Positions 1-64,000 of a stretch of DNA of 64,000 bases are shown here, in pieces (position 1 is the first letter of the stretch; each line of letters opens with the position of its first letter). Origin of the DNA: an uncultured Bacteroidales bacterium (GTDB lineage Bacteria; Bacteroidota; Bacteroidia; Bacteroidales; P3). The translations under genes and the position numbers were made by a program. Location of the stretch: contig ONJQ01000014.1 in the NCBI GenBank assembly GCA_900318175.1, forward strand, positions 1 through 64,000, read 5' to 3'. The notes below the pieces were generated by a model. That model was not told where the DNA came from, ran no database searches, and saw only the letters and a list, made by a program, of their open reading frames with translations.

Positions 1-1
1 C

Positions 2-793
2 AAAGGTATTGTGGACGCCACCCTGGTGGGCGACATCGAGACCATCAAGAAAATCTGCGCCGCCGAGGGTATCAATCCCGATAAATTCGAGCTGGTGCAA
101 GAGGCCGACGAGAACAAGGCCGGCGTGAAGGCTGTGAGCCTAATTCGCGAAGGCAAAGGCGACATCCTGATGAAGGGCCTGCTCTCCACTGACAAGTATA
201 TGCGTGCCATCCTGAACAAGGAGACTGGCCTGATGCCCGGCAAGAAGAACGACATGCTGACCCACATGGCCGTGTTTGAGATTCCGCGCTACCACAAACT
301 GCTGGTGTGCAGCGACGTGGCCATCGTCCCCGCACCCGACATGAAACAGAAACAGCAGATTCTGAGCTACCTGATCAGCACCGCCAAGAGCCTTGAAATC
401 GAGAAACCGAAGGTGGCTCTGATTGCCGCCACCGAGCAGGTCTCCACCGGCATGCCCGCCTGTGTCGAGGCTGCCATCATCAGCAAGATGGGCGACCGCG
501 GCCAGATAAAAGGTGCCGTGCTTGACGGCCCTCTGGCTCTGGATGTGGCCATCGATGCCGAGAGCGCCAAGACCAAGAAAGTGGGTGGCGTAGTGGCCGG
601 CGACGCCGACTGCCTCTTGTTCCCCAACATTGAGAGCGGCAACGTGTTCTATAAGTGCTGCACCAAGTTCGGCGGTGCCGAGTTGGCTTGCATGGTTGTG
701 GGCGCCAAGGTTCCCTGCATCCTCACCAGCCGCGGCGACAGCGCCAAGACCAAGCTCTACAGCATTGCTCTGGCAGCAATCAACGCAAAATAA
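2..793 (+). CDS. ptb: Phosphate butyryltransferase, 5' truncated by window edge
   Basis: Transfers an acyl group (butyryl or a branched-chain acyl) between CoA and phosphate, the step before an acyl kinase makes ATP in fermentation. The open frame runs off the left edge, so the N-terminus is missing; about 263 residues remain. The visible part matches the PTA/PTB fold: a GDILMKG stretch, a long central segment and a C-terminal Ala-rich helix. It looks closer to butyryl- than acetyl-transferases (single domain, 'KGLLSTDKYMRAIL' region), so substrate range is inferred. A butyrate kinase gene may lie elsewhere; it is not in the window. The GC-rich codon use is typical of the housekeeping genes here. 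Confidence 0.85.
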   Translation, partial: KGIVDATLVGDIETIKKICAAEGINPDKFELVQEADENKAGVKAVSLIREGKGDILMKGLLSTDKYMRAILNKETGLMPGKKNDMLTHMAVFEIPRYHKLLVCSDVAIVPAPDMKQKQQILSYLISTAKSLEIEKPKVALIAATEQVSTGMPACVEAAIISKMGDRGQIKGAVLDGPLALDVAIDAESAKTKKVGGVVAGDADCLLFPNIESGNVFYKCCTKFGGAELACMVVGAKVPCILTSRGDSAKTKLYSIALAAINAK

Positions 794-898
794 AGTATTC
801 TGACAGATATTGGTTACAGACATCGCACCACTCCCCAGAGCTTGGCAAAATGTCTGTAACCATTATTTTAATGCATCATCAGCAAACCGACAAAAACC

Positions 899-1243
899 AT
901 GGAAAAATATTTTGAAGGCCTGAAAGGCATGGCAATCACCGTGTGTGACAAGGAGGGCAACATCCTGGACATGAACCAGTGCTCCGCCGACGTGAACAGC
1001 CACGGCCAGAAGATAATCGGCAACAACCTCTTCAACTGCCATCCTCCTCGTGCAGCAGCTATTCTGAAAGACCTGCTGGACAACGAGAAACTGAATGCCT
1101 ACACCATCGAGAAGAACGGCAAAAAGAAACTCATCTACCAAGTGCCATGGTACGACGGCGAGGAATTCGGCGGCCTGATAGAGTTCTCACTGCCCATCCC
1201 CTTCGAAATGCCCCACTACGTCCGCCAGCCAAAAACGGAATAG
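899..1243 (+). CDS. Small PAS-domain protein
   Basis: A 114-residue stand-alone PAS-type sensor domain with no attached kinase or output domain. It reads as a PAS core: 'ITVCDKEGNILDMNQ' is the first strand pair and 'KIIGNNLFNCHPP' the helix that usually lines the ligand pocket, followed by the beta sheet ending 'LIYQVPWYDG..FGGLIEFS'. The CHPP motif with Cys/His near the pocket is typical of a family found in anaerobes; whether it binds a cofactor cannot be seen. It follows ptb by 105 bases on the same strand and may be co-transcribed. No ribosome-binding site is visible, as is normal in Bacteroidota. Confidence 0.75.
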   Translation: MEKYFEGLKGMAITVCDKEGNILDMNQCSADVNSHGQKIIGNNLFNCHPPRAAAILKDLLDNEKLNAYTIEKNGKKKLIYQVPWYDGEEFGGLIEFSLPIPFEMPHYVRQPKTE

Positions 1244-1276
1244 CCCCTTTAGAATTCTAATGTTGTGTTTTAATAG

Positions 1277-2212
1277 ATGAAAATAGTTTCTTTATTTAGC
1301 GGCGCTGGAGGTCTTGATCTTGGCATGATTCAATCTGGAAACAATATCATTTGGGCAAATGATATTGATTCCGATGCTGTAGACACCTACCGACTGAATA
1401 TTGGGAACCACATAATCCAAGAAGATATTGGGAACATCGACAAAGAAAGTATCCCCGAATGTGATGTCATCATCGGAGGGTTTCCTTGTCAAGGTTTCTC
1501 TATGGCAAATTTACACCGGGATGTTAACGACAGAAGAAACAATCTTTATTTGTTTTTTCGTGACATAGTTGAATGTAAAAAACCTCTCTATTTCATTGCC
1601 GAAAATGTAAAAGGCATACTGAGTCTCGGAGGTGGGGATGTCATCAAAGCCATAATACAAGACTTCGAAAGCATTGGGTATCACGTAGAATTACACTCTG
1701 TAAATATGGCTGACTATGGTATACCTCAAACTCGTCAAAGGGTTATCATTATTGGGGAAAGGCTTGACATTTATGAACATGTGCAATTTATTTTCCCAAA
1801 ACCCACCCATGGCAAAGGAAATGGGTTGCTTCCGTGGGTGAGTATCCGAGAGTCTATCGACCATTTCCCTGACCCAGACTTGCCAAACAATGTCCCTAAC
1901 CACGTATACTCTAAATACAAAGTCGTCTACCGCAATTTCACTGCCCATCGCAGAACCGATCCCGATAAGCCATCCCCCACCATTTTGGCCCGAGGTAATG
2001 GGAAAGGTGGTGTTTGTGCCATTCCTCATTACAATGGTGTCAGAAGACTGTCAGTTAGAGAAAGTGCCGCCGTGCAGACCTTTCCTGATGATTACTATTT
2101 TTGCGGAAGCAACACATCCGAGTACCGCCAAATAGGAAACGCTGTCCCTCCAATGTTTAGCCGTCTCCTTGGTGAAGAACTAATACGATTAGAAAAAATA
2201 ATAAGGCAATGA
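1277..2212 (+). CDS. DNA (cytosine-5-)methyltransferase 1 of R-M island
   Basis: A 311-residue C5-cytosine methyltransferase that uses S-adenosylmethionine to methylate DNA. Motif I (FSGAGGLDLG, 7-16), motif IV with catalytic Cys71 (GGFPCQGF), motif VI ENV (about 109-111), motif VIII QTRQRV (151-156) and C-terminal motif X GNAVPP (about 287-292) are all present and in order, so it should be active. The target-recognition region is short. It overlaps the second methyltransferase by ATGA, which points to translational coupling. The gene is visibly richer in A/T than the genes on either side, which suggests horizontal acquisition together with the next two genes. Confidence 0.95.
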   Translation: MKIVSLFSGAGGLDLGMIQSGNNIIWANDIDSDAVDTYRLNIGNHIIQEDIGNIDKESIPECDVIIGGFPCQGFSMANLHRDVNDRRNNLYLFFRDIVECKKPLYFIAENVKGILSLGGGDVIKAIIQDFESIGYHVELHSVNMADYGIPQTRQRVIIIGERLDIYEHVQFIFPKPTHGKGNGLLPWVSIRESIDHFPDPDLPNNVPNHVYSKYKVVYRNFTAHRRTDPDKPSPTILARGNGKGGVCAIPHYNGVRRLSVRESAAVQTFPDDYYFCGSNTSEYRQIGNAVPPMFSRLLGEELIRLEKIIRQ

Positions 2213-3132
2213 ATGTTGTTTCACTATTTAGTGGTGCTGGCGGCTTGGATTTGGGATTCATCCAAGCTGGACATAATATAATCTGGGCTAACGACATATT
2301 TAAAGATGCCGTCAGTACATATCGACACAACATTGGTGACCATATATCTTTACAAGACATTCACGAGATACCATCAGAAATAATTCCTAATCCAGATATT
2401 ATTATTGGAGGATTCCCTTGTCAAGGTTTCTCTGTTGCCAATACTGGGCGCCATGAAAATGATGAGAGAAACAAACTTTATTTAGAAATGATAAGAATAC
2501 TTCATGACAAAAAACCTCCTTTCTTTATGGCGGAAAACGTTAAGGGTATTCTTAGCCTAAACCATGGAATGGTTTTTCAAACCATCCTCAGCGATTTTCA
2601 ATCACTTGGATACAGGGTACAATATCGTCTGATGAATGCCGCTGATTACGGTGTCCCACAAACAAGGTACAGAGTAATAATAATTGGAACAAGGGAAGAC
2701 ATTCCGTATACATACACCTACCCAGAACAAACCCACGCCAAGGACGCAACCCTTATGTATAAAAAATGGGTGAGTGTTGGCGAAGCACTTAATAACATAC
2801 CAGACCCAGACCTCCCCAACGATTTATCCAATCATGTATATTCAAAATATAAATTAATCTTTAATGGTTACCTTGGTCACCGACCAACTGACCCTAACAA
2901 ACCTGCTCCAACAATAACTGCGAGAGGAGATGACAGGGGTGGCGTCGTTATTTTACCTCACCCAAATGGGAAACGACGCATGACTTGCCGAGAATTAGCA
3001 ACCATTCAAAGTTTTCCCCTCGATTTTGAGTTTATTGGCGGCATTTCTTCTGTATGTAGACAGATTGGAAATGCCGTACCGCCCATTTTGGCAAAAGCTA
3101 TTGCCAACCAGTTTAACCACCTCACATTATAA
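2209..3132 (+). CDS. DNA (cytosine-5-)methyltransferase 2 of R-M island
   Basis: A 307-residue paralogue of the preceding gene, similar along its whole length: same FSGAGGLDLG motif I, catalytic Cys71 in GGFPCQGF, ENVKGIL, QTRYRV and GNAVPP. Both share an NHVYSKYK stretch in the recognition region, with differences around it. Two cytosine methyltransferases next to one nuclease is the arrangement expected when an asymmetric target needs a separate enzyme for each strand, as in HgaI; that role is inferred here. The start is fixed by the ATGA overlap with methyltransferase 1. It ends four bases before the HNH nuclease gene. Confidence 0.95.
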   Translation: MNVVSLFSGAGGLDLGFIQAGHNIIWANDIFKDAVSTYRHNIGDHISLQDIHEIPSEIIPNPDIIIGGFPCQGFSVANTGRHENDERNKLYLEMIRILHDKKPPFFMAENVKGILSLNHGMVFQTILSDFQSLGYRVQYRLMNAADYGVPQTRYRVIIIGTREDIPYTYTYPEQTHAKDATLMYKKWVSVGEALNNIPDPDLPNDLSNHVYSKYKLIFNGYLGHRPTDPNKPAPTITARGDDRGGVVILPHPNGKRRMTCRELATIQSFPLDFEFIGGISSVCRQIGNAVPPILAKAIANQFNHLTL

Positions 3133-3136
3133 CACT

Positions 3137-4366
3137 ATGATACCAAAGACTTTTATCCCTCAAAAACCTTTCCCAGAATTCAAGTGGCAGTGGGCATCCT
3201 TTGCTCCAACCGAGAGTATCAACGATCCAGTCGTTCTCCTTGGAGTTCTTTTCAGAATGGCAAAATTAGAAGGCAGATATTCTTTCAGTTCCACAGAGTT
3301 CTCCAATGAGCTACGGGATCTTACTAACGACCTGAAAGATTCTGTTGGAATAAATCTTGCAGACCGTGTGGGAGAGCGGAATGTTATGCGAAATTCTCAA
3401 CAGTATTGGAAATCTCTATATTTAATCCCCAAAGACACTCATGGGAAGATTATGCTTACTGATTGGGGTAGGAAAGTGGCTGACCACGAAATCTCACAAA
3501 CAGAGTTTTCTGCTGTCACAATAATGACTCACCAACTTCCTAACACAAGAATTCAACCACCAGAAGTATGTCAGAAGTGGCAAGATTCCGGAATTAGCAT
3601 CAAACCCCTTAAACTAATTCTTTCTCTCATACAAAAAACAGATTTTCTAACATTAGAAGAACTTATTAAGATTGTCATCCCCCTTTCATGTACTCCTAAT
3701 GCTACAACGGATGACTATGCTAATTTTATTCTTTGGTATAGGGAAGGGGCTTTGGATACTCGGCTTTGGCCAGACTGCTGTGAGAGATCCAATGACAAAC
3801 GTATGGCACGGGAATTCCTTCTGTTTCTATATTACTATGGATACCTGATTCAAGAGGATGGTAGCAATGATACAGCCCACTTCCGAATAAACAATGCCAT
3901 TTCCGCCGAAATAGATTTGATTCTAAGCGATATTTCATTAAATCCAACAATTGACCAAGCAATAAAACTCCTATCTGCATCTGATGTAATATCTGATGTG
4001 GAAAGAAAACGTGTTACTACTATCCGAAACCGCCCACATCAAGCACAATTCCGAAGAGACGTTCTCGCCGCTTGCAAAAGATGCGTAATCACTAATGTAA
4101 CGATGCCTGAAGTCCTGGAGGCTGCTCATATTAAACCATACAAATACCATGGAGAAGACTCTGCCTCAAATGGGTTTGCTATGCGCCTTGATATTCACAT
4201 GCTATTTGATACTGGGCACCTGCGTATTTCTCCTACAGGTGAAGTGTTCCTCTCCAATCGAGCAAGGATGGATTATGGGGCACTGATTCCCCCAAGTATC
4301 ATTATTCCTGAATTCATCAACCGGGATTTCCTTAGATGGCGATGGGAGAACTATAATGGTATGTAA
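3137..4366 (+). CDS. HNH restriction endonuclease (putative)
   Basis: A 409-residue protein whose last quarter is an HNH nuclease domain: CKRC at about 313-316, AAHIKPY at about 329-335 (the first catalytic His), then an Asn and 'RLDIHMLFD' with the final His. This C-terminal pattern is common in type II restriction enzymes. The N-terminal 300 residues are not recognised and probably carry DNA recognition. I chose the ATG at 3137 because the frame upstream (from 3026) only overlaps the methyltransferase coding region; the chosen start lies four bases after that gene's stop. The position behind two methyltransferases supports a restriction role. Cut site and specificity cannot be read from sequence. 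Confidence 0.8.
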   Translation: MIPKTFIPQKPFPEFKWQWASFAPTESINDPVVLLGVLFRMAKLEGRYSFSSTEFSNELRDLTNDLKDSVGINLADRVGERNVMRNSQQYWKSLYLIPKDTHGKIMLTDWGRKVADHEISQTEFSAVTIMTHQLPNTRIQPPEVCQKWQDSGISIKPLKLILSLIQKTDFLTLEELIKIVIPLSCTPNATTDDYANFILWYREGALDTRLWPDCCERSNDKRMAREFLLFLYYYGYLIQEDGSNDTAHFRINNAISAEIDLILSDISLNPTIDQAIKLLSASDVISDVERKRVTTIRNRPHQAQFRRDVLAACKRCVITNVTMPEVLEAAHIKPYKYHGEDSASNGFAMRLDIHMLFDTGHLRISPTGEVFLSNRARMDYGALIPPSIIIPEFINRDFLRWRWENYNGM

Positions 4367-4411
4367 AACTAATCTCATTACGACAATTACAATATTTGCA
4401 ATTCAATTTTT

Positions 4412-6973
4412 ATGAAGAAAGTAATCCTGATTCTACTATTAAGCCTTGTCAATATAGCACAGGCCCAACAAGGCAAGATTAGCGGCAAAGTGTATGACTC
4501 CAAATCCGGTCTGCCCGTCGAGTACGCCACTGTTGCCGTACTCAAGGTGCAGGACTCGTCGCTGGTGACGGGCACCGTCACCGAGTCCAACGGCTCCTTC
4601 TCCGTCAATGCGGCATACGGAAAATACCTTTTGCGCATCTCCTTTATGGGCTACCAGACCTACTTCCACCCCCAAGCTGTAGTCCTGAGCGATGGTAAAA
4701 GCACAGCCAACGTGGGCAAAATCACTATCTCGCCCAGTGCGGTGATGATGGAAGAAGTGCAGGTGCGCGCGGAACGTACCATGGTGGAATACCAGTTGGA
4801 CAAGCGTGTGGTGAATGTTGACAAGAACTTGGTCTCCAATGGAGGCACGGCAACCGACGTACTGGAACAAGTGCCCAGCGTATCAGTGGACAACGATGGC
4901 ACCGTTTCGCTGCGAGGCTCGTCGAGCGTGAAAGTGCTGATTAACGGGCGCCCCTACGAGATGATGGGCAACGACCTCGAAACCCTCCTGGAGCAAATCC
5001 CCGCCAGCACGGTGGAGAGCGTGGAGGTCATCACCAATCCCTCAGCCAAGTATGACCCCGAGGGCATGAGCGGCATCATCAACATCAAGCTGAAAGAAAA
5101 AACCGCGGGAGCCTTGGGTCTGAACGGCGTTGTCAATCTTAACGCCGGCGGCCCGTTGCCCTTCATGGTGCCGGACCCCCTGCCCAGCGTCATCCCCACC
5201 ACAATGGGAAGCCTGAGCCTGAACTACACAACGGAAAAATATAATCTCTTCTTCACCTTAGACGGTGGCATGAGAAGCCGTGGAAGCCACGGCCATTCCA
5301 TGATCAAGCGACTGAGGGACAGCATAGCCATGTCCCACGACACGATTGACGAGTACGGTCTGCGCCGCAACTACATGGGTAGCCTGAAGGTGGGAGGCGA
5401 ATACTACTTCAACGACAAGAACAGCCTGCTCGTTTCCTACCAACTGAGGGGGGGCAAACGTATGCGGACAAGCCAAATATTCACCAACGACCTGATGTAC
5501 AACGGTCTCATGGACTATACCCAGATTGACACCAACAACAACCTCAACTTCAACCATGTGTTCAACCTCAGCTATGTCAAGAAGTTCGAGGAGAAGGACC
5601 GTGAATTGACAGCCGATGTCACCTTCTCAACAAGGCAGGTGAAAGGCAATGGACTGCAAGAGCAGACCTACCGCGACACCCTCGTCAACACCCCATATCT
5701 GACAGGCAATCCAATGTGGGACAACTACTACTTGCGCCGCACCAAGACAGAGAACCACCACCAGTCCCTAAACATGAAGATGAACTATGTGCACCCCTTC
5801 ACCGAAGTCTGGAAACTGGAAACAGGCTACGAAGGGCGGATGGACTGGCCCGACCAGGATGCCAAATACTACCGCACCGAGTACCACCCCACCACCCACC
5901 AACTCTACAATTACTTCGACTCAACCACCTCGACCCATTTCGACTACAACCAGCAAACCCACGGCCTTTACGCCACAGTGGGCGGCAAATTCACCGACAA
6001 ACTCTCCGCCCAGAGCGGTCTGCGCATAGAATACTCCTATCTCAACGGCGTGGACATCAACCACCCAACCGCAGAGCCTATACACAAAAGCTACTGGCAG
6101 CTCTACCCCACGCTGCACCTCTCCTACGAAATCAACCAGAGCAACAGCATGCAGCTGAGCTACAGCCGCCGCGTGCGCCGTCCGCACATGTGGGACCTCA
6201 ACCCCTATCTCGACGTGCGCGAAGGGCAGCAAATGTCATTCGGCAACCCCAACCTTGATCCGGAATTCACCAACGCTTTCGAGCTCTCCTACAACCTGGG
6301 GCTCAACAAATGGAACATCTACACCTGCGCCTACTACCGCCAAACCAACAATATGATGACCCGCTACGGCTTTGTGTGGGACTCCCTGTCGCACGACCAC
6401 TACAGCCCCTGGATGCCCTACAACCCGCAGTACGAAGGCTACTGGGCCAGCACCTGGCAGAACCTCGACAAAGGCTACAACTACGGCCTCGAATTCATCG
6501 TCGACTGGCAAGTGATGAAATGGTGGAAGCTGAACCTCAGCATCAACATGTACCACAGCACCATCCAAGGCACCGCACTGCTCAACAACAAAAGCCACTC
6601 CGCCTGGCAAGCCAGCGGCAAATTCACCTCGTTCATGAACCTTCCCGCCGACTGGACCATCCAGTTCTCCGGCCAGTACTTTGCCCCATGGCTCGACCTC
6701 CAGACCACCATGCTGCCCTCCTACTGGTTCGACCTTGCCGTGAAGAAAGACGTCTTGCAAAAGCGCGGCACCATCAACCTGCGTGTCGGCGATGTCTTCT
6801 CCACCGGCGGCTGGGGCCACACCACCTACACCAACCAACTGACCCGCGTGGTGAACTCGCGGCGCATCTCGCCCACCATCACCATCGGCTTCTCCTACAA
6901 AATCAACAACGGCCTCAAACAGCGCCAGCAAGTGGAGGAAGAGGATGACGGCGGAACAGAGAACATCTATTAA
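4412..6973 (+). CDS. TonB-dependent-receptor-like outer-membrane protein
   Basis: An 853-residue outer-membrane beta-barrel protein. A signal peptide (1 to about 19, ending AQA) is followed by a carboxypeptidase-regulatory-like domain (about 22-105, 'GKISGKVYDSKSGLPVEYA'), a plug domain (about 130-240, containing 'LEQVPSVSVDNDGTVSLRG') and a long barrel with many alternating aromatic residues. This matches the Bacteroidota family that resembles SusC/TonB receptors but usually lacks a SusD partner, and none is present here. Substrate unknown. Codon use returns to the GC-rich norm right after the R-M island. The last 29 bases overlap the next gene. Confidence 0.85.
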   Translation: MKKVILILLLSLVNIAQAQQGKISGKVYDSKSGLPVEYATVAVLKVQDSSLVTGTVTESNGSFSVNAAYGKYLLRISFMGYQTYFHPQAVVLSDGKSTANVGKITISPSAVMMEEVQVRAERTMVEYQLDKRVVNVDKNLVSNGGTATDVLEQVPSVSVDNDGTVSLRGSSSVKVLINGRPYEMMGNDLETLLEQIPASTVESVEVITNPSAKYDPEGMSGIINIKLKEKTAGALGLNGVVNLNAGGPLPFMVPDPLPSVIPTTMGSLSLNYTTEKYNLFFTLDGGMRSRGSHGHSMIKRLRDSIAMSHDTIDEYGLRRNYMGSLKVGGEYYFNDKNSLLVSYQLRGGKRMRTSQIFTNDLMYNGLMDYTQIDTNNNLNFNHVFNLSYVKKFEEKDRELTADVTFSTRQVKGNGLQEQTYRDTLVNTPYLTGNPMWDNYYLRRTKTENHHQSLNMKMNYVHPFTEVWKLETGYEGRMDWPDQDAKYYRTEYHPTTHQLYNYFDSTTSTHFDYNQQTHGLYATVGGKFTDKLSAQSGLRIEYSYLNGVDINHPTAEPIHKSYWQLYPTLHLSYEINQSNSMQLSYSRRVRRPHMWDLNPYLDVREGQQMSFGNPNLDPEFTNAFELSYNLGLNKWNIYTCAYYRQTNNMMTRYGFVWDSLSHDHYSPWMPYNPQYEGYWASTWQNLDKGYNYGLEFIVDWQVMKWWKLNLSINMYHSTIQGTALLNNKSHSAWQASGKFTSFMNLPADWTIQFSGQYFAPWLDLQTTMLPSYWFDLAVKKDVLQKRGTINLRVGDVFSTGGWGHTTYTNQLTRVVNSRRISPTITIGFSYKINNGLKQRQQVEEEDDGGTENIY

Positions 6974-7391
6974 AATACGCGAAATCGACGGCCACCGAGA
7001 GGTCTTTGACACCGTGCGGAACCGCTACGTCGCCCTCACCCCCGAGGAGTGGGTCCGCCAACACTTCATCCACTATCTGCACTCCGAGCTGCTCTACCCC
7101 TTCGAGCTGATGCAGGTGGAAGGCGCCATCACCCTCAACGGCATGACCCGCCGTTGCGACATTGTGGTCTACGACCAAGATGTGAAACCCTTCATCATTG
7201 TGGAGTGCAAGAAGGAGACTGTCCCCTTGACCCAAAAAGTGCTGGACCAAGCCTGCCGCTACAACCTCGTGCTGCAAGTGCCTTACCTATGCCTCACCAA
7301 TGGCGCGCAGCAAATCTGTTGCCAAGTCGATTTTGCCGAAAAAAGGCTCATCTCCATCCCAGAACTGCCAAAATATCATAAAAGATGTTAA
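6945..7391 (+). CDS. HsdR N-terminal-like PD-(D/E)XK domain protein
   Basis: A 148-residue stand-alone protein of the type I restriction HsdR N-terminal-like family common in Bacteroidota. The nuclease core is readable: RRCDIVVYD supplies Asp72, IIVECKK supplies Glu87 and Lys89, and 'LDQACRYN' follows as the usual Gln helix. No helicase domain or HsdM/HsdS gene is present, so it is not a working type I restriction system. In relatives this gene often sits beside DNA-metabolism genes; here it overlaps the end of the outer-membrane receptor gene by 29 bases, in another frame. Cellular role unknown. Confidence 0.75.
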   Translation: MTAEQRTSIKIREIDGHREVFDTVRNRYVALTPEEWVRQHFIHYLHSELLYPFELMQVEGAITLNGMTRRCDIVVYDQDVKPFIIVECKKETVPLTQKVLDQACRYNLVLQVPYLCLTNGAQQICCQVDFAEKRLISIPELPKYHKRC

Positions 7392-7461
7392 AAGTTCGGA
7401 CTGAGGGGGTATCCAAATCGGGCCTTGGCACTCTTATATACATAACACTGCAAAATTCGAT

Positions 7462-7944
7462 ATGCGCGAAAGTGACAAACAGATGCTGGCAGACCATTAT
7501 CTGGATTTCTACCAAATGGCATACACCTTGTTGCACAACAAGGCCGATGTCGAAGATGCAGTGCACGACGCCCTGGTGGAGACCATGTCAAACCCGCTGG
7601 TCACTAACCCCTACCAGTACTGCTCGAAGGTGGTGAGAAACAACTGCCGCAAACTACTACGCAAAGAGGGCTACATGCTCGTAGAACAACTGCCGGACAT
7701 TCCAGCCCCCGAGGACCATCTGGACGAAGAGCGCTTGCGCATGCTCTGGGACTACAAGAATACGCTGCCTGACAGGATACGCGAAATCTTCGACCTCTAC
7801 TACGAGCAAGGATACTCCCGACACAAGATAGCCGAAGTGACCAACACCCCGATGCCCACCCTGAAAAAACTATTCCGCAAAGGGCACGAACGGCTGAAGA
7901 AAATGATGAAAGAGCACGAAAAACAACATAAAGAAACCCGTTGA
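7462..7944 (+). CDS. RNA polymerase sigma factor, sigma-70 (ECF-like)
   Basis: A 160-residue sigma factor with only regions 2 and 4. Region 2 is around residues 14-45 ('FYQMAYTLLHNKADVEDAV') and region 4 is about 105-150, where 'YSRHKIAEVTNTPMPTLKK' forms the helix-turn-helix and 'FRKGHERLKKMM' the end. It should direct RNA polymerase to a small regulon. The next two genes, an anti-sigma-like membrane protein and a short exported protein, probably form one operon with it. The inducing signal is not visible. Confidence 0.85.
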   Translation: MRESDKQMLADHYLDFYQMAYTLLHNKADVEDAVHDALVETMSNPLVTNPYQYCSKVVRNNCRKLLRKEGYMLVEQLPDIPAPEDHLDEERLRMLWDYKNTLPDRIREIFDLYYEQGYSRHKIAEVTNTPMPTLKKLFRKGHERLKKMMKEHEKQHKETR

Positions 7945-8015
7945 GGCGAGCAACAATGACGGCAACCCCGAACCATTGCCCATCGCCCATAAATCAACAA
8001 TAAAAACAATACGAC

Positions 8016-8561
8016 ATGAAAAACATAGATAACCTCCTTCAACGCTACAGCGAAGGAACCATCACCCCGGAGGAGCAAGACGAGCTGAACCGTCTTACCC
8101 GTCGCGACGAGGTTTTCCACGCCGCCGAGGCCGAGGCCCACACCATCCGTCGCCGTCGCCGCGCCACGGCGTCAACTGTGGCTGCAGTGCTTATTGTGGC
8201 TGGGGTTCTCTTTACCATCCTGCCCCAAAACCGCTTGTCCACTGGCGATGCACCCCTCATAGCACAGGCCGAAACAGGCTCCCAGGCCAGCCCGCAACAT
8301 CTCTCCCAAACCCTGCCACCCGATGCAGCCACCAATGCACAACCCTCAGCCCTGCCCCAACCCGCGCAGACCGTTGCCACACAGGCCGAACCCGCCCATG
8401 CCGCCCTGGCTTCCACCTCCCATCCCAAGCCCTCCAAGGCCATAGAAACGCTGGACAACGCGATAGAGCCCCTGCTGGATCCTGACCCCATTGTGGCATG
8501 CAACACGCAGTGCTCGCCCGATTCAGTGATTAACGACATCTGGAACTTCCTCCGCGCCTAA
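8016..8561 (+). CDS. Putative anti-sigma factor, single membrane span
   Basis: A 181-residue protein. The first 30 residues ('LLQRYSEGTITPEEQDEL') resemble the short N-terminal sigma-binding segment of Bacteroidota anti-sigma proteins. An Arg cluster (45-49) precedes one hydrophobic span (about 51-69), so the N-terminus should be cytoplasmic. The rest is a low-complexity Pro/Ala/Gln/Thr stretch outside the membrane without a recognised domain. Location directly behind the sigma factor supports the assignment; sequence similarity alone would not. No peptidase or carbohydrate-binding motif is seen. Confidence 0.65.
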   Translation: MKNIDNLLQRYSEGTITPEEQDELNRLTRRDEVFHAAEAEAHTIRRRRRATASTVAAVLIVAGVLFTILPQNRLSTGDAPLIAQAETGSQASPQHLSQTLPPDAATNAQPSALPQPAQTVATQAEPAHAALASTSHPKPSKAIETLDNAIEPLLDPDPIVACNTQCSPDSVINDIWNFLRA

Positions 8562-8571
8562 TCCCACCGCC

Positions 8572-9054
8572 ATGAACCGACTCCGCCTCCTCACGCTCCT
8601 CAGCCTCGTGCTGCTTGGCCTTTCGGCTGTAGGCCAGACCGACCTCTACAACCGTTACGCCTCGCGTACCGACATACGTGTGGCAAGCGTCACCAACTTC
8701 ACGCTTGACACAGGCATCACCGCCGATGTAACCCTGCTCGAAGCCATCGACGACCAAGGCTGGCAATGGCTGTGCTCGGAGTTCAACCTGGCCACCCCCA
8801 GCAAGGAACAGCAGCAACAGATGGACGAAGGCTGGGACGTTGCCATGTTCACCCAGCGCAACCGGCAGGACCCCACCCGTCCGGCCCCCATCACCAACGA
8901 GCAGATAGACCACAGCCAGTCCTGCTACCTCGGCGTCTCCTACCTGTCACGGACGCTCTACATTTTCTGCTGCACAACCGACCGGCAGTCGGACGTTGTA
9001 GTCAACTATCTGATTGAGAAAATGCGCCGTTCGCTAAAGAAGAGTGGGGAGTAG
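8572..9054 (+). CDS. Small exported protein in sigma/anti-sigma operon
   Basis: A 160-residue protein with a clear signal peptide (MNRLRLLTLLSLVLLGLSAV, cleaved near GQ). The mature start 'TDLYNRYASRTDIRVASVT' is reminiscent of the DUF4252 proteins that often accompany Bacteroidota sigma factor operons, but the match is weak. It contains Cys pairs near 120 and 134-135. It starts ten bases after the anti-sigma gene and most likely belongs to its operon. Function unknown. Confidence 0.6.
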   Translation: MNRLRLLTLLSLVLLGLSAVGQTDLYNRYASRTDIRVASVTNFTLDTGITADVTLLEAIDDQGWQWLCSEFNLATPSKEQQQQMDEGWDVAMFTQRNRQDPTRPAPITNEQIDHSQSCYLGVSYLSRTLYIFCCTTDRQSDVVVNYLIEKMRRSLKKSGE

Positions 9055-9236
9055 CCCCATCCGCTTATCGACCCTCCGCTCCTGCCACAGCCCTGCGGCA
9101 ACGCCCTTTCCCGTTCCCCCATCCATCGCTCCGCCACTGCTCCGGCAATCCTCTGCCCAATGCAGGAGGCTGCTTTGTTGTGTACCTCCTCTTTCTCCAC
9201 CCCTTAACGGTCATTTCCTGACTTCGGTACAAGGAG

Positions 9237-9570
9237 GTGAAGATAGACACTAAGGAGGACGTAATAAGGCGTTGTGACGATGCGGGGCAATGGACGCTTC
9301 AAGACAACGGGCAAACTGCAATGGACTTCGACGGCGGTCGTGTCCGGGAGAGGGAGGAGACCCTACGCGCAGTGGACAATATGGACCCAGTGCTGCTTAA
9401 CGGCACCCAGCTGCTGGGCCGTGTCTATGACAGCATCGGATTCAACCAGATTCCGGATAAGATACTCCGCCACATGGTCACAGCAAGGGGTATCGCAGTC
9501 CCCCGGCAAGAGGGCGACCGTGGAATACCTGAAGTCATACTACGACAAGGGCTTTCTTGTGCAAGCAGCG
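9237..9570 (+). pseudogene. Remnant of IS1634-like transposase (frameshifted)
   Basis: An internal fragment of an IS1634-type (IS4 superfamily) transposase. One frame reads 'LLGRVYDSIGFNQIPDKIL' then 'RHMVTAR'; the continuation 'RATVEYLKSYYDKGF' is found in the next frame. In intact relatives these two pieces are joined by a short P-x-SK segment, so a frameshift lies in the C-rich stretch near 9500-9510. Both ends of the transposase, its DDE residues and any terminal repeats are missing. It marks an old insertion between the sigma operon and birA. Confidence 0.65.
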
Positions 9571-9596
9571 GGCGGCTCTCCGAGCCGCCCGCTGCT
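9564..9596. terminator. Strong GC-rich hairpin downstream of birA
   Basis: Perfect 14-base inverted repeat (9564-9577 and 9583-9596) with a five-base loop. It lies ten bases past the birA stop codon on the leftward side and also ends the transposase remnant. No long U-run follows in either direction, so termination is likely but not certain. Confidence 0.6.
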
Positions 9597-9605
9597 GTTA
9601 TCATA

Positions 9606-10373
9606 TCACATGTGCCGTCCTCTTTCCGTCAGGCCTTGGAACACCAGCTCCTTCAGTTGGCACACGATACTCTCGCCCTCGTGCGTGACGAGTTCCAAAT
9701 GTCCAAAGCGGTTCACGCCGCGAATCGTGGCACGGATAGCGGTGTTTCGATACAAATAAGGCATTTCCACGCCTAAATTCAGCAGCCGCGACTGGTAGTC
9801 CCCATCGAGCCGGAAATGGCCCGAGACGGCCTCTTCCGCTAACTGACGATAGCGTATGGCAATACCAGCCACCACCCTCTCCAGCACCATATCCAAGGGC
9901 AGTGCCTTTCCGGCGGCCTGTTTCAGCGACACGGGGTTGGGCACCCAATCGGGAAAGTCGGTCTCATTGACATTAAGTCCTATCCCGACCACCGAGGCCG
10001 ACAGGATCTGCCCCGCCACTCGGTTAGAAATGAGCACCCCGCACACCTTCCGTTTACCAATATAAATGTCGTTGGGCCACTTTATCTTCACCGCTGCCTC
10101 GGCGGGCAGTAGCCCCACCAACGCATCAGCGATGCCGAGCGAGACTGCCTTGGTGAGCGCATATTGCCGTTCAAAGGCAAGGAACGCCGGCTTCAACACA
10201 AGGCTGAAAGTAAGGTTCATCCCGGCTGCCGAGTGCCAGCAATTGCCCCGCTGGCCAATGCCAGCCGTCTGCTCGCGTGCGCATATTACAGTGAACTCCT
10301 CGACCTTTGACAGGTCGAGGAGTTCACAATACTTGTTGGTCGATTCGAGCGAATCGAACATTCTCACATCCAT
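9606..10373 (-). CDS. birA: Biotin--[acetyl-CoA-carboxylase] ligase
   Basis: A 255-residue biotin protein ligase that activates biotin with ATP and attaches it to the carrier Lys of carboxylases. Visible motifs: 'DSLESTN' at the start, the biotinyl-AMP loop as 'GIGQRGNCWHS', KWPNDIY and 'KVCGVLIS', followed by the C-terminal cap domain. There is no N-terminal helix-turn-helix, so it is a ligase only and not a repressor. I start at the ATG at 10373, 32 bases after frr; a longer open frame exists upstream but overlaps frr and lacks family similarity. Last gene of a pyrH-frr-birA leftward run. Confidence 0.9.
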   Translation of the reverse strand: MDVRMFDSLESTNKYCELLDLSKVEEFTVICAREQTAGIGQRGNCWHSAAGMNLTFSLVLKPAFLAFERQYALTKAVSLGIADALVGLLPAEAAVKIKWPNDIYIGKRKVCGVLISNRVAGQILSASVVGIGLNVNETDFPDWVPNPVSLKQAAGKALPLDMVLERVVAGIAIRYRQLAEEAVSGHFRLDGDYQSRLLNLGVEMPYLYRNTAIRATIRGVNRFGHLELVTHEGESIVCQLKELVFQGLTERGRHM

Positions 10374-10405
10374 CTTCTGCACTTTGTCGGTCGGATGGTG
10401 TGGGA

Positions 10406-10969
10406 TTACACAGTCATGATTTCTTTCTCCTTGGCGGCAAAAATCTTGTCGCACTCGGCTATGAACTTGTCGGTGATGTCCTGAATCTCCTTTTCCACCT
10501 GCTTCACCTCGTCCTCCGGCACCGATTTGTCCTTCAGTTTCTTCACCTTGTCCATCACATTGCGACGGGCATTGCGCACATTCACCTTGCTGTTTTCCAC
10601 CTCAGCCTTGGCGGCCTTGGTCAGCTCCTTGCGGCGCTCCTCGGTCAGCGGAGGGATGACAATACGCAGAATGTCGCCCTCGTGGCGCGGGGTGAAGCCC
10701 AGATTGGCATCGAGGATGGCCTTGTTGATGGCACCCACAATGTTCTTCTCCCACGGTTGGATGATGATGGTGCGGGGGTCGGGAGTGTTGATGTTGGCTG
10801 TCTGGCTGATCTCGGTGGGAGTGCCGTAATAGTCAATCTTCACGCCGTCAAGCATACCGGGGTTGGCCTTGCCGGCACGGATTTTCTCCAATTCCTTCTC
10901 CAAGAAGTGGATGGCGGACTGCATGCTGTTTTTTGCCTCGTCGATACAGGCTTTTGATAAGTCGTTCAT
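10406..10969 (-). CDS. frr: Ribosome recycling factor
   Basis: A 187-residue protein of the usual RRF length. It splits post-termination ribosomes with EF-G. Family landmarks are clear: 'KIRAGKANPGMLDGVKIDYYG' spread over the N-terminal part, then 'PWEKNIVGAINKAI' and 'IRIVIPPLTEERRKEL' type sequence ('LRIVIPPLTEERRKEL' here), and the long three-helix bundle at the C-terminus. It lies 54 bases downstream of pyrH, a conserved neighbourhood in bacteria. Confidence 0.97.
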   Translation of the reverse strand: MNDLSKACIDEAKNSMQSAIHFLEKELEKIRAGKANPGMLDGVKIDYYGTPTEISQTANINTPDPRTIIIQPWEKNIVGAINKAILDANLGFTPRHEGDILRIVIPPLTEERRKELTKAAKAEVENSKVNVRNARRNVMDKVKKLKDKSVPEDEVKQVEKEIQDITDKFIAECDKIFAAKEKEIMTV

Positions 10970-11023
10970 ATTGGTATAATTTTACTTGTTATTCTTTTCT
11001 TGTTCGCTGTCGGCAAGGGGTTC

Positions 11024-11734
11024 TCATCCCTTCAGCACCTCGGTGCCGATGGCCTCGCCCGTAACCACCTTCAGCAGGTTGCCCGGCTTGTTCATGTCGA
11101 AGACATAGATGGGCAGGTTGTTCTCCTCGCACAGCGCAAAGGCGGTGAGGTCCATAATCTTCAGTTTCTTGCCCAGAGCCTCTTGGAAAGTGAGGGTCTG
11201 ATACTTGGTGGCCGTGGGGTCCTTCTCCGGGTCGGCGGTGTAGACACCGTCCACACGGGTACCTTTCAATATCACGTCGGCCTTGATTTCAATGGCCCGC
11301 AAGGTAGAAGCCGTATCCGTAGTGAAGAAGGGATTGCCCGTGCCGCCTCCGATGATGACCACACGTCCGTCCTGCATGGCCTCAATGGCCCTCCGACGCG
11401 ACATCTCCTTACATATCGGCTCAATGGCCAGGCCGCCCAGCAGTTCGGTCTTCAAGCCCTGTTTCTCCAACTCGGCTTGCAGTGCCATGCTGTTGATGAG
11501 GGTGGCCAGCATGCCCATATAGTCGCCTTGCACGCGGTCCATGCCCTTGGAAGCACCACTGAGGCCGCGGAAGATGTTCCCGCCGCCAATCACAATGGCT
11601 ACCTCGACGCCCTTGTTGACCACTTCTTTTATGTCGGCAGCATACTGCTCCAACATCGCCGGCGAAATGCCGTAACTCTGCTCTCCCATGAGGGATTCGC
11701 CGCTCAATTTTAAAAGGATGCGATTATATTTCAT
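11024..11734 (-). CDS. pyrH: Uridylate kinase (UMP kinase)
   Basis: A 236-residue hexameric-type UMP kinase of the amino-acid-kinase fold, making UDP from UMP and ATP. Recognisable segments: '[12 protein letters not shown]' at the start, '[10 protein letters not shown]' (phosphate/UMP loop), '[13 protein letters not shown]' and '[17 protein letters not shown]'. Length and motif order are normal. First gene of the leftward run with frr and birA; the 300-base gap upstream contains a repeated intergenic element and no clear Bacteroidota promoter. Confidence 0.97.
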
Positions 11735-11893
11735 ACAACATCAATTTATAAGTTACTTATAATAATGGACATACAACGATATGCCCATTGCAAAATAATT
11801 TACTAAAGTAGCAAAAAAACTGGAACCGACAAAATTTTTTTTCTGATAGCCACAAACTGGCTTTCCGTTCACTCAGTTCCGGGTTGCTGTTGG

Positions 11894-11998
11894 TTCGCTC
11901 CTTCCTATTCTCATGGCACCCACTTGTAGGATTAGTTTTCCAATGAAAAAGGAAGAAATGAGGAACAAATGTTAGAGAACTGAGGAAGGAGGAGCGAA
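11894..11998. repeat. Intergenic inverted-repeat element, copy A
   Basis: In the 309-base gap between pyrH and comF. The ends are inverted repeats (TTCGCTCC-TTCCT at 11894-11906 and AGGAAGGAGGAGCGAA at 11983-11998). An 18-base core (AAATGTTAGAGAACTGAG, 11967-11984) recurs exactly, in the opposite orientation, in the gap at 33772-33789. The rest of the gap (11735-11893, 11999-12043) shows nothing else I can support. Confidence 0.6.
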
Positions 11999-12043
11999 GA
12001 TAGTCCAAAGGAACCTTCACTCAGCACCGATCCCGCTGAAGAT

Positions 12044-12748
12044 TTACAGGGAGGTGGCAGCGAGGGCGGCAATGCTGATTCTCAGTCCGGGGATGTCGCG
12101 CAGGGCAAAGTAGCAATTCTCAATGGTGGCTCCTGTTGTGATGATGTCATCGACCAGAAGGATGTGCCTGTCGACAAGTCGCTCGGGATGTCTGACGGCG
12201 AAGACCTCCTTCATGTTGTCCATACGGTCCTGACGGTTTTTGCGCGTCTGGCTGGTGGTGTAGCGCCTGCGTATCAGATTCCCTGTCACCACAGGCTTGT
12301 GCAGCACCCCGGACATGGCCTTGCAGAGCAACTCGCTTTGGTTGTAGCCACGCTGCCATTTGCGACGGCGGTGCAGCGGCACAGGGACAAGGCAGTCGAC
12401 ATCAGCAAAACGGCCGGAAGCCAACAGCTCGCTGCCCAGCAGATGACCAAACTGACGGGCGAGACGGAGATTGCCGTAATACTTTATCTGGTGAACGACG
12501 GATCGGGCCACGCCACCTTGATGGAAATAGAGGAGAGCGGCTGCCGACTGACAAGGGACACGACCGATGAAACGGGTCTCGACATCGTTGTCAGGCGAGG
12601 CAGCATGGCGCGTCCATGAAAGTTGGGAGAGGCAAGTGGTGCACAGGTCGCGTTCGTCGCCTACCAAAGGCTCGTCACAATGGCAGCAGAGGGATGGAAA
12701 GATGAGCTGCCTGAGCTCAAGGAGTGGACGGACACGAAGATGAGCCAT
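12044..12748 (-). CDS. comF: ComF family phosphoribosyltransferase-like protein
   Basis: A 234-residue ComF-type protein. An N-terminal zinc-ribbon-like Cys set (CCHC...CTTC) is followed by a phosphoribosyltransferase fold with the PRPP loop 'ILLVDDIITTGAT' and a 'PVPLHRRRKWQRGYNQSE' segment. In competent bacteria ComF helps DNA uptake and recombination; its role in Bacteroidota is not established. The ATG at 12748 begins five bases after the queA stop, so it is the last gene of pssA-queA-comF. A longer upstream frame only overlaps queA. Confidence 0.88.
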   Translation of the reverse strand: MAHLRVRPLLELRQLIFPSLCCHCDEPLVGDERDLCTTCLSQLSWTRHAASPDNDVETRFIGRVPCQSAAALLYFHQGGVARSVVHQIKYYGNLRLARQFGHLLGSELLASGRFADVDCLVPVPLHRRRKWQRGYNQSELLCKAMSGVLHKPVVTGNLIRRRYTTSQTRKNRQDRMDNMKEVFAVRHPERLVDRHILLVDDIITTGATIENCYFALRDIPGLRISIAALAATSL

Positions 12749-12752
12749 GACT

Positions 12753-13967
12753 TTAAGGAAGGAACAGGCAGCTGTCGCCGTAGCTGAGGAAACGGAACTG
12801 ATGGTCGAGGGCGTAGCGGTAGCACTCCTTCCAGGCATCGCCCACCAAGGCAGAAACAAGGAGCAGAAGGGTGCTCTTGGGTTGGTGGAAATTAGTTATC
12901 AGTCCACTGATAACATGATATTTGTAGCCTGGAGCAATCATCAACTGTGTGTCTCCATCCAGATGCTCTATCCCTTTTCTGTCCATCCATTGCAGGACGT
13001 TCTGATAGGCTTGCAAGGTACTGATATTAAGACTTTCAAGCTCGTAAGGATCCCATTGCAGGACGTGCATTGCGTCCAGTTGAGGATTCTGGCCAAGCTT
13101 TACGCCAAACCAGTAGACTGATTCTATGGTTCTTACAGTTGTTGTACCAACGGGAATGATGGGATGGCCAAGATGGTTGAGAATGGTTTCGACATTAGAA
13201 CGCGCTATTTCAATCTTTTCCACATGCATCTCGTGTTCGCCGATAGTGGCGGTGCTGACGGGTTTGAAGGTGCCTGCACCCACATGAAGGGTAATGAAAT
13301 CGGTTGCAATATGCTTGGAACTAAGTGCTTCGAACACTTCCGGGGAGAAGTGAAGACCCGCCGTGGGGGCGGCCACGGAGCCTTGGTGCAGGGCATAGAC
13401 GGTCTGGTAGCGCTCGCTGTCGCTTGGCTGGGCTTCGCGGTGCAGGTAGGGTGGCAGCGGGATGACACCTGCCTGGTCAATCAGTTCGGCAAAACTAAGG
13501 CCACCGTTCCAGGCAAAGTCCACTATCCAAGCATTGCCTACTGCTTGGCGGCGCGAAGCGGAGAGGGTGATGTGGCTGCCGTTGATGTCGAGCTCGCGGG
13601 TCAAAGGACCCTCTTTCCACTTCTTGTTGTTGCCAATGAAGCAGGTCCAGGAGCATTGCTCCGTCTGCTCGAAGGATTGGGCAACGGGCATCTGGTAGGG
13701 TTCCAGACAGAAGACTTCGATGGTGGAGCCTGTGGGCTTGCGGAAGAAGAGACGCGCGTGGATGACCTTGGTATTGTTGAAAAGCAGGAGGGCATCGGGC
13801 GGGAGCAGGTCAGGGATGTGGTCGAAACGGCTTTCGGAGATGGTACCGCCGCGATAGATAAGGAGTTTGGAGTGGTCTCGCTGGTCAAGCGGGAATTTGG
13901 CGATGCGATCGTCGGGCAGTGGGTAGTCGTAGTCGGCTATAGCAATGGATTTCGGATTGGTGTTCAT
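12753..13967 (-). CDS. queA: tRNA preQ1(34) S-adenosylmethionine ribosyltransferase-isomerase
   Basis: A 404-residue QueA, which transfers and isomerises the ribosyl part of S-adenosylmethionine onto preQ1 in tRNA, giving epoxyqueuosine. Family landmarks: 'YDYPLPDDRIAKFPL', 'NNTKVIHARL', 'PLPPYLHR', 'YQTVYA..GSVAAPTAGLHF' and 'THVGAGTFKPV'-like 'LHVGAGTFKPV'. The central region is slightly longer than the E. coli enzyme. The start at 13967 is set by an ATGA overlap with pssA; additional upstream in-frame codons lie inside pssA and are low-similarity. Confidence 0.95.
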   Translation of the reverse strand: MNTNPKSIAIADYDYPLPDDRIAKFPLDQRDHSKLLIYRGGTISESRFDHIPDLLPPDALLLFNNTKVIHARLFFRKPTGSTIEVFCLEPYQMPVAQSFEQTEQCSWTCFIGNNKKWKEGPLTRELDINGSHITLSASRRQAVGNAWIVDFAWNGGLSFAELIDQAGVIPLPPYLHREAQPSDSERYQTVYALHQGSVAAPTAGLHFSPEVFEALSSKHIATDFITLHVGAGTFKPVSTATIGEHEMHVEKIEIARSNVETILNHLGHPIIPVGTTTVRTIESVYWFGVKLGQNPQLDAMHVLQWDPYELESLNISTLQAYQNVLQWMDRKGIEHLDGDTQLMIAPGYKYHVISGLITNFHQPKSTLLLLVSALVGDAWKECYRYALDHQFRFLSYGDSCLFLP

Positions 13968-14695
13968 TGTTGCGAGGGCTTGCGTTGGGTGATAATGGAG
14001 AAGATGATGTACCAAAGAATAATGAGCGAAATGGCGTACCATTGGCGGGTGAGGGCTATGATAACAATGCATCCGAGCAGGAAGATGTATTGGATGCGGT
14101 TGGTTTTCCAAGAAAGGTCTTTGAAGTTGAATTTGAGCGAGAACATGGGGAGTTCGCTAATCATCAGGATGTCGGTAATAAGAGAGAGAACAATGAGCAC
14201 GACATAGACCCAGGTGCTGATTATGTTATAGGAACAAGAGTAACGGCTGAAAAGGAGAGCGACACCCACCCAGATGAGGGCATTGGAGGGCGCGGGGAGA
14301 CCGAGGAAACTATGGCTTTGGCGGGTGTCGAGATTGAACTTTGCCAGACGGTAGGCTGCAAAAGCGGGCATGAGCAAAGCAATGTATGCGATCATACCCT
14401 GCCAGACGGGGAAGACGGGGGCTGCGCTGAACAGGATGAGCGACGGGGCGACACCCGAGGTGACCACGTCGGCCAGTGAATCGAGTTCCTTGCCCACAGG
14501 CGAGGCCACACCGAGAAGACGGGCAGCGAGGCCGTCGAAGAAATCGAGGAAGATACCCCCGATGATGAAGTAGGCAGCAATATCGAGATAGCCGGGGCCT
14601 TGAGCAGCATAGTAGGTTGCTATTACACCACAGGTGAGGTTGCCAAGTGTGATGAGGTTGGGGATTTGCCGTTTAATACTTTGAAGTAGGTTCAT
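13964..14695 (-). CDS. pssA: CDP-diacylglycerol--serine O-phosphatidyltransferase
   Basis: A 243-residue integral membrane enzyme that makes phosphatidylserine, the precursor of phosphatidylethanolamine. The CDP-alcohol phosphotransferase signature is complete: DG-x2-AR-x8-G-x3-D-x3-D, read as DGLAAR, then G, then ELDSLAD. Several membrane spans follow. First gene of the leftward pssA-queA-comF run, overlapping queA by four bases. No phosphatidylserine decarboxylase gene is adjacent. Confidence 0.94.
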   Translation of the reverse strand: MNLLQSIKRQIPNLITLGNLTCGVIATYYAAQGPGYLDIAAYFIIGGIFLDFFDGLAARLLGVASPVGKELDSLADVVTSGVAPSLILFSAAPVFPVWQGMIAYIALLMPAFAAYRLAKFNLDTRQSHSFLGLPAPSNALIWVGVALLFSRYSCSYNIISTWVYVVLIVLSLITDILMISELPMFSLKFNFKDLSWKTNRIQYIFLLGCIVIIALTRQWYAISLIILWYIIFSIITQRKPSQQ

Positions 14696-14724
14696 AATTG
14701 GGCGGATGGATAGGTGATGGATTT

Positions 14725-14765
14725 AAAAAAGAATGTAGGAACAAGAGGCTTATTCCTACATTCTT
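14725..14765 (-). terminator. Rho-independent terminator of OmpA/TPR lipoprotein gene
   Basis: Perfect 13-base stem (14729-14741 with 14753-14765), 11-base loop, and a run of six T on the leftward strand immediately after the stem. It lies 21 bases past the stop of the lipoprotein gene ending at 14786. Confidence 0.85.
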
Positions 14766-14785
14766 ATGATGGATTGGGATATTGC

Positions 14786-16615
14786 TTAATACAGTTTGAT
14801 TACGAGTTTGAAGTCGGGGTCGTTCCAGTAGGCTTTGAACTCGGTGTCGACAGCGGCTTTGCGCTTGTAGTCATATTCCTGGTCAACGGAGCCTTGCAGG
14901 TTCTTGAGGCAGTTCTCGCGGTCGCCAAGACGGGCGTAAGCCACGGCACGGAGGTAATAGACCTCGGCGGACTGATCAAGACAGCAGTTGAGGGTACGGA
15001 TGCAGTTCTCGGTCTCGTCGTTCATGAGCTGGGCAAAGGCAAGGTTGTAGTTGCAGGAAGAGCCTTTGAGGAGTTTCTGTGCTTCCTCGTAGTTGCCGCG
15101 CTTGAGGTTCAGCAGAGGGATGTTGGCCTCAGCATCGGAGCTGCCTTGGCGCTGGGCTTCCTCAAAGTAGTATTTGGCAAGGGTGTAGTCCTTCTGTGCC
15201 AGGCAGAGAAGACCCGTGTTGTTGAGGACATCGGGGTTGTGGGGGTTGAGGTCGCGAGCCACTTTCAGGAAGCGCTCAGCCTCGCCGAAGTCGCCAAGAT
15301 AGAAAGCGATGGCACCGGCATTGTTCCAAGCACCCCATTCGGCACTATGGTTCTCGGTAGCCCATTTGTAGTACTTCAGCTTGGTGTCGTAGTTATAGTT
15401 AATATAAGCAGCATACATGAGCTCGTCGAAAGAGAGCTTGGAGGGGTTGAGGGTGGCCTGTTTTGCCAGCTCGACGTCGGTGAGACGAGCCTCGGAGTAG
15501 TAGAGGGCTATTTGGGCACGACGCAGGCTGGGGAAGATTTCGCGTTCGAGCTGGGGATAGGTCTCAGCATAGTTGCGAATCATCTGCTCACGCTTGACAA
15601 GGTTCTGCTGGGTCTCGACCACATTGACGATGGCGTGGCGATCCTGGATGCCGCTCTCTTCGACCATGACGACGAAATGTACCCAGTCCTCACCGGCGGA
15701 ACGTGTGGTGATGACCATCTTCTTCAGCTGGTTGTGCTTGTAATACTCAATGTCCTGAGGTTTGACCTTGGCACGACGGGCCATGGTGTTGAGAACATCG
15801 TCGAGAACACGGCGCAACTCGGCAGTTGCAATGTCGGCACGGTTTTTAGAGACACCGACGTTGGCGGTCTCTTCACCTTCGGGGGAAGCCCAACCGGTGA
15901 TGGTAATCTGTTTGGGGAGACCGTTTTCGAGCATGACACGCTTGAGGTCGTTGACGGTGTACTGGGCATTGAAACGTACGTTCATATCGCATCCCCAGTC
16001 AAGAATGGAGGTTCCGTTGGGGAAATAGATGTCGGCTGTCTCGACAACGCCCTGTTTCTTGTTGTAGTTGAGGGGAGCGATGGAGATGTTGCCACGGATG
16101 TCAATCCACTCGGCGGTGATGTTGACACCGTCGGAGATTAAGACGGTTGGGAAGACCACCCCTTTATGCTGCTGGACAATCTGGTCGGCAAAGAGGGCTT
16201 CGTCATCGACCGAGGAGGTTTTGTAACCCACGGGGGCAAGGGTGACCTTGCCGGTTTCCATGCCGGGCTTATAGTCGAGCGCGTCGTTGTAGGTGAAACG
16301 GCCACCAGTGGTGTAGTTGATGGTGGTGCCGGGGCCGGAAACGGACTCGCCCTTCACAGTGATGGGGTCGAGCGGAGTGGAGCCACCTTCCCATGTGAAA
16401 ACAGGCTGGATGAATAATGCAACGCCCTTGTCGAAATACTTAGCAGGGACGGAAGCGGTAAAATTAACCACCACTTTGTCGTCACGGACCTCTACGGGAT
16501 CAGGATTGGCCTGATAGCGAATTTTCTTGCTATTCGACTTCATTTTGGACAATCCACTGCATCCCGTCAGCAGGACAACTGTGGCCATGAGGAGTGTTAA
16601 TAGTGATTTTCTCAT
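14786..16615 (-). CDS. OmpA-like / TPR outer-membrane lipoprotein
   Basis: A 609-residue lipoprotein. The lipobox is LLTGC with Cys19. Residues about 40-200 are beta-rich and unrecognised; about 205-300 resemble an OmpA-like peptidoglycan-binding domain ('RFNAQYTVNDLKRVM', 'ITGWASPEGEE', 'NRADIATAEL'). The C-terminal half carries several tetratricopeptide repeats ('AWNNAGAIAFYLGDFGEAE', 'VLNNTGLLCLAQKDYTLAK'). This fits a periplasmic scaffold anchored to the outer membrane. It has its own promoter box at 16707-16714 and its own terminator, so it is monocistronic. Confidence 0.8.
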   Translation of the reverse strand: MRKSLLTLLMATVVLLTGCSGLSKMKSNSKKIRYQANPDPVEVRDDKVVVNFTASVPAKYFDKGVALFIQPVFTWEGGSTPLDPITVKGESVSGPGTTINYTTGGRFTYNDALDYKPGMETGKVTLAPVGYKTSSVDDEALFADQIVQQHKGVVFPTVLISDGVNITAEWIDIRGNISIAPLNYNKKQGVVETADIYFPNGTSILDWGCDMNVRFNAQYTVNDLKRVMLENGLPKQITITGWASPEGEETANVGVSKNRADIATAELRRVLDDVLNTMARRAKVKPQDIEYYKHNQLKKMVITTRSAGEDWVHFVVMVEESGIQDRHAIVNVVETQQNLVKREQMIRNYAETYPQLEREIFPSLRRAQIALYYSEARLTDVELAKQATLNPSKLSFDELMYAAYINYNYDTKLKYYKWATENHSAEWGAWNNAGAIAFYLGDFGEAERFLKVARDLNPHNPDVLNNTGLLCLAQKDYTLAKYYFEEAQRQGSSDAEANIPLLNLKRGNYEEAQKLLKGSSCNYNLAFAQLMNDETENCIRTLNCCLDQSAEVYYLRAVAYARLGDRENCLKNLQGSVDQEYDYKRKAAVDTEFKAYWNDPDFKLVIKLY

Positions 16616-16706
16616 TGGTATATAATATATTTTTTATTCATAACAACGTGTGCATTATTCCTTTAGGCTGGATTGGAGTCTAAGAGGAATCATGTTTATC
16701 AATCTG

Positions 16707-16714
16707 CAAAGATA
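16707..16714 (-). promoter_or_regulatory. Bacteroidota -7 promoter box for OmpA/TPR gene
   Basis: TATCTTTG on the leftward strand, 92 bases upstream of the lipoprotein start. The matching -33 TTTG is not at the ideal distance, so strength is uncertain. Confidence 0.6.
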
Positions 16715-16744
16715 CAAATATTTTTTGAATGGGCGATTATTTTT

Positions 16745-19549
16745 TCACAGATTGCAAATTTCGCTAAATGGGCAGTAGGGGCACATTTTGTTGCCCGGAT
16801 TGGGGAGGAAAGGGATGGCGGGATTGAGCAGGTCGGAGGCCAGCTGGCGCAACAGGGCTTCGAAGGTGTCGAGGTGTGCGGAAGTGATGATGTCCGAGCC
16901 CTCCCACGTAGCAGTAAGGAGCTGGGAGTTGAGGTGGCGGAGCGGGAAGATGCCTGAGATGTGAGGTTCGCTCCCCGTATGGTTGTAGTGGAAAAGCCAC
17001 TCGTAGGTCATTAGCTGGAACCATTTGTCGGACACTTCATTCCAGTCGGGCAGTGGTTCTGAGACATGCAAATCGCGGCTGTCCACTTTGCCGGACTTGT
17101 AGTCGATGACGCGGATGGTGCCACAGGTTAGGTCGATGCGGTCGGCTATGCCCTTGATGAGTACCCTGGTGGCGCTGTCGCCCACGGCAACGTCTATCGC
17201 ATGTTCCAGTGGTTGTTCAAGGCCGAGGATGTCGATGTTGCCCACACTATTGAGGTACTTCAACTCCGACTTCAAAAAGTTTGAAATCTGAGTCTTGGCG
17301 ACAGATTTAAAGAAATGGTTTCTGCCAGAGGAACTTCGCCCATGCTGGAACTGTTCGGCAAGGGCTTGCTCAATGATGGTGTCAATGTCAGCAAGGGCTC
17401 TTTGCAGGGTCTCTGGTCTGATGTGACGGTCAGCATCCTGGGAATAGATGTTTTCCAACACAGCATGGATGCAGCTCCCTAGCTCGTTTTGTTCCAAGTC
17501 CTCACTCACCTGGTCCGGCTCGTCAACACCCAAGACGTTCTCATAGTAAAACTTGAGTGGGCACCCCCGGAACTTATTGAGGGCTGACGGCGAAAGCCCA
17601 CGGTTTACGAGCTCGTGGATGCGGGAGAGAACCGCAGGACTTTTCTCGGCACTGTCCTGCCGTGTGATGGTGGATGCCACATTGACAGCCGAAAGGACCT
17701 CTTCGGACAGCGTGATATTGTCAGGATATTTTTGAGATAGTTCACGACGTATTTGCTGAATAAAACGGCTGGGCTCCCCCTTGCCCATTCCGTCCGATTC
17801 GGTGCTGTACAGGATGTGGATGTCCTCAGCTCGCTGTAGTAGACGGTAAAAATTGTAGGCATACACAGCATCTTTCTCATGAAAGGTGGGAAGCCCAAAA
17901 GCAACCTTTAAATTATATGGAATCAGCGAGTTGAAGCTTCGTGCGGCGGGAAGTGTACCCTCATTCACGGAAATGAGGATTAAGTGCTTGAAATCAAGGT
18001 TTCTCGTTTCAAGAACACCCAGGACTTGCAGCCCTTCGAGCGGCTCGCCATAGAACGCCACCGAACGGCGTTGGGCAAGCCGGCTGTATATCTTTTGCAG
18101 CACACTGAGGTTCTCAATAAAATGATACCGACTTTGTATCTCCTGGAAATGGTAAACCATTTCCAGGAGACAAGCAAGAGCCTCACGCTCCCTCACATTG
18201 TCGCCCAGCAGGTTGTCCCCATACAGACGTTGAACAAGCTGGCTGGCAATTTGAAGGAACTCATCAACTGAGGGTGGCGTTTTGCAAAATAGGAACGATA
18301 GTGGGGAAAGGTCGATACCCTGCTCGCCACAAAGCGCGGAGAGCGTGTCGAAATCAGCATAGACGACGTGGCTTTGATAGAGAATCCTGTTCAATTTGGC
18401 ATACATGTTGCTTGTTCCATGCATTTTACAAACAGCATCGTCCGAGAGAATCTCTAACACATCCCTATGGTAGAAAGTGGCTCCCCGACGGTTACTGTGT
18501 AATGAAAAAAGTTTTAACGCCAAGGCATGGATGGCAGTATTCGTCATTGGGAACCCCATCGTCACATTTGCCATCCTTACCTCCTCAGGAAGACTGTTCA
18601 ACACTGGGAGAAGAAGCGACTCGTCAGCCAACACAATGGCCGTGTCGCTAAGCTTGCCATCAGTCTCCCCTTGCAAACGCTGCCGAATGATGTGGCCCGT
18701 ATACTTGCACTGCAGCACACTCTCGGGGCAACTGACAACCGTAACGGTTTTGTTACCAGCCGCAAAGTGACTTTCATAATTGCCGATATTGGGAAACAGC
18801 TGCCGATTCCTACGAAGGAAAAAGCCCGCTTCCTGCCCCTCGTCGTCGAAGTAGAAGGGGTCGCCGTCGGTGTATAGCGTACCTATTCCCGCGGCCACGC
18901 ACTCGCGAATTATCTTTTCCTCACTCGAAGAGAGGGCATTGAACCCCACAAAACAGAAATGACGGTCGCGGTGCTTTTGGACAAACTCCTCGACATTCTC
19001 AGCCACAAGCCGATATGCCATACCTGCGTATGCACGGTGCTGAGACAGTAAGTTGTCCCTGAGCCCCGTGTAAAGATGATACAGCGATTGGTAGAAGTGG
19101 AGGTACTTCTCTTGGAAAGGTGTCAAGTGGCCCACCTCTATATTCCATTCTCCAATTGCTTTGATATCGTGGAGATTGGAGAAAAGCCTTTGAGCATCGA
19201 CACAATACAAATCAATTTCCGAGAAATCGGCCAGCAGCATGTCGCCAAAAGAGATGAACTCTTCGAAAGTGGCATATTTAGCATCGTCGCCAAAATGTCT
19301 ACGATACACATCGAACAACTCGAACAGCAACAACTCGTTGGGTACGATTTCCACACCCGACCAATCCTTAATCAGATCATCCATGCCAAGCGTTTGGGGC
19401 ATGAAATGCGACGAGGTCATCTCCGCCATGAGTTGATGCCTTAAGAAAAGGCCTGAACGACGATTGTTGAAAACGACCGTAAGCTGGTCAAGCTCTTCGG
19501 GATGGTCGGCAAGGAGCCTTTGCGCTATTTCTGCGAGGAATGATACCAT
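16745..19549 (-). CDS. addB: AddB-like PD-(D/E)XK nuclease/inactive helicase
   Basis: A 934-residue protein resembling the AddB subunit of AddAB, which processes double-strand breaks for RecA recombination. The C-terminal third has a RecB-type nuclease core ('IKGIADRIDL', 'RVIDYKSGKV') framed by Cys residues (one in 'FRGCPLKFYYE', three in 'MCPYCPFSEIC') that in the family hold a 4Fe-4S cluster. The N-terminal part looks like a degenerate UvrD-type helicase. The start at 19549 is the Met that begins the recognisable sequence ('MVSFLAEIAQRLL'). An addA partner is not adjacent. It overlaps the end of the upstream nucleotidyltransferase gene by 25 bases. Confidence 0.82.
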   Translation of the reverse strand: MVSFLAEIAQRLLADHPEELDQLTVVFNNRRSGLFLRHQLMAEMTSSHFMPQTLGMDDLIKDWSGVEIVPNELLLFELFDVYRRHFGDDAKYATFEEFISFGDMLLADFSEIDLYCVDAQRLFSNLHDIKAIGEWNIEVGHLTPFQEKYLHFYQSLYHLYTGLRDNLLSQHRAYAGMAYRLVAENVEEFVQKHRDRHFCFVGFNALSSSEEKIIRECVAAGIGTLYTDGDPFYFDDEGQEAGFFLRRNRQLFPNIGNYESHFAAGNKTVTVVSCPESVLQCKYTGHIIRQRLQGETDGKLSDTAIVLADESLLLPVLNSLPEEVRMANVTMGFPMTNTAIHALALKLFSLHSNRRGATFYHRDVLEILSDDAVCKMHGTSNMYAKLNRILYQSHVVYADFDTLSALCGEQGIDLSPLSFLFCKTPPSVDEFLQIASQLVQRLYGDNLLGDNVREREALACLLEMVYHFQEIQSRYHFIENLSVLQKIYSRLAQRRSVAFYGEPLEGLQVLGVLETRNLDFKHLILISVNEGTLPAARSFNSLIPYNLKVAFGLPTFHEKDAVYAYNFYRLLQRAEDIHILYSTESDGMGKGEPSRFIQQIRRELSQKYPDNITLSEEVLSAVNVASTITRQDSAEKSPAVLSRIHELVNRGLSPSALNKFRGCPLKFYYENVLGVDEPDQVSEDLEQNELGSCIHAVLENIYSQDADRHIRPETLQRALADIDTIIEQALAEQFQHGRSSSGRNHFFKSVAKTQISNFLKSELKYLNSVGNIDILGLEQPLEHAIDVAVGDSATRVLIKGIADRIDLTCGTIRVIDYKSGKVDSRDLHVSEPLPDWNEVSDKWFQLMTYEWLFHYNHTGSEPHISGIFPLRHLNSQLLTATWEGSDIITSAHLDTFEALLRQLASDLLNPAIPFLPNPGNKMCPYCPFSEICNL

Positions 19550-20256
19550 GATTGTGCTAGTAATAATCTTTGTGGAGTACCGACATCCATCCATTCATCT
19601 GGACGATGTACATAGCAACCTACTCGATGGTCTTTTGCCATCTGCAAATAGCATGGGATAATAGAATAGGGCCTATCGCACAGTGGCATAAGAGAGAGCG
19701 CCTTTGGTTCAAGAACTCCAATGCCGCTAAAGGCCAACGGTGTGAATGTCGGAGATGGTGCATCCACCCATTGGGTCTCTTCCGTTTTCTTGTTACACCA
19801 ACCTGTGAGTTGCCTTTGAGAGTCAAACAATAGGTAACGAGACGTTTCCCTGTCGCATACCGCAAGCGTCACAAGGTCGCCATTGCAGCTATGCTTGTCA
19901 ACCATGCTTGACAAATCTATGCTTGACAAGACATCAACGTTATGCAGCAGAATGGGTTCTGTCGGGTTGAACAAGGGCTCCGCCTTTTTCAGCCCTCCGC
20001 CTGTATCAAGAAGCAAATCACTCTCGTCAGAGACGAGGATTTCCGTCTCCCAAGTATGCTTGGAAAGATATTCCGTTATCATGTCAGCGAAATGATGAAC
20101 GTTGATGACAATCCTGTTCACACCCAAGGCGGAGAGCCTGTCGATGGCAATTTTCAGCAGTGGCACACCACCGACCTCGACCAAGGCTTTCGGGCATTTT
20201 TCCGTCAATGGCAACAAGCGGGTACCTAGACCCGCAGCTGGAATAAAAGCTTGCAT
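19525..20256 (-). CDS. Sugar-phosphate nucleotidyltransferase (MurU-like)
   Basis: A 243-residue NTP-transferase fold protein. The N-terminal nucleotide loop is AGLGTRLLPLT followed by 'KCPKALVEVGG'; the metal Asp is in 'HNVDVLSS', and the C-terminal Asp in 'DEWMDVGTP'. Size and pattern are closest to MurNAc-1-phosphate uridylyltransferases (MurU) and mannose-1-phosphate guanylyltransferase-like proteins, so it may take part in cell-wall recycling; the substrate is inferred. Starts at the Met before AFIPAAG. Directly behind its own promoter box and probably co-transcribed with addB. Confidence 0.8.
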   Translation of the reverse strand: MQAFIPAAGLGTRLLPLTEKCPKALVEVGGVPLLKIAIDRLSALGVNRIVINVHHFADMITEYLSKHTWETEILVSDESDLLLDTGGGLKKAEPLFNPTEPILLHNVDVLSSIDLSSMVDKHSCNGDLVTLAVCDRETSRYLLFDSQRQLTGWCNKKTEETQWVDAPSPTFTPLAFSGIGVLEPKALSLMPLCDRPYSIIPCYLQMAKDHRVGCYVHRPDEWMDVGTPQRLLLAQSWYHSSQK

Positions 20257-20277
20257 AGCATCGTATGTTTTCGAATG

Positions 20278-20285
20278 CAAAGATA
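20278..20285 (-). promoter_or_regulatory. Bacteroidota -7 promoter box for murU-like/addB
   Basis: TATCTTTG on the leftward strand, 22 bases before the nucleotidyltransferase start, giving a very short leader. The -33 region reads TTTCG, not a perfect TTTG. Confidence 0.6.
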
Positions 20286-20502
20286 CATCTATTTTTTGGA
20301 TTCATCGAAAAACGGTTTTAATCAAAGTTCTCTTAGCCTAAGGAAATCGATGTGGCGAGATATGCCAGACTCCCTGCTTAACAAAAGCCAATACCACGCA
20401 TCCCAAGTAACGTGCCCCATCCATAAGCACCTTCCCTACTCGTTACTTTCATAAAAAAAAAGACTTTTTTATAAAAAAAGTGGTTGGACACAAAAAAAAA
20501 TG

Positions 20503-20510
20503 TATCTTTG
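20503..20510 (+). promoter_or_regulatory. Bacteroidota -7 box of polysaccharide operon
   Basis: TATCTTTG with a TTGG upstream at 20484-20487 and poly-A tracts between. It lies 80 bases before the export lipoprotein gene, at the right end of a divergent 334-base gap (20257-20590). The middle of that gap (about 20290-20470) shows nothing recognisable. Confidence 0.7.
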
Positions 20511-20590
20511 CAAAATAAGGTAGGAGAACGTTTGGCAAAAACAGTTTTCCAAAGTATTGATATTAAACAAAATGATTAATTTAGTATAAT

Positions 20591-21406
20591 ATGAAAATAT
20601 TAAAATTATTATCCGGCGCAGTGCTGTTTTCGCTGATAGTGGTCTCCTGTGGACCCTCTGCGGAGATTGCATATATCCACGATGCAAAAAGAGATTCTGC
20701 TTTCGCTTTGAAAGGTCAATTCTCAGGGGGAATTCAGGCAAATGACCTCCTTGGCATTTATGTAGAAAGTGAAACTCCAGAGTCAACCATTCAATTCAAC
20801 CAAGAGACCAACAAAATTGCCATATCGCAAGGAATTGTGATGAATCCTGGTAGCTCTGCAGTGTCGGGTTATTTGGTCAATCATGATGGAGACATTATCT
20901 TCCCCGTTTTAGGCAAGCTCCATGTGGTGGGCCTTACCCATAACGAATTAGCCTCAATGATTGAGAGCAAGTTGATTAATGAGGGACATATTATCGATCC
21001 CGTCGTGACCGTTAAATTGATGAACTTCAAAGTTTGTGTATTGGGAGATGTAGTTCGCCCTGGCCAGTTGGTTGTAGCAGGTGAGCGCTTGACAATTTTT
21101 GAAGCCCTCAGTATGGTTGGAGACTTGACCATCTATGGCCAGCGCCATAATGTCACCATCATCCGTGAAGAGAATGGTCTTCGCACTATTGGAGAAATCG
21201 ACCTTTCCTCTCAAACTGTTTTCGATTCTCCATATTATTACCTTCACCAGAATGATGTGATTTACGTAGAACCCAATATGCGGAAGAAGAAAAATGCTGA
21301 CAGAGATCCTATGATTATGACATACATTTCAAGTGCCATATCTATCGTATCTGTGTTGTCCTCAATGTTCTATTATTACATCTTGTCTCAACGCATTCTA
21401 AAGTGA
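20591..21406 (+). CDS. Polysaccharide export lipoprotein (Wza-like)
   Basis: A 271-residue outer-membrane export protein. The lipobox is VVSC with Cys20. A poly-saccharide-export domain follows ('QANDLLGIYV' to about 110), then a SLBB-type domain ('VCVLGDVVRPGQLVVAGE', about 145-220), and the C-terminal hydrophobic stretch (about 245-265) that in Wza-type proteins spans the outer membrane as a helix. It is the first gene of a run with the tyrosine autokinase, so the pair should form the export machine for a surface polysaccharide. Confidence 0.9.
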   Translation: MKILKLLSGAVLFSLIVVSCGPSAEIAYIHDAKRDSAFALKGQFSGGIQANDLLGIYVESETPESTIQFNQETNKIAISQGIVMNPGSSAVSGYLVNHDGDIIFPVLGKLHVVGLTHNELASMIESKLINEGHIIDPVVTVKLMNFKVCVLGDVVRPGQLVVAGERLTIFEALSMVGDLTIYGQRHNVTIIREENGLRTIGEIDLSSQTVFDSPYYYLHQNDVIYVEPNMRKKKNADRDPMIMTYISSAISIVSVLSSMFYYYILSQRILK

Positions 21407-21446
21407 TTGTTCCCAAGAAACACGAAACCTATCAATAATTAAGATT

Positions 21447-23930
21447 ATGGAAAATCTGCAACAAATACAAAATGTACAGAATCCTCAAAACAATAAGACT
21501 TCGGATTCAGAGAGCACAATCTCTATACGTGACCTTGTTTTTATTGTAATCAACAACTGGTATTGGTTCGCTTTGTCGATATTTGTCTGCTTGTTGATAG
21601 CTGGTATTATTTTCAAGACTAAACCCAAAGAGTATGAATGCCGTTCTACTATTATGGTTCGTCAGGATTCAAACAACCGCAATCCATACATGCGAAACAT
21701 GGATGCCATTATCAATAACGTTGGGGATAATTTTGGGACAAACCTCCTAGAAAATGAGATGTATTTGATGAAGTCTTCACCGTTGGCTAAAAACGTTGTA
21801 ACCAAATTGAACCTTCATCAAATGTGTGACCGAAAGGGACTCTTTACCAAGATTTCATATTATCACGATCGTCCATTGGAGATGAAAGTTTTTACCCAAA
21901 ATACCGACTTTACCGATGTTAATATTAATGTAAAGGTGACTCCCATTGATAAAAGCCGATACAATTACGAAGTTACTACTGTAAGCGGAGGTACTGCAAA
22001 AAACAAAGGCACCGCTTATTTTACTGACCCTGTTTCGCTCAATAATTACATTTCATTTACAATTGATAAAACTCAATTCTTTCGGGATAAAGACATAAAT
22101 GTTACTTACACTATGTCAGAATGCCCCGTAATGGCCAAGGCATACCAGTTGGTTCGTCGTATGAATGTGAGCCGCCTGGACAAAAATGCTGATGTACTTG
22201 TAATTACATATTCTGATAATAATGAACAGCGAACCAAGGAAACTATTACTGCATTGGTTGAAGCTTATAATGAAGACGGTATAAACGACAAGAATTTGAT
22301 AGCTCAGAAAACAGAACAATTCGTATCTGAACGTATTGCACTTATATCTGGAGAACTTGAAGATGTTGACAGTAAAGTCGCTCAAGTTAAAAGAAGTTCT
22401 GGCTTACCTGAAATATACAGTGCTTCTGGACTCCTTCAGCAGACTGGCACACGTTATTCGGATGAGGTGACTGGACTTGAAGCAGAGTTAATAATGATTA
22501 ATGATATCAAGAATTATCTGACTGACCCCTCGAACAAGGAGGAGTTGCTTCCTGGCAACGTTGGCATCTCCGATGCTGGTGTTCAGAGTATGATACACCA
22601 ATACAACAGCCAATTGCTACAGTACCAAAAGATGCTGAAATCTGCTGGCCCCAACAACCCTGGTGTTCGCCAATTGTTGCAGCAAATGGAATCAAACCGA
22701 AACGCAATCCTTGCTGCTATTGATAACCTCATTAGTTCTGTCAACATTCGTCTGCGCAGCGCTAAGTCCCAACTTTCGCGCGCTCAAGGACAAATTTCTG
22801 CTCTGCCGACCCAGTCGAAAGCTGTCGAAGAGGTTCAACGTCAACAGAAAATTAAAGAGGAACTTTTCCTCTATTTGCTGAGCAAACGAGAGGAAAATGC
22901 AATGAACCTTGCTATCACAGTTGCTAATGCTAAAATTGTGGAGCCTGCTGTACGTTCCAATTTAGGACCTCACCTGTCAATGCACATCCTTGTTGGTCTG
23001 ATTTGTGGTGCAGCTATTCCGGCACTGGTAATGTTCAGCATCAGTTTCTTCAATGTCAAGTTGCGTACAAAGTTTGATATCGAGAAGGCATTGACCATTC
23101 CCGTTTTGGGCGAAATACCACAGAAACCGGAAGGACGTGAAAATGACGAAATCATTGTCACTGCCAATGGTACAGATGTAGTTACAGAAGCTTTCCGAAT
23201 ACTGCATTCCAATATTCCTTTCTTCCTGAAAGGCGACCAAAAGGTTATCCAGACTGTCTCAACAGTACCGGGTGAAGGTAAGTCATTTGTGGCATTGAAC
23301 CTGGCTTTGTCATTGGCATATCTTGGTAAGAAAACCATATTGGTCGACTGCGACTTCCGTAAACGCAGCCTCTCCAAGACCATTGACCGTCATAATCGTC
23401 AGGGCATTATTCACTACATGCTGGGCAAAGAAGAAGACCTCACAAAGATTATTATGCACAGCGAAACCTCACCATTCCTCGACTACATTGTTTGTGAGAA
23501 GACTCCCCCGAATGCAACTCAACTGCTTCTCGGCGACAAAATGGACATTCTGGTAGCATACTTACGCGAACATTATGACTACATTATTCTTGACTCGACG
23601 CCTGCTCAGATTGTTGCAGATGCTTCAATTATTAATCATTGCGCAGACCTCACCACATACGTCATGCGTGTTGGCTATCTGAACAAGAGTTCCTTCCCCT
23701 TCATTCAGGAATTGAATGATAAGAGCAAATTCAAGAACATGGCCATTATTATGACTGACGTTCCCATTATCAAGCATCGTTATGGTGGCTATGGTTATGG
23801 CTACGGCTATGGTTATGGCTACGGCTACGGTTATGGCTATGGTTATGGCTACGGCTATGGCTATGGCTATGGTTACGGCTATGGCGACGGCGAAGGAAAC
23901 GATGATAAGAAAAAGAAAAAAGAGTCATAA
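21447..23930 (+). CDS. Polysaccharide co-polymerase / tyrosine autokinase (Wzc-like)
   Basis: An 827-residue inner-membrane BY-kinase that controls chain length and export. A first span (about 32-55), a large periplasmic Wzz-type region with coiled coils (about 285-490) and a second span (about 510-530) precede the cytoplasmic kinase. Walker A is GEGKS (about 608-612), Walker A' is 'TILVDCDFRK' (about 630-639), Walker B 'YIILDSTP'. The tail is extraordinary: about 16 Tyr-Gly dipeptides in a row (about 781-812), then an acidic and a Lys-rich end. In this family the tail tyrosines are autophosphorylation sites. It follows the export gene by 40 bases. Confidence 0.93.
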   Translation: MENLQQIQNVQNPQNNKTSDSESTISIRDLVFIVINNWYWFALSIFVCLLIAGIIFKTKPKEYECRSTIMVRQDSNNRNPYMRNMDAIINNVGDNFGTNLLENEMYLMKSSPLAKNVVTKLNLHQMCDRKGLFTKISYYHDRPLEMKVFTQNTDFTDVNINVKVTPIDKSRYNYEVTTVSGGTAKNKGTAYFTDPVSLNNYISFTIDKTQFFRDKDINVTYTMSECPVMAKAYQLVRRMNVSRLDKNADVLVITYSDNNEQRTKETITALVEAYNEDGINDKNLIAQKTEQFVSERIALISGELEDVDSKVAQVKRSSGLPEIYSASGLLQQTGTRYSDEVTGLEAELIMINDIKNYLTDPSNKEELLPGNVGISDAGVQSMIHQYNSQLLQYQKMLKSAGPNNPGVRQLLQQMESNRNAILAAIDNLISSVNIRLRSAKSQLSRAQGQISALPTQSKAVEEVQRQQKIKEELFLYLLSKREENAMNLAITVANAKIVEPAVRSNLGPHLSMHILVGLICGAAIPALVMFSISFFNVKLRTKFDIEKALTIPVLGEIPQKPEGRENDEIIVTANGTDVVTEAFRILHSNIPFFLKGDQKVIQTVSTVPGEGKSFVALNLALSLAYLGKKTILVDCDFRKRSLSKTIDRHNRQGIIHYMLGKEEDLTKIIMHSETSPFLDYIVCEKTPPNATQLLLGDKMDILVAYLREHYDYIILDSTPAQIVADASIINHCADLTTYVMRVGYLNKSSFPFIQELNDKSKFKNMAIIMTDVPIIKHRYGGYGYGYGYGYGYGYGYGYGYGYGYGYGYGYGYGDGEGNDDKKKKKES
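23787..23884 (+). repeat. In-frame GGYTAY hexanucleotide repeat
   Basis: About 16 consecutive copies of GGC/GGT-TAT/TAC encode the Tyr-Gly tail of the autokinase. The unit is six bases, so gain or loss of copies by slippage would alter tail length without breaking the frame. Codons are mixed between copies, which shows it is not freshly expanded throughout. Confidence 0.9.
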
Positions 23931-23965
23931 CATAATTTGATGTCTCACACGATAATCGAAATTAT

Positions 23966-24841
23966 ATGAAGGGAATAGTTTTAGCAGGCGGGTCTGGTAC
24001 CCGCCTGTATCCCATTACAAAAGGGGTAAGCAAACAACTGCTGCCCATCTATGACAAGCCTATGGTTTATTATCCCATATCAGCTCTCATGTTGGCTGGG
24101 ATTCGTGATATATTAATCATATCTACCCCTTATGACCTGCCTGGCTTCCAACGTCTATTAGGCGACGGCTCCGACTATGGTGTCCATTTCAGCTATGCCG
24201 AACAACCCTCTCCCGATGGATTGGCTCAAGCCTTCATTATTGGTGAGGAATTCATTGGCGATGATTCAGTCTGTTTGGTTCTTGGCGACAATATTTTCCA
24301 AGGAAACGGTTTCGGCAAGATGCTTCGCGATGCTGTTTCCGCTGCCGAACATGACAACAAAGCCACAGTTTTTGGCTATTGGGTTGCAGACCCCGAGCGC
24401 TATGGTGTTGCCGAGTTTGACGACAAAGGCAATGTCCTCTCCATCGAGGAAAAACCCAAACAGCCCAAATCCAACTATGCAGTTGTTGGCCTTTATTTCT
24501 ATCCCAACAAGGTTGTCTCAGTAGCGAAGAGTATCAAGCCGTCAGCGAGGGGCGAGTTAGAAATCACGTCTGTCAACCAACGTTTCCTCGAAGATGGCGA
24601 GCTGAAAGTTCAACTCCTGGGGCGCGGGTTTGCATGGCTTGACACCGGCACTCACGACTCGTTGGCAGAAGCTTCTACCTTCATCGAGGTCATCGAGAAA
24701 CGTCAAGGGCTGAAAGTGGCTTGTCTTGAAAGTATTGCCTACGAAAAGGGATGGATTTCCGCCGACGACCTTCGTCGTATCGCTCAGCCCATGCTGAAGA
24801 ACCAGTATGGCCAATATCTCATGAATCTTATCAAGAACTGA
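23966..24841 (+). CDS. rfbA: Glucose-1-phosphate thymidylyltransferase
   Basis: A 291-residue enzyme making dTDP-glucose, the first step to dTDP-L-rhamnose. Motifs: [11 protein letters not shown] (nucleotide loop), '[15 protein letters not shown]', 'VLGDNIFQG' with the metal Asp, and '[19 protein letters not shown]'. Length is typical. First of three rhamnose genes; a single base separates it from rfbC. The rfbB dehydratase is not in the window. Confidence 0.97.
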
Positions 24842-24842
24842 C

Positions 24843-25397
24843 ATGGAAATCATTAAGACCGAACTTGAAGGTGTTTATATCATCGAGCCGCGTGTGTTTG
24901 GCGATGTCCGCGGCTATTTTTTCGAGAGTTTTAATGCACGCGAATTTGCCGAGCAGTCTGGGATGGACATCAACTTTGTTCAAGATAACGAATCCTTGTC
25001 GCACTATGGCGTGCTGCGTGGTCTCCATTTCCAATGTCCTCCCTTTGCCCAAAGCAAACTCGTGCGCGTTGTGAAAGGGAGGGTTCTTGATGTGGCAGTA
25101 GACATTCGCAAGAGTTCCCCTACTTATGGACAGCATGTTGCTGTAGAACTCACTGGCGATAACCATCGCCAGTTCTTCATCGGTAAGGGGTTCGCTCACG
25201 GTTTTTCCGTCCTCAGTCCCGAAGCCATCTTCCAATACAAGTGCGACGATTTCTATGCCCCCGAAAGCGAAGGTGCCATAGCATGGGACGACCCCGACTT
25301 GGGCATCCAGTGGGGTATTCCCGCCGACCAGGTTCTCCTCTCGGAGAAAGATAAGCATCACCCCCTATTTAAAGACTTCAAAACTCCCTTCATTTAA
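24843..25397 (+). CDS. rfbC: dTDP-4-dehydrorhamnose 3,5-epimerase
   Basis: A 184-residue cupin-fold epimerase, third step of dTDP-L-rhamnose synthesis. The signature 'GVLRGLHFQCPP' contains the catalytic His; 'VDIRKSSPTYGQ' and 'GFAHGFSVLSPEA' are also typical, and the substrate Tyr is near 'FYAPESEGAI'. It is tightly coupled to rfbA (one-base gap) and followed by rfbD after nine bases. Confidence 0.97.
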   Translation: MEIIKTELEGVYIIEPRVFGDVRGYFFESFNAREFAEQSGMDINFVQDNESLSHYGVLRGLHFQCPPFAQSKLVRVVKGRVLDVAVDIRKSSPTYGQHVAVELTGDNHRQFFIGKGFAHGFSVLSPEAIFQYKCDDFYAPESEGAIAWDDPDLGIQWGIPADQVLLSEKDKHHPLFKDFKTPFI

Positions 25398-25406
25398 TCG
25401 CTCCCA

Positions 25407-26294
25407 ATGAACATTCTTGTCACAGGCACCAACGGCCAACTGGGCAACCACATCAGACGTTACAGCACACAATCGCGTCACCACTACTTCTGCACCGACA
25501 TTAATGAGCTTGATATCACTGACTGCGCCGCCGTCGAGCAGTTTGTCCGGACAAAACAAATTGAGGCAATAGTTAATTGCGCTGCATACGTCAATGTTGA
25601 CCAAGCTGAGGGTGACGAGGAGACTGCCGACAAGTTGAACCACGTCGCTGTGGGTCATTTGGCCGAGATAATGGCGGCAACCGGAGGTCTCCTGGTCCAT
25701 ATCTCCACCGACTATGTCTTTGGCGGGAACAAGAACAACACTCCCTGCACCGAAGAGGAGCCCACCAATCCAACGGGAGCCTATGGACTCACCAAATTGG
25801 CGGGTGAAAAGGCAGTGGAGCGGTCTGGCTGTCGGTACATCATACTGCGAACCTCATGGCTCTACAGTGAGACCGGAAAGAATTTCTGCAAAACCATGCT
25901 TTCCCTGACGGCAACAAAACCTTCCATAAAGGTGGTTTTCGATCAGGTAGGCACACCGACTTATGCTGGCGACCTTGCAAAGGCCATCTATACCATCCTC
26001 GAAGACGGTCTCCATGTGGGGAACGAAGGCATCTATAACTTCAGCAACGAAGGCGTATGCAGTTGGTACGACTTTGCCAAAGAGATTGCCCGCCAGTCCA
26101 ACCAACACGGTTGCGACATTCAGCCTTGCCACAGCAGCGAGTTCCCAAGCCCTGTCGTCCGGCCTAACTATTCGGTTTTGGACAAAACTAAGTTCAAAAA
26201 AACTTTTGGTATGGCCATTCCTTATTGGACAGATAGCTTAGCCGTCTGCCTGTCCAATCTGGGCTACAGAACCTCTAATATTTGTAACGGATAG
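25407..26294 (+). CDS. rfbD: dTDP-4-dehydrorhamnose reductase
   Basis: A 295-residue short-chain-type reductase that finishes dTDP-L-rhamnose. The N-terminal GTNGQLG loop binds NAD(P)H; 'HISTDYVFGG' and 'YGLTKLAGE' carry the Thr, Tyr and Lys catalytic residues. The C-terminal substrate-binding half is normal ('RPNYSVLDKTKF'). Last of the three clustered rhamnose genes; a weak hairpin-forming stretch (GAACC-GAA-GGTTC) follows near 26295. Confidence 0.96.
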   Translation: MNILVTGTNGQLGNHIRRYSTQSRHHYFCTDINELDITDCAAVEQFVRTKQIEAIVNCAAYVNVDQAEGDEETADKLNHVAVGHLAEIMAATGGLLVHISTDYVFGGNKNNTPCTEEEPTNPTGAYGLTKLAGEKAVERSGCRYIILRTSWLYSETGKNFCKTMLSLTATKPSIKVVFDQVGTPTYAGDLAKAIYTILEDGLHVGNEGIYNFSNEGVCSWYDFAKEIARQSNQHGCDIQPCHSSEFPSPVVRPNYSVLDKTKFKKTFGMAIPYWTDSLAVCLSNLGYRTSNICNG

Positions 26295-26342
26295 GAACCG
26301 AAGGTTCTCTTATTTCATTTTTTAATCCAACATTCAGATACA

Positions 26343-26909
26343 ATGAGCAAAGCATATATTCACGAAAGCAGTTATGTTGATGACGACGTCGTGATTGGCG
26401 ACGATACCAAGGTATGGCACTTCTGCCACATACAGAAGGGAGCCCGCATAGGGGAACGCTGCTCTATGGGGCAGAACGTAAACATCGGCAACAATGTCAA
26501 GATTGGCAACGGTGTGCGCATCCAAAACAACGTCTCCGTCTACGAAGGCGTTGAGATAGAAGACAATGTCTTCTGCGGTCCCAGCTGTGTTTTCACTAAT
26601 GTCACCACTCCCCGTGCCCATTTCCCGGTACACGGAATCTATGCCAAGACGATTGTCCGTGAGGGCGCTTCGCTGGGAGCCAACAGTACCGTGGTATGTG
26701 GCCACAACGTGGGGCTCAGTGCCCTCATTGCTGCGGGCGCTGTGGTGACGCACGATGTGCCGGACTACGCGCTTATGGCTGGTGTCCCGGCTCGACGCAT
26801 CGGATGGGTATGCGAGTGTGGGCAACGTTTGGATGAAAAATTGTGTTGCTCCTGTGGACGACACTACAAACTCATTTCCGATGAGACTCTTATTCAAAGT
26901 GAAAATTGA
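26343..26909 (+). CDS. Hexapeptide-repeat N-acetyltransferase (WlbB/WbpD-like)
   Basis: A 188-residue left-handed beta-helix acyltransferase. Many I-G-x-x-x-x hexapeptides are visible ('[19 protein letters not shown]', '[17 protein letters not shown]'). The end '[16 protein letters not shown]' followed by a Cys set (CECG, CCSCG) is typical of WlbB/WbpD enzymes that acetylate UDP-2-acetamido-3-amino-glucuronate. The extra C-terminal Cys quartet could bind zinc. The aminating partner enzymes are not adjacent, so the sugar is inferred. Confidence 0.82.
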
Positions 26910-26932
26910 TACCTAACTATCAACGATTGGCA

Positions 26933-27745
26933 ATGAAATATCATATATTATTCTTCCTGTTCGTGGCCATGCTTTTCCAGTGTCAGGCCAAAAGGGAACC
27001 CTCATGGATGCGCGAGTTGCCCAAGCCCGGAAACGACACTTACATCTATGTGCGAGAGTCGGGCGAAGGTTCCACCGTCAACAGCGCCCTTGCTCAAGCC
27101 ATGGTGAGAGTGTTCCAAAGCACTGCTAACCGTTTGGGGCAACCCTTCGATGCTCAGAAAGTGGCCGAAGCCCTCAATTCAGGCACAGACTATCAGACCA
27201 TCTCTAAGGAGTACGCTGTGCCCGTAAACCGCGTAGGTATCTATTCTACCCAACTCAGAAATGGCAATTGGTGGGTTTACGTGCTTTGTCAGGTGGCGGC
27301 CATGGGTAACGTGGAACCCGTGTGGGACCGTCTGGGCCTCACCTCCACGGCTGAGAATTTCGTCGCTCTTACCAAATCCATCTTCGTGCCCGGATGGGGC
27401 CAAATGAGCAAAGACCATGTGGCTGAGGGCATCTTCACCCTTGTAGGTGAGTTGGCGCTAGTTGGAGGTGGCATAGCCAGCTACCGCGTTGCCCAGCAGC
27501 AACTGTCCATTATGCGTGCCAACAGGGGCGATGTTGCCGAGTTCGCTAAGGCCAGCGAGACATACAACACAATGCAGACCCTCTCCTATCTGGCATGGGG
27601 CATGGCCGGTGCACTCTACGTCTTCAACATCGTCCGTGCCATTACGGTGCATCCCAAAACACCTTTCGACATAACTTTAGCACCCTCCTTCATTACCACT
27701 CCGCAAACCACTGCTCCCACCTTCGGCTTAACCCTTAGGTTCTGA
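26933..27745 (+). CDS. Exported DUF5683-like membrane protein
   Basis: A 270-residue protein with a signal peptide (MKYHILFFLFVAMLFQ). The first half is soluble and periplasmic. The second half has the PGWGQ motif (about 149-153) followed by two hydrophobic helices, the pattern of the DUF5683 family of Bacteroidota. I use the ATG at 26933; an upstream TTG overlaps the acyltransferase gene. Position between sugar genes and surface-protein genes gives no functional hint. Confidence 0.65.
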   Translation: MKYHILFFLFVAMLFQCQAKREPSWMRELPKPGNDTYIYVRESGEGSTVNSALAQAMVRVFQSTANRLGQPFDAQKVAEALNSGTDYQTISKEYAVPVNRVGIYSTQLRNGNWWVYVLCQVAAMGNVEPVWDRLGLTSTAENFVALTKSIFVPGWGQMSKDHVAEGIFTLVGELALVGGGIASYRVAQQQLSIMRANRGDVAEFAKASETYNTMQTLSYLAWGMAGALYVFNIVRAITVHPKTPFDITLAPSFITTPQTTAPTFGLTLRF

Positions 27746-27811
27746 TTTCAGAATGAATTGTGGATATGATTCAAGAATACAAATCAACGAAATAACACAT
27801 AACGATTTTCT

Positions 27812-29065
27812 ATGCGCCGCAAAATATATATATCGTTCATCGCCTTGATGGTCTTGACACTGGGCTTCCAATCATGTGTCAAAGACTTGGTAGAGGAGGG
27901 CATCTACGTTACCACACGCTACTATGGTGTCATACAGGACATGAACACCCTCCAACCCCTTGCAGGCATGAAGGTCGTCTCCACCAATGGCGACAATGTG
28001 AAGGAAACAGTCTTTACGGACGACGACGGCTCCTTCTCCATCAATATGACTGTCCAGCAACTCAACGAGGGCTATTTCCTCTCCATCCAGCCCGACTCCC
28101 TGTACCAAAGTCAGAACATCTACTTGGACCGTGCCGCATTGGGAGTTGAGAGCTACAATATCGGCGTCATCAAAATCAAAGGCCCCACAGTCCCCGAACT
28201 CACCACTGGAAATGTGACGGACATTACGGCGTCGTCCGCCCGTCTGCATGGCATCATCAAGGCTAACGGCAACTCAGCTATCAATGAGTGTGGCTTCGTC
28301 TACGACGTGGTGCAGTATCCCACCATCGAAAACCACAAGGTGGTATCCACCATCAACAATGGTAGCATCGACGCCCAGATACAGCTGCTCCCCAACACTA
28401 CCTACTACGTGCGTGCATTCGCCCGCAACAGTATCGGCATAGGCTACGGCCAGCAGATTGCTTTCCGCACACTCGACGGGCTGCCTACCATTGCCAACAC
28501 CACCGTCTTCAATATCAAGACCACTCGTGCCACCTGTTCTGGCAGCTTCACCTCCGATGGAGGCTTCGCCATCACTGCACGCGGCATCTGCTGGAGCACT
28601 TCCCCCGACCCCACCATCGACAACCTTCACGTCAACCTTGGTACAGGCCTCGGTGACTTTGAGACCGATCTGACTAACCTTCAACCCAACACCACCTACT
28701 ACCTCCGTGCCTATGCCCGCAACACATCGGGCATAGCCTACAGCGAACCCTGCATCTTCACCACCCTGAGCGGTTACCCCACGGTTGTCACCACCCTTGT
28801 CTCCGACATCACCAGCCAAAGCGCCATTGCGGGCGGCAACGTCACCAGCGATGGTGAATTCCCCGTCCTCCAACGTGGTGTATGCTTCAGCACAACGCCC
28901 CTTCCCACCACAGCCGACAGTCACACCACCGACGGTGCTGGGACGGGCTCCTTTGTCAGCCACCTCTCCAACCTAAGTCCTGGCACCACATATTACTACC
29001 GCGCTTACGCCACCAACGTCATCGGTACCACCTATGGCGAACAGTTCATCTTTGTAACTCAATAA
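27812..29065 (+). CDS. Surface lipoprotein with three fibronectin-like repeats
   Basis: A 417-residue lipoprotein (lipobox FQSC, Cys22). Residues about 38-130 form a carboxypeptidase-regulatory-like domain ('YYGVIQDMNTLQPLAGMKV'). Three fibronectin-III-like repeats of the Bacteroidota type follow: each begins 'V.DI.S..A...G..TS.G' and ends 'L.PNTTYY.RAYA.N..G..YG...F.T'. Such modules are spacers or adhesins on the cell surface. It precedes the giant BspA-type gene by 18 bases, so the two are probably expressed together. Confidence 0.8.
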   Translation: MRRKIYISFIALMVLTLGFQSCVKDLVEEGIYVTTRYYGVIQDMNTLQPLAGMKVVSTNGDNVKETVFTDDDGSFSINMTVQQLNEGYFLSIQPDSLYQSQNIYLDRAALGVESYNIGVIKIKGPTVPELTTGNVTDITASSARLHGIIKANGNSAINECGFVYDVVQYPTIENHKVVSTINNGSIDAQIQLLPNTTYYVRAFARNSIGIGYGQQIAFRTLDGLPTIANTTVFNIKTTRATCSGSFTSDGGFAITARGICWSTSPDPTIDNLHVNLGTGLGDFETDLTNLQPNTTYYLRAYARNTSGIAYSEPCIFTTLSGYPTVVTTLVSDITSQSAIAGGNVTSDGEFPVLQRGVCFSTTPLPTTADSHTTDGAGTGSFVSHLSNLSPGTTYYYRAYATNVIGTTYGEQFIFVTQ

Positions 29066-29083
29066 TCGATAAGACCATCCACA

Positions 29084-32000
29084 ATGAAGAGAAGTACCAT
29101 TGTCAAGACCTTGCTGTTGCTGCTTATGGCAGCATTCCAACATAATCTCTCTGCTGCCGACTTCAATGCCGTTTGCAGCAGCGGACAACGCATTTACTAC
29201 AATATCCTTTCCGACTCCACTGTAGCCATCACCTACCCCCGTCTCTCCAACAACAACTACTACTATGGCTACACCAAGCCCTCTGGCAACATGACCATTC
29301 CCGCCACCGTTGTCCATGGTTCCAACACCTATCATGTCATCTCCATCGGAGCCAATGCCTTCCACTCCTGCACCAACCTCACCTCCGTCTCCATTCCCTC
29401 ATCCGTCACCGTCATCAGCGACGGAGCCTTCAACCACTGCAGCGGCCTCACCTCTATCACCATTCCCTCAACGGTACTCACCATTGGCGTTGGAGCCTTT
29501 CAAGGTTGCAGCGGCCTCGTCACCGCCCAGTTGGGTTCCAACATTGGCATCATTGGCAGCGTAGCCTTCGAGGGCTGCACCTCCCTCCGTGCGGTCAACA
29601 TCCCCAACTCCGTCACCATTCTTGGCAACTGGGCTTTCAGCAACTGCTCCTCGCTCGACACACTCACCATCGGAACCTCCCTCAGCCAAATCTCCTACAC
29701 TGTTTTCGCCGGCTGCAACAACGTCCGCCACATCTATTACAATGCCATCAACGCTGTTTGCAGCTATATGACAAGTGGTGGCTACCAATCCTCGCTCCCC
29801 GTCAGTTCACTCCACTCTCTCGTTATTGGCGACAGCGTCCAAACCCTCCACTCCTATTCTTTCACCAACGCCACCAGCCTCGACTCCGTCAGCATTGGCC
29901 TCAGTCTTGCCACCATTGACACCTGTGCCTTTATCGGCTGCAGCAATGTCCATTATCTCTGCTATAATGCTGTCAACTGCTCCGATGCCTCTTTCTGCTC
30001 AACGCAAGGCAGCACCCCTTCCCATGCCTTCCGACCCTTTACCCAACTCTCCTCACTGACTCTTGGCAGCAGCGTGCTCCGCATCCCTTCCTACGCCTTT
30101 TATGGCATGACAGGCATCACCTCCCTGGCCCTTCCGCAATCCCTGCAGACCATTGGAAACTATAGTTTTGCTCAATGCAACAATATTAACACCCTACTTC
30201 TGCTGCCCAACACCCTCACCTCCATTGGCAGCTTCGCCTTCCAGGGCTGCTCCCACCTCAATTCCACCATTCAGTTTCCTGCCAGTCTGACTACTATCGG
30301 CATCGGTGCCTTCCGCGACTGCGACAGCATCTTCTTCCTCAACACCGGCACCTCCCCTGCGGCCATCCCTGCCGAAGCCTTCTATGGCTGCGACCGCTTG
30401 TTCCAAATCACCATCGGCAGCAACACGCCTTCCATCGGCGATTCCGCTTTCTCCAACTGCTCGCGCCTTACCTCTGCCACTCTTGGCGCTGCCCTCGCCG
30501 CCATTGGCAACAACGCCTTCCGCGGCTGCTACCGTTTGGTCACACCCCTTTTCCCTCACTCCCTCACCTCCATCGGCCTCAACGCCTTCTATGGCTGTTC
30601 CCTGTTGGGTGAGCAACTGACCTTCCCCGCCTCCCTCTCCTACATAGGCAACGGAGCCTTCTCCAACACTGCCTCAATCGCCACCATCACCATGCTGGGC
30701 AGCACTCCTCCCGCCATCTCCTCCGGCACCTTCGGTTCCGCCTCCTCTTCCACCCATGTTTTTGTGCCCTGTGGTGCCCTCCTTGCCTACTTCATGGCCG
30801 ACTATTGGGAAAACTTCACCAACCTCACCGAGACCTCGCCCTACAGCCTTACGCTCTATGTCAACAACCCCATCATGGGCAGTGCATCCGTCACCCAGCA
30901 ACCCGGCTGCACCAGTTCGGTTGCCATCATTCAGGCCGTAGCCAACACCGACTATCACTTCCTTCGCTGGAACGATGGCAACACCGCCAATCCACGCACA
31001 CTTAACATCAATTCCGACACCACATTCACGGCCTTTTTCGTCTCCGACTACTCCTACATTACCGTCACCTGCAACGACTCCACCCGAGGCTCCGTCTCCG
31101 GCACCGGCCTTTACAGCTACAATGCCACAGCCACCCTCACCGCCACTCCTCTTGCTGGTTTCCACTTCCAGCGTTGGAGCGATGGCAACACCGACAATCC
31201 GCGCTACATCACCGCCACACAGGACTCCCTCTTCACCGCCATCTTCCTCTCCAACAACTCCACCATCACCGTCCTGAACAACAATCCCACCATGGGTACC
31301 GTCAGCGGCGGTGGCAACTATTATTATCAGAACCAAGCCGTCATTTCAGCAACTCCCTTTGCGGGCCATCATTTCACCTTCTGGAACGACGGCGTGACCA
31401 CCAATCCCCGCACCATTGTTGTGTCGCAGGATTCCACCTTCACCGCCAACTTTGCCGTCAACCTCTACACCGTCACCGCCACCAGCAACAACAATACCAT
31501 GGGTTCCGTCACCGGCGGTGGCAGCTATAGTTACCTCGCCACTGTCGAGCTTACCGCCACAGCCTTCTTCGGCCACCATTTCGTTCAATGGAGCGACGGC
31601 GTAACCACCAATCCCCGCTCATTCCAAGTCACGGCGGACACTGCCTTCACGGCCATCTTTACCCCCAACACCTACACAATCCAACTACTCTCCAACGACA
31701 CCACTATGGGCACCGTCTACGGCGGTGGCACCTATAACTATGCCGCCACTGCAAACCTCTCCGCCTCGGCTGTCTACGGCTGCCATTTCGTCCAGTGGAG
31801 CGACGGCAGCACCGACAACCCCCGTACCCTCACCGTTACGGGCAACACAACACTCACAGCCATGTTTGCTGTCAACACTTACTCTCTCACCGTGCTCAGC
31901 AACAATAACACCATGGGCAACGTGACCGGCTCAGGCACCTACACCCACAACACCCCTGTCAACATCACCGCCCAGGCCAACTACGGCTACCACTTTGTCA

Positions 32001-33556
32001 GCTGGAACGACGGCGACACCAATAACCCGCGTCTCATCACCATGACCCACGACGCCACCTACACTGCCCTCTTTGCACTCAACTCATATACCGTCACCGC
32101 CATCAGTGCCAATATTGCCTATGGTACCGTCAGCGGCAGCGGCACCTACAACTATAACTCACCCGCCCTCATCACTGCCACACCCTTCTATGGCTATCAC
32201 TTTGTGCAATGGAACGATGGCAGCACCGACAACCCACGCTCCATTGTCGTCACCGAGGACATCGGCTTCACCGCCATCTTTGCTGTCAACAACTACATCG
32301 TCACCACCAACAGCAACTCGCCCGCCCGGGGCTCCGTCACCGGCGGCGGCACCTACAGCTACCAGTCCGTAGCCACCCTCACAGCCCTACCCGCTGACCA
32401 TCACCACTTCGTACAGTGGGACGATGCCGACACCAACAATCCCCGCACCCTTACCGTCATTTCCGACACCTCCTTCACCGCCCATTTCGTCATCGACTCC
32501 TATTACGTTGCAGTCACTACCCTCGACACCCTTCGCGGTCATGTCGAAGGGGCTGGAACCATTGCCTACGGCAACACTGCCAACCTCATTGCCGTGCCCA
32601 ACTATGGCTACTACTTCTCCTCGTGGTCCGATGGCGTAACTCAGAACCCACGTCCTGTCATCATCACCTCCGACACCTCCTTCTCCGCCATTTTCCTCCC
32701 CAACATCTATCAGATTTCCGTCCTCCCGGCTGACACCCTCCAAGGCACCACCATCGGCTCCGGCATCTACGAATACGGTACGCAAATCACCATACAAGCC
32801 ATCGCCGCTCCACACAACTACTTCACCAGTTGGAACGACGGCATCACTACCAATCCCCGTGTCATCAACGTCACACGCGACAGCAACATCATCGCTCTCT
32901 TCCAAGCCGATCCCTCCTACATCATCACCGTCAACAGCAACGATATCACCATGGGCTCCGTCACAGGCTCCGGCACCTATCAGGCCGGAGAGGAAATCAC
33001 CATCACCGCCACCCCCACGCAACACCACATCTTCAAATATTGGAGTGACGGCAATAGCGACAATCCCCGCACGGTCCGAGTGCTCAACAACGCCACCTAC
33101 ACGGCCATCTTTGCCCTGCAAACCTTCACCATCCACGCCACACCCAACAACACCGAGATGGGAGCCGTCTATGGTGCGGGCACCTACAACTATGGCGAGC
33201 ATGCCACCCTGCTGGCACGTCCCTTCCCGGGCTTTTCTTTCCGTGAATGGAGCGACGGCAACACCAACGCGGAACGCTCCATCCTTGTGGACCGCAACAT
33301 CACCCTCCAAGCCATCTTCTACAACACCGTCGGCATAGACCAGGCCGAGAGTGAGGGCATCACAGTCCTGACCAATGGACAGGACATCACCATCAACGGG
33401 GCCGAAGGCCGCCACGTCAGCCTGTACGACATTATGGGCCGCCGCATTGCCGGCCAGTCCGCCGCCACCAATACCCTCAACCTCCGAGTCCCGGCCACAG
33501 GCATCTATATGCTCCACGTCGACGGCTCCGCCGCTCACAAGATAGTGGTTCGCTAA
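29084..33556 (+). CDS. BspA-type LRR / InlB-repeat T9SS adhesin
   Basis: A 1490-residue secreted surface protein. After a signal peptide (1 to about 24) come BspA-type leucine-rich repeats (about 60-560; units such as 'LTSVSIPSSVTVISDGAF'). Twelve InlB B-type (Listeria-Bacteroides) repeats of 66-69 residues follow (about 586-1415; core 'G.Y.Y...A.L.A.P..GYHFV.W.DG.T.NPR'). The last 75 residues are a type A T9SS sorting domain ('LYDIMGRRIAG', 'GIYMLHV', ending KIVVR), so it should be exported by T9SS and anchored. LRR proteins of this kind bind host or bacterial surfaces in other species; the ligand is unknown here. It ends the operon at a strong terminator. Confidence 0.9.
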   Translation: MKRSTIVKTLLLLLMAAFQHNLSAADFNAVCSSGQRIYYNILSDSTVAITYPRLSNNNYYYGYTKPSGNMTIPATVVHGSNTYHVISIGANAFHSCTNLTSVSIPSSVTVISDGAFNHCSGLTSITIPSTVLTIGVGAFQGCSGLVTAQLGSNIGIIGSVAFEGCTSLRAVNIPNSVTILGNWAFSNCSSLDTLTIGTSLSQISYTVFAGCNNVRHIYYNAINAVCSYMTSGGYQSSLPVSSLHSLVIGDSVQTLHSYSFTNATSLDSVSIGLSLATIDTCAFIGCSNVHYLCYNAVNCSDASFCSTQGSTPSHAFRPFTQLSSLTLGSSVLRIPSYAFYGMTGITSLALPQSLQTIGNYSFAQCNNINTLLLLPNTLTSIGSFAFQGCSHLNSTIQFPASLTTIGIGAFRDCDSIFFLNTGTSPAAIPAEAFYGCDRLFQITIGSNTPSIGDSAFSNCSRLTSATLGAALAAIGNNAFRGCYRLVTPLFPHSLTSIGLNAFYGCSLLGEQLTFPASLSYIGNGAFSNTASIATITMLGSTPPAISSGTFGSASSSTHVFVPCGALLAYFMADYWENFTNLTETSPYSLTLYVNNPIMGSASVTQQPGCTSSVAIIQAVANTDYHFLRWNDGNTANPRTLNINSDTTFTAFFVSDYSYITVTCNDSTRGSVSGTGLYSYNATATLTATPLAGFHFQRWSDGNTDNPRYITATQDSLFTAIFLSNNSTITVLNNNPTMGTVSGGGNYYYQNQAVISATPFAGHHFTFWNDGVTTNPRTIVVSQDSTFTANFAVNLYTVTATSNNNTMGSVTGGGSYSYLATVELTATAFFGHHFVQWSDGVTTNPRSFQVTADTAFTAIFTPNTYTIQLLSNDTTMGTVYGGGTYNYAATANLSASAVYGCHFVQWSDGSTDNPRTLTVTGNTTLTAMFAVNTYSLTVLSNNNTMGNVTGSGTYTHNTPVNITAQANYGYHFVSWNDGDTNNPRLITMTHDATYTALFALNSYTVTAISANIAYGTVSGSGTYNYNSPALITATPFYGYHFVQWNDGSTDNPRSIVVTEDIGFTAIFAVNNYIVTTNSNSPARGSVTGGGTYSYQSVATLTALPADHHHFVQWDDADTNNPRTLTVISDTSFTAHFVIDSYYVAVTTLDTLRGHVEGAGTIAYGNTANLIAVPNYGYYFSSWSDGVTQNPRPVIITSDTSFSAIFLPNIYQISVLPADTLQGTTIGSGIYEYGTQITIQAIAAPHNYFTSWNDGITTNPRVINVTRDSNIIALFQADPSYIITVNSNDITMGSVTGSGTYQAGEEITITATPTQHHIFKYWSDGNSDNPRTVRVLNNATYTAIFALQTFTIHATPNNTEMGAVYGAGTYNYGEHATLLARPFPGFSFREWSDGNTNAERSILVDRNITLQAIFYNTVGIDQAESEGITVLTNGQDITINGAEGRHVSLYDIMGRRIAGQSAATNTLNLRVPATGIYMLHVDGSAAHKIVVR
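30841..33330 (+). repeat. Twelve tandem InlB-type repeats, about 200 bases each
   Basis: Tandem coding repeats of about 198-210 bases inside the BspA-type gene. They are clearly diverged from one another at DNA level but share blocks such as TGGAACGACGGC and ACCAATCCCCGC. Copy number could vary by recombination. Confidence 0.85.
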
Positions 33557-33595
33557 ACGGTAGCCATTCCGTAGGCCGAACCCTCCTCAACATAT

Positions 33596-33635
33596 CCCGC
33601 AACAGGCCTCAACCCCCTGTTGCGGGATTCTTTTT
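33596..33635 (+). terminator. Rho-independent terminator after BspA-type gene
   Basis: Perfect 11-base stem (CCCGCAACAGG at 33596-33606, CCTGTTGCGGG at 33616-33626), nine-base loop, then ATTCTTTTT. It starts 40 bases after the stop codon. Confidence 0.88.
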
Positions 33636-33741
33636 CACTGCACCTCAGATATTGCTCATTCAGAGCAGCCAACCACCGAAAGTGCCCCTTATCCTGTCGC
33701 TACTACTGCCAATCCCAAACCTTGCGCCCTGCTCCCTATCC

Positions 33742-33855
33742 CTTCCTTCGCTCTTTCTTCCTCACGCATTTCTCAGTTCTCTAACATTTATCTAAGGAAC
33801 GAGGAAGAAATGACGGAGAAATGACCCACAAATGACCCAGAAGGAGCGAAGGAAG
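33742..33855. repeat. Intergenic inverted-repeat element, copy B
   Basis: Bounded by a perfect 12-base inverted repeat (CTTCCTTCGCTC at 33742-33753; GAGCGAAGGAAG at 33844-33855). It contains the same 18-base core (33772-33789) as the copy at 11894-11998, in opposite orientation. Inside there are short direct repeats of AAATGACCCA. The rest of the 527-base gap before 34056 shows nothing else recognisable. Confidence 0.6.
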
Positions 33856-34055
33856 AGCGACTGTGGGGCCTTAACCGAGCGAATCATCGATTGCCTCCCA
33901 ACAATGGGAATTATAAAAAGGTGGAAAAAAGGGCTGACGACGTTGCCTGAGAAACGATAGTAACGATCACACAAACAGCAGTGTAAACTCCGTATAGCAA
34001 TAGTTGAGTGAGTGAGAAACGGGAGACGGCATCCCGCTAATCGAAAAAAAACATG

Positions 34056-34063
34056 TATCTTTG
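34056..34063 (+). promoter_or_regulatory. Bacteroidota -7 promoter box for patatin gene
   Basis: TATCTTTG followed by GCA, 20 bases before the patatin start codon. No TTTG is seen at the ideal -33 distance. Confidence 0.65.
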
Positions 34064-34083
34064 CAGTCTAAATTGTAATTGCA

Positions 34084-35010
34084 ATGAAACAATATAAGAA
34101 ACATCATCTCTTACATCTCTGTGGCCTTTTGGCGGCTGTGCTGCTATGCATGCCCCTGCTCGCTCAAACCGAGGAGGCCGATTACAGCCTGGCTGTTCAG
34201 CGGCTGAATGGCAACGGGAAACAACTGGGTGTGGCGCTGTGCGGGGGCTCCGCTTTCGGCTATGCTCATCTGGGATTCCTGCAGGCCTTAGACGAAGCCG
34301 GGGTGGAGGTGGACCGCATCAGCGGCACTTCGATGGGAGCCATAGTGGGCATGTTCTACGCCGCGGGCTATTCGCCACGAGAGATTGTCAATATCATCAA
34401 GCAGGAACGCATGCTGAGAAAGACCAATATTTTCCGACTCAATTTCAAGAACGACGGGGGGTTGGCAGACTACGGACGCATGAGGGAGATAATGCTGAAA
34501 TATGTGCCGCACAACAGTTTCGACTCGTTGGAGATACCGTTCTACTGCTGCGTGGCTGACATGAACCACCTGAAACCCGTATACGTGTCGACCGGAGGGA
34601 AACTGCGCGAGTTTGTCAGCGCCTCGGCTTCTGTGCCACGAGTCTTCGCACCGGTGATGATTGACAGTGTGTACTATGTGGATGGCTACATCTTCAACAA
34701 TCTGCCTATCGAACCCCTGATTGAGGCAGGCTGCGACGTGACCATCGGCCTCTATATACAACGCGACACGGTGATGGAGCGCATTGACGACCCGAGCATC
34801 GTGGCGTCGAGGGCCTTTGCCGTAAATTCCAATCTCTGCACGCTGGACCATGTGCCGCTGTGCACGTATGGCGTGGCCATCAAGGTGGGTGAGTTGGGAA
34901 AGCTGGATTTCGAAAAAATTGACGATTTTTTCGAATATGGCTACCAAGCAGGAAAGGAGTTTTTGGAGGGTTTGTGCGAAGAGGAACTGCCGAGAGAGGC
35001 TAAGGATTAG
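34084..35010 (+). CDS. Exported patatin-like phospholipase
   Basis: A 308-residue patatin-family hydrolase with a signal peptide (to about residue 27). The nucleophile Ser83 is in GTSMG and the dyad Asp200 in VDGYIFNNLP. Two details differ from the family: the oxyanion loop, normally GGGARG, reads CGGSAFG (53-59), and the Asp motif is DGY in place of DGG/DGA. The protein lacks the barrel domain of larger patatin exporters. It likely acts on lipids in the periplasm or outer membrane; substrate unknown. A promoter box lies 20 bases upstream, and the riboswitch unit begins right after it, so it is probably monocistronic. Confidence 0.85.
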   Translation: MKQYKKHHLLHLCGLLAAVLLCMPLLAQTEEADYSLAVQRLNGNGKQLGVALCGGSAFGYAHLGFLQALDEAGVEVDRISGTSMGAIVGMFYAAGYSPREIVNIIKQERMLRKTNIFRLNFKNDGGLADYGRMREIMLKYVPHNSFDSLEIPFYCCVADMNHLKPVYVSTGGKLREFVSASASVPRVFAPVMIDSVYYVDGYIFNNLPIEPLIEAGCDVTIGLYIQRDTVMERIDDPSIVASRAFAVNSNLCTLDHVPLCTYGVAIKVGELGKLDFEKIDDFFEYGYQAGKEFLEGLCEEELPREAKD

Positions 35011-35038
35011 ACAGATGTGCCGACGTGGCAAAAAAATT

Positions 35039-35069
35039 TTTGCCATGTCGGAAATAATTTGTATTTTTG
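35039..35069 (+). promoter_or_regulatory. Bacteroidota promoter of cobalamin-riboswitch unit
   Basis: Textbook arrangement: TTTG at 35039-35042, 19-base spacer, TATTTTTG at 35062-35069. Transcription would begin just before the riboswitch aptamer. Confidence 0.8.
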
Positions 35070-35072
35070 CAC

Positions 35073-35257
35073 ACGATTTGGTCGCCGAAGGGGTCTACCC
35101 CTGAGGCGTGAAAAGGGAATCAGGTGAGAGTCCTGAACAGTCCCGCTGCTGTGAGCTCATCAGAACCGCAGCCCCCAACACAAAGCCACTGTGCGGCGCC
35201 ATAGCCGCATGGGAAGGCAGGGCGGCGGAGAGCGAGTCAGAAGACCTGCCAAGTCGT
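35073..35257 (+). promoter_or_regulatory. Cobalamin (B12) riboswitch
   Basis: An adenosyl/hydroxo-cobalamin riboswitch aptamer. The conserved core is readable in order: AAAAGGGAA (about 35110), GGTGAGAGTCCTGAACAG, CCCGCTGCTGTGA, GCCACTGTGC, GGGAAGGC and the B12 box AGCGAGTCAGAAGACCTGCC (35231-35250). The closing stem pairs 35073-35080 with 35250-35257. Downstream, a small hairpin CAGCGT/ACGCTG (35299-35318) may serve as expression platform. In this class, B12 binding normally shuts off expression. It controls the T9SS repeat protein starting at 35381, 124 bases further on, and no other gene shares the transcript before the terminator at 38716. Confidence 0.92.
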
Positions 35258-35380
35258 TGATTTAAGGCTTTCGAGGAAAGAGCTGAAAATTGATAGCACA
35301 GCGTGTGCGTGTACGCTGTTTATCCCTTTTCACTTGTTTCATGTAGAAAGCTATTTTGTAGAGAACAACAAAATAGTTAT

Positions 35381-38300
35381 ATGATGATTAAAAAAATTAC
35401 TACATTTGCAATAGGTCTGCTTCTCACGGCAGGCCTGTGGGCTCAGTCGGGCAACAACGAGAGGTTCGGTCATGCTGCCAAAGGCGGAGCTAAATCCATC
35501 ACTTTTTCTGCTTCAGACATCGAGTTCTGGACGGGTACCGGAACAAACCAAGCCATCTACGTCCTTGCATGGGACGACGACCCATACAACAACGACACCG
35601 CATTGGCTTGGGGCGTGCGCTGGAACGGCAGCGCCACAGCAACGTCGCTGCTGGATACCATTGTGGCATACGACTCGCGCTTCAGCTACACACTGAGCGG
35701 ATCGCTGATGACGGATATGTCATTCAACGACGGCACAATAAACCCTGGCTCAAGCATGAATGGCTGGTGCTATTACCACAACGGCAGCTGGGGAATGTAT
35801 GCATGGCCAAACCAGCCTATGAGCAACGGCGACATGATTGAGATGAGCAGCAGCTGCATGTTTACCATGACTTCCGCTACAGCGGTCACCGACCCCTCGT
35901 CAACGGGCACAACCGACACGGTGGATGCCACGATTGACACTTCGGACATTGTCTTCTGGGTTGGAAACGGCACAAACAAAGCCGTGTTGATTGTGAACTG
36001 GGGTAACCCGGACACCGCTTTTGCTTGGGGATTCCGTTTCAACGGCACCGCTACCGCCCAGACCATGGTGGACAGTATTGCCGCCGCCGACCCCCGTTTC
36101 TGGACGGTGGGGACTCCTTCGTATAATGGAGACATCCACTACATTCTTAACAATGGCGATACACTGGGATTGATTCCTGGTTCGTCCACAACAGAAGGAT
36201 ACAATTTCTGGTGGGCCAACCTCAACGGCGTCAGCGCTGGAAATGGTTCGGGAGAGTCGCTGCACAACGGCGATGTGTTCAAGTATGGCGATTATAGTGT
36301 GGGCATTGGCTGGGACCCCCTGGGGACATATTTCTTGGAGCGTGCCTGGCTGAAGACTCCCACTCCCGCCCCTCTTCCAACTCCCACTGATACTACTACT
36401 ATTGAAGATGCCACTATTGACACCGCCGACATTCTATATTGGGTAGGTGCAGGCAGCAACAAGCTGACCTTTGTGGTGAACTGGGCTGATACCGCCTTGG
36501 CCTGGGGCTACCGCTTCAACACCGAGAGCGTTTCTATGTCCACGGTAATCAACGACCTGGCTGCCGCCGACCCCCGTTTGACCTTTGGCGCCACGGGAAT
36601 GCTTGACGACATCTGGTTTGTGGAAGGCAACGACACCCTGAAAATCACTCCCGGCAACTATTGGGAGCACTCCTTGAATGGCATCATGTCCGCCGGAATG
36701 GGCACAACGATGCATGACGGCGATTTCAGCCGCTGGGCCGACCCTGCAGACGGTGTGGCAGTGGACAGCTTCTACTATGACGGTTGGGGCTGGTTCTACA
36801 CTTATGTCTATCCCAGAACCATCTATCCAGTCTCCATACCCTCTAACGACGGGCCCATTGAGGATGCCACCATCAACGCTGACGACTTGGTGTACTGGGT
36901 GGGCAATGGCAGCAACGAGCTGACCTTTGTTGTCAACTGGGCGGATACCGCTCTGGCTTGGGGCTATCGCTTCAACTCTGACAGTGTGCTGCTGAGTACC
37001 GTAATGAACCACATTACCGCTGTCGACCCCCGTTTCAGCTATACAGGTACTGGCATGGTGAGCGACATCCACTTTATTGCAAACGGCGACACGCTGGGCA
37101 TTACTCCCGGCAACTTTTGGAGCCATTATCTGAACGGCACTACGTCGGCCGGTATGATGCAATGGATGCACAATGGCGACTTCAGCCGCTGGGCCGACCC
37201 CGCCTCCGGCGTGCTGGTGGACAGCGTATACCACGAAGACTGGGGCGGCTGGTGGGAACGCATCTATGCCTATCCCCAGACAATCTATCCCGTAAGCGAA
37301 CCTGCCCCGGTTGACGCTACCATTACTGCCGACGAGATTGAATACTGGATTGGCGAGGGCGAGAACGAGGCCATCTTCGTAGTCAACTGGGTCGACACCG
37401 CTCTGGCTTGGGGCTACCGCTTTGCCAATGACAGCGTGACGCTGGCAACCATGATGGACGACATCGTCGCTGCCGACAGCCGCTTCAGCTACAGCGGTGA
37501 GGGCATGGTGAGCGACATCAACTTTATCGAGAATGGCGATACCCTCGGCATCACCCCCGGCAACTGGTGGGAACACTCCATCAACGGCATCTCCTCTATG
37601 GGCATGGGCCAGTGGTTCCACAATGGCGACATGAGCCGTTGGGCCGACCCTGCAGCCGGAATCGCTGTAGACAGCTTCTACTATGAAGGCTGGGGTTGGA
37701 TTTACACTTACGTCTATCCTCAACATATCTACCCTGTGAGCAATCCCGAACCTGAGGAAGGTCCCTTCTGTGGTATTGTAGGCACTGAAGGCTGCACGGC
37801 CATTGCCTTGGACGATGTCCGCATCAAAGGCTGGGCTACGGGCTGCACAGTGGTGCGCGGTTCGAGCAATTTGAGCGACCCCAACGCCGCTGATGTCTCC
37901 TACGGTGAAGAGTCGGCCGGCGTAGGCCCTGCCTCGACAAGCACCCTCGAAGCCGTAAGCTTGGGCGACGGCGGAATGGCAACCCTCACTTTCGGCACCC
38001 CCATTGCCAATGGCGACGGTTTCGACTTTGCCGTGTTTGAGAACTCATTCGACGACTACTTCTTAGAACTGGCCGTGGTAGAGGTGAGTTCGGACGGCGA
38101 GCATTTTGTCCGCTTCCCCGCCACTTCGCTCACACAGACACGCACCCAGATTGGCGACATAGGCCGTGTGGATGCCACCTTCATCAACAACCTGGCTGGT
38201 AAATACCGCGTGGGTTACGGTACTCCGTTCGATCTGGAAGAGCTCCGCGACAGCACCAACATTGACATCAACAATATCACCCATGTGCGCCTCATTGATG

Positions 38301-38680
38301 TGGTGGGCAGCATCGACCCCCAATACGGCACCTACGACGCCTTCGGCCACATCATCAACGACCCCTTCCCCACAATCTCCCGCAGCGCCGGTTTCGACTT
38401 GGAGGGTGTCTGCGTCCTGAACCAGCAATTGGGCATCAAAGACGCTGAGGCCACCACGCTGAACCTCTTCCCCAACCCTGCACGTAACCTTGTCAGCATC
38501 ACCATGAAGGCTGAAGCCGCCGGCACCGTGGCCATCTACGACATGACGGGTCGCCAGGTGCTGACGCTCCCCGTGCAGGCTGGCAACTCCACAATCCGAA
38601 TCAACACCGCTGACATGCCCAACGGCGTGTACATGGTGAGCTTCGGAAACCATGTGGAGAAACTGGTGGTACGCCACTAA
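35381..38680 (+). CDS. B12-riboswitch-controlled five-repeat T9SS surface protein
   Basis: A 1099-residue secreted protein. A signal peptide (about 1-24, ending LWAQ) is followed by five imperfect repeats of about 135-160 residues starting near 38, 183, 344, 494 and 645. Each opens 'D(I/L)..W.G.G.N...(F/V)V.NW.DTA.AWG.RF' and later has 'L.I.PG..W' and 'HNGDFSRWADPA'. A different, Cys-containing C-terminal module (about 795-1015) and a type A T9SS sorting domain ('NLFPNPARN', 'IYDMTGRQVL', 'NGVYMVSFG') close the protein. Start: ATG at 35381, because the longer frame lies in the riboswitch leader. The riboswitch strongly suggests a role in corrinoid capture at the cell surface; no biochemical function is seen directly. 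I do not recognise a named domain in the repeats. Confidence 0.85.
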   Translation: MMIKKITTFAIGLLLTAGLWAQSGNNERFGHAAKGGAKSITFSASDIEFWTGTGTNQAIYVLAWDDDPYNNDTALAWGVRWNGSATATSLLDTIVAYDSRFSYTLSGSLMTDMSFNDGTINPGSSMNGWCYYHNGSWGMYAWPNQPMSNGDMIEMSSSCMFTMTSATAVTDPSSTGTTDTVDATIDTSDIVFWVGNGTNKAVLIVNWGNPDTAFAWGFRFNGTATAQTMVDSIAAADPRFWTVGTPSYNGDIHYILNNGDTLGLIPGSSTTEGYNFWWANLNGVSAGNGSGESLHNGDVFKYGDYSVGIGWDPLGTYFLERAWLKTPTPAPLPTPTDTTTIEDATIDTADILYWVGAGSNKLTFVVNWADTALAWGYRFNTESVSMSTVINDLAAADPRLTFGATGMLDDIWFVEGNDTLKITPGNYWEHSLNGIMSAGMGTTMHDGDFSRWADPADGVAVDSFYYDGWGWFYTYVYPRTIYPVSIPSNDGPIEDATINADDLVYWVGNGSNELTFVVNWADTALAWGYRFNSDSVLLSTVMNHITAVDPRFSYTGTGMVSDIHFIANGDTLGITPGNFWSHYLNGTTSAGMMQWMHNGDFSRWADPASGVLVDSVYHEDWGGWWERIYAYPQTIYPVSEPAPVDATITADEIEYWIGEGENEAIFVVNWVDTALAWGYRFANDSVTLATMMDDIVAADSRFSYSGEGMVSDINFIENGDTLGITPGNWWEHSINGISSMGMGQWFHNGDMSRWADPAAGIAVDSFYYEGWGWIYTYVYPQHIYPVSNPEPEEGPFCGIVGTEGCTAIALDDVRIKGWATGCTVVRGSSNLSDPNAADVSYGEESAGVGPASTSTLEAVSLGDGGMATLTFGTPIANGDGFDFAVFENSFDDYFLELAVVEVSSDGEHFVRFPATSLTQTRTQIGDIGRVDATFINNLAGKYRVGYGTPFDLEELRDSTNIDINNITHVRLIDVVGSIDPQYGTYDAFGHIINDPFPTISRSAGFDLEGVCVLNQQLGIKDAEATTLNLFPNPARNLVSITMKAEAAGTVAIYDMTGRQVLTLPVQAGNSTIRINTADMPNGVYMVSFGNHVEKLVVRH

Positions 38681-38715
38681 TTAACAAGAAGTCTCATTAT
38701 CAACCATTAATGCCG

Positions 38716-38749
38716 AGCGGTCGCTCGTGAGAGCGACCGCTTATTTTTT
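38716..38749 (+). terminator. Rho-independent terminator of riboswitch unit
   Basis: Perfect 11-base stem (AGCGGTCGCTC / GAGCGACCGCT), GTGA tetraloop, then TATTTTTTA. It isolates the T9SS protein gene from nrdD. Confidence 0.92.
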
Positions 38750-38791
38750 AAAGACAACACCTTAGTTAAGCAACTCACCTCAGATACATCT

Positions 38792-40882
38792 ATGGAAACA
38801 GTCCCTTTCAGCATAACCAAGCGCGACGGCCAGCAAGTGCGTTTCTCCTTAGACAAGATTATGAATGCCATCATCAAGGCCTTCCAGTCGGTCGAGGAGC
38901 CCGTGGACCTCTCCACCCTCAACAAGATAATCACCCATCTCAACATCTATGACGGGATTACCGTTGAGGACATCCAGAACCAGGTGGAGGTGGCCCTGAT
39001 GAAAGAGGGACACTACCGTGTAGCCAAGTCGTTCATGCTCTACCGCCAGAAGCACACCGAAGACCGTGAGACGATGGAAAAGCTGAACTTCCTTGTGGAA
39101 TACTGCAAGGCCGAGAATGCCGCCACTGGCAGCAAATACGATGCCAATGCCAACGTAGAGCACAAGAACATAGCCACCCTGATAGGTGAGTTGCCCAAAG
39201 CCAGTTTCATCCGCCTGAACCGCCGCCTGCTTACTGACCGCATCAAGAAACTCTATGGCAAAGAGCTGGCCACCCAGTATCTGGACCTGCTGACCCACCA
39301 CTTCATCTACAAAAACGACGAGACCTCCCTGGCCAACTACTGCGCCAGTATCACCATGTACCCCTGGCTCATCGGCGGCACAGCATCCATCGGCGGCAAT
39401 TCCAAAGCCCCCACCAACCTGAAAAGTTTCTGCGGCGGCTTTGTCAACATGGTCTTTATGGTCTCAAGCATGCTCAGCGGTGCCTGCGCCACTCCTGAGT
39501 TCCTGATGTACCTGAACTACTTCCTCGGTCTGGAGTACGGCAAGACCTACTGGCAGGAGCCCGACCGTGTGGTAGACCTTTCGGTCAAGCAGCGCACCAT
39601 CGACAAGATGATAACCGACTGCTTCGAGCAGATAGTCTACACGCTCAACCAACCCACCGGTGCCCGCAACTACCAAGCCGTGTTCTGGAACATCTCCTAC
39701 TACGACCGCTACTATTTCGAGAGCCTGTTCGGCGACTTCGTCTTCCCCGATGGGAGCCATCCCGACTGGGACAGCCTCTCCTGGCTCCAGAAGCGCTTTA
39801 TGAAGTGGTTCAACAAGGAACGCACCCGCTCCCTGCTCACCTTCCCCGTGGAGACCATGGCCCTGCTCACCGAAAACGGCGAGTGCCGCGACAAGGAGTG
39901 GGCCGACTTCACTGCCGAGATGTACGCCGAAGGCCACTCTTTCTTCACCTACCTGAGCGACAATGCCGACTCGCTCTCCTCCTGCTGCCGGTTGCGCAAC
40001 GAGATTACCGACAACGAATTTAGCTACACCCTCGGCGCAGGTGGCGTCTCCACCGGTTCCAAAAGCGTGCTCACCGTCAACCTCAACCGCTGCATCCAGT
40101 ATGCCGTGGGCCACAACATCCCCTACATCAAATACCTCTCCGACATCGTCGACCTCTGCCACAAAGTGCAGATTGCCTACAACGAGAACCTCAAAGAGCT
40201 GCAAAGCCACGGCATGCTGCCACTCTTCGATGCCGGCTACATCAACATCAACCGCCAATACCTCACCATCGGTGTCAACGGCCTCGTTGAAGGGGCGGAA
40301 TTCCTCGGCATCCCCATCAACGACAACGACCAATACCGCGACTATGTCCAGTCTGTCCTCGGCGTGGTAGAGAAATACAACAAGCAGTACCGCACCGACG
40401 AACTTATGTTCAACTGCGAGATGATCCCTGCCGAGAACGTAGGCGTCAAGCACGCCAAGTGGGACCGCGAGGACGGCTACTTTGTACCCCGCGACTGCTA
40501 CAACAGCTACTTCTACATCGTCGAGGACGACTCCCTCACCATCCTCGACAAATTCAAGCTCCACGGTGCCCCCTACATCCAGCACCTCACCGGTGGCAGC
40601 GCCCTGCACCTCAATCTGGACGAGCATCTGTCCAAAGAGCAGTACCGCCAGTTGCTGCGCGTGGCGGCTACAGAGGGGTGCAACTATTTCACCTTCAACA
40701 TACCCAACACCATCTGCAACGACTGTGGCCATATCGACAAACGCTACTTGAAAGAGTGTCCCGTGTGCCACAGCAAGAACATCGACTACATGACCCGCAT
40801 CATCGGCTACCTGAAACGCATCGGCAACTTCTCCCAAGGGCGGCAGGAAGAAGCCCGCCGCCGCTACTACCACAATGCTTAA
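38792..40882 (+). CDS. nrdD: Anaerobic ribonucleoside-triphosphate reductase
   Basis: A 696-residue class III ribonucleotide reductase, which makes dNTP precursors without oxygen using a glycyl radical. The N-terminal ATP-cone (about 1-95, 'ITKRDGQQVRFSLDKI') is an allosteric dATP/ATP sensor. The C-terminus has a zinc Cys quartet (CNDC...CPVC) and the radical-glycine loop 'TRIIGYLKRI' (Gly672). It overlaps the nrdG start by eight bases. Its presence shows an organism able to grow anaerobically. Confidence 0.96.
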   Translation: METVPFSITKRDGQQVRFSLDKIMNAIIKAFQSVEEPVDLSTLNKIITHLNIYDGITVEDIQNQVEVALMKEGHYRVAKSFMLYRQKHTEDRETMEKLNFLVEYCKAENAATGSKYDANANVEHKNIATLIGELPKASFIRLNRRLLTDRIKKLYGKELATQYLDLLTHHFIYKNDETSLANYCASITMYPWLIGGTASIGGNSKAPTNLKSFCGGFVNMVFMVSSMLSGACATPEFLMYLNYFLGLEYGKTYWQEPDRVVDLSVKQRTIDKMITDCFEQIVYTLNQPTGARNYQAVFWNISYYDRYYFESLFGDFVFPDGSHPDWDSLSWLQKRFMKWFNKERTRSLLTFPVETMALLTENGECRDKEWADFTAEMYAEGHSFFTYLSDNADSLSSCCRLRNEITDNEFSYTLGAGGVSTGSKSVLTVNLNRCIQYAVGHNIPYIKYLSDIVDLCHKVQIAYNENLKELQSHGMLPLFDAGYININRQYLTIGVNGLVEGAEFLGIPINDNDQYRDYVQSVLGVVEKYNKQYRTDELMFNCEMIPAENVGVKHAKWDREDGYFVPRDCYNSYFYIVEDDSLTILDKFKLHGAPYIQHLTGGSALHLNLDEHLSKEQYRQLLRVAATEGCNYFTFNIPNTICNDCGHIDKRYLKECPVCHSKNIDYMTRIIGYLKRIGNFSQGRQEEARRRYYHNA

Positions 40883-41342
40883 ATACCTCAATACCGACAT
40901 TGTCTTCCAGGAAGTCCCTGACGAGACCTCCCTGGCCATCAATATCGCCGGCTGCCCCTGCCGCTGCCCAGGCTGCCACAGCCCGCAACTCTGGGGCGAC
41001 ACCGGCCTCCCGCTCGACACCCAAGCCATCGACACCATGATGGCCGCCCAAGGCCAAAGCATCACCTGCGTCTGCTTCATGGGCGGCGATGCCGCGCCAC
41101 ACCAAGTGGCGACTCTCGCCGCATACGTCCACCTCCACTACCCCCGTCACAAAGTGGCATGGTACAGCGGCCGTCAGTATCTCCCCCACAACCTCGACAA
41201 ACAACAATTCGACTACATCAAACTGGGTCCCTACATCGCCCACCTCGGCCCCCTCAAATCATCCCACAGCAACCAGCACATGCTCAAACGTCAACCCGAC
41301 GGCACCTTCGCCGACATCACTTCCCGTTTCCGCACCCGTTGA
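40875..41342 (+). CDS. nrdG: Anaerobic ribonucleotide reductase activating protein
   Basis: A 155-residue radical SAM enzyme that installs the glycyl radical on NrdD. The 4Fe-4S Cys motif is C-x3-C-x2-C at residues 27, 31 and 34 (GCPCRCPGCHS), followed by 'CVCFMGGDA', the SAM-binding Gly-rich loop. Short length is typical. It overlaps nrdD by eight bases, so translation should be coupled. Confidence 0.95.
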   Translation: MLKYLNTDIVFQEVPDETSLAINIAGCPCRCPGCHSPQLWGDTGLPLDTQAIDTMMAAQGQSITCVCFMGGDAAPHQVATLAAYVHLHYPRHKVAWYSGRQYLPHNLDKQQFDYIKLGPYIAHLGPLKSSHSNQHMLKRQPDGTFADITSRFRTR

Positions 41343-41623
41343 CCCTCCGCGGCACCTCCTGCCGCTGGTCGGGGAGACTCCCTCATTGCACTCCCCTCCA
41401 TCCTTACACCTAAACATTCCTTTATACCCTCAAACAGTTATCCCTCCGAAAGAGAGGGAAGCCTTGAGGAACAAGGAGTCCGGCAACGACCAAGTGAACC
41501 ATTTGCCCGCGGCCGTTTCTCCAAAGTGATAAGCCTATGGGCATGATGCATCAAAAAGAGAGCGAGAAAAATGTGTATCAACACAAGGAAGAAAAGAAAA
41601 ATGAGTAAAAACGTTTTTTTTTG
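41343..41623. other. Gene-free stretch after nrdG
   Basis: About 280 bases without a convincing gene. Short open frames here have no family similarity. No terminator hairpin with U-run is evident after nrdG. The segment becomes A-rich toward the promoter at 41624. Confidence 0.6.
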
Positions 41624-41631
41624 TATCTTTG
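41624..41631 (+). promoter_or_regulatory. Bacteroidota -7 box before acyltransferase pair
   Basis: TATCTTTG preceded by a T-tract. It lies 76 bases before the small ORF at 41707 and about 230 bases before the MBOAT gene. No TTTG at the ideal -33 distance. Confidence 0.65.
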
Positions 41632-41706
41632 TAAAACTGGAGGCGAGTGGCAGTTGCATTCAACCCATTCTAATACAGCGGTATATTTATTAATTAACAA
41701 CATATT

Positions 41707-41838
41707 ATGGCTTTATTACTGTTGAAGACGTTGGGCGGCAAGCCCCAACACGACCTGAGCGAGGCAAAGAAACGGCTGGCTGACGGCCGGAACCCTCTTG
41801 AAATAGAAAAACACCCATCGACCTGTCGCCCGGCATAA
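41707..41838 (+). CDS. Candidate 43-residue small ORF upstream of MBOAT gene
   Basis: An ATG-started 43-codon frame between a good promoter box and the MBOAT gene, ending 22 bases before it. It begins MALLLLKTLGGK and continues with a charged segment (about 14-36); no signal peptide with a cleavage site and no known family. Its GC-rich codons resemble the housekeeping genes more than the AT-rich acyltransferase pair. It could be a leader peptide, a short real protein, or a relic of a larger gene lost at the edge of a transferred segment. Confidence 0.35.
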   Translation: MALLLLKTLGGKPQHDLSEAKKRLADGRNPLEIEKHPSTCRPA

Positions 41839-41860
41839 TCAACTGAACACATTTTTTATC

Positions 41861-43345
41861 ATGCTATTCAACTCCATAGAGTTTGCCTTGTTTCTGCCGA
41901 TAGTATTCCTACTCTATTGGTTTGTTTTTGACTACGCTTTAAAACGCTGTAAGAAGCAACTATTGCTACAGAACCTATTCATAGTTATTGTTAGTTACAT
42001 CTTCTACGGATGGTGGGACTGGCGATTTCTGGTATTGATTGCATTTACTAGTCTGTGCTCGTATTGCAGTGGGTTGCTAATTGCCAGGTCAAGAAAAAGA
42101 ACGGGTATTCCGTCAGCGGGCAAAGGATTTATGATCCTCAATCTCATCATAAATCTTGCCATACTAATAATATTCAAATATTACGACTTTTTTGTTGTTT
42201 CTTTTTCACATTTGTTCGATGTCAATCCTGACGGATTGCTAATCAAAGTCATTCTTCCTGTCGGTATCAGTTTTTATACATTCCAGGCACTCAGCTACTC
42301 GATTGACGTGTATCGAGGCAAGATAGTTCCTACAACCAATATTGTTGCTTTTTTTGCCTACGTTAGTTTTTTCCCTCAGTTAGTAGCCGGCCCCATTGAA
42401 CGTGCCACAAATCTACTCCCTCAATTCTTGAAAAAACGCTCTTTTAATTCAACTCTTGCGATTGATGGAATGAGACAAATACTATGGGGATTGTTCAAGA
42501 AGATTGTGATTGCTGACAATTGCGCCATATATGTTGACGAGGTATTCAACACTTATTCAACCCAATCGGGTTCCACACTTCTGCTATCGGCCATTTTATT
42601 TACTTTTCAGATTTACTGCGACTTTTCGGGCTATAGTGATATAGCGATTGGTACAAGTAAATTGTTTGGGATTCGTTTGATGCGCAATTTCAATGTACCT
42701 TATTTCAGTAGAGATATTGCTGAATTTTGGCGTCGCTGGCATATCTCTCTAACAACATGGTTCAGAGATTACTTATACATTCCTTTGGGCGGCAGCCGTC
42801 CTACTATTCCTTTAGAATGCAAACACCCTGATGCTTATAAGAAATGGATCATTGTAAGAAACACTTTCATCATATTTCTTGTAAGCGGACTCTGGCATGG
42901 TGCTAACTGGACCTTTATCACTTGGGGAGCATACCATGCCGTACTATTTTTACCGCTCATTCTCAGTGGGAAAAATAGAAAGTATTTAGACCAAGCAAAC
43001 CTGAAGGATATACCAAAGATTCTTCTCACATTTATTATTGTAGTGTTCGGTTGGATTATTTTCAGAGCCAACTCGATAACTGAGGCATGGGAGTATATGA
43101 CACATATCTTTTCTGGCTCATTGCTATCGATTCCGTGGCTGAAGACTCGTTCATACTACATTTCAACACTGGTATCAATAGCTTTATTGATAGTGGTAGA
43201 ATGGCTAACGCGAACAAAGGAGCATCCGTTACAAGCTCATATTAAGCCCCGTATACTACGCTGGTTGATATATTATGCCCTCATAATAGCGATATTTGTT
43301 CTACAGCCATCTGGCGATGTTCAATTCATTTATTTCCAATTCTGA
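41861..43345 (+). CDS. MBOAT family O-acyltransferase (AlgI/DltB-like)
   Basis: A 494-residue polytopic membrane acyltransferase. The AlgI/DltB family landmarks are present: 'LPVGISFYTFQALSYSIDVYRG', 'FFPQLVAGPIERA', 'FWRRWHISLTTWFRDYLYIPLGG' (these are parts of longer conserved stretches) and the catalytic His (about 346) in SGLWHGANWTF. Such enzymes pass acyl groups across the membrane to an exported polysaccharide with help of an AlgJ/DltD-like partner. The next gene, overlapping by one base (TGATG), is such a partner. Both are visibly richer in A/T than neighbouring genes. Confidence 0.93.
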   Translation: MLFNSIEFALFLPIVFLLYWFVFDYALKRCKKQLLLQNLFIVIVSYIFYGWWDWRFLVLIAFTSLCSYCSGLLIARSRKRTGIPSAGKGFMILNLIINLAILIIFKYYDFFVVSFSHLFDVNPDGLLIKVILPVGISFYTFQALSYSIDVYRGKIVPTTNIVAFFAYVSFFPQLVAGPIERATNLLPQFLKKRSFNSTLAIDGMRQILWGLFKKIVIADNCAIYVDEVFNTYSTQSGSTLLLSAILFTFQIYCDFSGYSDIAIGTSKLFGIRLMRNFNVPYFSRDIAEFWRRWHISLTTWFRDYLYIPLGGSRPTIPLECKHPDAYKKWIIVRNTFIIFLVSGLWHGANWTFITWGAYHAVLFLPLILSGKNRKYLDQANLKDIPKILLTFIIVVFGWIIFRANSITEAWEYMTHIFSGSLLSIPWLKTRSYYISTLVSIALLIVVEWLTRTKEHPLQAHIKPRILRWLIYYALIIAIFVLQPSGDVQFIYFQF

Positions 43346-44406
43346 TGAAACAGTTCCTTCGACTAACTCTGATATTTCTGACTCCGTTGCTGCTATTCTA
43401 TAGTCCATACATTATCGGAGACCCCTTCAAAGTTCTGAGAAAATACAAAACATATTACCCTGAGGATGGAAGTCCTTTGTGGATAAACAATAATCGTGGC
43501 TACGTTTCCACACAATTGTTTATACAAAATAAGGACGCAAACCAATGGAACTCATTTATATTCGGCAGTAGTAGGAGCGGGGCATATCTTTCAGACGAAT
43601 GGAAAAAATATATTGGCCCTCATTGTAACTGCCTACATATGGATGGGTACGGGGAATCACTATACAACTTGCACAAAAAGATAAAATTTATTGATGGGAA
43701 ATCACATTTTGACAATGCACTGATTTGCATTGATGAGATGCTTCTCACACAGACCTCGCCAGAAACAGGTCACTTGTGGATTACCCACCCTGCTTTAGAG
43801 GAGAACAAAAATTGGACAAACTGGCACTTGTCTTATTTGAGAGCTTATTCGAGACCCGAGTTTATTCGAGCTTATATCGACTTTTCTTTAACCCACAAAG
43901 TTAAACCATACATGATAGCGTCAGGCGTGATTGACACTACTCCTTATGGTCCATATAACCTGTTTTCCAATGAAAATCTCCCAGATCAAAAAATCGAGGA
44001 TATGAGAGAAAAGGAAGATTGGTATACTTCAGAAAGATTGTCACAATTTCCCTCTCGTGCTAAGACCCCCGAATTCTACAATCCCATTCTAAAGCAAAAG
44101 AATATTACAATGCTCTCAGAGATAGCAGATGTATTACGTCGCAACCACACCAATTATAAAGTTATTATCAATCCTACCTATGACCAGAAACTGTTCGACC
44201 CAAAAGATATGGAAATTCTTGACAGCATTTTTGGAAATCACTTGTTCGATTTTTCTGGCCGAAACATCATTACCGAAGACTATCATAACTATTACGACCC
44301 AGTACACTACAAAAAACGCATTGGGGCAATGATATTAAGAATAATATACATTAAAGACAATATGGCTCGTAAAGCTGCCATTGACTCACTATATTGCCTG
44401 AACTAA
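43345..44406 (+). CDS. AlgJ/DltD-like SGNH-type partner of MBOAT protein
   Basis: A 353-residue protein with an N-terminal signal anchor (about 5-24) and a periplasmic SGNH-hydrolase-like domain. The likely nucleophile is in GSSRSG (74-79), and the C-terminal Asp-x-x-His is in YYDPVHY (Asp318, His321). This combination behind an MBOAT gene is the arrangement of polysaccharide O-acetylation modules. The one-base TGATG overlap indicates translational coupling. I name it by context and motifs; overall similarity to AlgJ is low. Confidence 0.78.
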   Translation: MKQFLRLTLIFLTPLLLFYSPYIIGDPFKVLRKYKTYYPEDGSPLWINNNRGYVSTQLFIQNKDANQWNSFIFGSSRSGAYLSDEWKKYIGPHCNCLHMDGYGESLYNLHKKIKFIDGKSHFDNALICIDEMLLTQTSPETGHLWITHPALEENKNWTNWHLSYLRAYSRPEFIRAYIDFSLTHKVKPYMIASGVIDTTPYGPYNLFSNENLPDQKIEDMREKEDWYTSERLSQFPSRAKTPEFYNPILKQKNITMLSEIADVLRRNHTNYKVIINPTYDQKLFDPKDMEILDSIFGNHLFDFSGRNIITEDYHNYYDPVHYKKRIGAMILRIIYIKDNMARKAAIDSLYCLN

Positions 44407-44785
44407 AATATCTCGCATCTTTGAAATATCTAATAATAAATTGATTCTCAGTATCCGACAAGGCATTTTGAGAAGTGTATTCATTGTCGCAAGTAAGCCC
44501 CTCAGTTTCTTTTTGCATCAGTTGAACTATCAATAGATAGCCTATAAAGAAGCTTTTCAAAAGATGAATTAGGGATTGACACCCTCAAACGCCCAGCATT
44601 CTGCGCAAGGGGGGAGGTTTCTGCCCTGTGATACTCTGGTTGCGAGTCGTACGGCAATGTGGCTCAGCAGGTGGACAAATCCCATCCGGCTTGTAGTTGA
44701 TGATTGTGTCATGCCTGAAGGTTGAGGCCTGTATCAATAGCATGTAAAAACGCAACTGACGTTCTCTGTATCGGTGGAATAGTGA
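44407..44785. other. Gene-free stretch with possible coding relic
   Basis: 379 bases between convergent genes. On the leftward strand a 52-codon frame (44585-44743, starting MLLIQASTFRHD and ending PLRRMLGV) is open and extends further upstream without a start. It has no recognised family and no promoter, so I treat it as a possible relic and not as a gene. Confidence 0.4.
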
Positions 44786-45847
44786 TTAATCACCCATTTT
44801 AAACACGATTGATTTAATATCGTAGATAGCACTTTCTGCTCCTGTAATTAAACTGACCGAAGCACTCGGAGTGCCAGTCCATACCAACGTATGATTACCC
44901 GAATTCCATGACCACCCTGCCGGCGGGGTGAAGTCAGTATGATCACAATTGATTACAATACTGGCAATAGAACCAACTATAGACGTGAAGGTGATTCCGC
45001 TTCTTTCTACACTCATATTAATTATACCATTATCTGCTCCATAACTGCATCCACTTATACTAATGCCGCCATGGCCGTAGTCTTCATCACTGTCCCATGT
45101 GACAGAGACAAGTTTAGTCTGCACCTCGATAGCGTAGTACTGGTCGGCTTCGAAGGTGACATCGGACTTGGTAAAAGAGTAGAAATTGGTACCGACAGTG
45201 GCGGAGATGGTGATGTCTTGTCCACTGAAGCCGGGGAGGGCTAAGTATATTTCCCTTGTAGCCGATGTGGGAGTGACGGTATAGCTGTCGTCGCCTACAG
45301 AGACCAGAATCTGAGAGGCACTGAGCATTTCTGTGCCTTCACTGTTTCCCATGGTGAACTTGGCAATGGCTTGCTGGTTTTCAAAATCTGCATCGCCCGA
45401 GGTGGAAATCTTGCCATTGGCTACTGAAGCCACTGTGACGGTTGCCAGAGCGTAGTCACAATTGGCTGCAATGTACTCCAATGTACCGTCCTGCCCGCTG
45501 TAGTCGGGGTTGAGGTATTTCAGTATCAAAATGTCGCCTACGGCGATTTCACCAGAGAGGGTGCCAGCGAACACGATGCTGGAGCCATCGCTTTGAGCTA
45601 CCAAGTTGCCTTCGAGGTCGGTAAGGCGGGTTTCATTGTATACCTTCACGCTATCTCCCTGAACCCACGAGGCGGTAAGCGTCGTGTCGTCGACCGAGAG
45701 GGCTTTGGTTGCGTTGTATCCCCTTGCAGCGTTGACGGTCATGGTAAAGGTGCCGGTGACTGGTAGACTTTCCTTGTTACAGGAGACTAAAGCCATATCT
45801 GCAATCAGCACTGCAGCCAGGGTGAGGATGATGTTAGAATGCTTCAT
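44786..45847 (-). CDS. Fimbrillin-like lipoprotein
   Basis: A 353-residue lipoprotein (lipobox LVSC, Cys23 from the Met at 45847). The mature part starts 'TFTMTVNAARGYNATKAL' and continues 'TLTASWVQGDSVKVYN', the opening of Bacteroidota fimbrillin-family and related surface beta-sandwich proteins. Two beta-sandwich domains plus a C-terminal Ser/Ile-rich part are likely. No Mfa/Fim assembly genes are near. I start at 45847, where the lipoprotein signal begins; five extra codons upstream add nothing. A 48-codon ORF ends 15 bases upstream and may share its mRNA. Confidence 0.7.
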   Translation of the reverse strand: MKHSNIILTLAAVLIADMALVSCNKESLPVTGTFTMTVNAARGYNATKALSVDDTTLTASWVQGDSVKVYNETRLTDLEGNLVAQSDGSSIVFAGTLSGEIAVGDILILKYLNPDYSGQDGTLEYIAANCDYALATVTVASVANGKISTSGDADFENQQAIAKFTMGNSEGTEMLSASQILVSVGDDSYTVTPTSATREIYLALPGFSGQDITISATVGTNFYSFTKSDVTFEADQYYAIEVQTKLVSVTWDSDEDYGHGGISISGCSYGADNGIINMSVERSGITFTSIVGSIASIVINCDHTDFTPPAGWSWNSGNHTLVWTGTPSASVSLITGAESAIYDIKSIVFKMGD

Positions 45848-45862
45848 TATACTGACCTCCAT

Positions 45863-46009
45863 TTAACTCCATACTTGTTTGCACTCCGCATTGTTATTGT
45901 AACGATTGCGCACAGCAGTAACGCTGCTGGAAGCGTAGCTTCGTTCTGCTTTGACTACCATCACAAACATGTCTTGAATATCGTACTTTTTAATTATTTG
46001 ATTTTCCAT
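45863..46009 (-). CDS. Candidate 48-residue small ORF upstream of fimbrillin-like gene
   Basis: An ATG-started 48-codon frame, MENQIIKKYDIQDMFVMVVK at its start, then a Ser/Arg/Asn-rich half with one Cys (43). It ends 15 bases before the lipoprotein start on the same strand and lies about 170 bases downstream of a promoter box. No known family and no signal peptide. The tight spacing suggests a translated leader or a small partner protein. Evidence is positional only. Confidence 0.45.
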   Translation of the reverse strand: MENQIIKKYDIQDMFVMVVKAERSYASSSVTAVRNRYNNNAECKQVWS

Positions 46010-46182
46010 TGATAAATATTAAACTACTCCCCATCATTGCTACAGTTTCGCAGCAGTGCTCTAATAGAAAGGAAAAGGGGGGTTCTCCGATGTAAAAGAT
46101 TATCGACCATCTTGCATTGATAATTAGCAATCAGTGTGTTATATTAGTGTTCTTGATGTCATTCTGAATGTGGATTGCAATA

Positions 46183-46190
46183 CAAAAATA
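46183..46190 (-). promoter_or_regulatory. Putative Bacteroidota promoter box, leftward
   Basis: TATTTTTG on the leftward strand with CTTG 18 bases upstream. It would give the 48-codon ORF and the fimbrillin-like gene a long leader. The remaining gap on both sides (46010-46182, 46191-46487) shows no other gene; a 79-codon leftward frame at 46131-46370 spans the promoter and looks spurious. Confidence 0.5.
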
Positions 46191-46487
46191 CACTTTTTCC
46201 AAGAAATACAAGAAAAATCTCATAATGGAACATCTATTAATTGCTCCGCAGAGGCAAACTCTCAATAACCCCACACTTAGTGTTTGGATTACCAGCAACC
46301 GGGAAGCAGCGTCCCGGTATGACGCACTCTCAAAAGAGATTATATAGAACCTGCCATAATATAGTAACAAAGTAACAATAGTCTACAAAAAAGGATACTA
46401 GTCGTTTTTCTACCTCTTGTGCATATTTACCACAAACCTATATCGCGCACGACTCTTTATTAAATATCGTTAAAACAACACATTACT

Positions 46488-46518
46488 TTTGCTATGATAG
46501 AACTAATTCGTATCTTTG
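46488..46518 (+). promoter_or_regulatory. Bacteroidota promoter of ferritin-like/stress genes
   Basis: TTTG at 46488-46491, exactly 19 bases, then TATCTTTG at 46511-46518. It is one of the best promoter matches in the window, 45 bases before the ferritin-like gene. Confidence 0.85.
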
Positions 46519-46563
46519 CATCGTGAACGATATAAATTAATAATAACTTAAAACATTTACAAC

Positions 46564-47019
46564 ATGGATTTTAAAGCAACATTACAGATCTCACAGATGA
46601 TTGTGAACGAACTCACGGAAGGTGCTTTTGTGCACAAAATGCAGGGTCTCCTCTTCAAATCACAGGGATTTGAAAAACTCGGTCAGAAGTATCTGGACCA
46701 TTACGCTGAGGAGATGGATTGGGTGGAGAAGTACACCAACCGCATGCTGGACCTCGGCTGCGTGCCGCAGGTGAAGCTGAACAAGGAGTGCCAGCTGATT
46801 GAGGATGCCAAGGCCTACATCGAAGAGGACCTCCGCATCCAGCGCGAGGGCGTTGAGTCGCTCTACAAGATTATGCCCACGCTGAGCTGCGACCCCACCA
46901 CCTACGACATCACGAAAGCATACCTTGCCGATGAGGAGGAGGACCTCTACAGGAGCGAGGAGCAGCTTGACATGATTGAGAAAATCGGTCTCCAGAACTG
47001 GCTCGTGAAGCAGATGTAA
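46564..47019 (+). CDS. Ferritin-like (bacterioferritin-type) protein
   Basis: A 151-residue four-helix-bundle protein with the Glu/His pattern of ferritin-like di-iron proteins: '[16 protein letters not shown]' in helix A, '[18 protein letters not shown]' in helix B, '[14 protein letters not shown]' in helix C and '[21 protein letters not shown]' spread over helix D. It is similar to the C-terminal half of bacterioferritins. It probably stores iron or removes peroxide. A strong promoter precedes it, and glutathione peroxidase and an OhrR-type regulator follow, giving an oxidative-stress context. Confidence 0.82.
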
Positions 47020-47050
47020 CAAAGAAAAAAGAAAAGTTCATAAAACAACA

Positions 47051-47100
47051 AGCATCGCTACCTGGGGGGGTCACCACCCTGAAGCCCCCACAGCAATGCT
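47051..47100. other. Stable stem between ferritin-like gene and gpx
   Basis: AGCATCGCT...TGGGGGG pairs with CCCCCA...AGCAATGCT with one mismatch and a short interruption. No U-run follows on the rightward strand (A-tract instead), so it may be an mRNA stability or attenuation element and not a terminator. It fills most of the 101-base gap. Confidence 0.45.
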
Positions 47101-47120
47101 CAAAAAAAGACTTAGAAAAC

Positions 47121-47663
47121 ATGTCGACGATTTACGATTACAAAGCAATCGCCAGCAATGGCCAAGAGATAGACTTCGCCCAGTTTAAGGGCAAGGTGCT
47201 CCTCATCATCAACACCGCCAGCAAATGTGGTTTCACTCCCCAGTTCGACGGTCTTGAGAAACTCAACGAGAAATACCGCGACAAAGGTCTCGTAGTCATC
47301 GGGTTCCCATGCAACCAGTTTGCCAACCAGGACCCTGGCAGTAACAGTGAAATCACCGAGTTCTGCCGCATCAATTACGGTGTCACCTTCCAAATCATGC
47401 AGAAGATAGACGTCAACGGCAAAGAGGAGCACCCCATCTTTACCTACCTCAAGGAGCAGGCTCCCACCGAAGAGCTCAAAGGCCTCAAGGCCAAAGCTAC
47501 GGCAGCCATGTACACCAGGCTGAGCAAGTCTGTCGAAAAGGACAGCGACATCAAGTGGAACTTCACCAAATTCCTCATTTCGCGCGACGGCACCAAGGTG
47601 GAGCGATTCGCCCCCACCACCGAGCCCGAAGCCATCGAGAAGGCCATCGAAGCAATGCTCTGA
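47121..47663 (+). CDS. Glutathione peroxidase family protein (thiol peroxidase)
   Basis: A 180-residue Gpx-fold peroxidase that reduces hydrogen peroxide and organic hydroperoxides. The peroxidatic residue is a Cys (Cys36 in [10 protein letters not shown]), not selenocysteine. The Gln and Trp of the active site are in 'GFPCNQF' and 'IKWNFTKF'. The second Cys in GFPCNQF fits thioredoxin-dependent recycling, as usual in bacteria. The MarR regulator gene starts three bases after its stop. Confidence 0.95.
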
Positions 47664-47666
47664 GCA

Positions 47667-48104
47667 ATGTACGACCAACTGAAACTGGAAAAGCAACTTT
47701 GCTTCCGACTCTACACCGTCTCGCGTCTTGTCACCCAGGCCTACCGCCCATACTTCGAGCCACTCGGTATCACATATCCGCAGTACCTGGTGCTCCTAAT
47801 ATTGTGGGAGCGGGACAACCTGCCCGTGAGCGACATTGCCTCGCGCCTGATGCTGGACACCAACACCGTCACACCGCTGTTGCAGCGCATGGAACGCGAA
47901 GGCCTCGTCGCCCGCACACGCGGCACGGTTGACAGCCGCCAACGCATTGTCAGCCTTACCCCCCGCGGTCGGGCCATGCAGGAAAAAGCCAAAGACATCC
48001 CCACCTGTCTCTCACGCAAATGGGAAGGCAATAACCCTTCGATTGAGGAAATTGTCGCCATGACAAAGACGCTCGACTCCATGATTGAAACCCTGAAACA
48101 ATGA
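47667..48104 (+). CDS. OhrR-type MarR family regulator
   Basis: A 145-residue winged helix-turn-helix protein. The N-terminal 'KQLCFRLYTVSRL' places Cys12 exactly where OhrR proteins have the peroxide-sensing Cys, and 'YPQYLVLLILWE' follows as in that group. The DNA-binding part reads 'LPVSDIASRLMLDTNTVTPL' and 'REGLVARTRG', with the wing 'DSRQRIVSLT'. It likely represses the peroxidase genes until organic hydroperoxide oxidises Cys12; the operator could not be identified. It lies three bases after gpx and 19 before a radical SAM gene. Confidence 0.88.
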   Translation: MYDQLKLEKQLCFRLYTVSRLVTQAYRPYFEPLGITYPQYLVLLILWERDNLPVSDIASRLMLDTNTVTPLLQRMEREGLVARTRGTVDSRQRIVSLTPRGRAMQEKAKDIPTCLSRKWEGNNPSIEEIVAMTKTLDSMIETLKQ

Positions 48105-48123
48105 CAACAAACCACCGCTGACA

Positions 48124-49230
48124 ATGAACAACCTTAATGAATACATGGCCGAGCGCATCCGCTATATCATGGGCAAAATCTATCTCAACGTGCTCAGCAA
48201 TCCCCGCGAGGCGGCATTCATCATGCGCATGCAGCAGCGGTTCGCCCAGTCCGAGCGTCGGCGCTCCTCTCTCCTGGCCGACGAGAATGTCGAAGTGCCG
48301 CCGTTCCTTATTGCAAGCATTGCCACCACCTGCAACCTGCACTGCAAGGGCTGCTACGCACGCCAAAACGGCATAGCTGCCGACCCTGACACTCCCGCCA
48401 AACAAACCCTCACACCCCAGCAGTGGCGCACCATCTTCGAGGAGGCTGCCGACCTCGGCATCAACTTCGCCCTCCTTGCCGGTGGTGAGCCTCTCACCCG
48501 GCGCGACCTGCTTGACCAAATTGCCGAGGTGAAGAACATGATTTTCCCCGTCTTCACCAACGGCACCATGATAGGTCCTTCTTATATTGACTTCTTCAAG
48601 GAGCACCTCAACATCGTGCCCGTCATCAGTCTTGAAGGCGATGCTGCCGCTACCGACAGCCGCCGTGGCCGCGGGGTTTACGAACGCGCACTGCAATCCA
48701 TGGAATATCTCAAGGATGCACATCTCTTCTACGGTGTCAGCATCACCGTCACCACGGAGAACTACCAAGCCGTCACCTCCGAGCAGTATATCAACTACCT
48801 TCACGACTTGGGCTGCAAATTAATTTTCTATGTGGAATATGTACCCATCGACCAGAAAACCGAGCACCTCGCTTTCCGCGATGAGCATGTGGCCCACATG
48901 GAGCAGATTCTTGATGCCCGCCGTGAGACCTCGGCACGGGACATCGTCCTCTTCTCCTTCCCCGGCGACGAGAAGGCCCTGGGCGGCTGCTTGGCTGCCG
49001 GCCGTGGTTTCTTCCACATCGGCCCCGACGGCGCTGCCGAGCCCTGCCCGTTCTCGCCCTATTCCGACAGCAACGTTACGCAAATCGGCCTCCGCGCCGC
49101 CCTCTCCTCTCCCCTATTCCGCCGCATACGGGACACCCGCGCACTCGGCTGGGAACACACAGGCGGATGCACACTCTTTGAACATAAAGACGAAGTAGAA
49201 GCCATGCTGAACAGCACGGCACAGAACTGA
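48124..49230 (+). CDS. Radical SAM protein
   Basis: A 368-residue radical SAM enzyme. The cluster-binding Cys are 70, 74 and 77 (TTCNLHCKGCYA), the SAM loop is 'LLAGGEPLTR', and Cys residues near the C-terminus ('LGGCLAAGRG', 'AEPCPFSPY', 'TGGCTLFEH') suggest a SPASM-like auxiliary cluster. The reaction cannot be deduced. Genes of this group often act on peptides or cofactors; no precursor peptide is seen in the neighbourhood. Being joined to an OhrR regulator and gpx is unusual. Confidence 0.82.
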   Translation: MNNLNEYMAERIRYIMGKIYLNVLSNPREAAFIMRMQQRFAQSERRRSSLLADENVEVPPFLIASIATTCNLHCKGCYARQNGIAADPDTPAKQTLTPQQWRTIFEEAADLGINFALLAGGEPLTRRDLLDQIAEVKNMIFPVFTNGTMIGPSYIDFFKEHLNIVPVISLEGDAAATDSRRGRGVYERALQSMEYLKDAHLFYGVSITVTTENYQAVTSEQYINYLHDLGCKLIFYVEYVPIDQKTEHLAFRDEHVAHMEQILDARRETSARDIVLFSFPGDEKALGGCLAAGRGFFHIGPDGAAEPCPFSPYSDSNVTQIGLRAALSSPLFRRIRDTRALGWEHTGGCTLFEHKDEVEAMLNSTAQN

Positions 49231-49282
49231 CAAAAGGGCGGCACGGCTACAGCCGCCGCCACCCTGTCAACTCACTTTACGC

Positions 49283-49314
49283 AAGCCGGCTTTCCTGTTA
49301 AAGCCGGCTTTCTA
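49283..49314. terminator. Hairpin between convergent radical SAM and sodB genes
   Basis: Perfect 11-base stem AAGCCGGCTTT / AAAGCCGGCTT with a six-base loop. It sits between convergent genes, with its right arm inside the last codons of sodB. The T-tract after the stem is short. Bidirectional termination is likely. Confidence 0.65.
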
Positions 49315-49891
49315 CTACCTGCCAATCCACTATCTGCCACAAGGCGCTCAGATAGTCGGCACGGCGGTTCTGGTAGTCAAGATAGTAGGCATGCTCCCAC
49401 ACGTCGAAGGTCAGCAATGGGACCAAACCATTCACCAAGGGATTATTGGCGTTGGCTTCCTGCGTAATCACCAAATGCCCATCGGCATTGGCGGACAGCC
49501 ACACCCAGCCCGAACCGAAAAGGGTTGCACCCTTCTGTTCAAACTCCTTCTTGAAGTTCTCTACCGACAGGAAGTCACGCTCTATCATCTCCTTTATCTT
49601 TCCTTGCGGCTCGTGATTATTGTGTCCGAACTGCTCAAAGTACATCACATGGTTCAGCACTTGGCCAGCGTTGTTAAACAGGGCACCCGTCGACTTCTTG
49701 ATTACCTCACTAATCGACAGATTCTCCAAGCCGCTGCCCGGCAGCAACTTGTTCAGATTGTCCACATATGCTTTCAGATGTTTGCCATGGTGATAGCTCA
49801 ACGTCATGGCACTGATGACGCCAATGTGCTCCATGTCAGCAGGGAGCTGCATCATCTCAAAAACTCCGTTTACAGGAAGTATGTCTCTCAT
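49298..49891 (-). CDS. sodB: Superoxide dismutase (Fe/Mn)
   Basis: A 197-residue iron/manganese superoxide dismutase. The four metal ligands are His34 (YHHGKH), His81 (NHVMYF), Asp163 and His167 (FDVWEHAYY). The C-terminal 'YLDYQNRRADYL' is typical. The second-ligand motif is NHVMYFEQF where many relatives have NHTFYW; in Bacteroides the enzyme is often cambialistic, so the metal is not assigned. It is convergent with the gpx-ohrR operon. No signal peptide: cytoplasmic. Confidence 0.95.
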   Translation of the reverse strand: MRDILPVNGVFEMMQLPADMEHIGVISAMTLSYHHGKHLKAYVDNLNKLLPGSGLENLSISEVIKKSTGALFNNAGQVLNHVMYFEQFGHNNHEPQGKIKEMIERDFLSVENFKKEFEQKGATLFGSGWVWLSANADGHLVITQEANANNPLVNGLVPLLTFDVWEHAYYLDYQNRRADYLSALWQIVDWQVVESRL

Positions 49892-50046
49892 TGTTAAAGG
49901 GTTTTTAGTTATTATTATACACCCAATAACGATATTCGGGTGAAATTATTGTGCCATCTGTCAACAACTAACAACAATGGCCCAATCTCGTCACCCTAAA
50001 CACGAGGCTTGGAGACGTCAAAACTGTCCATTACAGGAAAAAAGAG

Positions 50047-50054
50047 TACCTTTG
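50047..50054 (+). promoter_or_regulatory. Bacteroidota -7 box setting start of TIGR02757 gene
   Basis: TACCTTTG, followed by GCA. The transcript would begin near 50060, so the Met at 50091 is a better start than upstream Met codons at 49977 or 50064. Confidence 0.65.
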
Positions 50055-50090
50055 CAATACAGAATGAAAGCCACAAGCTCACACAAAACA

Positions 50091-50837
50091 ATGATACCCA
50101 AGGCCACACGCCAACTGCTGATGGACTACGCCGACCGCTATGAGACGGCCTCCTTCATCAATGGCGACCCCTCTTGGTTCATGCACAAAGTGCACGGGGC
50201 CGAAAACCAGGAGGCCATGGCCTTCCTTGCCTCCTGCCTCAGCTACGGCAACCGCCAGCAATTCATGCCCAAAATCCAGTGGCTGCTGGACCGCTCCCAG
50301 GGCCATGTCTACCAGTGGATTGCCGGCATGGGGTTTGCAGCCTCCCTCCCCTCAGGGGTCAACCGTTGTTTCTATCGGCTCTACACTGTGGACATGATGC
50401 ACCAATTCCTGCTGACCTACAGCCGTTTGCTGAATCAATACGGGTCGCTGGGCCGCTACGTGTCATACCACGCCTCTACGGGACTTGAGGCCATCAACGC
50501 CATCAGTGACTACTTTGCCCGCTGCGGCATCAGTCTTGTGGTGCCCAAGGACACCCATTCCGCCTGCAAGCGCCTCTGCATGTTCCTCCGCTGGATGGTG
50601 CGCGACGGGTCACCCGTTGACCTTGGCCTGTGGGCAGGGCAGATAGACCGCCGCACCCTCGTCATGCCTTTGGATACCCATGTCCTTGCCCAGTCGCGCC
50701 AACTGGGGCTGCTCAGCTGCTCCTCGGCCTCCATGGCCGCTGCCCTGCGGCTCACCGCAGCCCTTGCACAAGTGTTCCCTGACGACCCCCTCCGCGGCGA
50801 TTTCGCACTTTTCGGCCATTCCGTCAACTGCCCATAA
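50091..50837 (+). CDS. TIGR02757 family protein
   Basis: A 248-residue protein of the TIGR02757 (DUF2400) family. Typical segments: 'NGDPSWFMHKV', 'EAMAFLASCLSYGNRQQFMPKI', 'CKRLCMFLRWMVRDGSPVDLGLW' as split stretches, 'LVMPLDTHVLAQSRQLGL' and 'PDDPLRGDFALFGHSV'. The helical pattern resembles HhH-GPD DNA glycosylases without an obvious catalytic Asp/Lys, so DNA repair is a guess from fold. Start chosen at 50091 because it lies downstream of the promoter box. Confidence 0.85.
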   Translation: MIPKATRQLLMDYADRYETASFINGDPSWFMHKVHGAENQEAMAFLASCLSYGNRQQFMPKIQWLLDRSQGHVYQWIAGMGFAASLPSGVNRCFYRLYTVDMMHQFLLTYSRLLNQYGSLGRYVSYHASTGLEAINAISDYFARCGISLVVPKDTHSACKRLCMFLRWMVRDGSPVDLGLWAGQIDRRTLVMPLDTHVLAQSRQLGLLSCSSASMAAALRLTAALAQVFPDDPLRGDFALFGHSVNCP

Positions 50838-50925
50838 ACCCCCGTAGATTATTGAAAGGACATTTCACTAAGGTTCAAAGGCCAACTCGTCACAAACAGA
50901 ATCTCTACGATAAGCATGAAAAAAC

Positions 50926-50955
50926 AAGGGTTGCAGACATTATTCTGCAACCCTT
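50926..50955 (-). terminator. Rho-independent terminator of 1402-residue T9SS gene
   Basis: Perfect 11-base stem AAGGGTTGCAG / CTGCAACCCTT, eight-base loop, and a T-rich run (TTGTTTTTT) on the leftward strand. It lies 23 bases past the gene's stop codon. Confidence 0.88.
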
Positions 50956-50977
50956 TGTGTTAGTTATCGCAAGGCCC

Positions 50978-53900
50978 TTACTCCACTATCAGCTTACTCA
51001 CTGTCACGTCGTTGCGAGTCACAACCCTGACAAAGTAGGCTCCTTGTGGCACGGTCGTAAGGTCAATCGTCATGGCTCCAGTATCCATCTCCCATGTGTT
51101 GACGGCACGTCCGCTGAGGGTGAAGAGGGTGACCGTAGCGGGGCTCATTACCTCAATGGTCACAGCGCCATGCGCCGGATTGGGGTATACCGCCACTGTG
51201 CTGGCTTCGGTGGTGTGGATGCCCGTAGTGTGGGTGGTGTCAAGCGTGGTGAACTCCAACGGCAGACACCACTCACTCAGCTGGTCTCTCTTCCCAACAG
51301 CCGCCACGCGCACGGTGTAGTGCGTCAGTGGGGCAAGGTCGGTCAAGGTCACCACTTGCATATCGGTCCGTATGGTCGTTAGCGAGAGGCTATCGGACAA
51401 TTCTACAACCCAGTGATGCTCATTGCCACCAGGCTCCCATGCAATAGTGGCCGAATTGCTGTCCACGGCCAAAAGTTGCAAGTCGGTTGGGGCAAGGAGC
51501 GGTGATCCCACTACGTAGACCGTCAGGTCGTCGATGGTCAAGCCACCGTCGCTCAGATTGCGGATGGCTATGTACTGTCCGCTGCCCGTGTAGGAGTCGA
51601 ACTCAACATGGGCCGTGTAGTAAGTATCCACTACGGAAACGATGCTGTCAATAAGCACAAAGGTGGTGGGATCAAGGGGGTCGGACATCACGCCAATGTC
51701 GGCCCGGTAGTTAAAGCTTACATGTGAGCCCCATGCGGTGCGGTAGCCAAACTCCAGTGCCTTGTTCCCCAAATTGTCCACCGCTGGAAGCACCCAGTAG
51801 GTCGGAGTGTTGAAGCCCGATGCTATAACCAAGGCATGTATACCGCTCTGCGCACTTTCAAAGAGGGCATCGTCCTCAACAATGTTGACAAGGTACGGTT
51901 CCACTACCGTCGTGCCGTCGGCCAGCACCTTGTAATACCGCCAGCAAGGCTCCTCAACTTCCCCGGAGGGGTAATCCTCAAAGTCCACCGTGTATGCCAT
52001 GTCGGTGTCGGTCAAGGGAAGGCACATGGTGCGGAACTGGCACGAAACCGCGACAGTCAGTGTGCTGTCGGGGCAGAGAGCACTGACGGAGGCCGTGTAC
52101 TCCGTGGCAGGGGACAGACCGAAGAGCGTCACGGTAATTGTATCTGTTCCGGTAAGGTTGAATGTCTGCGTGGCTCCGCCTCCCTCAAGGGTCACCCTGT
52201 AAGTCTGCCCGGGAAGAGTATCCGTGATGAGCAGGTTGGCCGTGTCGGCACCTATGCGGAAGGCCGCTACAGCTTGCGGCATCGGGCATTGCTGCACAGT
52301 GTGCACCTCAATGTCGTCAATAAACCAGTCGAATCCGATGTCACCCATTGGTATACGCAGGGCAATGCGGGCACCCGAGGGGGCAGTGGCAAAGGAGGTT
52401 GTCTCAGTGCGCGGTACGACATTATAGCTAACCACATAGTCAGCCGCATTGAAGGAGTACAGGGGTCGGAAACTGGCCGAGTCGTCAGACGTCAACATGT
52501 AGCCCACCTGCAAAATATGGTCAGTGGAATTGTAGGGATAGCTGGGAATGCTGTTGAAGCTCATCTCCATGGTGGCCAAATCGCCCTGCAACTCCGGCAG
52601 CACCACCACATTGTTGCGTCTGTAGGAGTCGAGCTCCAACTTGAGGCGGTTGTTGGTCGTGCCATAGACATTGTGGATGGTGCTTGACCCTTCGCCACAG
52701 CGAGCCCAGCAGGGCAATGAGTCGGTCAACTGCACAGCATTGTAGTAGCCTGTTGTGACCACTGCGTCGAAATTCTCACTCCATGGTAGCGACATTGGGA
52801 GACATAAGTCTGTACGGAACTGCACCATTGTGCGAGCCGTGCGACTGCTGTCGGCACAAATGGAGCTGACACCCACGGTGTACAGGCTGTCGTTGACCAG
52901 ACCTGTGAGGGTGCAGACACTGCTGAACACCTCCACACTGTCGCCGCCGACATACACCATATAGTGCGGCACTGCCATCGGCGAGGAGATGTGCAGCGTG
53001 GCTCTGTCGCCTCGGATGTTGCTCACATGGATGCTCGTAGGCTGGGTGCAGGTGTCAACAAAAGCGCTGGTCAATGCCTCCACGGTGATGTTGTCTACAA
53101 AAGTGTGTGCCGTTTCCGACACATTCTGCACAAGAAGAAACCGCAGCGCTATACGCCCCGAGGTGTAGCCGCGGAAAGTGACATTGTAATGCTGCCAAGA
53201 ATTGAAAGCAGAAGGGATGCAGGTGGCCATCGGCACGAAAGATGATGCATCAGCGGTGTCGACAAGGATGCCCACCTCCACACCCGAGGCCGAGTCGCTG
53301 CCATGTGTATAGCGCATCACCTCAAGCCCAAGCAACAGACTGTCCAGCGGCATGCTGAATTCGGGCAACACAATCACCATCTCCGGTCTATGCAAACTGT
53401 AGCCCGTGAGCGAACGGCTCCCTGAACCATAGCCCACAGCGGTAGCGATAGCGGTGCGATTCGCCTCGCTGTTTATTGCCCTCCAGCATTCGGGGATAGA
53501 CAAGCCGCAGTCCTCGAACGACTCGCTCCACGGCAGTAACATCGGTGCGCAAGCGGTGTAGAACGTAGTTGTAAGGGGCAGATAGCCACTGCTATCGGCA
53601 CATACCTTCCTGATGCTGACGGTATAGTCAGTCGTGGGAGCAAGTGCGGTAAGGCGCACTGTGTCACCTGCCGTATGGGTTATTGTCTGCATGATTCCGC
53701 CACCTGTCAGGGTGACGAGAAAAGTGGCTCCAACTGCGTCAGTGTCGTGGATAATAATATCGGCAGTGGTAGCGGAGACGTTGGCCGCCTCTATGCCCTG
53801 CATGGGTGCACAGGTGGGTGTCGAGTTGACCACAATGTCGTCAATCTCAATCCAGCACCTAGACACCGACGGTGCCATGCCGGCACGGATGGCAATATAG

Positions 53901-55186
53901 CCTGTGTCGCCCGTGTAGTTGGCGAAACTGACCTCCACATTCTGCCACGCATTCGCCGTCCGCACCGTGTCAAACACCGCCATAGGGGTGAACGTCAACG
54001 TGTCCGTGGGGTCGGTCATCACACCCACCTGCAGTGTGCCTATCAAGTAATTGTAATTGTTGTGCATTCTGAAAGTGATGTTCATCGTTGAGATTCCCTG
54101 CATCTGCGGCAGAATGGCAAACTGCGGGGCGCTATTGTTCTCTGGCCAGAAACTGAATAACTTGTTATTGCCACCCGTGGCACTCTCCACGCGCATCCAA
54201 TGCTCGCGGCTGAAGGCAAGGAATGACCAGCAAGGTATGCCGTGGAAATCCGCCATGGTCGGACAGTCCTCGAAGTCCTCGGCGAAAGGAAGGTCGAGCG
54301 GTGTAATGATACCACATTGCGTGACAAATGTCCGCCTGACAAAGAAACCTCTGCTGTTCGAGTCGCAAACTGTACGCACACGGAAAGCGTAGTTTGTGGC
54401 AGGATTGAGGGAGGTGAGGGTCAGTGAATTGGTAGCTGTGAAGCCGCTATCTGCCAGAAGATTTCCAGCATACAGCTCCCACTCATACCCTATGGCACTT
54501 CCTACCGAATCCCAAGTCAGCACGGCACTCCGGGCCTCGACACTGTCCACCGTTACATCCAGCGGACGGGGACAGTCGCCCACAGCATTGGGCGTGAAGA
54601 CAAAGGTGGCCGACGGCAAGCGATGCGGCGGAAGGGCAACCCAACTATTGATAACATGCTGCTGATTGGCATTGCGGCAGGTGAGGGAGTTGTAACCCGT
54701 GGATTGGGAGCAAAAAATATTCTCGCTCGTCATGAAGCCATTATCCTGTCCCAATCCTCGGAACGAGAGCAGCAGGTTGCCACCCATGTAGGGGAAAGCA
54801 GTGTCGAGGGTGATGATCCACAGGCTGTCGCGGATGGAGACCGACCCAGTCCATACTAAACGCATGGCATCTGTGTGAACCCACGAGAGGGGTTGGGTTG
54901 CGGTGTCCGCCACCTCCTCCATACGCAGCAAGAATGTCTCAGGGAAATCCAGCGAGTCACGCACAGCGTAGAAGATAATCTGTGTTATTGAACCACCCGC
55001 CATTTCGCCCACACGCGAGGCAGGGTATATGAACTCGTTCTCAAATCCCCAGTCGGCATAATAAGTATTGATGGGGACGACATACTGCACCTCGTTCCAC
55101 GGAAGGCAGACATCCAGCGAGTCCGCCCATGCAGGGGTAAAGGCAAAGAGAAGAATAGCCACAAAAAGGGTACGTTTTTTCTTCAT
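50978..55186 (-). CDS. Multi-domain T9SS-secreted adhesin-like protein
   Basis: A 1402-residue protein with a signal peptide (1-21, ending AWA), an N-terminal beta domain (about 22-205), a fibronectin-III domain (about 208-290), and four repeats of a cleaved-adhesin/MAM-like sandwich, each opening with Cys then 'LPWSE(S/N)F' or similar and ending 'IDDI.V'. Fibronectin-like linkers with '(I/V).A..V.AT(T)A...I' alternate with them. The final 75 residues are a T9SS type A sorting domain ('VAVYPNPAHGAVTIEV', 'GAYFVRVV', 'SKLIVE'). Such proteins are adhesins or gingipain-associated haemagglutinin relatives. No catalytic domain is visible. Monocistronic with its own terminator. Confidence 0.85.
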   Translation of the reverse strand: MKKKRTLFVAILLFAFTPAWADSLDVCLPWNEVQYVVPINTYYADWGFENEFIYPASRVGEMAGGSITQIIFYAVRDSLDFPETFLLRMEEVADTATQPLSWVHTDAMRLVWTGSVSIRDSLWIITLDTAFPYMGGNLLLSFRGLGQDNGFMTSENIFCSQSTGYNSLTCRNANQQHVINSWVALPPHRLPSATFVFTPNAVGDCPRPLDVTVDSVEARSAVLTWDSVGSAIGYEWELYAGNLLADSGFTATNSLTLTSLNPATNYAFRVRTVCDSNSRGFFVRRTFVTQCGIITPLDLPFAEDFEDCPTMADFHGIPCWSFLAFSREHWMRVESATGGNNKLFSFWPENNSAPQFAILPQMQGISTMNITFRMHNNYNYLIGTLQVGVMTDPTDTLTFTPMAVFDTVRTANAWQNVEVSFANYTGDTGYIAIRAGMAPSVSRCWIEIDDIVVNSTPTCAPMQGIEAANVSATTADIIIHDTDAVGATFLVTLTGGGIMQTITHTAGDTVRLTALAPTTDYTVSIRKVCADSSGYLPLTTTFYTACAPMLLPWSESFEDCGLSIPECWRAINSEANRTAIATAVGYGSGSRSLTGYSLHRPEMVIVLPEFSMPLDSLLLGLEVMRYTHGSDSASGVEVGILVDTADASSFVPMATCIPSAFNSWQHYNVTFRGYTSGRIALRFLLVQNVSETAHTFVDNITVEALTSAFVDTCTQPTSIHVSNIRGDRATLHISSPMAVPHYMVYVGGDSVEVFSSVCTLTGLVNDSLYTVGVSSICADSSRTARTMVQFRTDLCLPMSLPWSENFDAVVTTGYYNAVQLTDSLPCWARCGEGSSTIHNVYGTTNNRLKLELDSYRRNNVVVLPELQGDLATMEMSFNSIPSYPYNSTDHILQVGYMLTSDDSASFRPLYSFNAADYVVSYNVVPRTETTSFATAPSGARIALRIPMGDIGFDWFIDDIEVHTVQQCPMPQAVAAFRIGADTANLLITDTLPGQTYRVTLEGGGATQTFNLTGTDTITVTLFGLSPATEYTASVSALCPDSTLTVAVSCQFRTMCLPLTDTDMAYTVDFEDYPSGEVEEPCWRYYKVLADGTTVVEPYLVNIVEDDALFESAQSGIHALVIASGFNTPTYWVLPAVDNLGNKALEFGYRTAWGSHVSFNYRADIGVMSDPLDPTTFVLIDSIVSVVDTYYTAHVEFDSYTGSGQYIAIRNLSDGGLTIDDLTVYVVGSPLLAPTDLQLLAVDSNSATIAWEPGGNEHHWVVELSDSLSLTTIRTDMQVVTLTDLAPLTHYTVRVAAVGKRDQLSEWCLPLEFTTLDTTHTTGIHTTEASTVAVYPNPAHGAVTIEVMSPATVTLFTLSGRAVNTWEMDTGAMTIDLTTVPQGAYFVRVVTRNDVTVSKLIVE

Positions 55187-55657
55187 AAGGATTTGTATTT
55201 AATAATGTTGATTCTATAACGTAATTGTATCTAAAAAATTGTTGCAATGTCGCATATCGATACGTTAAATGAAAGTCGGTTGAGCATATCAAGAAACATC
55301 CTATTAACAATAGTTGAAGCGTATCGTTGTTTTTCCCCCATTAGAGCCTTTTTCATCGTCAAAAGTGACAAGGGAGGTATCATTTTTTATCTGTCGGCGA
55401 CGAAGTATTCGGGCAAATGCCGCCTCCCGTCCTGTTATATTCACATTTTGGTTTCCCCTTTTACCTTACTTGCACCCTACATTGTTTCTGTTTTAGAAAC
55501 AATATAGAAAGTAAATAGAAAGAAAATAGAAAATAAATAGCTGTGATGAAGAGACCTCGACCATCAACCCGAAGAATAGTGTTCTGGAAAAAACCTAACC
55601 CTGACTTTTGTTCAGTTTAAAAAAAATGTGGAATTGATTGTAATTCGAAAAAAAATG
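55187..55657. other. Gene-free stretch upstream of T9SS adhesin gene
   Basis: About 470 AT-rich bases. It contains a perfect nine-base hairpin ATTGTTTCT / AGAAACAAT (55481-55503) followed by short A-rich direct repeats (AGAAA, ATAGAAA). No convincing gene or promoter for the leftward adhesin gene was found. Confidence 0.5.
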
Positions 55658-55665
55658 TACTTTTG
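55658..55665 (+). promoter_or_regulatory. Bacteroidota -7 box before broken small ORF
   Basis: TACTTTTG followed by CA, 80 bases before the ATG at 55745. ATTG about 20 bases upstream is a weak -33 match. Confidence 0.5.
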
Positions 55666-55744
55666 CATTCTGATATAAACTGTTGTTGCTCACTGCCCCG
55701 ACACGATTGTATGTTTTTTTGAAGTCGCTCATTAACACTTTCAC

Positions 55745-55966
55745 ATGATAAAGCCAAAAATAATACTGATTTTTCCCCTCCTGTTCTCATTTTCAACATA
55801 GGTACTGAGGGCACTGGCTGACACAATTGTCTTTTACATCCAGAAATTTACAGCAATCAGAACCAAGAAAAATGGACCGAAGACAACAACCTCTTCGGTG
55901 GCAATGGATGGGACTCCGGTTGGTAGTGGAATATTCCTCGGTATCGGCCTGAAAGACCAAAACTAA
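55745..55966 (+). pseudogene. Small exported protein gene interrupted by in-frame stop
   Basis: The ATG at 55745 begins a signal-peptide-like MIKPKIILIFPLLFSFST and then meets TAG (55799-55801). The same frame stays open for 54 further codons to 55966, ending with a Gly-rich 'DGTPVGSGIFLGIGLKDQN'. This end resembles the hydrophobic Gly-rich tail of short exported Bacteroidota proteins. With a promoter box 80 bases upstream, it looks like a small exported gene knocked out by a point mutation. The 3' end is inside the palindromic element at 55945. An alternative is chance open frame. Confidence 0.4.
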
Positions 55967-56119
55967 AAGCCCAAGGCATCGCCTTGGGTACACAACCACG
56001 ATACCAACGCCCTTCAAGGACAGAAGAATCATTCTTTTGCCCTTGAAGAGCGATGGGTATACACCAACAATAGCCCAGGGCGATGCACTGGGCTAATTGT
56101 GTGCTGGCCTTTCAGGCCG
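55945..56119. repeat. REP-like nested palindromic element
   Basis: About 175 bases with an outer 11-base inverted repeat (CGGCCTGAAAG at 55945-55955, CTTTCAGGCCG at 56109-56119) enclosing three more hairpins: CCCAAGGC/GCCTTGGG (55970-55988), CTTCAAGG/CCTTGAAG (56012-56048) and AGCCCAGGGC/GCACTGGGCT (56072-56094, one mismatch). This resembles mobile palindromic elements scattered between genes in Bacteroidota genomes. It fills the gap before the lipocalin-like gene. No transposase is near. Confidence 0.75.
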
Positions 56120-56175
56120 TTAATCATGATATCTCAAACCTGTTCAGAAATCAGTCAAATAGAATACAGCGAGAA

Positions 56176-56685
56176 TTATTCCCAGGTTAGTCTTTTGTAT
56201 TTTGAAGATCCTTCCAGCGTCGCAGAAATAACATTAGGATAGTTGCTATAATAATAACCCACCTCAGGGTAACTATACTCAATCAACGTTAGTGGCTTAA
56301 GACTCAGAAAGCCAGCATTTATTTCTATAATCTTATATTGAGAAGTGGAAGCAGGCACCTCATCTTTTTTACCACTGAACGACTCTGTTAATTCCAAAAT
56401 ATCGTCCTTGATACGGTATGTTCCTGTACCTACGAAAGTATTTGGATAAAAGTAGATTTCATTGGTTAAAGTGAAAGTGTTGTCACGTTTGAACTCCACA
56501 ATACACTTTAATGGTCCATCTTGGGGAATGTCGAATGTCTGACCTGTACTAGTATTCATGGCTTCAATCTGTTGCCATTTGCCGACAAGGAGATCTTTGT
56601 AGCCCTCTTCCTTGGTACAGGAGACAAGCATTCCTCCGGCAGCGAAGCACATTAGCAGTGCAAAAGTCTTTAGTTTTGTGTTCAT
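56176..56685 (-). CDS. Lipocalin-like lipoprotein
   Basis: A 169-residue lipoprotein (lipobox LVSC, Cys23). The mature part opens 'DLLVGKWQQIEAMN', the usual first strand of the short lipocalin-like proteins of Bacteroidota, and continues as beta strands ('CIVEFKRDNTFTLTNE', 'GTGTYRIKDDILEL'). Ligand unknown. A strong promoter lies about 276 bases upstream, leaving an unusually long leader that contains a 37-codon ORF. Confidence 0.75.
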   Translation of the reverse strand: MNTKLKTFALLMCFAAGGMLVSCTKEEGYKDLLVGKWQQIEAMNTSTGQTFDIPQDGPLKCIVEFKRDNTFTLTNEIYFYPNTFVGTGTYRIKDDILELTESFSGKKDEVPASTSQYKIIEINAGFLSLKPLTLIEYSYPEVGYYYSNYPNVISATLEGSSKYKRLTWE

Positions 56686-56822
56686 GTGGGTTGTTTTTGT
56701 TGTCTGGGACCAGCCAGAGTTTTAAACAACAAAAGAAAGTGAGGCCATCCATTATGACCCTATTTCCAAACGAAGGGCTGGCCTCCCTAAATGCACAAAA
56801 CAAGGTACGGTGAATCGCCCCA

Positions 56823-56936
56823 CTATGGAATAATCCAAATTGGAGCATTCATCTTCCCATTATTCCTGTGCATCATAAGTGAAGTGTCCGGTTTCTCGTT
56901 TGTGGAATAAGGCGAAAATGCGCTTTCTTTCGGCAT
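56823..56936 (-). CDS. Candidate 37-residue leader ORF
   Basis: An ATG-started frame of 37 codons (MPKESAFSPYSTNEKPD at its start, ending APIWIIP), located just after the transcription start expected from the promoter at 56961-56991 and before the lipocalin-like gene. No known family. The DNA here may instead be part of a dispersed intergenic sequence; I could not decide. Confidence 0.25.
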   Translation of the reverse strand: MPKESAFSPYSTNEKPDTSLMMHRNNGKMNAPIWIIP

Positions 56937-56960
56937 AGCCAACTATCGGCTCTGCAACTG

Positions 56961-56991
56961 CAAAGATACGCATTATTTTTCATTTGGCAAA
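56961..56991 (-). promoter_or_regulatory. Bacteroidota promoter, leftward, of lipocalin-like gene
   Basis: On the leftward strand: TTTG (56988-56991), exactly 19 bases, TATCTTTG (56961-56968). A near-perfect match at an unusually long distance from the next gene. Confidence 0.8.
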
Positions 56992-57072
56992 GAAAAAATT
57001 CCAAACAGCCATGTAAATCACATGGAACAAGTGCATTATATGCCTCTGGAGAAAAGAGGAATAACGATGTGC

Positions 57073-58224
57073 CTATCTGTTCAGCCCGTGGTTGATGACC
57101 AGTTTCTGTGCCGGGCCGTCGAGGAAGTGGAGAAGATAGAGGCCGTTGGGGAGTTGCTGGAGGTTCAGACGAGTGGTGCCGGGGGCTATGTCACGGCTGA
57201 GGATAGTGAGTCCCATACAGTCTTGCAGAACTATCCGTGAGGCTTGGGAGACCTCCACATTGACGTAATCCGCTGCGGGGTTTGGCCACACGCGAAGCGC
57301 AGCGGCTGCGGGATTAGCAATGCCGACCCCGGAAGGCTGCCCAGAAATGAAAAAGTCGTGGATGTAAGCAATATAGTCGACATCGTAGCGACTGGTATTG
57401 GCATACCATGTGTGACTGCCACCTATAACCTCCAAATGCTGCACATCGGCCTGTCCGCCGCTGTAGCTGTGGCGGACGAAACGAAGCCCGTCGTTGCGGG
57501 TGTCGGGCAGGGTGTCAATCTCCGGCACCGGGTTGCAGCCGTTGTGGATGCGCCAATAGCTGATGGTGGAGTCCACACTGATGCCCAGCTGCATAGGACC
57601 TCCGAAGGCGGAAGAATGTCCGTCGTAGCCCACCACGTTGTCGGCAGTGCCATGTATGTGAAGCAACCGGACGGGAGCGACAGGCGTCTGCCCAGCCAAT
57701 GGCAGGGTAATCATACCGCTGACAGGCGCACAAGCGGTGATAGCGTCGCCATGCTCAATAGCCATGCGGTGGCTCATGAAACCGCCCATCGAAAAGCCGG
57801 TGAAGAAGACACTGTCGCGATTGATATTATAGCGCTCGGTGAGGCTGTCGAGCAGCGCCATCAGAAAGCCGGCGTCGTCCACACTGGCGTTGGGCGTAAC
57901 GGTCTGTCCACCCATCTGCAACGTCATATTGGCGTTCCACATGTTGCCACCGCCCATGTCCGAAGGCCTTGCCTGCGGAACAACTATCAACCAGCCAAAC
58001 CGTTCGGCAAGCTGCTGGAAATTGTATTCGGAGTCGCAACGGGTAATGTTATCACCCAAGCCGTGGAGGAAGAACAGAACGGGGATGGGCTCTACAGCTG
58101 TGTGGCTGGCGGGGGTGCGGACAATGTATTCGCGCTGCACACCCTGCCACTGGAAAGTCTGCCGTTGGGCTGAAAGCGTGAGCGTTGCAAATGTTAGAAC
58201 GAAAAAGAATAACGTATGTTTCAT
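57073..58224 (-). CDS. Secreted alpha/beta hydrolase with T9SS sorting domain
   Basis: A 383-residue esterase of the PHB-depolymerase/LpqC type (also close to feruloyl esterases). The signal peptide ends near residue 19 (LSAQ). The catalytic triad is readable: Ser145 in GFSMGG, Asp195 in HGTADNVVGYDG and His271 in GGSHTWY; the oxyanion HG is in FFLHGLGDN. The last 75 residues are a T9SS type A sorting domain ('RVWPNPAADYVNVEV', 'LPNGLYLLHF'). It should act outside the cell on ester bonds, perhaps in plant or bacterial polymers; substrate inferred. A promoter box lies 17 bases before the start codon. Confidence 0.88.
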   Translation of the reverse strand: MKHTLFFFVLTFATLTLSAQRQTFQWQGVQREYIVRTPASHTAVEPIPVLFFLHGLGDNITRCDSEYNFQQLAERFGWLIVVPQARPSDMGGGNMWNANMTLQMGGQTVTPNASVDDAGFLMALLDSLTERYNINRDSVFFTGFSMGGFMSHRMAIEHGDAITACAPVSGMITLPLAGQTPVAPVRLLHIHGTADNVVGYDGHSSAFGGPMQLGISVDSTISYWRIHNGCNPVPEIDTLPDTRNDGLRFVRHSYSGGQADVQHLEVIGGSHTWYANTSRYDVDYIAYIHDFFISGQPSGVGIANPAAAALRVWPNPAADYVNVEVSQASRIVLQDCMGLTILSRDIAPGTTRLNLQQLPNGLYLLHFLDGPAQKLVINHGLNR

Positions 58225-58240
58225 AGCAGATTATTTTTTG

Positions 58241-58248
58241 CAAAGGTA
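58241..58248 (-). promoter_or_regulatory. Bacteroidota -7 box of hydrolase gene
   Basis: TACCTTTG on the leftward strand, giving a leader of only about ten bases before the hydrolase start codon. Confidence 0.6.
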
Positions 58249-58447
58249 CAACTTTATTGTGAATTACGAGGTGTTCGCCGAGTAAATTTCCGGCATAAGG
58301 TTTCTGCCACGTTCACAGAAAGATGTCTCCAAAAACAGGGGAAAAAAAGCCCCAAAAACAGGACGGCAAAAGCCCTATTTAAAACACGCTGTCGTTCAAC
58401 ACTTTATTAGTTATTTATTTTAGGTTTATTTTTACCTTTTGTTTAGG

Positions 58448-58483
58448 TTTATTTTACCTTTCATTTAGATAAGGTAAAATAAA
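58448..58483. repeat. AT-rich palindrome in divergent gap
   Basis: Perfect 13-base inverted repeat (TTTATTTTACCTT / AAGGTAAAATAAA) with a ten-base loop, preceded by a second, near-identical TTTAGGTTTATTTTTACCTT block. It sits in the 406-base divergent gap between the hydrolase and a membrane protein. It could be a regulator-binding site or a foldable transcript element; the rest of the gap shows only promoter boxes. Confidence 0.6.
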
Positions 58484-58596
58484 TGTTGAGAAAAAGTAGT
58501 GCAAAAGTCGAAAAAGCATCGAACAAACTATGGCTCCACCCTGGGGCAGGGTATTACGCAAAAGAGGTGGAAAAATGAAAAGTGAGTTTTTTTTAG

Positions 58597-58604
58597 TAAT
58601 TTTG
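58597..58604 (+). promoter_or_regulatory. Bacteroidota -7 box of membrane protein/ABC operon
   Basis: TAATTTTG followed by CA, 27 bases before the membrane protein start codon. The -33 element is not clear. Confidence 0.55.
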
Positions 58605-58630
58605 CAGTCGGAAACATCAAGAATTGACAG

Positions 58631-59134
58631 ATGCAGAATATTGACGATAGGGACGAACTTGCCCGTAAAAACCGACGCTTGGTGCGAATACTAAGTTTGC
58701 TGTTGATTGCCGGCTTTGTCTATCCTATGTGGATGAATGCACGGAATGTGTTGATTGATGGTACATTGCAATGGGGTTCTCTGGTTGGTGCCCTGTTCTT
58801 TGTATTGCCTATGTTGCTGCCTGTTTATGCATTCTTTTTTTACGATGGCTACGAAGGAGAGGGCAAACCAACAAAGGATAAAACCGCAACGGGCCGGAAA
58901 GCAAAGAGGATTATTGCGGTTGTTTTCGGGTTGGTATTTTTCGGTGCTGGTATTGGAGCTCTGTGGTATTCATTCCACCCCTCTACTATGAGTGCCCATG
59001 AGCTTCACAGTTTGGACGGAACAGTATGCAAGGTGTTTCTCTACCGCAATCCCAAGGGTAACGACCAGCATACCAGTGTGCAGCTCTGCGAAACGCCCGG
59101 CATAAGTTTCTTTATTCGTCTTGAGAAACGCTGA
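58631..59134 (+). CDS. Three-span membrane protein of unknown function
   Basis: A 167-residue protein with three hydrophobic helices (about 17-34, 49-71 and 94-116) and a C-terminal soluble domain of about 50 residues with two Cys (132 and 152). No recognised family. It lies 47 bases upstream of the ABC exporter on the same strand, behind a promoter box, so it may be expressed with it. Confidence 0.6.
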   Translation: MQNIDDRDELARKNRRLVRILSLLLIAGFVYPMWMNARNVLIDGTLQWGSLVGALFFVLPMLLPVYAFFFYDGYEGEGKPTKDKTATGRKAKRIIAVVFGLVFFGAGIGALWYSFHPSTMSAHELHSLDGTVCKVFLYRNPKGNDQHTSVQLCETPGISFFIRLEKR

Positions 59135-59181
59135 TTGAAATTGTTTTAATACAGAACCGAAATAATGATTTAGTTAGAGAG

Positions 59182-61002
59182 ATGGACACTTCGACTTCAA
59201 AGATGGGCGTTGGCGGCTTGTTGAAGAAACTGCTGCCTTTTGTGCTGCCGTATAGGTGGCTGCTGATTCTGACCTTAGTACTCACTTTTGTGGGATCGCT
59301 GATGGCGCAGGTGAATGCTGTGGTGCTGGACCGCGCGGTGGATGCCATCAATGCCCTGTTGCATGTGGAAGGGGGCTTTGAGTGGGGCGAGGCGGCACGG
59401 CTGCTGCTCATCGTCAGCGCGGTGCTGCTGGGCAAGGAGGTACTGGCGGCGGTCATCACCTTTGGACAGCGTATCTTTGGCGAAAAGATTAGGATTAACG
59501 TGAGCCGCGACCTTTCGCTGCGGGTGGTGGACCGCATCCTGCAGTTCCGCATGGCGTTCTTCAGCAACGAGGGCAACGAGCCGGGCAAGCTGCAGACCCG
59601 CATCGACCGCGGCGTGATGAGCCTGAGCAATACGGTCAAGAATTTCTTTATCGACATCCTACCCCTCTTCACCAGCGCAGTGATGGCGTTGGTGCTGATG
59701 TTCGCTGCCAATGTGTATGTGGGACTTGTAGCGTTGGCTATTATACCGATTTATTTCTTCATCACCGCCCGCCAAGGGGTGCGGATGAAGGGGTGGCGCC
59801 GCCGCGTGTTCGGCACCCATCAGGCCTTGAACCACGGCATCATGAACATCATCGAGAGCATGGGCGTCATCAAGTCGTTCAACCGCGAGCGGCTGGAGGC
59901 CGACCGACAGGCAAAGTTGCAGAACGACTCCACCGACCAGCAGATGGCCACGCGGCGCATCAGCTTCCTCTTCGAGGGGTTGAAGACCTTTGTGGAGCAG
60001 ATAGGCACCGTGCTGATAATCATCCTCACCGCCTACCTGGTGCTGATTGACTATCCAGGCATGACCATCGGTAAGATTATGTACCATGTGCTGCTGTTCA
60101 GCAACGTCAGCGCACCGATACGTCAGCTGCACCGCATCTACGACGACCTCAACGATGCACTGATATATGCCGAGGGCTTTTTCGGCATACTGGAGGCCGA
60201 CAGCGAAGTGGAGCCGACCGGCAGCCATCGTCCCACCATGGTGAGGGGTGCTTTTGAATTAAAAAACGTGGAGTTCACCTACAGCAACGGCACCCATGCC
60301 ATCCGTGACCTCAGCATGACCATCGAGCCGGGCAAGACCACAGCCCTGGTGGGGTTGAGCGGTGCGGGCAAGACCACCATTGTCAACCTGCTGGACAAGT
60401 TCTATGCACCCGACAGCGGCAGCATCACGCTGGATGGCGTGCCGCTGAAGGAATGGGACACGCAGGTGCTGCGCGACAACATCGGGCTGGTGTTGCAAAA
60501 GAACCATATCTTCAGCGGCACCATCGAGGAGAATATCCGCTATGGCAACCCGTCGGCCACACGAGAAGAGGTGGAACAGGCGGCACGTCAGGCCTATATC
60601 TACGACCAGATTGTGGCGTTGCCTGGCGGGTTCGAGGCCAATGCCCTTCAGCTGAGCGGCGGCCAGCAGCAACGGATTGCCATCGCTCGCATGTTCCTGA
60701 AGAATCCGCCTATCATCTTCCTCGACGAGCCCACCGCCAGTCTCGACGCCATCGCCACGGAGCAGATAAAGTCTTCCATCGATGCCATAAAGCAGGGCCG
60801 CACGGTCATTGTCATCAGCCACAATATCGGGCAGATTATCGACTCCGACGCATTGTATGTGCTGGACAAGGGGCACGCCGTGCAGCACGGCACACCCACT
60901 GAGGTGTACCAGCAAGGCGGATTGTACAAGGAGATTTTCGATGCCTCTGCCCGAAGTATGAACGTGGACAAAATCGCGGATACCGTGAATTTGAACGTGT
61001 GA
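59182..61002 (+). CDS. ABC exporter, fused permease and ATPase
   Basis: A 606-residue half-transporter. Six membrane spans (about 15-320) precede the nucleotide-binding domain (about 355-590). Walker A is GLSGAGKTT (about 391-399), the ABC signature LSGGQQQRIAIAR (about 490) and Walker B IIFLDEPT (about 511), all intact. It should work as a dimer for export of a lipid, peptide or drug; the family (MsbA/LmrA-type) does not reveal the substrate. Single half-transporter, so a homodimer is likely. A hairpin with repeats overlaps its stop codon. Confidence 0.93.
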   Translation: MDTSTSKMGVGGLLKKLLPFVLPYRWLLILTLVLTFVGSLMAQVNAVVLDRAVDAINALLHVEGGFEWGEAARLLLIVSAVLLGKEVLAAVITFGQRIFGEKIRINVSRDLSLRVVDRILQFRMAFFSNEGNEPGKLQTRIDRGVMSLSNTVKNFFIDILPLFTSAVMALVLMFAANVYVGLVALAIIPIYFFITARQGVRMKGWRRRVFGTHQALNHGIMNIIESMGVIKSFNRERLEADRQAKLQNDSTDQQMATRRISFLFEGLKTFVEQIGTVLIIILTAYLVLIDYPGMTIGKIMYHVLLFSNVSAPIRQLHRIYDDLNDALIYAEGFFGILEADSEVEPTGSHRPTMVRGAFELKNVEFTYSNGTHAIRDLSMTIEPGKTTALVGLSGAGKTTIVNLLDKFYAPDSGSITLDGVPLKEWDTQVLRDNIGLVLQKNHIFSGTIEENIRYGNPSATREEVEQAARQAYIYDQIVALPGGFEANALQLSGGQQQRIAIARMFLKNPPIIFLDEPTASLDAIATEQIKSSIDAIKQGRTVIVISHNIGQIIDSDALYVLDKGHAVQHGTPTEVYQQGGLYKEIFDASARSMNVDKIADTVNLNV

Positions 61003-61074
61003 ACGTGTTAATGCGTAAGTCCAACAAACGAATTAACACGTTCAGAGGTAGACATTCGATTAACGAATTAACAC
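61001..61074. repeat. Hairpin and direct repeats after ABC exporter
   Basis: A perfect 12-base inverted repeat (GAACGTGTTAAT at 61001-61012, ATTAACACGTTC at 61032-61043) overlaps the ABC stop codon; a direct repeat AACGAATTAACAC occurs at 61027-61039 and 61062-61074. Low-GC and unlike coding DNA. Possible terminator, though no U-run follows. Confidence 0.55.
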
Positions 61075-61086
61075 ATTAATAAAGAC

Positions 61087-61873
61087 ATGCAATATTATAT
61101 CGTTGATGCTTTTACCGACAAGCCCTTTGGCGGCAATCCTGCCGGGGTGGTGCTGTTGGATAATGATTTCCCAGCAGACAGTTTGATGCAACAGGTGGCA
61201 GCCGAGTTACGCTATTCGGAGACTGCCTTTGTGCAGAGGAATGGCGCGAATGAGTTCACCGTCCGCTACTTCACCCCCAAAAGCGAGGTGGACCTCTGCG
61301 GGCACGCCAGGGGCCTCATGCCTGAACCATACGCTGGCAGGGGACTTGGAAGTGCGCGTGGGCGACAGCGTGATGATGGAGATGGCAACACCTCGGGTGG
61401 TGGAACGAGAGGTGGACATAGAGCGCCTGTGCCACCTGATGGGGTGCTGCGTACCTGCTTTGCCCGTGGAGATCGTCTCCACCGGACTGCCGGACATTAT
61501 CCTGCCCGTTGGCTCCCTCGCTGAACTGGAGGCCTTGCATCCCGACATGGAGGCACTGACCCTGTTGAGCCGAGAGCTGGAGGTGGTGGGGGTGCATGCC
61601 TTCGCCGCCGGCGGCGACCAGTTCACAGCCCATGTCCGCAATTTTGCCCCACTCTATGGGGTCGACGAAGAATCCGCCACAGGTACTGCCAATGCCGCAC
61701 TGACACACTACCTCCAACACCGAGGAATGATAGTCCCCGGCAAAGACTACACTTTTATGCAGGGCGAGAAGATGGGACGCCCGTCGGTGGTAGAGACGTC
61801 CCTCGCTCCCGACGGTCAAGTATACGTAGGAGGACGTTGGTACACAATGGCCAAAGGCGAACTACTAATATAA
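61087..61873 (+). pseudogene. PhzF family isomerase, broken by frameshift/deletion
   Basis: A PhzF-type protein (diaminopimelate-epimerase fold) split between two frames. The first frame reads MQYYIVDAFTDKPFGGNPAG with the catalytic Glu45 (SETAF) and runs to 'VDLCGHA' (about 61308). From about 61325 the sense continues in another frame, 'TLAGDLEVRVGD' to the end (61873) with 'VDEESATGTANAAL'. Between GHA and TLAG relatives have about 20 residues, which are missing, so the lesion is a deletion whose length is not a multiple of three. No full-length product is possible. Loss of function is inferred, unless it is an assembly error. Confidence 0.8.
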
Positions 61874-61875
61874 CA

Positions 61876-61905
61876 AAAGAATGCTCCGCAAAGGGAGCAT
61901 TCTTT
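61876..61905. terminator. Hairpin between phzF pseudogene and lipoprotein gene
   Basis: Perfect 11-base stem AAGAATGCTCC / GGAGCATTCTT (61877-61887, 61894-61904) with a six-base loop and TTC at the end. It separates convergent genes and could act on either strand. Confidence 0.7.
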
Positions 61906-61952
61906 CTATCTGCATAATACTATCCCTGGTGTCTCGCAACACCTGTGGATGA

Positions 61953-62438
61953 TTATTTCTTGTGGAGCGTGGTCTCGCCACCAAGGTCGATAATTTCGCT
62001 GGTTTGGGCTTGGAAGGTGCCAGTGAGGGTCTTGGCCTTGAGGTCGATGCTAAAGTCGATTGAAGGATCAAGAATACCAGCCTGAGGGCCACCGGCAGCG
62101 ATATTGACATAACCATGGTCGGTATTCTGGCGAACGCCGTAGCCGGTGATACCTACAGTGCGTTCCAACTCTTCGTAGCCAGTAATGTTCAGTTTGTAAG
62201 ACAACGAACCAAAAGTGGCTGAATTTTCGGGATTCATGGTGAGTGTCCAGACAATGGTGTAGTTCACACTCTGTTTCTCTTCAAGGGTTGCGGTACCAGA
62301 GTAGGAACCCTCCCATGTACCAACGAGATCAGCTTTGGTGGGGAGCTTGGTGTTGTCTTCTTTGTTCTCCTTATTGCAGGAAACCATCAGGGCTCCGCAG
62401 AAGAGAACCGTCGTGAGAATCGTGAATAATTTTTTCAT
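61953..62438 (-). CDS. Small beta-rich lipoprotein, lipocalin-like
   Basis: A 161-residue lipoprotein (lipobox MVSC, Cys21). The mature part begins with a Lys/Asn/Glu linker and 'ADLVGTWEGSYSG', again a lipocalin-like opening, followed by about eight beta strands. It resembles the other lipocalin-like gene (56176) only in the opening. No known ligand. A promoter box lies about 140 bases upstream on the leftward strand. Confidence 0.68.
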   Translation of the reverse strand: MKKLFTILTTVLFCGALMVSCNKENKEDNTKLPTKADLVGTWEGSYSGTATLEEKQSVNYTIVWTLTMNPENSATFGSLSYKLNITGYEELERTVGITGYGVRQNTDHGYVNIAAGGPQAGILDPSIDFSIDLKAKTLTGTFQAQTSEIIDLGGETTLHKK

Positions 62439-62578
62439 TTGTAAATAGATATTATCTACAGGTGGAATAATGAATAGTTAATGAGAGTGTTAAGAACACA
62501 AAATAGTAGCCTTTACCTGTTCAAAATCTTTCATTTATAAATAGACGATTCTAAAAATTGTGACACAATTACAGAGTG

Positions 62579-62586
62579 CAAATATA
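62579..62586 (-). promoter_or_regulatory. Putative -7 box of lipoprotein gene
   Basis: TATATTTG on the leftward strand followed by CAC. The 309-base gap (62439-62747) is AT-rich and shows no gene; only this promoter is recognised. Confidence 0.5.
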
Positions 62587-62747
62587 CATTTTTTTTTCTT
62601 ATTTATATAACTTTTTTCTATTTGAGGTTACAAGCATACTTGTTTGCATTGGGTTGCCAAAAAGCAGTGGCCACAATGGATACGTACTCAAACAAGCGGT
62701 TAGCAACTGATTGAATTCATCACCTCGTGCAACAGCAACCATTGTTT

Positions 62748-63176
62748 TCAGGCGTATCCTGTCAGTTGGCCGTCAGAGCCAATCACGCGGTGGCATGGGA
62801 TAATCAGTGCGATGGGGTTGCGTCCTACGGCACCTCCTACTGCCTGTGCCGAGCGGCAGCGGAGCCGCTGGGCAATGTGGCCGTATGAGACCGTATGCCC
62901 GTAAGGGATGACGAGTAACTCGCCCCATACCGACAGTTGGAAGGGCGTCCCCTTAGGGGCAAGCCGTGGGGTGAAACAGGGATTGGCTCCGCTGAAATAA
63001 AGGTCGAGCCAACGGCAGGCATCCGCCAAGGGCGGGATGTCCCGTGCCGGGTTCTCGTTAGTGGCTTCAGCAAACCGCAGCCCCGTCAACGCCGTGCCGT
63101 CGCTGGTCAGCACGATGTCACCCACCGGAGAAAAGTACACGCCCGTCAGCTCCTGCGTTGTCCTTTTTCCCGTCAT
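62748..63176 (-). CDS. ogt: O6-methylguanine-DNA methyltransferase, C-terminally truncated
   Basis: A 142-residue suicide enzyme that takes methyl groups from O6-methylguanine in DNA onto its Cys (IPCHRV, about residue 129). The N-terminal domain and the helix-turn-helix ('GHTVSYGHIAQRL', 'VGGAVGRNP') are present. The frame stops at GYA, where relatives continue GG-x-x-x-K-x-W-L-L-x-H-E. The codons right after the stop read KQWLLLHEV in the same frame, so a few codons were lost or replaced and a stop arose there. Whether the shortened protein works is unknown. It overlaps the upstream fragment by ATGA. Confidence 0.85.
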   Translation of the reverse strand: MTGKRTTQELTGVYFSPVGDIVLTSDGTALTGLRFAEATNENPARDIPPLADACRWLDLYFSGANPCFTPRLAPKGTPFQLSVWGELLVIPYGHTVSYGHIAQRLRCRSAQAVGGAVGRNPIALIIPCHRVIGSDGQLTGYA

Positions 63177-63472
63177 GATGCTACATTAAGCTCAATGCCA
63201 TAGCACGAGCCTACGGCAATTAGGCTCTGGAACTCCCATTCTGTATGGGATCTGATGTCTCTTAATAGGGATAGTTTGCGACGCAGAATCTCGATAAGGA
63301 AATTCCCGTCGCCGCAGGCAGGCTCAAGGAAACGGCTGTCAATCCGGAACGACTCGTCCCGCACTAAGTCGAGCATAGCATTCACCTCGCGCGGATTGGT
63401 GAACACCTCGCCATGCTGAGCCACCCGCTGACTGCTCTTGATTTGTGTTTTTGTGTTTTCGTTGCTGGGCAT
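63173..63472 (-). pseudogene. N-terminal fragment of DNA methyltransferase
   Basis: A 99-residue fragment starting MPSNENTKTQIKSSQRVA. 'HGEVFTNPREVNAMLDLV' and the SAM-binding motif FLEPACGDGNFL are those of N6-adenine (gamma-type) DNA methyltransferases. The sequence stops after 'YGIELNVAS', before the catalytic (D/N)PP(Y/F/W) motif, so it cannot be an active enzyme. It overlaps ogt by ATGA, perhaps by chance after deletion. It is likely the relic of a restriction-modification gene that lost its downstream part. Confidence 0.7.
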
Positions 63473-63496
63473 AAAAAATCCGTGAATCTTTCTGTC

Positions 63497-63606
63497 CTAC
63501 TCCGAGGCTCGCCAAAGCCTGTACTGTAAACGAGAAAGCTCACGGAAACCCGCGAGCATTTCTGCTTTCTACTACAGTACTTTGAAATTTGGCGATTTCG
63601 GAGTAG
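63497..63606. repeat. Long imperfect palindrome upstream of methyltransferase fragment
   Basis: CTACTCCGA (63497-63505) pairs with TCGGAGTAG (63598-63606); inside, TCGCCAAA pairs with TTTGGCGA, GTACTGTA (63521-63528) with TACAGTAC (63573-63580) and AGAAAGC with GCTTTCT. The whole 110-base stretch can fold as one long interrupted hairpin. It lies between the leftward promoter box at 63704 and the fragment's start. Confidence 0.65.
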
Positions 63607-63703
63607 CTTGATAAGCAAAAAAACTTCTAAATCATATATTTACAATTATTCTATCTATTTCGTTCTGAGTTTGATTAACAACTACAATTTTGTTTTCAAA
63701 GTG

Positions 63704-63711
63704 CAAAGATA
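63704..63711 (-). promoter_or_regulatory. Bacteroidota -7 box, leftward
   Basis: TATCTTTG followed by GCAC on the leftward strand. It would transcribe the palindrome and the methyltransferase fragment. A matching TTTG at -33 is not clear. Confidence 0.55.
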
Positions 63712-64000
63712 CGTTTTTTTTCCAACTTACCGGAAAAAAAGATGTCAGAGGGATGATGTATTGCTCCTGTGGGGTTCAAGCAATGGGAATGTGGACATTT
63801 GTCCACGTCTATTTTATGAGAAACCGGCGGTTATTCCAGTCCCTATATCTTGGGGCATTCAGGCTGTGTGGAAGTTCCTTCTTTCCCTGAAAGTGGCTCT
63901 GGCTGCGCATAAAAGCGGAAGCTGCTGTTATCTATTGTAAATACTCTTTATCTTGAATATATTTTGTAAAACAATTAATTATGTAAGAGCAATAGCGACT
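63712..64000. other. Gene-free right edge
   Basis: 289 bases to the window edge. A 110-codon rightward frame crosses the promoter and palindrome flank (63608-63940), has unusual composition and no family similarity, and is not accepted. Nothing else is recognised. Confidence 0.5.

Follow-up and report, generated by a model that had tools for sequence, protein, structure and literature searches.

A cobalamin riboswitch unit in an uncultured Bacteroidales bacterium encodes a predicted T9SS surface protein with transcobalamin-beta-like repeats and a BtuH-like module

In a 64,000-nucleotide stretch of DNA from an uncultured Bacteroidales bacterium (the window), we found a unit in which a cobalamin riboswitch precedes one gene for a 1099-residue protein with five repeats, a BtuH-like C-terminal module, and a T9SS sorting tail (Table 1). 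This unit is probably a B12-starvation-induced, T9SS-exported, multi-site surface corrinoid trap, a judgment that applies to the trap as a whole; corrinoid binding by the repeats themselves is its less sure part. The strongest evidence for a B12 role is the conserved B12 context of the protein family, in which a riboswitch lies upstream in 49 of the 57 repeat-containing loci fetched. The original prediction had guessed at a multivalent, T9SS-delivered protein that would capture corrinoids, and both the fold and the genome context favor that guess.

Table 1. Features of the riboswitch unit (positions in the window; res, residues of the encoded protein)
Feature	Position	Strand	Basis or detail
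Inverted repeat CCGACGTGGC...GCCATGTCGG	35020..35051	.	32 bp; sequence inspection
Promoter TTTG-N19-TATTTTTG	35039..35069	+	Presumed Bacteroidetes -33/-7 type; sequence and pattern count
Cobalamin riboswitch aptamer, RF00174	35062..35267	+	103.3 bits, Rfam covariance model
Post-aptamer CTTTCGAGGAAAGAG block	35268..35282	+	Alignment of leaders
Strong predicted hairpin in the aptamer-to-start-codon interval	35292..35324	+	Leader fold z -3.8
Gene for 1099-residue T9SS surface protein	35381..38680	+	ATG at 35381; stop ends at 38680
Signal peptide, res 1-22	35381..35446	+	Judged by eye
Repeat R1, res 38-181	35492..35923	+	Transcobalamin-beta-like
Repeat R2, res 182-342	35924..36406	+	
Repeat R3, res 343-494	36407..36862	+	
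Repeat R4, res 495-644	36863..37312	+	
Repeat R5, res 645-793	37313..37759	+	AF2 model, fold match
BtuH-like C-terminal module, res 794-1017	37760..38431	+	AF2 model, fold match
Asn888-Ser889-Phe890 in module	38042..38050	+	Counterpart of BtuH2 Asn399/Phe401
T9SS type A sorting tail, res 1029-1094	38465..38662	+	Profile matches
Intrinsic terminator, then ATTTTTT	38715..38742	+	12-bp stem and T run

The promoter, complete cobalamin aptamer, single gene, and strong terminator described in the original prediction were all confirmed. The RF00174 aptamer is full length (model positions 1 to 189), scores well over its gathering score of 31.5, and is the sole Rfam match at gathering level in the window, while a family covariance model (R1), whose training set includes the window, gives 190.1 bits at 35065-35260. 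The aptamer starts at the -7 element of the promoter, which we take to be of the Bacteroidetes -33/-7 type. The window contains 3 matches to the pattern TTTGN{18,21}TANNTTTG versus 0.72 expected, with at least 3 occurrences in 3 of 100 shuffles; this count by itself is modest evidence, and the promoter sits where the aptamer requires one. Its -33 TTTG overlaps the inverted repeat, which is likely, judging from its sequence, to terminate the patatin-like gene upstream. From the CTTTCGAGGAAAGAG block up to the start codon, the leader is filled by predicted hairpins, which are candidate switch elements. The block itself, almost unvarying across 16 aligned leaders, is likely an expression-platform hairpin, and the strong hairpin downstream of it showed no conservation in the wider leader alignment. 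The open reading frame list carries the gene further upstream, to a GTG at 35303. The terminator at the end of the unit has a predicted folding energy of -24.4 kcal/mol (z -5.8).

The predicted secreted protein of 1099 residues, with five similar domains, a distinct C-terminal module, and T9SS delivery, likewise held up. By its profile matches the protein is T9SS cargo with a type A sorting domain, as Por_Secre_tail matches at 45 bits (cut-off, 27) and TIGR04183 exceeds its cut-off at 39.9 bits. The repeats are 144 to 161 residues long, and their identity to R5 is 68% for R4, 62% for R3, 41% for R2, and 36% for R1. When compared pairwise with a single relative (82% identity), the five repeats and the module gave dN/dS values of 0.10 to 0.18 and the tail gave 0.35. 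A Pfam scan of the whole protein found no DUF5074 (PF16819) propeller, no DUF4465 (PF14717), and no PKD domain; the BtuG-type and DUF4465-type families were among those named beforehand for comparison. That scan and the layout of five repeats plus module also leave the protein without a detected alpha/alpha-toroid domain. Structure prediction and fold search instead sharpened the identity of its parts to transcobalamin-beta-like repeats and a BtuH-like module.

The favored reading of the window repeats, from their modeled structure, is that they are transcobalamin-beta-like beta-grasp domains, which may bind corrinoid. The AF2 model of R5 (pLDDT 95.9) matches the transcobalamin/intrinsic factor beta domain, and its strand order is that of a beta-grasp with a beta-hairpin insert after the helix, as in the transcobalamin-like clade (SLBB). 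Foldseek E-values were weak for both the repeat and the module models. Among the structural matches of the repeat, those ranked 1 to 15 are all carriers or DUF4430 proteins, and the next is lower by 2.6 Z units. At the sequence level, R1 scores 14.2 bits with DUF4430 (PF14478), below the cut-off of 23.8, and R2 to R5 gave no PF14478 match in the profile search, so that none of the window repeats reaches the curated score; the host genome also returned no PF14478 match. A close family member (the L129 protein) matches PF14478 at 47.6 bits and the repeat HMM at 8e-47, and PF14478 matches 28 of 111 repeats at E ≤ 1 (best, 2.6e-7). The L128 protein scored 24.3 bits with PF14478 in the genome search and 20.2 bits as a whole protein.

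The AF2 model of the module (pLDDT 94.0) has the fold of the BtuH B12-binding domain, with BtuH2 (7biz) as its top fold match. The BtuH2 B12 contacts Asn399 and Phe401 correspond to Asn888 and Phe890 of the window protein, and these are kept in 57/57 and 49/57 cases, respectively. The profile alignment of the module with BtuH2 spans 48 columns, outside which the contacts Gln333, His476, Tyr510, Trp511, and Trp577 fall; the Gln333 motif (PAPGQ) is not evident in the window subfamily. A phmmer search with the whole protein found no BtuH, and the module profile reaches 8blw, the H-domain of BtuG1/BtuGH, at an E-value of 0.1 at best. The LIC_13355 lipoprotein family (NCBIfam NF033170) is matched over about 50 residues by 53 of 57 modules at E ≤ 1 (best, 1.2e-6), with the window module at 21.9 bits, far under the curated cut-off of 120 bits.

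A scan for relatives of the module found 83 loci, of which 80 named loci were kept; the nearest named relatives in it are uncultured rumen Bacteroidales. With R1, which was trained on part of these 80 loci, and with 600 bp upstream as the limit for "near," a riboswitch was found near the gene in 42 loci and further upstream in 21; 7 loci had none, and in 10 the contig start was too close. By position, a btuB- or btuG-like gene lies between switch and family gene in 15 of the 21 further-upstream loci. Among the 57 repeat-containing loci, the corresponding numbers were 39 near (two of which, L066 and L085, rest on aptamers truncated by the contig end), 10 further upstream, none absent, and 8 cut by the contig end; one of these 8 (L082) was misfiled via a fragment open reading frame, its main gene being preceded at 166 bp by a riboswitch. 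The stand-alone unit of the original prediction is real, with riboswitch, single gene, and terminator, but, given the 39 near cases, it is not peculiar to this DNA. As an independent check, Rfam placed RF00174 in all 11 repeat loci that were not used to train R1. The 13 module-only loci had an Rfam RF00174 match in 5 cases and none in the 7 that were already riboswitch-free by R1. DUF4465 proteins with T9SS tails adjoin module genes in two loci (L185 and L188).

A survey that did not start from the window's protein family gave a similar picture, with PF14478 present in 7 of 149 sampled Bacteroidales genomes and in B12 loci in all 7. The DUF4430 gene adjoins CobU and DBI_PRT (CobT family) genes in L122. 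In both L124 and L126 it has a DUF5074 (BtuG-type) protein on one side, with CobU on the other in L124 and cobalamin adenosyltransferase in L126. L125 has a riboswitch, and there the DUF4430 gene is preceded by cobalamin adenosyltransferase and followed by a CobQ-type gene. Riboswitch units like that of the window occur in L127/L129 and L128, and the gene order in L178 is riboswitch-btuB-btuG-BtuH-like-DUF5074-DUF4430. Rfam found a cobalamin riboswitch in four of the seven loci (L125, L127, L128, and L178) and none in L122, L124, or L126. In the A1 search of a phylum sample of 296 genomes, six were positive, the host genome included, and all six were in B12 context. The repeat gene lies within BtuB/BtuG operons in L179, L180, and L182 (the L180 protein joins the repeat to a DUF5074 propeller and a T9SS tail), has a riboswitch and a BtuH-like neighbor in L183, and has only a BtuH-like neighbor in L184, a locus at a contig end. 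L181 is a stand-alone unit with its own riboswitch, encoding a two-repeat protein of 373 residues with no module.

The host assembly comprises 2.9 Mb in 70 contigs, is 92% complete, and carries the window on contig 20. It contains the T9SS translocon protein SprA (TIGR04189, 2355 bits), the T9SS component searched for. A genome scan for further cobalamin riboswitches found one, and downstream of it lies a BtuB-BtuG-type pair of a TonB receptor and a DUF5074 lipoprotein; the absence of a transporter noted in the original prediction holds for the unit but not for the genome. The host genome has two matches to methylmalonyl-CoA mutase, while profile searches of the 92%-complete assembly did not find CbiD or the activation domain of B12 methionine synthase. 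Because the mutase is present and CbiD, the sole corrin-ring gene looked for, was not found, the host looks like a B12 user that is unable to make the corrin ring, with 8% of the genome possibly missing.

We weighed four other explanations. In the first, which we consider unlikely, the BtuH-like module alone binds corrinoid, and the repeats serve for spacing or display like the PKD domains of BtuH, as BtuH2 comprises PKD domains and one C-terminal binding domain (PMC8941943). The detected number of repeats per protein, from 1 to 5, and the fn3 domains found between the first and the remaining repeats in two giant versions would suit such a role. However, the nearest folds of the repeats are B12 carriers and not Ig-like spacers, the L181 protein has repeats without the module in a riboswitch unit, and small DUF4430 proteins adjoin CobU, CobT-type, cobalamin adenosyltransferase, and CobQ-type genes.

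The second explanation, which is not exclusive of the first and which we regard as improbable, is that the repeats dock the trap by binding a glycan or a partner protein (BtuG, BtuB, or a host B12 carrier) and do not themselves hold B12; protein binding is frequent among beta-grasp domains. The many CBM32/F5-8 type C glycan binders among the fold neighbors of the module are in keeping with it, but carrier matches of the repeats stand well above other beta-grasp proteins, and the riboswitch linkage also occurs where the fetched stretch has no BtuB- or BtuG-like gene (56 of 80 loci; 24 have one). Quite improbable is a B12-regulated adhesin, vesicle factor, or enzyme that lacks a corrinoid site and whose riboswitch reflects only a B12-dependent growth state: two distinct domain families in one protein resemble B12 binders and the BtuH Asn/Phe pair is retained, although the BtuH-type motif is also present in proteins without B12 context (L174-L176) and BtuL is encoded in a B12 uptake operon yet had no binding seen (PMC12751083). 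That the domain resemblance is a chance beta-grasp or jelly-roll match, as weak Foldseek E-values and a common fold might allow, is very improbable given the gap of 2.6 Z units below the carrier and DUF4430 matches and the sequence bridge through L129 to PF14478.

The preferred reading, a surface corrinoid trap, would work as follows. At low cellular B12 the riboswitch would permit expression, and B12 on the aptamer would stop it; this direction is drawn by analogy. Bacteroides B12 switches repress their operons in the presence of B12 (PMC12751083, PMC6143338), so the trap is expected under B12 starvation. A signal peptide would take the protein across the inner membrane and T9SS across the outer membrane, after which it may be surface-held or released. 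Each of the five repeats may offer one corrinoid site, via the beta-hairpin after the helix as in the animal carriers, and the BtuH-like module may supply a sixth through Asn888/Phe890; for a monomeric ligand, such sites would add capacity rather than avidity. In crystals, cobalamin is bound by the transcobalamin beta domain on its own, and domain separation lowers affinity (PMC5599065). Captured corrinoid could then be handed to the separately encoded BtuB-BtuG importer, which fits the picture in B. theta, where BtuH-type surface lipoproteins are proposed to load BtuBG with no stable complex formed (PMC10404256). More boldly, neighboring repeats might stand in for the missing alpha domain. 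The protein would then be a Bacteroidota bead-string B12 carrier built from the intrinsic factor/transcobalamin domain, with tandem beta domains clamping corrinoid between repeats or against the BtuH-like module without an alpha toroid, in a T9SS-exported high-capacity trap; we offer this as a tentative possibility.

The closest known system for the repeats is the beta domain of transcobalamin, intrinsic factor, and haptocorrin (transcobalamin-like clade, SLBB superfamily; DUF4430, PF14478). In contrast to these carriers, the window protein has five such domains in tandem, extra C-terminal strands, and no detected alpha/alpha toroid, and identity in the aligned part is 8 to 12%. The small DUF4430 proteins of L122, L124, L125, and L126 belong to the same PF14478 clade and to B12 loci, but they are single domains of about 130 to 150 residues, weakly matched by the repeat HMM. 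The module is closest to BtuH (BtuH2 7biz; H-domain of BtuG1/BtuGH, 8blw), whereas the window protein has no PKD domains and a T9SS tail in place of the lipid anchor. BtuJ (DUF4465, PF14717) is also used for B12-regulated surface capture but is a different domain, and BtuG (DUF5074) acts in the same pathway with a propeller that is absent here.

Published surface B12 binders of Bacteroidota include BtuG, BtuH, BtuJ (DUF4465), and BtuK1 (PMC13398666, PMC12751083, PMC8941943). In 2007, B12 binding was predicted for transcobalamin-like domains in Gram-positive bacteria, planctomycetes, and some euryarchaea, and the animal carriers were proposed to have come from bacteria (PMC1796856); that paper mentions Bacteroidetes twice, both times for other families. 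Among the open-access matches listed (including PMC1796856, PMC4350170, PMC6143338, and PMC9723704), none was seen to report a transcobalamin-like domain in Bacteroidota B12 loci. The carrier domain is probably new to a Bacteroidota B12 setting, and the tandem, T9SS-borne architecture of this probable surface-capture protein is unusual.

Surface B12 binders help determine which members of gut communities win B12. If the repeats bind corrinoid, a further domain family, with a fold common to the human B12 carriers, would join BtuG, BtuH, BtuJ, and BtuK1, as would an architecture that uses T9SS delivery instead of a lipoprotein anchor and has as many as six candidate sites on each chain; the repeats would also be worth considering as a scaffold for capturing B12. 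Binding would also provide a defined test of the 2007 proposal on the bacterial origin of the animal carriers (PMC1796856). If the bead-string reading is true, Bacteroidota B12 loci would be a bacterial setting that links the carrier domain to B12 regulation and a place to test descent of the animal carriers from a bacterial B12-scavenging domain. For the rumen Bacteroidales, corrinoid binding would give a likely function to repeat proteins that Pfam leaves unnamed.

The transcobalamin-beta-like repeat, of which the window protein has five, was also found close to the N terminus of 746- to 759-aa proteins at four other loci (L180, L182, L183, and L184). In the L180 protein, the one of these four for which a Pfam scan was made, a DUF5074 (BtuG-type) propeller and a T9SS tail lie C-terminal to the repeat. 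We also found giant relatives of 2,082 to 2,238 aa, two of which (L082 and L085) have fibronectin-III domains separating the first repeat from the others and carry a T9SS tail; a further one (L066, 2,235 aa) is known from its length and repeats alone.

Proteins with the BtuH-like module only, and with an RF00174 cobalamin riboswitch upstream, were found in Opitutales and other Verrucomicrobiota (L114, L115, L116, L118, and L121). The riboswitch is adjacent in L118 and about 3 to 3.5 kb away in the other four. A short BtuH-type motif is carried by 377- to 1,000-aa proteins at three more loci (L174, L175, and L176), where we found no B12 gene or switch within the fetched stretch; by eye, the L176 protein has a PAPGQF segment, as does BtuH.

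Among the 80 loci kept from the scan for relatives of the module, nrdD lies downstream in 13 (L042 to L054), and 8 of these 13 have a patatin-like gene upstream. An unrelated genome (L177) shows a corresponding order: a riboswitch, a DUF4465 (BtuJ-type) protein gene, and nrdD-nrdG (named by eye). At the other end of the riboswitch unit in the window, a hairpin at 35020-35051 encloses the -33 promoter element and probably terminates the upstream gene.

Positions of genes in the window and at locus L180
Feature	Position	Description	Basis
1490-residue secreted protein	window 29084-33556	leucine-rich BspA-like repeats, then a long array of ~70-residue repeats	by eye
nrdD-nrdG	window 38792-41342	anaerobic class III ribonucleotide reductase; directly downstream of the 1099-aa protein gene	named by eye
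Repeat-bearing protein of L180	L180:5782-8022		

Finally, small secreted proteins of DUF4430, a Pfam family related to the repeat, adjoin cobalamin-salvage genes in four Bacteroidales loci (L122, L124, L125, and L126), and these proteins are possibly single-domain corrinoid carriers.
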